From assembly GCA_013115145.1 (NCBI GenBank), contig JAAPAO010000251.1, positions 1-46,902 on the forward strand: a DNA stretch of 46,902 nucleotides, written 5' to 3'. Position 1 is the first letter of the stretch, and each line of letters opens with the position of its first letter. Made by a program: the position numbers and the translations under genes. This document shows, in pieces, positions 1-46,902 of this stretch. The DNA is from Perkinsus chesapeaki (lineage: Eukaryota > Perkinsozoa > Perkinsida > Perkinsidae). The notes beneath the pieces were generated by a model, which was given only the letters and a program-made list of their open reading frames with translations, made no database searches and was not told the origin of the DNA.

Positions 1-366
1 ACCTATGCCCCCGGAAAGCCCTTTAAACGCTGTTTCAGAATCCATAGCTCTTTTGTATTTACGATCGATATTCAATGAGAAATAAGCAATCAAAGTTGTG
101 CAATAAAACGGCTGACGTGTGCGTACGCGCAATATTAAAAATGCAGAAAAAAGTTTACCCCCGGGTTCGAACCTGGGTCACCAGCCTACCAGCCCACCAA
201 CCTAACCAGCTGAGCTATCAGGTCACTGAATATCATGCTTCACTCGAAGTGTGTATGGGTAATACCTGATAGTATTAAGTGTAGTTACGGGCTTTGTTAG
301 CCATTCCCTTACCCTCCCACTGATTTAATTGACAACTAAGACAGTACAGACTACGAGAGAAACATA
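1..366. other. Left-end flank without a protein gene
   Basis: Apart from the tRNA-like sequence at 147-224 on the minus strand, no supportable coding exon is seen here. The short open frames present have no recognisable motif and no splice-consistent continuation. The stretch lies just downstream of the stop codon of the OTU gene. Confidence 0.5.
147..224 (-). repeat. tRNA-like sequence, possible tRNA-derived SINE head or tRNA pseudogene
   Basis: Read on the minus strand, an A-box match (TAGCTCAGCTGG) covers 217-206 and a B-box match (GGTTCGAACCC) covers 173-163. Their starts are 44 nt apart, exactly the spacing in a standard tRNA, and a run of six T follows (152-147), as for RNA polymerase III termination. 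When positions 1-7 and 66-72 are laid out on this numbering the acceptor strands do not pair (only the outermost pair forms), and no convincing anticodon arm forms. I therefore see a degenerate tRNA-like element with its internal promoter kept, not a working tRNA. A SINE is inferred; a pseudogene would look the same. Confidence 0.45.
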
Positions 367-1533
367 TTAAGTAGGTACTAGTGCAGCAAAGTGACTAATA
401 TTATCGAAATATATATACAGAGGAATGGTCGCTGGAAAGGCAGCAAAGTCCGACCCGAAGGAGTACATCAAGGTGCCATCGGATACGCCAGCTGTAGTGT
501 CACGTAATATGATCAGCCGGCATCCGATGACTCGCGCCATACTGTCCGCCTCCATCCAACTTGCCCAAGACTTGTCCCGAGACATATACCGAATATATTC
601 GGCATAACTCAAAGTCTCCGGGACCAAACCATGAGAAGTCAACCAAGCTGACTCGCTGAGCTTGAAAGCATCAAACACAGCCGAGTCGACAGGATGACTC
701 CTCATGTCTTGGCAAGTTAGTCGGCGGAGAAGGCTGGGGAGCTGTTCGGGGTTGGCGTCATGGAATGGGTTATGATTAGCACGATTCAATAACCCTACGG
801 CAACTGCATTGAAGAAGCAGTTACCGTCGCCAACCACCGATATCTGAGCGAACCGTAAGTCCTGGTACTCGAAGAGGCCCGGAACAATTCCAGTCTTGTA
901 GGACAAAGTCCTAGGAAGATGGAAATGATCCTCCTCAACGCGTACAGGCCTTACGTCCGCCTCAGACAAACCAGGGAAACCAAGAGGGACATCGGAGAAG
1001 ACATGATGCTTACCAAATTGCACCAGTCTTACACCCATCGTCCATTGGTCTCCAAAAGAGTTGACAATGTCCCTAGCGGCATCATAGTAGGACCGGAAGC
1101 TCCTCGACGGTCTACCGCTAGTTCTATTGCCAACGACCAACTCCCCTTGCTGCTCCTGCACCACACCAAGCTTCGTGTAGGCGATGTGGTTCTTCTTCTC
1201 CAAACGAGTACGACCAGTAGGACGACGCCATTGAACCCTATCCCGCATCACGTACACCTGCTCCAATGTGATGTTAATATCATCAGCATTAGAAGCAGGT
1301 ACGTGCATACGAGAGGCCAGGTAGGCAGTCTTGTACTGGTCGAAGCAGGTAGCAGCAGCCTTCTTCTTCTTGTGCGCATCCTTCGGGACATTACCACCAA
1401 CCAGGACCATCAAGTAAATAGCTAGCAATGCCTGCTGTTGAGTAACAGGCATGCTAGAGACTCCCGAGAGAGAGTTGACGTACCGTGGCGAGCCACTGGC
1501 TAGCCGCTGCCGGACGATCGCCCCATAGCTCAT
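367..1533 (-). CDS. OTU-family cysteine protease (intronless)
   Basis: An uninterrupted frame of 388 codons from the ATG at 1533. The C-terminal half carries the OTU signature GDGNCFFNAVA, with the presumed nucleophile Cys near residue 239 (codon 819-817), and ends with an OTU-like His box, ISHFAALVP, with His near residue 381. OTU proteases cleave ubiquitin from substrates, and OTU domains are also carried by some mobile elements. The N-terminal 230 residues are basic, include a KKKK run near residue 56, and are not recognised. The gene has no introns although nearly all other genes in the window have many, and its codons are richer in G and C. A longer reading would need a GTG start, so the ATG at 1533 was chosen. 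OTU fold: confident; transposon or retrocopy origin: inference only. Confidence 0.75.
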   Translation of the reverse strand: MSYGAIVRQRLASGSPRYVNSLSGVSSMPVTQQQALLAIYLMVLVGGNVPKDAHKKKKAAATCFDQYKTAYLASRMHVPASNADDINITLEQVYVMRDRVQWRRPTGRTRLEKKNHIAYTKLGVVQEQQGELVVGNRTSGRPSRSFRSYYDAARDIVNSFGDQWTMGVRLVQFGKHHVFSDVPLGFPGLSEADVRPVRVEEDHFHLPRTLSYKTGIVPGLFEYQDLRFAQISVVGDGNCFFNAVAVGLLNRANHNPFHDANPEQLPSLLRRLTCQDMRSHPVDSAVFDAFKLSESAWLTSHGLVPETLSYAEYIRYMSRDKSWASWMEADSMARVIGCRLIILRDTTAGVSDGTLMYSFGSDFAAFPATIPLYIYFDNISHFAALVPT

Positions 1534-1805
1534 GAACGAAGTTGAGAAAACCTGAGCTGAAGCGGGCACATACTACCATCACGTCTAATTAGTTGTATGC
1601 CGATTGAGCACTCAACGCAATACATACCATGTATTACACGGATGAACTTGTAGTTTTTGGTTGAAAAGTATTGAATGTCAGTGTGCAATTTTAGTGCAGG
1701 ACAGCCCTGCGAGGACCACTAGCTGGTAAAGGATCTGGAATCCACTAGATCCAATCCAGACCCTGGACTAATCATAGAAGCGACCTCAGGAGCCCTGACT
1801 CGGTA

Positions 1806-1828
1806 CTCTGCGCCGCAGAGTCTGCGGC
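1806..1828. repeat. Overlapping GC-rich palindromes
   Basis: CTCTGC (1806-1811) pairs with GCAGAG (1815-1820) around a 3-nt loop. GCCGCAGA (1812-1819... arm through 1819) pairs with TCTGCGGC (1821-1828) around a single central G. The two hairpins share bases, so only one can form at a time. Role unknown. Confidence 0.6.
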
Positions 1829-1839
1829 TCAAAGTATAA

Positions 1840-1893
1840 GCCACGATCAAGCCAAGGGGAAAGCCACGATCAAGCCAAGGGGAAAGCCACGAG
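1840..1893. repeat. 23-bp tandem repeat, about 2.3 copies
   Basis: A 23-bp unit beginning GCCACGATCAAGCC occupies 1840-1862 and is repeated without change at 1863-1885, followed by the first bases of a third copy. It lies in non-coding sequence beside the GC palindromes. Confidence 0.8.
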
Positions 1894-2544
1894 GGAAGAA
1901 CCTTCGCGTGAGGTTTTCGGAAAATCCGTGTGAAACCATTTTCCACGGGTTTGGATTTTCTACGGGCATTCGACATTCCGGACTCAACTGCATTACGCCA
2001 ACAGTTATTCCGATACTGGCCTGGGATTGTCTTTCGAACTCGATGGATGTGAAGTGCCAGCACTCCAATAGTACCACCTCAAAAGGATTCAGACTTTTCT
2101 TTCTTCGGCCATTCTCGTTTTACTTCAGTGACTGAAGTTCAGTCTACCAGAGGCTTGAGATTCCTGTGGAATGTAATCTCCAAAGGGCAAGCAGCATAGC
2201 ACCCTAAACACAGCATGATATTTAAACTAGCACGTTATTCAGGCTTACTCATGCCCTCCTCTCGTTTTTTGTCGATAAGTTACAAATGGACTCCGGCGCT
2301 GCCAAGTTACTTGGCCCAAGTAGGTCCATACTCCTCTTCAATCGTCCGTAACAACCAATTACTCTTGAAATCCAGAGTAATGCGCAAAATAACGCAACTC
2401 CCGCTGAGTACTAGAGCGTGAAAAGTTTCCAATAAGCTTGCGTTTGATGAATAAAAATGGGGGAAATTATCACCCTTTTGGATGGAGCTCGACTCCAATG
2501 AGGGTTACTAACCTTACTACAAACATTACATCCCAGTTACATAA

Positions 2545-5029
<2,485 letters not shown>

Positions 5030-5222
5030 AATACAAATGTAAAGCTATGTAAAACACTTGATGATGACCAACTACGGGGGCGACCCAGGAACTATAGTAT
5101 CATACCGACAACGTAAGCCGCTGTTAATTACAAAACGGTACAAGAACCATCCAACTCAAGAAGGGTGTTATTATGGTATAATGAAGAAGCGGCATTGTGC
5201 AACTATGTACGACTATTAACGA

Positions 5223-7217
5223 TCATTTACGTTGTCTTTTAATACCCTCTGAGCTAGCACTCTCATCACTCTTTGAAGGACCCCTTTTCTTATCAGAGTA
5301 ATCCAATGTATCCTTAACACCAGGTGCCATTATGTGTATTACAACAGCTGTAAGATTATCATCAGAAAGCCGCTCATAACTTCTCCGTACTATACGCCTT
5401 GCTGCTATTTCTGGTCGGAGAGACGGTTTACCAAATAATGGAGAAATAAGAGATATAACCTATCATTATAAGGTGGTATTAACATCGTTATTAACATAAA
5501 GTATGACTGCTTACTTCTTGATCCGATAATACATCATATATACCATCAGTAGCTAAGACAACTGCCCGATCCTCACTAGGGTTTATATCAAAAACACTAA
5601 TCTCTGCCTGAGCCTGTATAACTGGCTGAGGCCTCTTTAAGGGTAGATCACCGAGTGATCGAGATACAGCCAAACCCCACTGTAAGACCTTTTAAAGATG
5701 ATATTATAAATATACTACTAAAGTACCATTACCTTATTGCCAACTCTAACTGCAGTAGGGGTAAAAACCCTCCATATACCATTAACTTGAGCCAAATTAC
5801 CACCATGTTCGGCTATCCAATGTGCTTCATCATCCCTATTAGGCTTATGATCTTCTGTTAATCTCATAGACATAGAACCATCCTGTTTACCCAATACCCC
5901 ACGAGAATCTCCTACATGGGCTGTTAGTAGCTTAATACGATGATAGGAATCAGCCCAAAATAAGCTAATAATTGCAGTTGTACCTATTGAATACATAACA
6001 ACATTTCCCATTGCATTACCTTACCATCTGGCATCTCATGATTAGCAGCTAACTGTAAGAAGTCATCATCAGTAAGAATAAAGGCTTCTCTAACACTCTG
6101 CTTTAATCGTGATACAAAAGCTTGCTCGGTTGGTTTTGCCCGTAGACATTGTGTTATAGTCTTACCCAAATGATCGACCTAAAGCCACTATCCTATAGCC
6201 ACCATAAATGACCATAATGGCCACTATATTACCACATAATCTGCACATGCTCCTCCACTATGACCATCGTATACTGCTATACCATGTACATATGGGTCAC
6301 CATCTGGTGTTTGAATTTTCATATCCAAAACGAACCTTTCAACATTGCCATTCAAATGCCCAATACCCTCATCCCCCTTGTTTTATTAATACCTATCCTC
6401 TTGTGTTGGTTTATTCCCTTTCCAAGTCTCTGCTCCTATCCATAAACTAACTCCACCATCACTTAATGACACAGGTTCCATCGTTAGTGTAGGACGTGTA
6501 TCAATCTCCTTAGGTACTGATTGAAGTTGTTCAGCACGATTATGTGAATCCCCAGCTTGATCAATATGAGTAGTAGTAGGAGCTCTACGACGTTCTTCCC
6601 ATTTCTCATGCAATACACCTACATACCACCATCTCTCCATAGTATCATAATAACCTCCTCATTACCTAATTCCATCTCAGCCTGTTTAATACTTAACTCA
6701 ATCTGTTGTCGTTTATACTGCTTCTTAGCACCATTATCCAATTCCTCCGTATTTCCTTCTCCTTCCCAATTAGGGCTCTCACGTTCACTCATAACATCTA
6801 ATTCTCTACGTAAGGATTGTAGTTGTTGTCTTAACTCCAATCGTCGTGATAATGTACTCTGTTCCAGCTTCTAGAAGTACGAAGCAGGATTAGGTTAAGT
6901 TTGATTATAAGTAAACCAAGTAAACCATAATATAAAGGCTTATGGTAGCTTTACCTCGAGGTTGCTCCTATGTAGATCGGAGAGCCTCTCATGCTTATTA
7001 AGTTGCTCCAGTCCTGGGAACCTCCTTCTACATAAGTAACAAATAAACCGCACAGGCTTTTTATTCCCTATCACAATAATACATCCAATTACCGTGTATA
7101 TTGTTATGCTATATTACTACCTGATGTTGTAGAACTGGAACCTCCCACCACTTGCTGATTACGAGATGATGAAGCCTCTGAAGAGGCTGGATGAGGAGGA
7201 GAGGGAGATGGTGACAT
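5223..7217 (-). CDS. C2H2 zinc finger - coiled coil - PP2C phosphatase fusion
   Basis: The ATG at 7217 begins a Ser/Pro-rich leader (MSPSPSPPH), followed by an exon (about 6956-7067) encoding ICYLCRRRFPG...LNKHERLSDLHRSN. This is a C-x2-C-x12-H-x6-H finger very like the one in the splicing proteins RBM5/RBM10. Next is a charged coiled-coil-like segment (LRQQLQSLRRELDVM; QYKRQQIELSIKQAEMEL). The exon near 6620-6390 runs from KWEERRRAP into the first PP2C motif, NKPTQEDR. Then come VYDGHSGG (metal-binding Asp and Gly, near 6270), AHVGDSRGVL, AVSRSLGDLP, ATDGIYDVLSDQEV and DDNLTAVVI: the full set of PP2C metal and catalytic motifs. It should be an active Mg/Mn-dependent Ser/Thr phosphatase. It ends with a basic tail (KRQRK) at 5223, possibly nuclear. 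The finger suggests an RNA-processing role, by inference. Confidence 0.85.
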
Positions 7218-7496
7218 TAGTATAACAGAGAAACTGTTAATACTCCAGTATCAGGTGATGACAGTATTATATTCTGACAGTATATTTTAACTAATCAATG
7301 TATAGATAAGCAGCAGTGAGAAGCTTATATACCTGTTACCATTACCTCATGCCTATACCCGATGAATGAATTTGATAACTATTAACACAAAGTTCAGAAC
7401 ATGTGTCACATAAAAAATCTTGCTAAGATATGCTGACACTCATTAACGGAAACTACACTTCATCTTGGTTGTTGTAGTTGTTGGTGTTATCCATCC

Positions 7497-8576
7497 CTAC
7501 TCGGGTGATGTTGACTCATCAGTGGCATTGGGGGTCTTAGATACACGCTTCCTGAGGTTATATCTACTAGACCCTCCTCTAGGGATATCCTCCTTCATAG
7601 GGGTATTGCTATCATCAGTATCTAGTATAGATGTATCATAGGTTAATCTAAGATAAGGTAACCAACCACCACAATACTCTAGCTTAGCCCCTTTACGAGG
7701 CACATTGATTGTATGACGTATAGATGCAACCATAACACCATATAAATATATACCACCTTGCTCTAAGGAATGGATAATAACGTGGAAAAGTGGGAAATTG
7801 CCAAAGTAATTATCTTGGCAATATTGTCCATAGAGGATTTCAATAACACTAACCCCCATAGCAAGTACTAATAACGATCCAGCAAACAACAGTGGACCAT
7901 ACGTGGACTTCTCCTTATCAACACAAGTATAACGCATCCAAGCAGCACCTAATGTAGCAGCAATAACAGCTGGTACTTGAATAACCAATAGGGCTGGTAT
8001 ACCACCTCTATGACCAAACCATGCTGGTACAGTACGAACACATTGTACTATAAAAAGCCATGCAATAATAGTTAATATAGCACGTATAGGGGTTGATTTT
8101 AATGGACCACCAGCCATCCAGGAATACATGAAGAATGTATAAAGTGAATTAGTTAGAACAGATGTTAAGGTTACAGCATTAAGTGGAGGGTATAATGTCA
8201 TATGAGAGAAGAATGCACAAGTATACATCCATACATCCATTAAACATAATATTAAAACTACTTTATCATATTTATAACGTATAGCTTGATAAAGTAATGT
8301 TATACCAGCTAATGGTATAGCACTTATTACTGAATAAAACTCTGCTACCCATGGTAATATCTTATAGTTAGGCTCTGGATGATCCCATAAACCATCTTCA
8401 TAACCCCAAAATATATCACTATTATTCCGAGGCCAATTACGTGTAATATAACCAACACCACCTATTAATACTATATTATAGAACCCTATGATAAATGTTA
8501 ATACACCAATAAACTCCATACCACTCATCTTGCTAGTGCTACGAAGAAAACCCAATGCTACGTCATTGCCAGTCAT
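7497..8576 (-). CDS. Alkaline-ceramidase-like (CREST superfamily) membrane hydrolase
   Basis: Single exon, 359 codons, ATG at 8576. The N-terminal region has WGYEDGLWDHPEPNYKILPW followed by VAEFYSVISAIPLA, matching the alkaline ceramidase pattern of a WG..D..C/H-rich start, then an EFxNxxSN-like helix. A Ser-His pair occurs in FFSHMTLYP (near residue 125), and FPLFHVIIHSLEQGG near residue 270 supplies the paired His residues expected for zinc. About seven hydrophobic helices span the protein. The family hydrolyses ceramide to sphingosine and fatty acid in ER or Golgi membranes. The lysine- and arginine-rich C-terminal tail is unrelated to known domains. The spacing differs from animal ACER proteins, so another CREST hydrolase remains possible. 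Confidence 0.7.
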   Translation of the reverse strand: MTGNDVALGFLRSTSKMSGMEFIGVLTFIIGFYNIVLIGGVGYITRNWPRNNSDIFWGYEDGLWDHPEPNYKILPWVAEFYSVISAIPLAGITLLYQAIRYKYDKVVLILCLMDVWMYTCAFFSHMTLYPPLNAVTLTSVLTNSLYTFFMYSWMAGGPLKSTPIRAILTIIAWLFIVQCVRTVPAWFGHRGGIPALLVIQVPAVIAATLGAAWMRYTCVDKEKSTYGPLLFAGSLLVLAMGVSVIEILYGQYCQDNYFGNFPLFHVIIHSLEQGGIYLYGVMVASIRHTINVPRKGAKLEYCGGWLPYLRLTYDTSILDTDDSNTPMKEDIPRGGSSRYNLRKRVSKTPNATDESTSPE

Positions 8577-8986
8577 TTGATGGTAGTCAAGTAGGTGATG
8601 ATAAGTAGTGATGCCACAATACTGAAACTGAAAGTAGAAGAAACAGATAGTGAAGAAGATGATAATGATGGTGTGACACTGTACATTATATCTACTAACT
8701 CAACTTATCATTAAGTTTAACATTATCAAATGGCATTTTTTTATACACCGCCGTCTTCCATTGAAATGAAATCAACTATGATAGCAATCAGACGAAGCGG
8801 TGGTGGTGGCGATTATACCAATGCAATGATTACATCTTATTCACCTTTTATTCATGTTAAAAACGGTATTAATAGGTGCCTAGTAGTACTACTACAACAT
8901 ACCCGATAAATTATCCAATACATGTTGCTACTGATGCATTGTTGATGTTGTTGCTTGTGGTGGTGGTAGTGGTGGTTGTGGTTGCT
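8577..8986. other. Intergenic spacer with a GT-rich simple tract
   Basis: No gene is supported between the ceramidase-like start and the TM9SF stop. A purine/T-rich tract built of GTG and GTT units lies at about 8951-8983, immediately beside the end of the TM9SF gene. Confidence 0.5.
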
Positions 8987-11392
8987 TTAGTCAATCTTAA
9001 TTCTCGAGTATATATACCATACAAAGTAGTAAGTGGTTATGAAAGCAGCAGTACCAAGCATTAAGAATATAGCATAGGCAACAATAAGGGAATATAAAAA
9101 GTAGAATGATAACTGCAATAGACCTGTCATATTAGTCTGTAAAAAATAATAGAAGCAGTATACATAAAAGAAGCCACTAACTGCACCTCCTGATATAAAT
9201 GATCTCCACCACCATCTATGATCCTCAGCATTAAGATGGAAATACGTATATAGTACTGTTACTGCTGCAGCTACTAAGAATACTAGTAGACAAGCTAATA
9301 GCAATATACCATATAGCGTATATATCTTAGGTCCCCATATTGAGCTAAATATATAATGTAGTTCGATATATATAGCTGAAAATGGTAGAAAACCAGCAGC
9401 AATAATTTGACATGTAAAACTCTGATACCATGTACATGATGGTATTTCTCTAGCTAGTTTATTAGTCTTGCATGGGAATAAGTTACCACCAGCTTCAGCT
9501 TTCTCTTTTATTGATTTATGTCTACCAACTATTCCACCAATTACTGTTAATGGAAAGGTAACACATGCCCACATAGCTATTATTAATAATATGGTTGCAA
9601 AGGGCCACGCTGCAGTAGAGTTATATCTAATAATAATAACAACAACCAAATTAGTGTATCATCGTAAAGAGTATATAATACTTACGCAATAGCAACAGTA
9701 TTAAGTATCATCCATATACCAAAGGCAGGTCCCATAAAGAATATAGCTGTAACAAATATATTCCATGCCCACTTCTCCCCTCCTAATGAGTTATACAGTC
9801 TAGCTGATACATAACCACCTGATAATAACAATAAGTGTATTAATATATTATTACCCGGTACTTAATTCTCTCCTCCCTATTACCCGATGCAGCTGTTATC
9901 AAGTAACATATAATTCCAGCTGTCATAACTGCTCCACGTTTATAGTAAAGTCCAACACATCCAACTAATACTACTAATATTGAAGCCAATAGGAGTTGAG
10001 TCTAAAGCAATATAAGTGAATGTGAGTATTGTTGTTGTTATTATTATTACACCAGCACCAACTGCTGCTGATAGGAACAACCTATGTACTGGTGGTCTAA
10101 ATACATCGGCATAAACCAATTTCCATCCTGTCTCCTCTTCAACTGATGCTAGCTCTTCATCTGGTATTGATAAATATCGTGATAGATCAGATCGTACAAC
10201 CTATTAAGGTACCACAGAATATTAGTATTACCAATAGTAATAAAGGGCCATACTTACTCTAATAAGGACAAGCAGAAGAAGTGATAGTATAAGCATAATA
10301 AGGACAAAGGAGTTTATTATAGCTAATACGTGAATATCGATAGGTTGACCAGCACCAGATAATAGCGCTCCCTTCAACTGCTTCTCCAAGGCTTCTGATT
10401 TTGTAATAGATGATTCAACCTGAAATAAGATAGTTATAACAAGGTCCCACTACTACCCGAGGTAATCAATACACTTACCCATTTAACAGAATAATAGAAT
10501 GGAATATCCTGCTGTTTACCATTACTACCACCTGTTATCTCAATTAGATGATCTAAACTGAGATCAGCCGTAACATTCACTGATACCACATCAGCATTAT
10601 TGTAACCGATAGAAAATTCAAGATAATTAAGTAAAAAGTATCTAAGAATATGTTAGCCATAATACCATTATACGCCAATAACACCATGGTGTTTGGTACC
10701 AAACACTGTTAGTATCACCTCGGTTTATCACTAGTATCTTGCCCATTGTCATCAGCTGATATTGCACCGAATGGCCTTACCACTGGTAATCCATCAACCT
10801 GAATATTACATTACTTGTTCATGTTTAGACTAGGTTTAATAACTTACAAACATTTCAAACATATAGCTATCCTCAATAGCTGATTTAAATATCTCTAAAT
10901 CATCTTCATTATATGTCTTCTTACATACCACTGTTTTAGGTATATCCTTTTTATATTGAATATCATATATAGAGTTAACCAATCTATCACCTCTAAGCAC
11001 CTAAAACAACAATATCATCATCAAGAAGGGGGAGGAGGAAGTGATGGTGGTGGTGATGGTAAAGCGCCGGCCATGACTTCCTCTTACCTGACCAAACGCC
11101 ATCCATTCAGGCATGATAACATCTGGCTGGCAGAATGGAAAATCATAATATCGATATGTCTCAGTAGGATTAGAGAATGGCCATACTTTATTCATACCTT
11201 ACACCAAAACATTAACAAGTGAATAATAATTAAATACCTACTCACTGGGATACTTCTCTTACGTATTGCCATCATAGCTGGCTTCTCCTCCTCCTGGGCG
11301 GCGGCAGCAACCTTGTGGGTTATATGCCCAAGTAAATTAAGAGCCACTATCAATAGTAGTATAGGTCCTTCAGATTTGACCAGAAGTACCAT
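8987..11392 (-). CDS. TM9SF/nonaspanin family membrane protein
   Basis: Multi-exon. The ATG at 11392 opens a signal-peptide-like segment (ILLLIVALNLLGHI). The luminal domain shows NPTETYRYYDFPFCQP, the acidic GDRLVNSIYDIQY, and IEDSYMFEMF. Then YSVKW, the first membrane helix (INSFVLIMLILSLLLLV), the junction GWKLVYADVFRPP, GGYVSARLYNSLGG, and the last exon (9649-8987) with FIELHYIFSSIWGPKIY-like sequence, EDHRWWWRSF and the terminal KID, a coatomer/COP-type C-terminal signal of this family. Nonaspanins sort membrane proteins in the Golgi and endosomes. All family landmarks are present in order and the terminal KID shows the C-terminus is complete. Confidence 0.92.
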
Positions 11393-11569
11393 TAGTATTA
11401 CGAACGTAAAGGTTGCTGATGAATATAGTATGTTAACATTATAACACAACAGCAGTATAGCTATTACACTATGAGGATTTGGGTATTATTTAACCACTGT
11501 GACACCCATTATATTTGGGTAACAGTAATTGTTATTATTAGAAACTAATAGTACTCTTCTATTATTACC

Positions 11570-14500
11570 TTATCGGAATATGTATTTAATAGTAGGTAAA
11601 GTAGTATCTACTTGATCATCTAGATCACATGCTGATACCTCCAATACCAGATAGTTCCTAATAATAATAATTTAACTAAGGGAGTGATAATAATAATGAT
11701 AGACTTATACCTTGATACTGGAATCTTCTGTTTAGTGATCTGTTCGTATAACTGTGGCATCTTCTCATCCAATCGTTTCTTATGTGCTGGTAAGAATGCA
11801 TTATAAAGGCAGGCATTACCAGATGATAGTATCATGACCTGATACACATTATAGCATATATCCTATTATAATATACCCTATTACTACTACTACCTCTACA
11901 TTCTGTTCCTTAGCTAACCAGTCTACTAGTTCCCTCAAAGTTCCTTCAGGCCCGTGATTAATGACCAACTTCATCCATGGTGTAAAACCTTCAGGTTTGG
12001 CTCTTACTGGTCCCATAGCAATAGGATCATAATCCTTAGATACAGTTTTAACCTAATGATAATAATAACACCTAATAAATACAATTGATAATATATAATG
12101 TATATTACTGGTGGAAGTGGTTCACTAAGAATCCATGTAGGCAATGCTAGATTGACAAAGGAATTCTTATATTTCTCTATATCATATCTGAAAAGCATAG
12201 GATGGAAGCTGATGAGAAATAATATTACTACTTTCCTTCATCCATTAACACTTTCAATAGTTCACAGGATACCATACCAGTAACCATAGCTGTAGTAGTA
12301 GCAATAGCTGGTATGATCTTACCAGCAATCATTTTAACCTAATAACATCATACATATGAATGCTCGGATGATGTACTATAACACTTGATACCTTATTTCT
12401 ATCAGCTTCCTTTATCTTATAATTCCTAGCACGAAGGTTAGCCGAGGCAGCTATAAAGTCAATATGGAAGTTAGTATCATCATCCTTTTCAAACTCGGCT
12501 GGTGTTATGCGTTTTTGAAGATCTTCTCTTAGCTTAGGATCAATAGTTCTCATTTGGTTAGCTAATGCCTATAACAAAAGCTAACAACACCACCCATCTT
12601 ACGTCGGTATTACCTCAACTGCCTCCTCATCATCCATACATGGAGCACTCTCATCAGTACTAGTATCATCATCACTAACCTTAATCTTCATATTACGTGG
12701 CATAAATGGTTCAATATTGCATTTCTTAGACATATCTCTAACTTGTTCCTTATCTTTATTAACTGGTATACCAAGTACAGTTGCATATAGATTAGCACAG
12801 GCATATACAAATGATAAATGTAATTCATCATTAGGATCATAATGTATAACCTGTGGGGGCCTTTTAGGACCAGACCAGAATAGGTTACCATCACTATTCT
12901 TATGATCAAGTGGGAAGTTATAAAGTAATTGAGCAATAGCATGATCATATCTATCATCAACAGATCACCAAGTCTACCCTATTTAGTGTATATTATTACT
13001 TATCAGTAAACTCATCAACAGCTAGATTAACACAATGTTGCATAGTAAGATCTTTACTGAGGAACTTCTTAACAGATTCCAACTTATCCTTCTGTACACT
13101 AGTTGCACCCTCCTCTAACACTTTATCAACATATGCTGTAGGATCCTACAGCCATCATTAACCATCTATTATAGCAGTATAACTGCCGTATTTATCTATT
13201 ACCTTTAAGTATGTAAGTACTTCCTGTGGTGCCTCAGTAAATAAACCTTGAAATTGATCTCTTGCCCATTCAATAGTATGTTCTATAGCATAAGGGAAGT
13301 GCTTTAATGTACCTAGGTAATAAAAGAGATATGGATATATGAATAATACAGCCCTTATCCTAAGTATTACATAATGGTATACTATCCTCTGGTGGATCCT
13401 GACTATCACCATAGCTTTGTGTTACATTAGGTAATACAACTTGAACATTAGCCTTAGTACCCAATGTACCAGATTCCATAAGTGGTTTCTCATACCATAC
13501 ACAACGGCTATCAACATATAACCTAATAACAATAATAGGTATAATAACGTATAATAACAGGCATTAATACCTTGCAGCAATATTATCTAAGGCATTAACC
13601 ATACATGATTGTGATTCCCAGAAGTTATCATCTAATATATCTTCAGTCTCAGGTCCAACACGTACCTCTATTGCTTTAACCTAGTATATGAAGGATACTG
13701 CTTTAATAATAAGGTAGTATATAACCTTACATTAAGTGCTGGATTCATCTCCTTAGCAGCCTTAGCAGCTGTAATGGACTTCTGTTTACCTACATGTTGC
13801 TTCCTAAATATAACAAGTAACTATTAATTAGTATAATGTATTTACCTGAATAGGAATTGACGATTAAGATTGGATATTTCAATCCTATCATTATCCGTAA
13901 CAGTAACCTTTCCTTCAGGACCACAGCCAACACCCATACTACTAAATGCTTTAAGGAATTCACAACCAAGTGCACCTAATAACAGATATAAAATACAACA
14001 CAATACACGCTACTGCTGTCTCTGATTATTATCCTACTACCTGCACCAACTAAGAATATCTTTGAATTTAAAACTTTATCAAAGTTCTTCTTTCCCATAA
14101 TACTAACATAATCCTCATATCTTGTAGCATCGGTGAAGTTAGCCATATCTGAACATTAGTAATACTAACGTCTCGAGAGCGAGTACAGCACTACTTACCT
14201 TTACTATTGAGGATATCATCATTAACAAGCTCAAACATATCCCAATAAAGTGATTGATGTAATGGTGTAAATTTACCAGTATACTTGACTACTTCCTAAA
14301 TTAGTAGTAAACAATACTACCGTTACTACTAGTTATTATTATTCTACCTGTGCAACAACACCACCAGCAAATGCCGCCATAGGAGATATACAACTCTCAT
14401 AGAAATAAGCAACATGTCGTACAACACTCTCATCAACCTAGTCAAGTAATATACACCATATATACCATATACACTTACCTCATCCACACTAAGTTCATCA

Positions 14501-15837
14501 CTATTAGCTTTCCTCTCATTATTAATAGCCTTAGTAGCCTCCAATACAGCTTTATATATATCATCAGATCTAGCACCACCATTAGGTTTAGCACGCTCCA
14601 AACCCATCAATGCCAAATGAAGCTGCTCTGATCTACCAAATTTACCAAGATCAGGAACTGGTAACATACCCTCACTGAATGGATTAAAATTGAGTATCAT
14701 AATAATAAGATTAACCTTACTTTGGTGGTACTGGGTTCTTTTCACTCTCTTCAAGTGATATAAACTTCATTGGCTCTGGCATCTTAACTTGAGTAGCAAT
14801 ACCCTCCCTAAGATGTGCACTACTGTCAGCAACAGCATTAACAGTTATTAAGGTATTACCTGGTATAGGAATGGAAATTACGAGTATCTTTATCAATAGA
14901 GAAGGAATAAGGTCCAGTAACCTAATAATGAGTCTTATTATAACTTCTGTTGATAATAATAATAATACCTTTATTCGAACAGGATCACATCCATTAAGCT
15001 CAGTCATACCCTCTATCTCAGAGAATGTAACATAGTCACCATTATGGAATCCATGACGTTGCTCACCATATGTAATAACCTATAATAATAGCCTTATATA
15101 ATGATATATACTAATGGTCTTGTTATTATCACCTCTCCGTGCTCATCTTGTGTTATACCAGATACTATAGCTGTTCTACATTCTTCACCATCCTTATCAT
15201 GTACTATAAACTTATCACCATAATCAACAAATATACGACCAGCTAACCCATAGATATCAGTGGCAATAGAACCTAATAACAACATACTAACCCTTATATA
15301 TTATTACCCTTTATTACCAATGCCATGTTGTCTACAATAATTATCAATTCTAATCCTTTCATCACGATCATGTACATCACATAATACCACAACATCAAAA
15401 TCAGATAGAGCAGCGTCACCCAATGGTCCAGACATTGTCCTCACATTAACATATCTATATTAATCTATACTACTATTATTATAACCATTGTATTACGAAT
15501 TGAGTTCTTGTAATTTCCTATAACTAGCTTGTGCTCTTGTAGTAACTCCTACATCCTTATCATTAACATAAAAGTTAGATCCCATATCCCTAGCTTCTAC
15601 TAATGAATCATCATGTAAAACAACAGTATTAGGACCAGCTAATATAAGATTCTTAGCAGTCTCAACACCTACAATAAGCAAGTAGCTTATTATAACCTTT
15701 ACGATTACCCTATTACCTGTTCCACGCAGTCCTGATATTAGAACACGCATTTTAACAAGCTTTCCCATAGTCTCGAGACCGAAGGCCCCAATCTGCCTCG
15801 AATAGAGGTCTTCATCTATTTCAGGTTGCGATGACAT
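11570..15837 (-). CDS. UBA1: Ubiquitin-activating enzyme E1
   Basis: E1 adenylates ubiquitin and transfers it to its own cysteine as the first step of ubiquitin conjugation. The ATG at 15837 gives [20 protein letters not shown], the conserved E1 N-terminus; a longer reading upstream lacks an ATG. Landmarks: inactive adenylation half ([21 protein letters not shown]), active adenylation half ([34 protein letters not shown] near 13950), the catalytic cysteine region [17 protein letters not shown] near 13370-13280, and the C-terminal ubiquitin-fold end [10 protein letters not shown] at 11570. The catalytic Cys codon is split T|GT by the intron 13313-13370. The gene diverges from asparagine synthetase over 128 bp. 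All key residues inspected are present. Confidence 0.95.
13313..13370 (-). other. Intron splitting the E1 catalytic cysteine codon
   Basis: On the minus strand the exon ends CCATTAT, the intron starts GTAATACTTAGG and ends TTACCTAG, and the next exon begins GTACATTAAAG. Joining gives Pro-Leu-Cys-Thr-Leu-Lys, the E1 active-site motif. Without splicing, the frame stops within two codons. Confidence 0.85.
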
Positions 15838-15965
15838 TGCAACAAAACTAACAACTGCAGCAACTCCACCGAAAACCAAAAAATAATTGAGGAAACTCAA
15901 GTGATACTAAGAACGCAAGATTAATGATGTTTCCCATTCACCGATTGAATTGAATCTTTTCCATA
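15838..15965. promoter_or_regulatory. Shared divergent promoter region (E1 / asparagine synthetase)
   Basis: Only 128 bp separate two start codons on opposite strands, so both promoters and 5' UTRs must fit here. No individual box is assigned. Confidence 0.45.
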
Positions 15966-18164
15966 ATGTGCGGTATCTTAGCAGTATTTGGGTTAAAGGA
16001 AGACGCTGAAGACTTCCGTCCTACGGGATTACAGTTAGCAAGGTAATTATATAATAATGTTAATATTGATATTATTATATTAGACGTATACGACATAGAG
16101 GGCCTGATTGGGGAGCATGTTATTGTCATGGTGATGTATTTATAGCACATGAAAGATTAGCAATAGTTGATGTTGAATCTGGTGCACAACCATTATATAA
16201 CGAGGATCATACTATTGTAAGATATATACTATTATATGAATTATATTATATATTAGGTACTTGCTGTTAATGGTGAGATATACAACCATGAACCTTTAAG
16301 AGCTGATCTATCAAGCCATGGTTTCCATTTTACTAGTCATAGTGATTGTGAAGTTATCCTACATATGTATATTGCCTATATAATCAATCATGTCTTACAG
16401 ATACCTTATTATTAGGTATGATAGAGGTGATGAACTAGATGACCTCCTCAATAAGTTACGTGGTATGTTTGCCTTTGTTATTTATGATGCTAAGAATAAC
16501 CGTTATGTAGCTGCTAGAGATCATGTAATAATAGCATCACCATAATAATATGTTGTAAATAGATTGGTATAATACCATTATATGTTGGTTGGGGTCCCGA
16601 TGGTACTGTATACTTTGCTAGTGAGATGAAGGCATTAAATGATCAATGTACATTCTTTAAACAATTCCCTCCAGGACATTACTATGACTCTTCTCGTCAA
16701 GGTATGTTATTATCTCCCCTATATCATAACTATGTCAGGTGCTAATAAATTTGTTAAATGGTATAATCCAGTATGGGCATTACCACCAATACCTTCCCAT
16801 AGACCATCTTTAGTAACCCTTAGAAGAGCTCTTGAAAGTGCTGTTGAATCCCATATGATGGCTGAAGTCCCTTACGGTGTCTTATTATCTGGTGGCCTAG
16901 ATTCAAGTCTAGTAGCTAGTATAGCTGCTAGATATAGGGCTAAGATGACAGTTGGTGAAGGTGTAAGGTCAGCATCTAGTGCCAGACGTGCTGGAACTCT
17001 ACCACCCTTTGCTAGATTAAGGTAAAGATATTATATACAAGCTCAAATATGGCTATACTCAGATCTTATTGTGTTGGTCTAGCTGGGTCACCTGATCTTA
17101 AAGCTGCTAAAGAGGTTGCTGAATTCCTTGGTACATTCCATCGTGAGTTTACCTTCACTTTACAGGTAATAATTCATTATACCTTATTATATATATTATG
17201 TTATAGGATGGTATTAATGCATTAGAGGATGTAATACATCATTTAGAGACCTTTGATGTTACTACTATAAGAGCATCTACACCAATGTATCTTATGACAC
17301 GTTTAATCAAAGCTACTGGTGATAATAATAAAACCAATACAAGCAACATACTATTTGATAGGTGTTAAAATGGTGTTATCTGGTGAAGGTGCTGATGAGG
17401 TATTTGGTGGTTATCTATATTTTCATAAGGCCCCAAACCCACAAGAGTTCCATGAAGAATGTATAAGGAAAATAGATAAACTTCATATGTATGACTGCTT
17501 AAGAGTAATGATACTATTATTATAAATTAATAAATGGTATATGTTATTAGGCTAATAAAGCAATGGCTGCATTTGGTGTTGAAGCACGTGTACCATTCCT
17601 AGACCGTAACTTTCTTGAAGTTGCTATGTCTATGGATCCTGAACTTAAGATGGTTGGACGTAATGGTAATACTATGGAAAAACATATATTAAGGTAATAA
17701 TACATGTAATGAAATCATGATAATATATATTTATAGGGCTGCTTTTGATGATCCGGATGATCCTTACCTTCCTCCAAATGTATTATGGCGACAAAAGGAA
17801 CAGTTCTCAGATGGTGTTGGTTATGGATGGATTGATAAATTACGTGATTATGCCGAAGAGAAGGTTACTGATGAAATGATGGAAACTGCCGAGTAATATT
17901 ATACATAATACTTTACTACTATATTATTGTTATTATTTTAGATTCCGTTATCCAGAGTCCCCTCCAAAGACCAAAGAAGCTTACCTTTATCGTCAAATAT
18001 TTGAAAAGTATTATCCAGAAGCAAGTGCAGTTAAAACAGTACCATATGGTCCATCTATAGCATGCTCTACAGAGGCTGCCATGAAATGGGATGCATCATT
18101 TATAGAAAATGATGATCCTAGTGGTAGAGCTATGATTAATGTACATGTTGATAGCTATAACTAG
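15966..18164 (+). CDS. ASNS: Asparagine synthetase (glutamine-hydrolysing)
   Basis: Makes asparagine from aspartate, glutamine and ATP. The start MCGILAVFG exposes Cys2, the glutaminase nucleophile, after Met removal. The glutaminase half shows RHRGPDW and [12 protein letters not shown]; the synthetase half shows the ATP-binding [33 protein letters not shown] and [13 protein letters not shown]. Twelve exons: 15966-16042, 16084-16216, 16257-16366, 16416-16524, 16563-16701, 16739-17021, 17063-17165, 17207-17318, 17362-17504, 17551-17693, 17737-17892 and 17942-18164. They sum to 1731 nt, exactly 577 codons including the stop (576 residues), the usual size for a eukaryotic enzyme. The 11 introns are 37-49 nt. 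An unusual Ala/Arg-rich insertion ([13 protein letters not shown]) follows the ATP loop. Confidence 0.97.
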
Positions 18165-18348
18165 TAGCTATTACTTTATAGGTAGACAATTGCTATTACG
18201 GATTATCATCGTCCGTTAAGCTCACTTCTGTCCTATCCCCCTTTCCTGCTGTTATTAGTGTGTATTGTGTGTATCACTAATCATGTAGTTGTGTTATAGT
18301 CACTTAACTAGAACAACACTACTTATGATAACATCATCATTCAACTGA

Positions 18349-19934
18349 TCATGTATTATCAACCATGAGTGGCATCCTATATAGAGCCTGTGCTTCAGGG
18401 TTGTATTGAGGTGTATTAATAAAGTCCAAGAATAGATTGGATATTCCTAACAACAGTAAGTATATTATTAACTATATGTTAACATTATAATTAATACTCT
18501 CCCTTAAACCCTTTAAACTAGTATTGCTCCTTCCACGGTTTATTAGATCAGCTTCACGATCTATTAATTCACCTATTTCATTAGTCAACTTAGATGTAAA
18601 TTCTTTAACCGTCCTAATAAAGACTATTACTAATATAATCTCATAATAGTACCATTTAACATGTAATAATAGATCTAATCGTTCATTGGTTGTTAAGGTA
18701 GTAAGCCTTAATCCTTTATATCTATATATTACATATGATTATTTATATACCATATTTCTTACAAATCCATAAGTTCTTTAGCCCGTGTAGTATATGGTGT
18801 ATGTACAATAGTGCTATCACCATCACTTTGTGTCCATATCTTAGGTCGAGCCATAGCCTCCAATCTCTCTATTATTATCATTATATACTATATATCTCTA
18901 TTATACTTACTATTAATCTTACAACTTCTATTATTTTTCCTTGCATGTATCTTTAACCTATCTATTGTCTGTAATAGTTTAACCTCTTTATTTAATAACT
19001 ATAATAATATACTCATTATAACATCACCTCCTCTATTAGTACCTCTTTTAATGCTGCATGTTTCTCATCTTTAGTGTGTGTATCACTTTCCTTTATACGT
19101 TTAGTTTCATTATAACGCCAAACATCTAGTTCATTATATAATGTAACAAAGTCATCATATGTCCTAATATGCACTATATCCTACCCTTGTATAATGATGA
19201 TGATGTTCAATTACCTTGGATGAAGCCTTCTCTCAACTTCCCTTCTACGTAATAATTCCGCCTCTAACTCTACCTCCTCTCTTTCCTTTTGTTCATCTCT
19301 TTCACGTTGGTCCTTTTCAGCTTTAAGTCGTCTACATCGTATCTAATCGTATCTATAACCCACTTCTCCCTACCCTCATATTACCCTGGATATCATCCCT
19401 CGTGTATGTGCCTGTATAATAATCACTTTATCAGTAATAACTGCATCTCTATCAGCACTAGTAAAGTATGGTCTAGGTATAAGCACTCTATCACCATTTG
19501 TCGTTAGATCTGGTAGATCATGTCGTGGCTAATAATAACATACTCCTTGTCATATAAGTATATAGTTTATTATTACCATACTAGTACCCTGTTCCCTTTT
19601 AGTCTGTATATGACGTGTTTTAAGTACACATGTTTGAGCATCTCTATGATATCTTATTATAACAACAATAACATGTTCATGAATAATAATATATTACTTT
19701 ATAACCTTGTCATGTTGTTGTTCCACTATAGATTGTGTCTGTGCATTATAATACTCTATTCCTATATCAACTACTATTATAACCTATCCCTTATCCACCC
19801 CTACCTGTTTTCTTATTCACATACCCCCCTAACAATCCTTTAATATCCCCAGCTATATCCTTAACAGGTGTATTATCCTTATTAGATGCATCAATTGCCT
19901 CCTTCCCTGTTGCAGGGCTGTCAGAAGATGACAT
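18349..19934 (-). CDS. IQUB: IQUB-like ciliary radial-spoke protein lacking the ubiquitin-like domain
   Basis: Spliced exons give, in order: LLGGYVNKKTG then GIEYYNAQTQS (the segment that follows the ubiquitin-like domain in IQUB), HRDAQTCVLKTRHIQT, a charged helical region (RCRRLKAEKDQRERDEQK), DDFVTLYNELDVWRYNETKR, VKLLQTIDRLKIHARK, MARPKIWTQSDGDS with TPYTTRAKELMDL, RLDLLLHVKW then TVKEFTSKLTNEIGELIDRE, and the tail FINTPQYNPEAQ. This block order is characteristic of IQUB, known as a radial-spoke RS1 adaptor that binds calmodulin in motile cilia. The ubiquitin-like N-terminus of animal IQUB is absent, and only 129 bp lie upstream before the divergent GPN2 start. Family assignment rests on remembered motif order, hence not maximal confidence. 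Confidence 0.8.
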
Positions 19935-20063
19935 GATTCGATAAAGTACCCAAATGCAGCTGGTTCTCATCATGCGCTGTTGTTTTAGCGGACGCCATTC
20001 TAATCGACATTTATGAACGTGACATGGCGGCACGTGTGATTGCGTGCAAGATCTGGGTTAATA
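19935..20063. promoter_or_regulatory. Shared divergent promoter region (IQUB-like / GPN2)
   Basis: Only 129 bp lie between two opposite start codons. It includes ordinary mixed-composition sequence with ACGTG-type hexamers near 20010-20035 (CACGTG at about 20031). Promoter activity is inferred from geometry. Confidence 0.4.
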
Positions 20064-21960
20064 ATGAGAACTAAACCGAAGGCACCTCGTTTTGGACAGC
20101 TTATTATTGGACCACCAGGGTCAGGTAAAAGTACATATTGTAGAGGTAATACTGTAGGGCTCTATTAGTTACTGTTGAGGTGCGTCAAAAGTTATTATAT
20201 AGCATGATTTAGTACGACGTACCATTACAGTGTCCTCGTTGGTTTGATAAAATAGAACAATAGTCATAAGCGAGCTGTGATGTATAGGGTATGGATGCAT
20301 TGAATGATGATATTGTTTAGCATTACGAGCATACCTACGAGCAGCTGGTAGACAATGCAGTGTAGTTAATCTAGATCCAGCTAGTGAGGAACCAATTAGT
20401 CCTAATATATTAAAGGAAGGGGATAATGATTATAGTAATGAGGATAATGAGGCTATATACTTTGATATTGATGTAATAATACACTAAGTAGTAGATCATA
20501 TGTAGTCTAAAGGTACGGGAGCTAATTAAAGTTGATGATGTAGCAGAGGAGCATCAATTAGGCCCTAATGGTGCCATGGTAATAGTAATAGGATGGGGAT
20601 GGGAGGCTTGCATAGTCTATTAATATACAGTTTTGGGTGTTTTTTGATAAATTGGCTAATTATAATTTTATATAGTGTTTATTATAGGTGTTTGCTATGC
20701 AAGATTTAGAGCTTAATTCAGCATGGTTAGTAGACCGTATAGAGGCACTTCCCATTGATGATTATATCTTATTCGATTGCCCTGGACAAATAGAATTGTA
20801 ATATATAATATGGTATATGCACTAGATGTATTATATTAGATATACTCATCTTACTGTTATGCCACATTTAGTACAATTATTAACAGACAGGAGAGGTCTT
20901 GATATGAGGTTAACAGCACTTAATTTAACTGATTGCTCTGTATTAGCATCTGAAGGAGGTAATATATCTTAGGTAAATATATAGTCTATATTATTATAGG
21001 TAATAACTTCATATCAGCAGCCTTATCATCACTGGCTATCATGTTACATGTAGAGCTACCTCATCTTAACGTAAGTCTATCAATTGGAAAATATTAAAGA
21101 TGGTATGTTGTTATTGTCGTTTTATAGGTCCTAACAAAATGTGATACATTAACACAGTTTGGAAACCAGTTAAAGTAATATATAGTTATAATATATAATA
21201 TCATCACGATGATGATGAATATTATTATTGTTAGTCGTACATTAGACCAATACCTATGTTGTGGTGGTTATAGTGGTATATCATCATTATTACCAACATA
21301 CTTGGAAAATGAGAAAAGAGGCTTAACTAGACCAAGGAGTCCATTAGTTGAAAGACAAGATAAACTAGTTGGTAGTATTATATCGCCTTCTATAGCTTAA
21401 ATAACATCTAACCGCTGCTGCTGCTGATTCAGCCTCCTTATGTGAACTAATAGACGATTATGGTGAAGTGTCATTCATACCACTTAGTGTTGATGATAAG
21501 GAATCCATGGGTAACTTATTAGCTCATGCAGATAAAGCTAATGGGTAATATAGTAATAATAAGTAGTTAATAATGTTATTATTATTATTGTTAGATATGC
21601 CTTCTCACATACTGATCCACAACTATGTGCTATAGAGATAGATGAAGGGCATGATGAATATAGTGATTATTATCAACAACGGTATGTTAATGGTAATTAC
21701 CTCAAGCAGGAAGAGGAAGAGGATGAGGATGAGGAAAGGGATGTTAGTAGTACATCACCACATACATGTGGATACTGTGGTAGTAGTGGTGCTTATATGA
21801 GATGTTCTAGATGTCAAAGGGCAGTGTAAGCAGTAATAGTAGTAGTAGTATTGTATATATTGGTATTATTAGGTATTGTGATCAGAGATGTCAAAGGCTA
21901 GATTGGAAAAGGCATAAGGCCGAAGACTGTATTAAGGAGAAGGAGGAGGAGGAGGATTAA
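20064..21960 (+). CDS. GPN2: GPN-loop GTPase (GPN2 type) fused to a C-terminal MYND zinc finger
   Basis: GPN GTPases help assemble and import RNA polymerase II. The first exon has the P-loop GPPGSGKST. Later exons have NLDPASEEP, VRELIKVDDVAEEHQLGPNG with the Gly-Pro-Asn motif, LFDCPGQIELYTHL (G3) and LTKCDTLTQFG (G4), then IDDYGEVSFIPLSVDDKES and DKANGYAF as in GPN2. The exon 21595-21825 continues without a break from the GTPase end through an acidic linker into CGYCGSSGAYMRCSRCQ; the last exon adds YCDQRCQRLDWKRHKAEDC. Ligand spacing C-x2-C-x8-C-x2-C-x5-C-x3-C-x7-H-x4-C fits MYND. The acidic EEEED end is at 21960. The first intron (20146-20320) is 175 nt, several times the local norm. GTPase part: sure; MYND: sure by spacing. 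Confidence 0.92.
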
Positions 21961-22202
21961 ATAACGTATATTATCAAACAGCACCCCCACCCCACGATAT
22001 TGATAACGTTGAACTATTGCTTCTTCACTTTGTATGTAACATAGTACTGCTGTCTTACACCTCCTCTTCTTCTTCCTCCACCGCCTTCTTCTCCTCCAGT
22101 TCCTATACCAACTTACGTTTCTTAAGTCTGCTAGTGCAGCACGTTATAATAGGGAGGGGGGTGGTATGATAAGGTTGGGTAGGTTAATGTTATCATAATA
22201 TA

Positions 22203-23585
22203 ATGGATAATAAATCAACATCATCATCATCTACAGAGTGTTCAATTAGTGATATGTTAGAAGCTATATTAGCAGCTGGAGCTAATCCTAATGCATGGTC
22301 AGATGAACCTAAAGGGAAAAGACGTAGTATAATGGGTATGGGTGGTGGTAGCAGTGATTTACCAATAATGATGATGCTGCTGTATAGTACTGTATAGTAT
22401 AATAAGGTACATTATTACAGTTAGCAATTGAGGAGGCTAATCCAATGTTGGATAATAGTAGTAGTGGACTAGACGATCTTAAAGCCGGTGGTAGACTACA
22501 TAATGTACAACTATTATTAGATGCTAAGGCTGATCCTAATAAAGTAATAGTTATAATGATAATAATAGTAATATACAGGTTAGGCATCTGAATCATCATC
22601 ATTAAATCATCATTTACCATTATTTACAGCATTAGAGGCTGGGGATGAAGTGCTTGTTAGAGCACTACTACTATCAAAAGCTGATCCTAATATAAAAGTA
22701 TGGTACGAAAATTGCCAGTAGTAGTATGATAATGATATTATTTAGAAAGAAGGGGAGGATGAGGAAACACCCCTTCATATAGCAGTACGGTATGGACTAG
22801 TAAAATCATGTGAGATGTTATTAAGAGCTGGAGCTAATGTTAATGTTGAGGATGACTATGGACGTACACCTATACATTATGGAGGGCCAGGACCTACTAC
22901 AGTAATACCGTTATACTAGGGATAATATATACATTGATAAGATATTAAACTCATTACTAAAATACGGTGGTGATATAATGCATGTCACTCCTAAAACATC
23001 AGAGACAGTATTACATACCTTTGCAGCTGATGAGGATACAATAACAGGTAGTAGTAGGACTAGTATTATATAGTAGTAGTAATAGGTTATTAGATACAAT
23101 AGACTGGATAATAGATAGGGCACCTGAACTATTGTTATCTCAACCTCCACCTAATAACTGTACTATATGATCATAGTAATTAATAGGTTATTATATAGTT
23201 ACACCTTTACATGTAGCTGCTAAAAAGGGTAATATGTCGACATGTATGCATTTATTTCAATATGGGGGAGCTGATCATATTAATAAACGTAATAGTAGAA
23301 GGAAGCTATACTGTATAATAGATATTATTATTATTAGGTGGTGGCCCTAACTTTAAACATACTGCTATAACTTTAGCTCATAAATATGGACATATTCATT
23401 TAGCGGAGGCATTATATTATAAGAAGACAATGATGGGTGCTTGTTATTATTATGATGGGCTGTTGCTCCTGCTGCTATTGGTAATTGTTGTTATTATGAT
23501 ATTAGGTACAGCTACATGGTCACAATGGTTACATAACCCTACCATTCAGATTACACTAATAATAGGATTACTTATGTTATGGTAG
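22203..23585 (+). CDS. Ankyrin-repeat protein with C-terminal membrane segments
   Basis: The ATG at 22203 begins a Ser-rich start, then LEAILAAGANPNAW, the first ankyrin-like unit. Others include NVQLLLDAKADPN, LFTALEAGDEVLVRALLLSKADPN, ETPLHIAVRYGLVKSCEMLLRAGANVN with DDYGRTPIHY, SETVLHTFAADE, and VTPLHVAAKKGNMSTCMHLFQYGG followed by ITLAHKYGHIHLAEAL. At the C-terminus, [11 protein letters not shown] and IQITLIIGLLML look like membrane helices, so the protein is probably tail-anchored or hairpin-anchored, with ankyrin repeats facing the cytosol (inference). The stop TAG is at 23583. Exons are joined by GT..AG introns mostly under 60 nt; some boundaries are uncertain. No enzymatic domain such as a DHHC motif was found. 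Function unknown. Confidence 0.75.
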
Positions 23586-23894
23586 TAATATATAATAATA
23601 TCAACAACATCAGCATCGGCATCAGCAGCATTTTACACTATTATTATTACCTTAGGATTAATAGAGTATTATTATATGAAGTATACCTTGATTACATGCA
23701 TATGTAGTTATAGTTATCATCATAACTACCAGCAGCAGCAGCATGTCTACCGGGTGGCCTATATAGTTTCCATGTCCATAGTCGTCTGTTGTTGTTCTCT
23801 GTATTTGAGGGTTCATTTTAACATCGCCATCGCCATCATTATCACCGCCCTTTTTATCAGGCTTTAAGCCGCTTTTTTGGTACCGGTAGCACCA
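23586..23894. other. Intergenic spacer
   Basis: No gene is supported. It contains CAG-type simple sequence near 23730 and a T-rich tract near 23850-23875. Confidence 0.4.
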
Positions 23895-26740
23895 ATGCCG
23901 ATACCTGCATCGTCTCGTGCATCATCATCATCCTCCTCCTTATCTACACCACCAGATGAAGGGAGTGCTCGTAGTAGTAGTAGTATTACTTAGTATAACT
24001 TATGATAATATCGATAGTAGGTTCAAGGAGGGCTAATAGGTCCACTCGTAGTGCTACTACTGGTGCTGCTCCTGCAGCTGATGCTGCGAGCCGACACAAA
24101 AGAGGGAATAAACGTAATGACAAGAACAACGAGGTATACGACGATGTTGTTGATAATGATGATGAGCAAGTTACAAAGGAGGAGGATGATGATGATAACG
24201 AGGATGTTGAAAGGGATGAGGGGAAATGTGAGGAATCTATTGGTATACCATTACCACCACCACAAGAAGTAGTAGTGAGGTATCATAATTGATTATTAAT
24301 CATTCTTATTACACCCAGGCATCATCATCATCAACTCAGCAGGCATCTGGCACTGCTGATGCCCCCACCTCTGATGCTGCTGCTGCTGTGAACCCATTAA
24401 TGTTACCACCACATGAGATAGATCTAGTTAAAGGACAATTAGTTATACTACAAAGTATACCTTATTTACCATCAAGTCAAAGAGCAGTAGTAGAAGGGTA
24501 ATAATAAAAAGGGATTATTATTTACTGTGTATTATGATGATGATTGATAGGTATGATCAAAAAACCTGCAAATATAGAGTTACTCTAGTAGACAGTCCCA
24601 CCCTACCTAGTCACAATCAAACTCATCATTCAGCATCAGCATCATCATCATCCGCAGCAGCAGCAGGAATGGTAAATAGTAATGATAATGGATTAAGTGG
24701 TGGTGGTGGTGGGGGGAGTAGTAAAGCTATGGGTAATCAATGGGCAGTTTTTAGAGAAAATATGAGGATAATAGCACCATATGTAATAATAATAAATATT
24801 ATATATAATATATATTAATATTTTAGTATGTACCATCACGTCGACCACTCTCATCATATCCTACTCCAGTTCATTATCAAGCACATGACTCTAATACATT
24901 TCCTAAAGATAACAATATGCAACAGCGGCAACAGCAGCAGCACCAGCAGTTGAGTAACATAGACAGCAAGATCAATACTGGCTTGAAATCCGGTGATCTA
25001 GTAAGCAGCAGCAGCAGCCTGAGCATCATTACTGTGTGGCAATAGGATCCTTCTTCTTATTGCAGATCCTAGCAAGTATTAATAATGGTTATTCATATAC
25101 ATTAGTTCAAGTGCTGGATTGCCATAAACTAGTAGATAACTCACCTCAACAACAACAAGAACAAGAAGGAGTGCCCAAGTCCGAGGTACCCGGTATTAAA
25201 GACGATGAGCATGGTGATGATGGTGATAATACAGCGTTATGTGCTCATAACCCATCATCTACATATACCCTTACATTATCATACTCTCCTGATAAAGAGA
25301 TAATGAAGGTTATGGAAGAAGAGGATGTAGAGGCTGGCTCGGTACTATCTAACACTCTTATAGGAGATACAGGGGGAGTAGAAGAAGAAGAAGAACAAGA
25401 AAAAGAGGGGAAATATAAACTAGAGAGCAAAGGACGTGAACGCTTCAGGTAGTAGTAGGGTTGTAGGAGGATCTTCACATTCTATCAATCTAGACATATT
25501 CTTATTATTAGGAAAGGGGATAAAGTATATGCACTATCACCCGGTACTAAAGGACAACAATTTCATTTAGCCATTGTTGCTGCTACTGACGATGATAATA
25601 ATGACGTAGTATAACCCTTACGACTATTTCTGATACATCTATTGTATTAGATGCCTTCGGCTGCTGCTGGTGGTAAGGGTGACCGAACCTCGACCGACAA
25701 TACAAATTTTGTATCGGTTACCTTCTCAAAGAGGGGCACAGGAAAGGTTGAGAAGTACGTATTGGTATAATCGAATAGAAATAACGATAGTCTTGTTGTT
25801 CGTTTTAGGGTCCCACGTTCAATGGTCTTTCATCGTTCGTCCATTCCTTCTACACGCCAACCACCGTGTATATCTGGTAACAGCAGCAGCAGCAGAAATC
25901 TTAAAAGAGGACGTGACTCCAACAATGAGGTGGTGCTGGTGATTATGGATGGAGTCTCCATTTTAACAACTGTTTAGGACACCTCTTCGTTAGCCATTGA
26001 AAATATAGAACCAGCTTCGAAGTCCCAGAAGATCTCTGACCCAAAGCATGAAGCAGCAGCAGCACATTCACCAAAAGTAAGGAAATGTTTATATAATATT
26101 ATTTGAAGAGCTCAACACTCGTCTGTAGTCCGCTGCTACAGCACCTCCGCCACCGGCATCATCAATAATAACTCATAGAGTCCCCTTATTAGAAGAGTTA
26201 GGGCTATATGATGGAGACGAAGAAGGGAATGATAAAGAAAAGTGCAATGAGAATGATGATGATGTTATGGCTGAGTCAGAATGGAAAGTACGTGTATATA
26301 ACACTTGTTAATGTAATTGGATAATGCAGGTTATTGAACGAAGTATACGTATTTTAAATAAGTTTGGTATCGATGCCCTTGTCAGCTCGGATAAACGAGA
26401 AGTTTTCCCTATTTCTGATATAATAATAAATGAAGATGGTCAGAAGGTGATGAGTATTCCAACAATATTAATAAGTGTAGTGCTAACTCAGGTCAACGGC
26501 AACAATGCACATGGTCAGGCAAAAGAATCATCATCTCTCCGAAAATGGATTGAGCAGGTTGGGAGGGTTTATTACCAGATGAGCCCATGTGCTGCTGTTC
26601 ACTAGGTTTCACCGTGGCCACATAAACAAGAATCAAAAGATTTTGATATTCTGAGAAAGTTGTCAGGAGTAGAGACCCACGAGTGCAGTTCCTTCTGGGT
26701 AGTTACGAAGTCTGAGGAGGAAGCTAAAAAGGATGAGTAA
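23895..26740 (+). CDS. Unrecognised low-complexity protein with possible tudor-like segments
   Basis: I do not recognise this gene. The ATG at 23895 gives MPIPASSRA, followed by a Ser run. Later exons show a basic patch (RSTRSATTG; HKRGNKRNDK), an acidic run (KEEDDDDNED), Ala/Ser tracts and a Gln-rich stretch near 24910. Two places look like small beta-barrel (tudor/SH3-like) modules: LVKGQLVILQ...AVVEGYDQKTCKYRVTLVD (24430-24595), and GDKVYALSPGTK...FVSVTFSKRGTGKVEKY (25515-25760). The C-terminus (RSIRILNKFGIDALVSS, FDILRKLSGVETHECS) ends at the TAA at 26738. A nuclear scaffold or chromatin role would fit but is inference. Several splice sites are provisional and the gene could be two. Confidence 0.55.
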
Positions 26741-27264
26741 CGATTCTACATTCGACATTTTTACAGTCCATTATGATCTGTCATATTTGGGATAACCTCG
26801 AAGAAGAGGTCTACTAAATAATTTACCGGCTTTAGCCATGTTCATAATGTTGTGTTGATATCAAAAAGTCATCAAACATTGCGGAACAATCAGAGACATC
26901 ACATTTATCCTGTCAGTGTCGGACCGTTGATAATCTAGCGCATGAGTTAATAGTCTAGGTGCATGTTCACGCAAATATAGGCACACGCAGTTCACTCTCC
27001 CTACTCGCTGATTTACTCTACGTATAACAAATTGGGTCCGCATACATAGATTGTATGATTTTTAATATATCTGTGAGTATGACTGTCGTCTACACCGTTA
27101 CTTATGTTACTCAACTCAAAGCTATTATTCATTCGGATATATTTTAAGATCCTGAAAACGTGATTTAACCGATTTCGATACCGGCAAGCGCAAGGTCTCG
27201 GTCCTTCATATTCTCGTCGCCAACTAAGGAAAAAGCCTTGAAACTCTAGAACAGTATTTCCATA
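26741..27264. other. Intergenic region between convergent genes
   Basis: It separates the stop of the plus-strand low-complexity gene from the stop of minus-strand USP39. Only short frames without motifs are seen; it probably holds both 3' UTRs. No repeat was noticed. Confidence 0.45.
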
Positions 27265-29511
27265 ACTACTCACCACCAAAGATGTCCTCTTCCTCTTCGC
27301 CGGGTTTTGCTAATACAACGTTATCTGTGAAGGTACCATCTGATTCGACATCCTCTCGTTGATAGACCTGATAATATTAATTAAAGTGCATAGAATGGCG
27401 ATAGTGATACAGGTATCAATGTGATACCTGTATGTAGGTTTCCATAAGGGCTACACTCTGTGGTAGTATAGGAGCAACATTTAGGTCGTGTGTTTCTTGC
27501 CATTGATTCGTTCCTATTAATATATTGAGATAATATTATTATTATTGTTTTTGTTTATGTTGTTGTTGACTACTTGAGTGTAGAACATATGCCTTATAAA
27601 CACCCATACCTGCCTCTGCTTGACCAGAATGTGACACCAACCCTACAAGGTCATATCTAAATGACATGAAGCTCATAAAAAGGAACATATCACAGAGACT
27701 TTCACTTTACTACTTTGTATGATTATTAATATTATGCCAACTTGGATGTACCCAATCTTTCATATCAAGGCCTTTCAGAGGGAATCGAACCAACGTAGGA
27801 TTCTTTTCAACTGTGAAGTTATTCTTCTTAAACCTTAAAACAGCTGGATACTATCATCAAGTAATACACTGTTAATAATTACCTCTTAGTAACGAATACA
27901 AGATAAGGAGGTAAGCGCTTAATGGAATACTTACGTAACTGAAAGTAGGCTAGTTCATCCCCCCCTTTTCCTTTACATATCCTCCTACCTGTCGATGCAT
28001 TAGATCTTCTACTATAGTCTCACCATTGAATTTATCAAGTAATGATATCATCGGTACCTAATCCACGACACCATGCTGGCTTTACATTAACAACAAGCAT
28101 TTAACCACTTTACCTGGGGTATGAACTCCTGTGTATCCTTGAATAGTGGGGCATCAGGTAAATCGAGAGTGAGGGTAAGGAAGTCCTGATTATCATAATT
28201 ACCATACCTACTCAGGTATTATTATCATGTGTGTTATTACTGATGTAGTCTCTTCCCATACATCACCAGCTGCTTGACTATCAAGGTTCCTACATGTCTT
28301 TACCAATATCTCACCTATACAACTATTAAGTACTTCATCACTAATAGTATTATTACTATTACCTTTGAATATCTTATTAATCATCTTGTGTGGCAACCGT
28401 AGATGGTTTAAAAGCCAAGTTAAGAACTCAGCAGGGTCTCTCTAACACGTTAACATTCATTTATGTACTTCACTGACCTCTTCCTACCTGTGATGTAAAG
28501 AAATGTTTCTTGCTCTTAAGGCTGACAACTTGTAGGAACTCATGTGGTGATACAACACCCTAATAATGGATATCATTATCCGTATTTATTACTATTGATC
28601 TCCTTATTATCACCTTAAAGTTCTTAGCGTTATATGTCTTCCTAAATAGTTCAGCTAATGCCTCTGTTACATCTGTACGACTTGCATCTAAATCTTGTTT
28701 CTTAGTTAATAAGGCATTCCTTAATGGTACAACCTGATACATTCTCATTATTACTACATTTTAATATTACTAGTATTCATAATACCTGTTGTAAGATCTG
28801 TACTATAACATTTAAATAATCAGTACCACCACTAATTGCATTAAGACCAACACATCCAGGTAAGAATGGTCGACCATCTAGTGTAAACCCAAGTGCCGTA
28901 GCTGAATAATACATTACTATCAATAATAATAATAATCATCACGACATTATTACATTTATCAGTTGTACTATTTAACATATCCGTTGTAAAAGTAGGGTTA
29001 AGATTATATCTTATATCATCTAACGATGCATCAATAATCTCATAACCATCAGGGATACAATATCTATATTAATACTACTGTTATTTAATTATTATTATAT
29101 ATATTACACTTTAGTATCCTTCAAGTTAATAAATACGTAATGTTTCTTTTCTAAAGCATGTGTATATGCACACGTACCTTGACCTCTACCACTATAATAT
29201 TTACCACATACCAGACATGCATATACATTCTGATTTGATAAAGTTACACTACATACCTTCTCGAAATCAAAATCCAACATATTACGATTAACCGTACCTA
29301 ATCATTAGGTACACCACCCCACCCTCTACCCCTTATTATTACCAAGATAAGGACATTTCTTTTCCATTGCTTTATTAACCTTATCCAATGCCTTTGATAT
29401 CCTTGGTCTCTTAGCTGGAGCTACATCACCACCCGCACCAGCAGCAGCTCTAGAGTCGGATATAGTAGTAGCAGCAGCAGTGACGCCTGTTGGTGAAGGG
29501 GTTGTAACCAT
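27265..29511 (-). CDS. USP39: USP39/SAD1-type tri-snRNP protein (pseudo-deubiquitinase)
   Basis: SAD1/USP39 joins the U4/U6.U5 tri-snRNP and is needed for splicing. From the ATG at 29511: an Ala/Ser-rich leader, KCPYLG, NRNMLDFDFEKVCSVTLS, the zinc-finger UBP block YACLVCGKYYSGRG with HALEKKHYVFINL, then YCIPDGYEIIDASLDDIRY, the USP core start PGCVGLNAISGGTDYLN, the Cys-less loop of this family, VVPLRNALL, ELFRKTYNAKNFKVI, LTWLLNHL-type sequence near 28415, TNQWQETHDLNVAPILPQS and the tail PGEEEEDIFGG. The usual catalytic Cys box (N..C in active USPs) is replaced by GLNAISGGTDY, as expected for a non-catalytic USP. Many short introns. The end is in the expected place. Confidence 0.9.
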
Positions 29512-29627
29512 GGGGGATGGTAACCGGTAAGATATAATATTAATATTAACACTATATATTATAATAATAATGAAATTCAAATATTATTGCAAGTCTTAGT
29601 CAACGTAAGAATGATTAGGAATGGTTG

Positions 29628-31597
29628 TTATGAGAGTGATGATGATGATGATGATGCTGTACGATAAACTACATATGAATTAATATCATCAAAGTTCCTT
29701 TTTATTGCACTATCGGACATTATATTATCAGTAAAGTATCGTTGCCATAATGATATAACCTATAATAATAGTCTAAGGTATATAAAGATACCTTTCGTTA
29801 CTACCTTTTCGTCACCATTATCTATCCTTTCTTTAATAAATGTTGAATAAATATCCATTATCATCATTTTATATACCTCAGTTCTTCTAACATCTACTGT
29901 ATAATGTTGCATTGGGCAGCATCCACTATTATAACAGCTACCGGTAATAGACTCTCTAACACCTATAATGCCAAACACCACCACTATACCACAATGTACT
30001 AATAATCTTACATGGAAATCCCTCAACATTATGTGAATAAGTGCATTGTTGTCCTTTGGTACATGTGTTACCATATATTATATAATATTTACAAGGTACT
30101 GCTGATGCAGTAGTATATAATACTTTCCTTAATTCACTTATTGCTTTAGTATCATGACTATATTCACAGTCATCCCCTTTATCACATATACCTCTAGCAT
30201 AATACCGACATGCAGCTACTTTAGCACCTTAACAACAGCAACAACAACTATCGTCCTTAATACGACTACTGTATTAACCCTTATTACCTCTACTCTTATA
30301 TAATGATTGGAACCATTCCTTCTTCCTGTCCTTTGCAGTAACTGCTGCTTCCCCTGCTGCGCATGTTGGTTGTGATGATGATGACTGCTGTGGTATTGCC
30401 TTCTCCTCCTCTGCTCCCTCCCCCCTTGCCCTTCTCTTCCCACTACTTATATTGCCCCCTTCCTTATCATTGTCCACTATAGCTCGCGTCGTTGTTGGTG
30501 TTATAGATAAACTAGTATATCCCTTATCACCATCATCATCATCATCATCATCAGGGAATATCATACCAAGTGATACCTCTTCATCCTCTTTTTCCAACGC
30601 TTGTGTCTCCTCCAGTTGTACATCCTTTTTTACCTCCACCTTCGGTTCGGCAATTTTCTCATCTCTGTCATCAGCAACTACTACTGCTGTTGTAATTGGT
30701 CCCACTGGTGACAGGTCTCCTTCTTCTTCTTGCCGTTGACCTTCTTCTTCCTTTCCTTTTATATCGTCCCATGTTACCCATGATATATTATTATTATCAT
30801 TCAATAATCTAGCATTACATTCCTTTAATGTTACCATAGCATCATCTAATGTACTAGGCCATGGATAAGCCAATGATGGTATAAAGTTGTGCTCTTCTCC
30901 TTCTTTATCATCATCCTTTACTCCTCCTGCTGCTGCTGCTGATGGTGTATTAACACCACCATCACACTCTTCTATTCTAATACTATCTAATGTTTCTATA
31001 TCATTCATATCTACCTAAGATACTAACATTCATAATAAGTGTCTATCATTAATATTACATCATCATCATCACAAGTTAACAATGTAATATTATTTCTCCC
31101 CCGTCTTGGAGCCGTACTATTCCCTACTATTGGTGTAGATGCTTTACTATTATTATTACTATCTGAATACTCTGTAGTAGTATAGTTACACATCCCTATT
31201 ATAACCTATAATATAGTCTCCATCCTCTCCTCTCCTTATAACTTTCTTTTTCCCTCCTCCTGTTCGTTTAACTTTAGGTGTTGTCATCTCTGTTTTGGTT
31301 GGTGTTAATTTCCTTTTACTACCCATAACCTTCTTCTTACCATCTTGTTTATCTATTACCTGCCTAACCTTTGATACTATCCCCTATACGTCCTTAGATT
31401 ACCTCCACTTCAACACTATTAGCCTCCTTTCCTTCTACTCGTATGCTGGTATTAAGATCTGGCCCCTGTCCTTCTCCTACTACTCCTCTTCCTTGTTGTT
31501 GTAGGAACATAGCCATCATAGTCTCCATACGTGATAATGATGATTCTAATTTATCTATTCTACTATTAACATCATTTGATGATGATGATGATGACAT
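29628..31597 (-). CDS. CCCH-type zinc-finger protein with three fingers
   Basis: The ATG at 31597 begins a Ser run, a short coiled coil (RIDKLESSLSRMETMMAM) and basic segments (PKVKRTGGGKKKV). A large exon (31008 down to about 30290) has MIFPDDDDDDDG and other acidic tracts plus Ser/Gln-rich sequence, then KDRKKEWFQSLYKSRG. Three CCCH fingers follow: CRYYARGICDKGDDCEYSH (C-x7-C-x5-C-x3-H), CKYY...NTCTKGQQCTYSH, and, after an intron, C-VRESITGS-C-YNSGC-C-PMQ-H (C-x8-C-x5-C-x3-H). CCCH fingers of this type bind RNA in processing or decay. The first Cys codon of finger three is split T|GT by its intron. The protein ends in a Ser run at 29628, encoded by a TCA repeat. RNA binding is likely; specific role unknown. 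Confidence 0.8.
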
Positions 31598-31904
31598 AGA
31601 ATAATAACTGATACTTATCATTAACCACAGCATCACCGTAGTGGGGTCGTTCAATTAACTAATTTAGGAATTCAGAATCGATTCCAGAACTGCTTTTTAC
31701 ACATAAAAACAAAATGCTGGAATCGATTATGAATCCCAGAATTGGTTTAATGAACATCGGGAGTTGCTATCATCCTGGGGAAGCGAGCCAATAATATTTC
31801 GTGGCGCGCGTGAAATGAGCATCTTACGACGACGCACCTCTTCTTCGAATCGAAAGCTTTGTTGTTGAACTACATCTTAAGCGTTTTAGTTGTTGCTGTT
31901 GTTA
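31598..31904. promoter_or_regulatory. Divergent intergenic region with inverted repeat (CCCH gene / IMP1)
   Basis: The 307-bp space between two opposite start codons must hold both promoters. Its main structure is the inverted repeat at 31667-31737. A GCGCGCG-like CpG-rich patch lies near 31803-31811, unusual in this AT-rich stretch. Confidence 0.45.
31667..31737. repeat. 21-bp imperfect inverted repeat
   Basis: The arm 31667-31687 and the reverse complement of 31717-31737 match at 19 of 21 positions; the inner 12 bases (AATCGATTCCAG) are perfect. The arms flank a 29-nt spacer rich in A and T. It sits between two divergent promoters. It may be a small foldback element or a dimer-binding site; neither is shown. 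Confidence 0.8.
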
Positions 31905-32557
31905 ATGGCTACAGTATCCATTAGTAGCGGTGGTGGAGGAGGAGGGTTTAAAGAGGCATTATTATATGGATGGAAATGGATACAATTTGCTGGCTTGTTA
32001 CACTGTACACAGGAATATATATTTGATTTTTCAACAACACAGGGTGGTAGTATGGAACCTAGTATAAGATCTGAAGGATGTGTATTATTCTATGATAAGG
32101 TATATAATGTCATATTTCATACCATATATATTATTAGGTATTACCTAGATTAAAGGGTTATAATAATGGTGATGTTATTATAGCTACAGCACCACATGGA
32201 GGACATCAAATATGTAAAAGGATAGCTGGCTTACCAGGTACTATATAACACTAATGTGTCTTACCTTACTCTCTTTGTTTTTAGGTGATACTGTTCCTAT
32301 TCATCGGCATGGTAAGGAAGTACATTTCCGCATACCACCAGGACATGTATGGTTATTAGGGGATAATCCAGTAATATGGGTGATAATAATGAATAGTATT
32401 GATCATGTTGTTGTTACTGGTGGTGTTATAGGATAAATCATTGGATTCCAGAGCATATGGTCCAGTACCAGAAGCATTATTAAAAGGTAGAGTAAGAGCT
32501 AAAGTATGGCCACCGAGTCAATGGGCAAGTTTTCCTAATAAACCACCTACAAATTGA
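31905..32557 (+). CDS. IMP1: Mitochondrial inner-membrane peptidase, catalytic subunit 1 (S26 family)
   Basis: Removes sorting signals from proteins in the intermembrane space. Four exons (31905-32099, 32138-32237, 32285-32370, 32432-32557) total 507 nt, 168 residues, the normal IMP1 length, with phases that match exactly. The catalytic Ser is in TQGGSMEPSI, and the catalytic Lys in ICKRIAGLPGDTV; LLGDNPDKSLDSRAYGPVP is the S26 C-terminal signature. The hydrophobic WKWIQFAGLLH near residue 20 is the likely membrane anchor. An N-terminal Gly run (SSGGGGGGF) is unusual for the family. The start was chosen as the only ATG before the conserved helix. The gene is divergent from the CCCH gene. Confidence 0.93.
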
Positions 32558-32946
32558 AGCAACCTCATTTACGTTTAACATTGCTAATGCATCATTATTT
32601 CCTTTAATACTTTTATATTGGGTTTAGTAGTACTAGGTAAGGTATGCTAACAATAGGTAAGGAGAGCACCTTGTTATACTAAGGTAGTTTGGGTAGTAAA
32701 TGCAATAGCCAGAATAATAGGACAGTAGCATGGTGGGAGGAGGAGGGGTTAAACATTAATTATTACTGTAATGGGTGCCGCCTTAAATACAACTACGTGA
32801 CTACAGTGTATTTGGTAATAATGGCTAATAATAATGCTACACTTTTCGATACCGATACATTAGCATTACTATTAACATTATTTATTATTTATAACGCGAC
32901 TATTAAAAGGAGGAATTGGTGGATGAATGTCAGCCTTAAACCGTAG
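32558..32946. other. Spacer; probably holds the unresolved 5' exon(s) of the next gene
   Basis: An open frame at 32827-32946 starting MANNNATLFDTD has a hydrophobic helix (LALLLTLFIIY), but its phase does not splice cleanly into the exon at 32947. An alternative frame ending in RLLKGGI would splice in phase but has no ATG. I leave the start unresolved. Confidence 0.4.
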
Positions 32947-35101
32947 GTGATGATATCTTTCATTACTATATTACATATCTACTTAGAGCATCGTTATTGG
33001 TATATCATAAAGATCAGCGAACTGGATCTGTAAAGCTTACCCAACTTGGTCAACTATGTGATGTTACAACAGGGTCCTCTCCTGGACGTGGTATAGAGCA
33101 ATTACCATACTTCTACTCATTGGAGGTAAGCTTTATATTGCAACACTCCTACAGTTAAGCTACCAAAACCCCTCAAAAACGAGGGCGGAGATACCACCTG
33201 GGATTTGACGAAAGTTGTTCTTTTTATATACATTCGTCATCACTAAGGTCGAGAACTTTGTCTTCATGGATGAGAAAAATTCAATTTAGATTTTCCAGGA
33301 TATGGAGAATCTAATAATCCCCATCTCACTTAGCCATTTAACTCAGCAACAAACCCGAATTTAACTCAGTATTTAGTGAGAAATCGAAAAATACGAATTT
33401 ATCCATTTTATTGCGTTATCGGTTTGTAATGACCTTCCAGGTACTATTATTCACACCTATGGCATTAGGGGTATCATTGGGAATAGTTACATTAACTAGA
33501 TTTATCACAGTAATAACAATAATTACTATATTATTATATAATGTATTAGGGTCAACGAGATGCCTACTCCCCCTTCTTTATTGGTGCAGTTATGTGTACA
33601 GCATTCCCTGTAATATCATCATCATCATATCGTCATCCTATTTGCTTAGGTTATCTTAAGTTCATGGCGTGCTGCAAGGTCTAGTGATAATAATCAAGTT
33701 GCAGCATTACTAACAGCTTTAATAATAACACCAATAGCATGCTTTAATACGTAATAGAACCATTAAGTAGTTTTACACTGTTATACTCTTAACACCACTA
33801 TAAGGTCTACCCTATTCGGCATCGAACCTCCTAACCCTAAAATATCATTGGATGTTACTCAACAGGGTTTCATTACAGACCTTGGTCTTACCACTGCTCT
33901 ATCTATAATACGTGCTATAGTGTAATAGTAAATATACCCTGTTATGAGATACCTTATCAATATTATACTAGGTATCTCGTACTGTATATAGGCTTATTAA
34001 TGGGAGTATATACAGTAGTAGGACCAGCTAAAAGGAGTAGTAAAGTATGGCTATTATATTGGTAACTTATAACTTAAATAGGTACAGAACTATTATATAA
34101 TTGGATAACAGGGGGCGATGAAACAGAATACATTAGGGATATCTGCAACTCTATATGTGTTAATCATCCACCACCATCATCAGCAGCAGCAGTAGCTAGT
34201 CCAGAGGGAAATAAACCATCGCTGAAGACTACTATTAGTCGATACGTTGCCTTCTTAGGCCCTATGGTGGGTATATTACTGTGATACTTCTTTTTATTAT
34301 TAAATAGGTATTACCATTACTTTTTGCCCCGTCAACAACACCCTTACCAATCTCATCAATTGGCTCTTTGCTATATAACTTCTTACCATGGGCTATGGTT
34401 ATTATTACAACAGACTATAGGACATATGCTATGTTCCCTGGTGTAAGGATAACAACACGTAGTAGAAGAAGTATGATGACTTATCTCCACTATTAGGTTG
34501 TTCAACAATGGTTGTTAACTGGTGATGATGGTCGAACTACAACTGGATTAGATTCTGAGACACGTTATCTACGGTCAATGTATACTGCAGTAGAGTGTGC
34601 TATTATACCACGATTTATCACTATATTTGCTGAGATTGATCTAGCATTACGGATATTACCAGTAAGCAGCAGCTATTGTAACTACCTCACAACTTCATAT
34701 CCTCACTAATTTATTAGGACGTCTTTGGACTAGTGCAATGGGATAATACTGTAGATTTGAGGTAAGGCAGTAACACACCTTAATTAGTGATGTTTATTTT
34801 AGTTCTATTATACCACTCATGCCCGATAATAACACTAATGACATTGATTACTCAAAGTAGTATTTCTACTATAGTGGTAGTATAATAAACCATTCTTTAT
34901 ACTAGGTACATACCACGATTACGTAGAGCCATTAGTGAGGTATGGCGTATGATACTACCTCCTATAGAGGTTATGAAATGGTCTAAAATATATGTTGGTA
35001 CACTAACACTTGCATTTATAGTTGTGATGTGTGGTACATTAGTATTTAGATCAACACAAATATCAAACAATAACAACAAGCATAAGGCTAAAAGCCTCTG
35101 A
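32947..35101 (+). CDS. Unrecognised multispan membrane protein (5' end unresolved)
   Basis: I do not recognise the family. Spliced exons give GDDIFHYYITYLLRASLLVY, then hydrophobic stretches LFTPMALGVSLGIVTL, DAYSPFFIGAVMCTAFP, QVAALLTALIITPIA, GLLMGVYTVVGP, YVAFLGPMVVLPLLFAP and LLYNFLPWAMVIITTD, with soluble charged loops between, then DVFGLVQWDNTVDLSSIIP and YIPRLRRAISEVWRMILPP. A last helix (LTLAFIVVMCGTLVF) precedes a polar tail ending at the TGA at 35099. At least seven membrane helices are likely. Most introns are short, but the one at 33126-33440 is 315 nt. The upstream start is not determined. It could be a transporter or an organelle envelope protein; no motif decides. Confidence 0.6.
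33126..33440 (+). other. Oversized intron (315 nt) with hairpins and direct repeats
   Basis: The intron runs from GTAAGC after LPYFYSLE to CCTTCCAG before LFTPMAL. It contains a hairpin CCCTC/GAGGG (33170-33174, 33181-33185), an imperfect hairpin (33288-33296 with 33304-33312), and an 11-bp direct repeat ATTTAACTCAG at 33336-33346 and 33359-33369. Its composition differs from the TAA/ATT-rich introns around it, suggesting an insertion. Confidence 0.6.
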
Positions 35102-35495
35102 GCCTACTCTACTCAGTTATATTGATAAGCTTCCTTTACGCTCTTACCGAGTTGTGTTATGCTACACCAAGTTGCCCTAACATCATTACAAAAGACTTCA
35201 AATACCAAAAATTAGGAGAAGTTGAAGGGGATGGAAGCACTTAGCAAGTCGATGGCTTCATGCTAACGGTTTTCTCCCGATTGGATGAGGAAAGGTCCCA
35301 ATATGATTATCATTCCTCCTCATTGCCTTGGGCTCTAGGGCAGTAATCTGTCATTAATTCCTCCCTATGTATAAAAGGAGTCTATGTCCGAGTTCATGAC
35401 TCTTTAACACAATACTTATTACAATGGCAGCATGTGATGATGGATATAAAAACTTTTAACAGACACATTAAGGCTGGGAAGGAGGATATGATCGT
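35102..35495. other. Intergenic region between convergent genes
   Basis: It lies between the stop of the plus-strand membrane protein and the stop of minus-strand glycine decarboxylase. No exon or repeat is supported; it presumably contains both 3' UTRs. Confidence 0.45.
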
Positions 35496-38400
35496 TTATG
35501 CTATTTTAAGTATTAGTTTCCTATCACCAAGTATATTATTAACTCTTGCACAACTTGGCCAGAACTTCCCTCGTGCTTTAACCCATGGTAAAGGGAATGC
35601 TGCTACATCTCTAGAGTAACTGATAATACAGTATAATATAGCATATCTAATAGCTAGTAGCTCATCTACCAATGTTCCCAATTATCAGCTGTAACCATGT
35701 CTTGTGTATGTGGAGCATTCTTTAATGGATTATCCTTTAAATCATATACTCCATCAGCTATACTATCAATCTCATGTTTAATCTGTATTAATGCATCACA
35801 AAACCTAATAACAATGCATAGTTATATTACCAATACTAATAATACAAGTATTACCTATCCAATTCATCTTTACTTTCACTTTCAGTAGGTTCTATCATTA
35901 AAGAATGATGTACTGGCCAACTCATAGTAGGTGCATGAAATCCATAGTCCATAAGCCTTTTAGCAATATCCTCCTCTACAACCTAATAACAACAACAACA
36001 CTATTATTATAATAACTAATACAATACTACTTACACCAGTATGTTTACGTATATCTGATATATCAATAATAAACTCATGACTGCATCTACCATTACCATT
36101 AACATGCATGAGGGGATAATGATCCTATATAACAACAACTTCAACTAGCAGCCAATAAGACTACACTATCTTACCTTTAATCGTGCAGCCATATAATTAG
36201 CATTTAATATAGCTATTTCAGCACTAGCTCTGAGCCCTTCTTCCCCAAGCATATTAATAAATATCCATGGTATTGATGCTATACCAGCTTGACCATAAGG
36301 TGCTGCATTAACAGTACCAGCAATGTTAATATCACTACCAGTTGATATAACAGGATGTGATGGCATAAATGGACTAATAAGAGGAGAGGGAGAGGTTATA
36401 CGATTATCGAGGTGTTGATTAATATTACCGTAAATGTTCAGCAGCGCAGATTGGTCCCATACCAGGACCTCCACCACCATGGGGAATGGAAAACGTCTTA
36501 TGAAGGTTAAGATGGCAAACATCAGCACCTAAAAGATAATACCATAGACACCTAACACTACTGCTGGCGGTGTAAGGTAATACCTATTGTCCCTGGTGAA
36601 GTAAGAGCAAGTTGTGCATTCATATTAGCACCATCCATATATACTTGTCCACCATATTTATGTACAGTATCACATATTGCTTTTATATGGGTTTCAAATA
36701 CTCCTCTAGTACTTGGATATGTTATCATTAATGCACCAAGTCTATCACCAACATCATTACATATCCTATCTAAAGCATCAATATCCATACCATTAGGACC
36801 TGTTATTATAACTAATAATAATACAATAACACTATTAACTAACCATCATCATCAAGCCATACTATCTCAAATCCCATCATAGCTGCTGATGCTGGATTAG
36901 TACCATGGGCCGATCTTGGTATTAAACATACAGTACGTTGGATATCACCTAACCCCCTTTATACTACTACAAGTTAATAAATTGTACCTCTAGATTCATG
37001 ATATTGTCTTATAGCTAATAACCCAGCATACTCACCCTGTGCACCACTGCAAGGCTGTAATGAACATACAGCGAACCCGGTGATCTACAGCAGTACAGTA
37101 TACACCAACAATAATAATGAATAGCAGCAGCATGGTCTTATTTAATAATACCTCTTCTAGGCTCTTCTCAAGTGACCTTAATAAGGTAGCATAACCCTTC
37201 ATCTGGTTTAATGGTGTAAAGGGATGTGGTGCAGTAACCTCCTCCCTAGGGAATATTACTTTGTATAACTTATAGACTTATTATTATTACTGTACTATAG
37301 TATACATAGATGTTGATGAGTTGAGCTTCATAGTACATGAACCAAGTGTTATCATAGATTTAGTAAGTGATATATCCTAACATCAACACTACACCACACT
37401 AGAGGTACTAACAACTACCTACCTTGCTTTGTAGATGGTAAAGATAACGCATAAGTTCAGTCTCAGTTACTATCGTATTGAATATCTACACCATACATAA
37501 TAACAACAGTACAGTGTGTACACTACAATACCTTCTGTGTCATATAAGGTTTAGTACGTCGCATTGACTCTGGCATTAAACCTAGTTCATTCTCGTAACC
37601 ACTAACTGTACCAGTAAAGTGTTTGCCAGTACCAGCAGCTACAGCCTATAATGGTAGATGATAACATTAACTAGGTATTAGTATTACTAACCTGTAATAA
37701 AGCCTGTACATCCTGTAGTGTATGTGTCTCATCAAATGATACTGATACTGTAGTATTATCAACTAACCTTAGATTCATACCACCATCTAATGCTGCATTC
37801 ATAACAGATGATGCCTTATCAGGTGTATCAAATCTCATAGTAACACAATCAAAAAACATATCAGGAGTGGTGACAGCAACCTATCACTAACATTACTACT
37901 AGCAGCAGCTTCATACCATACTTTCCCTACATCTATATCATATAACCCCTTAACAAAGACCTGTCCTAAAGCATGTACCCTACTAGCTATACGTGATAAA
38001 CCCGATGGTCCATGATATACAGCATACATAGCACTCATATTAGCTAATAATGCCTGTGCTGTACATACATTAGATGTTGCTTTATTTAACCTATCAACAA
38101 CAGCAGCAGCAGCAGCAGCAGTATAACATATATCACTATCGCCTCCTCCTTACCTTATATGTTGCTCTCTCGTCTGTAATGTTAACCTATATGCCGGGTT
38201 ACCTTCGGCATCTTCTGATATACCTACTAATCTACCAGCCATACGCCTTGTATTAGATGTAGTAGTAGCTAGATAACCAGCAGCTGGTCCACCATACCAC
38301 ATCGGTACACCAAACCTTTGCATACTACCAACAACTACGTCAGCCCCCATATCACTAGGGGGCTTGCATACAGTTAGTGCCAAAGGATCGGCAGCAACAG

Positions 38401-39632
38401 CTAAAGTACCACCACCGCTACCGCCTTCTTTTAAGGCATCAGCGATGAAGCTGTAATCACGTATAGTACCGCGAGTGTCTGGGTACTGTACAAAAGCACC
38501 AATAAGGTCCTTTCTGGTGAAGTCAAACGTATCAATATCCCCAATTTCTATGGGAATGCCAGCCCATCGAGCACGAGTCTTAACAACCTCTATAGTCTGG
38601 GGATTCATGGTATCAGATAGGAACATTACTTTACGTATAGTATTACCAATACCTATTATTAATACCATATTTCCCACTAATAACGCTATATATTACCCCT
38701 TTGTATCATAGTAACAGCCTCAGCTGCTGCTGTAGCTTCATCCAATAGTGAACAGTTAGCTACTGGTAGACCAGTTAGTTCAGATACTACTGTTTGGAAT
38801 ATAAGTAGGCATTCCAATCGACCTATCAATGATACTATATTAATATTTATTATCATTACCCTTACCTTGTGATATCTCAGCCTGGTATGGTGTATAACTA
38901 GTATACCATGCTGGATTCTCAGCTAAGTTACGTAATATAGCAGCTGGTACTATAGTACCATGATATCTACAATAATAATAGTACTAACAACAATAACAAC
39001 AACAAACACCAACCCTTGGCCAATAAAGTTCTTATAAAGATCATTCTTCTTCATCATTTCCCTAAACTTAGCCAATGCCTCACTTTCCGACTTAGCATCA
39101 GTAATACTAGTCAGGAATCCTGGCTCCCGTAGTATGTGACCTATATACGACGTTATCAACATGTACAGTATTATTAGATTACAACAGCCTACTTGGTATA
39201 GTCTCCTTAATAAGCTGTTCAAGAGTATTAGCTCCAGCTACTTGACACATTTGAGTTATATCATCTATACCACTACCAATATGGCGTGGTAGGAAGGTAT
39301 CCGATCTGCTATGATATATAAAGGAAGTGGGGAGGAGGGATATTAGAGTGTAGTACTTACTTATTAAATAACCCTACAGGACTAGCACCTAAATAATGCT
39401 TATCATGAGGTGATAATGACTTAACATAATCATCAACAACTCTAGTACTTGATGCCTAATAGCATTACACATCTCCTGTTAGTATATATATAATATATAT
39501 TACATCACTGTGTATGCCTCTATTACTACCAATGCCTCTTAAACGTAGAGATGATCTTACAATAATAGGGGTTACAATAACATACTGGTAGCAGTAGCAG
39601 CAGCTTAGAGGTGGCAACGCTCGAGAGAGCAT
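35496..39632 (-). CDS. GLDC: Glycine dehydrogenase (decarboxylating), P protein, mitochondrial
   Basis: PLP-dependent P protein of the glycine cleavage system, which decarboxylates glycine and passes an aminomethyl group to the lipoyl H protein. The ATG at 39632 gives a mitochondrial-presequence-like, Arg/Ser-rich start ([25 protein letters not shown]), then [33 protein letters not shown], the N-terminal half ([17 protein letters not shown] near 38310), the PLP-binding Lys in [16 protein letters not shown] (Lys codon 36499-36497), [15 protein letters not shown] near 36080, and the conserved tail [15 protein letters not shown]. Many introns, one with a CTG repeat. A donor in a split Cys codon joins the last two exons. 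The order and the PLP Lys make this secure. Confidence 0.95.
38101..38121. repeat. CAG trinucleotide repeat, 7 copies, in a GLDC intron
   Basis: Seven perfect CAG units on the plus strand (CTG in the gene's direction) end a few nucleotides before the intron's TGATAG acceptor. It is a candidate length-variable microsatellite close to a splice site. Confidence 0.85.
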
Positions 39633-39791
39633 CGCCGGAGAATGACACTAGTTCAACATATGATGTAACAATACTTAACACAACTGTGAATGGTTAAGAG
39701 GGATACTATGAGCCCAGGGGAGAGGGCTCTCACGAAACTATGTAAAAATGGGGGGGTAGTATTGCTACTGTTGCTGTTGCTGCTTTTTTAC

Positions 39792-42700
39792 TTATTGATC
39801 CTCAATAGCTCTAGCCACCAGTTCAGTGACAGCTTGGCTCTTAGCTCTAACACTTAACTTGAGTAAGCATCCACGAGATGGATCTATACCAAGAAGGCAT
39901 TTAACTAATACTGTCATACCACCTAATAATAATAATGATACAGTTGATGATGATACTATAAATAGTTATTACCAGCAAATGTACCACATAATAATAGTGT
40001 ATGCCCTCTAGCAGCAGTCTCATCACTAATAACACCTAAATAGACCGAGGTGGTGTTGTATATTAATAATAATAACAACCTTGTTATTGTTGTTATATAC
40101 CTACCACTGCCATCGCATGGTTCACAATTAAGTGTTGTTTGTAATCCTTTAATAGCCTGTTCTAATGTCTTATATCCTAATATATGTTTAGCAGTAGTCT
40201 CTCCACCACCTTGAGCATGCATAGCCTCCCAGCCTTGACGGAACTGTCCTGCTGGTAATCCTCTAGGTGATATATGATCACCAATTGTAAGAGTAACCTA
40301 ATATACCATGATACAACGATATTAATTATACCATATTTCCTCTACATCTTCAACTGGATACTCATCCTTATATCCAATATCATCACCATCCTCTTTAACA
40401 GTAAACTCAAGGCATGCTCCAAACCTTGCCGAATGTATACCACCATCCATCTTCTGTAATACTACATAGGCAGATCCAGTCTAATAATACCAGTAACATG
40501 GTCTACAGTAGCTGGCCATATTGTGTATTATATTACATCACCGTAACTAAGGCTTCCTATACCAAGCTCCCCTATCTCTTGGAATAAGCCTGTATCCTCT
40601 ACACCAGTTAGTTTAATAGTAATATTATCCAACTCTATATCCTCTAATGTATTGGTAATAATAAACTCTATTACCTATATCACCACCACCACTCCTATTA
40701 TACTACTACCATCTCCCTTATTACCAGATATGACTTGAATATGTGCTTCCTAGCTCTAACCCTATACTCAGCCTCCTGTTCAGTGAGCATCTGGCTTCTA
40801 CTAGAATGTAGTAGTGCTCCCAACTCAGATGCTGATATCTATAAACCAATATTAATCAATTACCAACCTAGTAACAACCCTATTACCAATGGTGATAAGG
40901 CATTTAAGAACTCCTGCTGTGCATCACCATAAGTCCCGGCAGCAGCAGTTGCACTAGAGCCTATTGTAGAGCACAGTAATTAATGATGTCCATTATTATT
41001 ACTATTACCTCTAGGTCCTGATCCAGTACTAGCTTCATTGTCACTAACTGTCTTGGTAGCAGCACCCATCTTAGCTATAGCTCCCTGTGATGCAGCAGCT
41101 GCTGATGCCTCCATAGCCTGTTGACGCTCCACTTCCATCTATAGATGTAACATAAGAATAATAGCAATAATAGCAATAATATTACCTCTCTCATCTGTGA
41201 TCTATATGCCTCAGGTGTTGGTAGGATGCTAGTATCAACCTCTGTATCATACTTACTAGGATCAGACATTTGGGCTACCATACTATCATATAGGGCATCT
41301 AAGTAGTACAGTCTATATAGATAGGACTTAATATAGTAATATAGTACCAATAGAGAAGGGTAGCTCCTTCTCAGTCAATAGGACCTCTAAATCCTCAGTT
41401 GCTTCAGTAGACTCTGACCCTACTGGTGACATACTATCCTTAATAGTATTGGTATATAAACGTATACGATCACGAACCTATAAAGGTACTACGACGTCTA
41501 TGAATACATACATATGATACTACTACCTCATCATCATTATCCTTATCAGCAGTCTCCAATAGTGTTACAATATCCCCACGTAGAGATGGTACAGCTAATG
41601 CTATCTTAGCTAAAGCATCGACAGCAGCACCTCTAACTACTGCATTCTCTAGGATCAAACGGTTATATATAAACCTAACAACAATAATGATAATGACTAT
41701 TATGGTTATAGTGGCACCTTATATATTTCTCAGGATGCTCTGTTAGTGGTACATGTCCAGCTAGGAATGTTAATACACGACAGCATAAGGCTGGATACTC
41801 ACAGTCTTCTATAAACTCACACAAATGGAGAAGGCCTAGATCAGTTGCTGAAGGAACCTATATAAAAGAGTATGATGATGGGTAGTGAAGATGGTCGTAT
41901 TACCTGGTTAATAACTAATATAATAGTATCAACCAATTCCTTCTTAAACTCGTGTGATCCTTCTTCTCTTAAACTAGATGATAGGAACCCCATTAATACA
42001 CGATGCTTTGATGGATACCTGATGCTACTAATATAATCACTATATAATAATAATACTATTACTGTATACAAAGGCTTCTAATAGCACGTACAATATCAAG
42101 CTTGTAGACATCTGATATATCTAACAATACCCACTATAACAACCTCCTCTCTTGGTTACACCACTACTACTATTATTATTACCACTCATAAGGGTTTGGA
42201 TCTGTTTAACTAGCTTATCAATGTTAGCCTCCTGGCCTGTCTTTAGTAATGTAGTTAGAGCCAATGTAGCTATATTGCGGTTAGAGTCCGACAACAGTGG
42301 CTCTATATCACTATTACACCTATAAGAGATATACTAATAATAACTATACAGTAACACATCCTTAGTACCTTGATACCACACCAGGACGAGTCTTAGCTAG
42401 ATTATTAAGACATCTAATAGCAGCAAACCTCACTACCGGCTTAGGGGAGTTTAATAACACTTGCATTACAGCCATAGCTGATGACATATCATATACACTA
42501 AATATAATAATAATACTACTACTAATAGCATCATTACTACCCATTGCATATAACAGTCTGATTAGCCATTGATGCAGCTTGCCTAGGATTCCTTTTAAAC
42601 TCTACATCAGCCAATTCGAAGAAGGCACGAGCAGCTTCGAATTGAACCTATAGAGGTAGCATTAATACCATAAACTATATACTACTACTACCATCTCAGA

Positions 42701-43904
42701 CTTATGTCGAAGACAGGTATTCAAAAAGTTGAGGAGCTGCCTCTCTACCATCATATCCTGATCATGTGCTATCAATGCAGCACCTAACATTAATAATACA
42801 TCATATTAATACTAGGCATTACCAGTATAACGGATTAGGGAACAGACAGCCATGGGGCTCTTTGGTGGTGCCTGCCCTTCAGCAGTAAACTGTCCTAACA
42901 CCTTCTGTAAGGCTAGACGATCATTACCTAATAATAATAAAAGATGCTCTGATAGTAGTACTTGTATTATTATTATTACGTTTAATGTCATATAATAGTG
43001 CTAAGGCATGATACTGTACCATAGGTGAGCTTGTATTCTGTGCTGCTGACTGTACTTCTGATACCCATCTAATATAACATCATTATTTACATAACACTAT
43101 TGATACACTACCCTTACTACCTTCTAACAAGATCAGGTACAGTATTCATAAGCTGCATACCACATACTAATGCAGCACTTTGTACAAAGGCACATTTATC
43201 AACAATAGCTAATATAAATAATAACTTATATTAAATAGTACTACGTATCACCAAGCTATTACCTGATTTAAGATATCTATCAACCTGAGCTGCCATATTA
43301 GGATCCAATATCCGGCTTAATACTCTTATAGCATTAGCTCTATAACAATCATTATTAGATTGCATATCTTTAGTTAAACATGATGTTACGATAAAAACCT
43401 TAACAACAACAACAACAATAGCAATAACATTATCATATATGCTATTTATAATATTATTATTATTACTTCTGTTTCACTAGGATGTAGATTCTTTAATACT
43501 AGATAAACCATTCTTCGTAATTTAACATTATTACTCTGAAATAGTTTAGTTATACCAAAGAACATATCAGTAAGCTCTGAACCATCGAAATCATCACCTT
43601 GTGATATAAGATATAATATCTAATAACATCAACACATATATACTAAATCAATAATAATAACACTACTACCTTAGTAATAAGCTTACAACACTTAACCGTA
43701 TCAATAGGCGTGTTATTAAAGATACGCGTCTCTTGTATAACAGTGGATTTCTCACAAGCCCATGGATTGCCTAAATAGTTCATACCAAACTTCCCCCAAA
43801 TCATTACTTATACTACCCCCATCATCCTTTCCACCATCAGTATCCATCTTAAGATTATCCTTAAGTGCCTCCTTCACCTTCTCTTTAATAGCATCCACAT
43901 TCAT
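39792..43904 (-). CDS. COPG: Coatomer subunit gamma (COPI coat)
   Basis: Gamma-COP is a large subunit of the COPI vesicle coat, acting between Golgi and ER. The ATG at 43904 starts [16 protein letters not shown]; the acidic Gly-rich leader (DGGKDDGGS) precedes the family core: [78 protein letters not shown], and HEAT-like helices such as [16 protein letters not shown]. The appendage end includes [13 protein letters not shown] and [12 protein letters not shown], closing at the TAA at 39792. Numerous introns, many flanked by TATA- and AAT-rich sequence. The nonaspanin in the same window ends in a coat-binding signal, a plausible cargo relation but probably coincidental. Confidence 0.93.
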
Positions 43905-44073
43905 TATATCAAGGGACAACAATAACAACAACAACGACTTAGCACTAATATACAGTTGTCTTAACCAGGGATCGAACCTGTGTATGTACCCTAAACTCTA
44001 ATAACACTCTAGTATCCCAAGAAAATGAAACTTGAATATTACATTAATAAATAGGATCAGTAGTATCACAAAT

Positions 44074-45807
44074 CTAAATGGTCATTTCATACAATCTAAC
44101 AACAACGTCTAATGGTGTAAAGACAAAAGGCAAGCTTGTTGGAGTAGCAGGCTTCTTCTCCTCAGTAGAGGAGCAGGAGTATGGTTGCCATTGATATAGT
44201 AGTGGTGTCGCGTAAGGAGGTCGAATCCTCCCACCATTACTAACAGCAACAGCTGCAGCAGACCGGTGTTTATTTTCTGTTCTAGTATTATCAATAGTAT
44301 CCTCCCCTTTTATAGTATATTTCTTCAGTCCCACATCTTTATATTTTTCCAGCCTATCATTTGGATACTTAGCCACCGCAGATACTATATTACTAACCAT
44401 TTTAGGTAGAGTAGATTCCGCTACATTACGCTCTAACCAAGCAGGCATAGACCTACCAACTTTAGGATCCTCATAATAATAAAGGCAATATCGACTCTTC
44501 AGTGAGGACTGCTCTTCCTCCTGCTGCTCATTAGGTTTAACACACGACACGCTTATATAGTCCTCAACACGTACTGAACTACTGCTACTGTCATCATCAT
44601 CCTCCTTATCATCACCTCCTTGTAGCCCAAGTGATAGCATTGCTCTAGTATCATTATTTGGTAAGACCAATGGTATTTGACGATATCTATAAAGCCTTGG
44701 TGAGAATGGCCATGGCCATTTAGCCTTCCATATTAATGTACTACTACCATCATCTCCTTCATCTACCTTTTTAGCCCCTTCAAATGTACTATCCCAAGTG
44801 GACCTATTATCTATATCAACATTAAGTGCATGAAACTGTGCTGGTGATACAGCAATATCCCCAGTCATCATCCACTGTGGTGTTGGACTATTATCCAATG
44901 CCTTACGCCATATAGTACATGTAAACCTACCATCCTCTTCTAAATCACCAAACTTTACCCAACCATCACTCTTTAAATACCCATCCGTATCATCAGCATT
45001 AATCTCATTATCAACCATATCCAACGCATCACTTAATAATGATACTACTCTTTTTGGTAATGGTAAAGTAGATGGTATATCATAACCATCCAATAGTCCC
45101 CCGATACCAGCAGCAGCAGAGTTGAGGCCAGCAACAGCCGCAACAGGAACCGGCTTTTCGCTATCTACCACAGTACTATCATTTACTTCACTATAAGCTG
45201 CCTTCTCCTCCTCCTTGCTTTCAGATATCTTATTATCTTCTATTAAGCTATCTGTTACCCCATCATCAACAATCGATGATCGTATAGCAGATACAGCAAC
45301 CTTCTCTAGGTTAGGTAGGTCTTGATCTAGTTCATTAATAGGTAATAATATTTCAGTATTGGATAATGTATTATTACTACTACCAGCAGGTACCATAATA
45401 TCCCTACTAGCAGACCATGCCATTATCTGCCATGTCGGTAATATAGACATATGAGCTGGTGCCCTGATAAGTGATGCTGTACTAGGCTCCAACTGCAGCT
45501 GCCGCTGCTCTTGCTCTTGCTGTTGTTGTTTATCTTGTTTATTCTTCCACAATTCACGTGCTACTAAAGCCCCTGCTATAATGCCTAATATAACCTTCTG
45601 CCGTACTGGTGGTGTACCCAACCTATATAATATATTAATATAGTCTTTACCACGACCAGAGAACCATTTCCAATTATGACTAGACGCTGCTGCTGCTGGT
45701 CCTTTGGTCTGTATTGTATCTGTATGGTATAACCGACAATATTGGCGGCGATAATGCCGCTCGGGTAATAGTCTTACCATAATAAAACGGAAAACTAGAG
45801 GAGTCAT
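44074..45807 (-). CDS. START-domain lipid-transfer protein, probably mitochondrial
   Basis: One uninterrupted exon from the ATG at 45807. The N-terminus (MTPLVFRFIMVRLLPERHYRRQYCR) is positively charged and amphipathic like a mitochondrial presequence; a downstream ATG at 45780 is an alternative. A possible membrane helix (VILGIIAGALVARELW) follows, then a Gln-rich coiled stretch. The START region starts near WVKFGDLEEDGRFTCTIWRK and includes NRSTWDSTFEGAKKVDEGDD and KWPWPFSPRLYRYRQ, as in STARD7/PC-TP proteins that bind phosphatidylcholine, then VRVEDYISVSC, SRYCLYYYEDPKVG and a Pro/Thr-rich tail. An acidic Ser-rich insertion (DDKEDDDDSSSSS) lies inside the domain. Lipid ligand is inferred from the family. 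It is intronless, unlike most neighbours. Confidence 0.82.
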   Translation of the reverse strand: MTPLVFRFIMVRLLPERHYRRQYCRLYHTDTIQTKGPAAAASSHNWKWFSGRGKDYINILYRLGTPPVRQKVILGIIAGALVARELWKNKQDKQQQQEQEQRQLQLEPSTASLIRAPAHMSILPTWQIMAWSASRDIMVPAGSSNNTLSNTEILLPINELDQDLPNLEKVAVSAIRSSIVDDGVTDSLIEDNKISESKEEEKAAYSEVNDSTVVDSEKPVPVAAVAGLNSAAAGIGGLLDGYDIPSTLPLPKRVVSLLSDALDMVDNEINADDTDGYLKSDGWVKFGDLEEDGRFTCTIWRKALDNSPTPQWMMTGDIAVSPAQFHALNVDIDNRSTWDSTFEGAKKVDEGDDGSSTLIWKAKWPWPFSPRLYRYRQIPLVLPNNDTRAMLSLGLQGGDDKEDDDDSSSSSVRVEDYISVSCVKPNEQQEEEQSSLKSRYCLYYYEDPKVGRSMPAWLERNVAESTLPKMVSNIVSAVAKYPNDRLEKYKDVGLKKYTIKGEDTIDNTRTENKHRSAAAVAVSNGGRIRPPYATPLLYQWQPYSCSSTEEKKPATPTSLPFVFTPLDVVVRLYEMTI

Positions 45808-46099
45808 AGGAGATACTAAACACAATAAATGATATAGAATGAGGTTACGAGAAACTATAACGAGATGATCAATAGTAACCTTAATGGTAAGTGTTACATA
45901 ATGGCGACCACTAAGGTGGTAATATATCAGAACCACTTAAAGGTACTTTACAGTATCAACAAAACATATCGAAGAAACTTCGATGAAGATACGAAAAAAA
46001 GCCGGGGATATGGCAGAGTAAGTCCCTATATGGTGGTAGATATACACAAGTTGCAGGAGGATGGTCGAAAGCAGTAAGCAGTAACGTTATAGTTATTGC
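45808..46099. promoter_or_regulatory. Spacer between RING and START genes
   Basis: It must contain the 3' UTR of the RING gene and the promoter of the START gene. An open frame here extends the START frame upstream but contains no ATG before 45807, so it is not taken as coding. Confidence 0.35.
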
Positions 46100-46756
46100 T
46101 TATACACCCAAATATAATGCAGCAGCTGCAGCTGGTATACTTGTATTATTATCATTAGTAGTATAATTATTACTGGGATAATAACGTACAATAGCTTCAT
46201 TACTATATGATACTATACTACTCTTCCTATCTTTTTTTATTAAAGGTGCACGACATAAAGGACATGAACTGCTGCTCGCAACAGGAGCTCCGTTATAGCC
46301 ATGTCTATTCATGCCTCTTGATTTATCGTATTCATCATGTGTTATAACCTCTCTCATACAGGATTCATGAAATTCATGATCACATACCTTTAACTTAACC
46401 CATTTACCAGGTATAGAGTCATCTTGTAGACATATTGCACAAGTAGTCTCATTAATAGGTTTATCCTCTACCACTGCTACTGTATCCAATAAAGAAGCTG
46501 CCCTCAACTTAGCATTATTAGTTTTAATCTTCTCCGCCTCTTTAATACGACGATTTCTTGCTGCCTGTTTACGATATGATAGATAACGAGATGCAGCAAA
46601 TGGTACAAATACCCAAGCTACCAATACTGCTATAAGAGCAACTTTACCAGTGCCAGTATTGCCTATTAGACTTAATAATAGTATTAGAGCAACAGAGGTC
46701 CATACAAATGCTAAGAACGGTCTCCGTGCAAACAGCCGTCGAACTGTATCATTCAT
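46100..46756 (-). CDS. Membrane-anchored RING-H2 ubiquitin ligase
   Basis: A single exon, ATG at 46756, about 218 residues. Two hydrophobic helices near the N-terminus (FVWTSVALILLLSLIG and VALIAVLVAWVFVPFAA) are followed by a basic segment (SYRKQAARNRRIKEAEKIK). The RING is TTCAICLQDD...VCDHEFHESCM...SSCPLCRAPL, with eight ligands in a C3H2C3 arrangement. RING-H2 proteins bring an E2 to membrane substrates. An insertion of about 20 residues (HDEYDKSRGMNRHGYNG) sits between the second His-Cys pair and the last CPLC. The tail is Asn/Ser-rich with an Ala run. Target unknown. Confidence 0.88.
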   Translation of the reverse strand: MNDTVRRLFARRPFLAFVWTSVALILLLSLIGNTGTGKVALIAVLVAWVFVPFAASRYLSYRKQAARNRRIKEAEKIKTNNAKLRAASLLDTVAVVEDKPINETTCAICLQDDSIPGKWVKLKVCDHEFHESCMREVITHDEYDKSRGMNRHGYNGAPVASSSSCPLCRAPLIKKDRKSSIVSYSNEAIVRYYPSNNYTTNDNNTSIPAAAAALYLGV

Positions 46757-46902
46757 GCAGTATATTGAAACTAACAATCAATCTATATATCTCCATGCCG
46801 CAAACTCATGACAAAAAACTCAAGTGGCGTGTAGCAAGTCATCCCGAGACGTAATAGTAGTTTCATCAACACAAGAACCTGGCATTATGTTAGGATGGTT
46901 GC
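46757..46902. other. Right-end flank
   Basis: Upstream of the RING gene start; no exon or repeat is supported. A TATA-like stretch (ATCTATATATCT) lies about 25-35 bp upstream of the start codon; significance uncertain in AT-rich DNA. Confidence 0.3.

Follow-up and report, generated by a model that had tools for sequence, protein, structure and literature searches.

A predicted GPN2 GTPase with a C-terminal MYND zinc finger in Perkinsus chesapeaki

Introduction

The locus described here raises the question of whether a GPN-loop GTPase and a MYND zinc finger, which follow one another in frame on contig JAAPAO010000251.1 of the oyster parasite Perkinsus chesapeaki (assembly GCA_013115145.1), belong to one protein and, if so, what the finger might contribute to it. 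The window is the whole stretch of DNA that was analysed (46,902 nucleotides, forward strand), and all coordinates refer to it. GPN2 and MYND are each of known kinds; it is their combination that is new, and no earlier description of it was found in the literature searched. Yeast is reported to be inviable without GPN2 (PMC10746158), the full range of whose functions is said to be unclear (PMC11623451).

Structure of the gene

The GPN2-MYND gene is predicted on the forward strand at 20064-21960, where 11 exons give a single open spliced frame of 404 residues. The exons were joined at canonical splice sites, and all ten introns, of 40-175 nt, are bounded by GT and AG. Exons 1 to 4 (20064-20145, 20321-20472, 20513-20578 and 20688-20797), 5 to 8 (20840-20958, 21000-21070, 21128-21174 and 21235-21371) and 9 (21433-21544), spanning 20064-21544, encode the GTPase domain, with the P-loop GPPGSGKST, the GPN loop G95-P96-N97 and the motif DCPGQ; inserts make this domain longer. 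Exon 10 (21595-21825), which begins YAF and codes for residues 300-375 together with parts of codons 299 and 376, contains the GPN2 C-terminal tail (residues 300-331), an acidic linker (residues 332-355; these borders are our own) and the first half of the finger, with zinc ligands C357, C360, C369 and C372 in the spacing C-x2-C-x8-C-x2-C. A 47-nt GT-AG intron (21826-21872) lies within codon 376 and splits the finger, the second half of which (C378, C382, H390 and C395, spaced C-x3-C-x7-H-x4-C) is encoded in exon 11 (21873-21960), followed by an acidic end and an in-frame TAA stop codon at 21958-21960.

Pfam searches of the spliced protein recover both families: ATP_bind_1 with an E-value of 1.3e-55 (best stretch residues 75-299) and zf-MYND with 35.6 bits (residues 357-393). 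The finger thus has all eight ligands of the C4-C2HC pattern and a score above the family cut-off of 22.7. The ATP_bind_1 match ends at residue 299, which lies on the exon boundary preceding 21595-21825. The initial annotation had placed both the end of the GTPase fold and the first half of the MYND finger in this exon; the half-finger is indeed there, but what precedes it is the GPN2 tail and not the fold itself.

To assess how often the two half-signatures occur by chance, both strands of 100 copies of the window generated by a first-order Markov model were scanned. The first half-signature appeared on average 0.47 times per copy (maximum 4), compared with two occurrences in the window, and the second 0.02 times (maximum 1), compared with one. 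The additional first half-signature, near 18071 on the opposite strand, is unrelated to GPN2-MYND, the two halves of which lie on one strand, with starts 107 bases apart and a canonical intron between them.

Identity of the GTPase

The P-loop, GPN loop and DxPGQ motifs that characterise the GPN-loop GTPases are all present in the P. chesapeaki protein, and its named best matches outside Perkinsus are mostly labelled GPN2, with some hypothetical, rather than GPN1 or GPN3. Five GPN2s from animals, a plant, a fungus and an alga score 199-218 bits against residues 1-331, whereas a Bison record labelled GPN3 (P0090), lower in the match list, scores 174 bits. In P0090, as in the Entrophospora protein P0145, the C-terminal half is repeated, and by eye both seem to be faulty or duplicated gene models. 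The best match among solved structures is GPN3 (9t5j_C); the six matches listed include no GPN2 chain. The protein shares with GPN2/QQT1 the P-loop, the GPN loop, DCPGQ and the layout of a tail with an NGY motif, and differs in its lengthened GTPase domain and in the MYND finger that follows the tail.

A search of the P. chesapeaki assembly (35.4 Mb in 884 contigs) with the protein as query detected no GPN2 gene in this species other than the one at 20064-21960. Genes that we take to be GPN1-like (C697) and GPN3-like (C323), assigned through a reading of their motifs and weak tblastn matches, lie at separate sites, outside the 15 MYND places listed in the genome. The closest other MYND finger in the genome, at G000:C367:30489-30620 on the reverse strand, is 50% identical to query residues 352-397 and is possibly kin of the donor of the GPN2-MYND finger.

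The join and the deposited gene models

All three deposited Perkinsus models (P0001, P0002 and P0003) prove to be mergers with neighbouring genes, which raises the possibility that the MYND join is itself an artefact of assembly or gene prediction. The P. chesapeaki model P0001, 100% identical to the spliced query over 87% of that query, is a true merger, in which an asparagine synthetase (16855-18008) is fused to GPN2 and the P-loop exon is missing; in the DNA of the window, however, the frame of the synthetase continues to a stop codon of its own (18162-18164). The ∼2 kb skipped by P0001 between the synthetase and GPN2 seems, by eye, to hold a gene on the opposite strand.

The merger in P0001 is at the opposite end of the gene from the MYND join. 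Exon 10 is a single open frame flanked on both sides by GT-AG introns (21545-21594 and 21826-21872), and since the tail, the linker and half of the finger lie together in this one exon, the argument against a merger stands, as the initial annotation had maintained. The same join is found in the P. olseni protein P0003, as well as in 27 other proteins considered below. An assembly error, which had been named as a possible refutation, is unlikely given the P. olseni protein. We conclude that the mergers in the deposited models do not produce the MYND-GPN2 join; an artefactual origin is already largely refuted, and we regard it as extremely improbable.

The neighbour on the other side is an ankyrin-repeat gene on the forward strand, directly downstream, running from 22203 to about 23700 (located by eye against P. 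olseni; the end is approximate). In P. olseni both deposited models run into the counterpart of this gene: P0003 is merged with it after a finger that is intact except for the last Cys, which is a Trp at the point of merger, and P0002 skips the finger altogether and joins the linker straight to the ankyrin repeats. These two models would also fit a reading in which the functional transcript often ends or is spliced before the MYND codons, or continues into the ankyrin gene, with GPN2-MYND as a minor or neutral product. We find this very unlikely. In P. chesapeaki the in-frame stop at 21958 precedes the ankyrin ATG at 22203 by about 240 bases, and 27 predicted proteins of other origin share the architecture. 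Comparison of the two Perkinsus species also weighs against it: finger residues 356-394, with the last ligand left out, are identical at 33 of 39 positions between P. chesapeaki and P0003, compared with 6 of 24 in the linker. The finger thus appears to be kept by selection while the tether drifts, and it looks to be under constraint in Perkinsus. In the tail, 24 of 31 positions are identical to P0003 and 28 of 31 to P0002; P0002 also matches the GTPase core at 264 of 292 aligned residues and the linker at 8 of 23 aligned.

Occurrence in other proteins

A homology search gave 3158 matches, of which the best 120 include four that carry MYND (P0001, P0003, P0011 and P0017). When the last 142 residues of P0017 were used as query, 38 candidates yielded 25 proteins, P0017 included, with both families in all 25. 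In a search with a profile built from two sequences of the fused end, for which the Perkinsus records were too long, the best 120 of 923 matches include three that carry MYND (P0011, P0146 and P0132). The finger is thus found at the same end of GPN2 in 25 related proteins (the P0017 group) and in two singletons, P0011 and P0146. A complete eight-ligand signature is present in 28 of the 235 proteins fetched, P0003 lacking the last ligand, and Pfam reruns on P0011, P0146, P0017 and P0143 gave the same domain order. The fused proteins beyond Perkinsus are predicted proteins from jgi, lgn, ena and ncbi sources, which were compared at the protein level. Among the best 120 matches of the first search and of the profile search, none of the GPN2s named as coming from animals, plants, fungi or green algae shows MYND, and no named alveolate other than Perkinsus appears. 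We conclude from these sequence comparisons that MYND-GPN2 is a real, conserved architecture.

Its phylogenetic spread is therefore wider than Perkinsus, but one origin is neither shown nor rejected by two trees. The first tree, of 54 rows, requires four changes to account for the fused rows, at least two of them forced by starred branches, and the fused rows do not form one group in any bootstrap tree; the P0017 group (100/100, with 23 of the 25 members included) falls with Perkinsus in one supported set that also holds a long plain row, P0089. In the second tree, thinned to 43 rows, Perkinsus joins the P0017 group at 88/85, unstarred, and a test of whether all fused rows could form one clade does not reject it (p-AU 0.119). 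The union of Perkinsus with the P0017 group is doubtful because both have long branches. The trees may fit either one origin followed by losses or several independent gains.

Two further records were noted in these comparisons. P0089 is a plain GPN2 of 280 residues without MYND, on a long branch weakly placed with Perkinsus (91/60 in the 54-row tree); it may be either a fragment or a finger-less relative. The contig JAIYDP010000042.1 (L020), deposited as part of a Verrucomicrobiaceae MAG, encodes a split, eukaryote-like GPN2, a sign that the MAG may be contaminated with eukaryotic DNA.

The MYND finger

The eight zinc ligands, a Gln and a Trp are kept in all 28 complete fingers; the final spacing is H-x4-C in Perkinsus and H-x3-C in the other 27. 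Among fingers of solved structure, the closest in sequence are those of SMYD2, ZMYND10, DEAF-1 and CBFA2T1/ETO, none of which is a GTPase; SMYDs are described as having a SET domain and DEAF-1 a SAND domain. In SMYD2 and DEAF-1, as in P. chesapeaki, a Gln and a Trp accompany the C4-C2HC pattern.

The proline-peptide site of DEAF-1 is reported to comprise Met512, Glu514, Thr516, Gln529 and Trp533, and the Gln and Trp contact proline peptides in both the DEAF-1 and ETO MYND domains (PMC3555993). The P. chesapeaki finger keeps the Gln and Trp (Gln383 and Trp387), with Ser for Thr, Tyr for Met and Arg for Glu. Among the 28 complete fingers the Thr516 position is Ser or Thr in 27, and the Glu514 position is never Glu, being Arg in 16. 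Binding of proline-containing peptides, which the initial annotation had attributed to MYND fingers, is compatible with the sequence of the P. chesapeaki finger so far as the Gln and Trp are concerned; the Glu is replaced, however, and DEAF-1 itself is reported to bind such peptides weakly, with a KD of 3-5 mM (PMC3555993).

The placement of the finger bears on whether it works on GPN2 or on something else. It could be a folded C-terminal cap or regulator that docks on the GTPase, the dimer or the tail of GPN2 itself, with no outside partner. Consistent with this, the distance from the NGY motif to the finger is 35-37 residues in the five members of the P0017 group that were measured, and the AlphaFold model of P0017 (mean pLDDT 85.5, pTM 0.81), with a confidently predicted finger (blocks scoring 81-93), has two tail helices between the NGY motif and the finger. 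Elsewhere, however, the distance is long and variable, as for a flexible tether, at 56 residues in P. chesapeaki (P0001), 83 in P0003, 103 in P0011 and 123 in P0146, and the peptide-gripping Gln and Trp are conserved throughout. We therefore consider an internal cap unlikely. In P0003, NGA replaces NGY and the gene model has an extra stretch before the finger; in the AlphaFold model of P0001 the finger is again confidently predicted (blocks scoring 87-94), although the merged model as a whole is poor (mean 61.1).

A possible docking role

By analogy with other GPN2s, the GTPase part of GPN2-MYND would help to build the Rpb3 part of RNA polymerase II. The finger, of a kind that commonly binds partner proteins, would be a flexibly tethered docking module: by gripping a short peptide of a partner, it would concentrate that partner locally at GPN2 while assembly proceeds. 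As partners we would first expect a chaperone of the FKBP8/HSP90 type or an assembly factor, RPAP1 for example, held by a stretch that contains proline.

This tethered docking role is suggested by the known partners of yeast Gpn2, by the presence of an RPAP1 C-terminal domain in P. chesapeaki and by reports linking MYND domains with FKBP8 and HSP90. Yeast Gpn2 is reported to bind Rba50/RPAP1, Rpb12 and Rpb3 and to help assemble the Rpb3 part of the polymerase (PMC8136413, PMC11623451); the accounts of these three proteins given there do not describe them as MYND proteins. The P. chesapeaki genome encodes an RPAP1_C domain; a search of it for RPAP1_N gave no match, but the controls gave none either. 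PHD2 and ANKMY2 are reported to bind FKBP8 through their MYND domains, and ZMYND10 to lose the binding of both FKBP8 and HSP90 when mutated within its finger or immediately ahead of it (PMC6044906). In the model proposed for ZMYND10, ANKMY2 and PHD2, the MYND protein connects a chaperone with a factor specific to the client (PMC6044906), much as envisaged here, but the finger is the part that these proteins share with GPN2-MYND, for which FKBP8/HSP90 binding is putative. The ZMYND10-FKBP8 interface, moreover, is reported to extend past the finger (PMC6044906), so a lone finger may not bind FKBP8.

Taken as a whole, the proposal that the one GPN2 gene found in P. chesapeaki would serve in RNA polymerase II assembly and dock a candidate partner (FKBP8/HSP90-type or RPAP1) through its finger seems to us evenly balanced between right and wrong. 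A broader version holds that RNA polymerase assembly includes a MYND or MYND-docking step and that several eukaryotic lineages joined GPN2 to MYND for this reason. The finger would then couple GPN2 directly to an FKBP8/HSP90-type chaperone or RPAP1, and other eukaryotes would make an equivalent contact in trans; this version we think quite unlikely.

Besides exposing three deposited Perkinsus gene models as mergers, the conserved, putative docking finger that GPN2 carries here makes one question testable, namely what GPN2 holds through it. The partner of the finger would be a candidate for a missing GPN2 contact in other eukaryotes.
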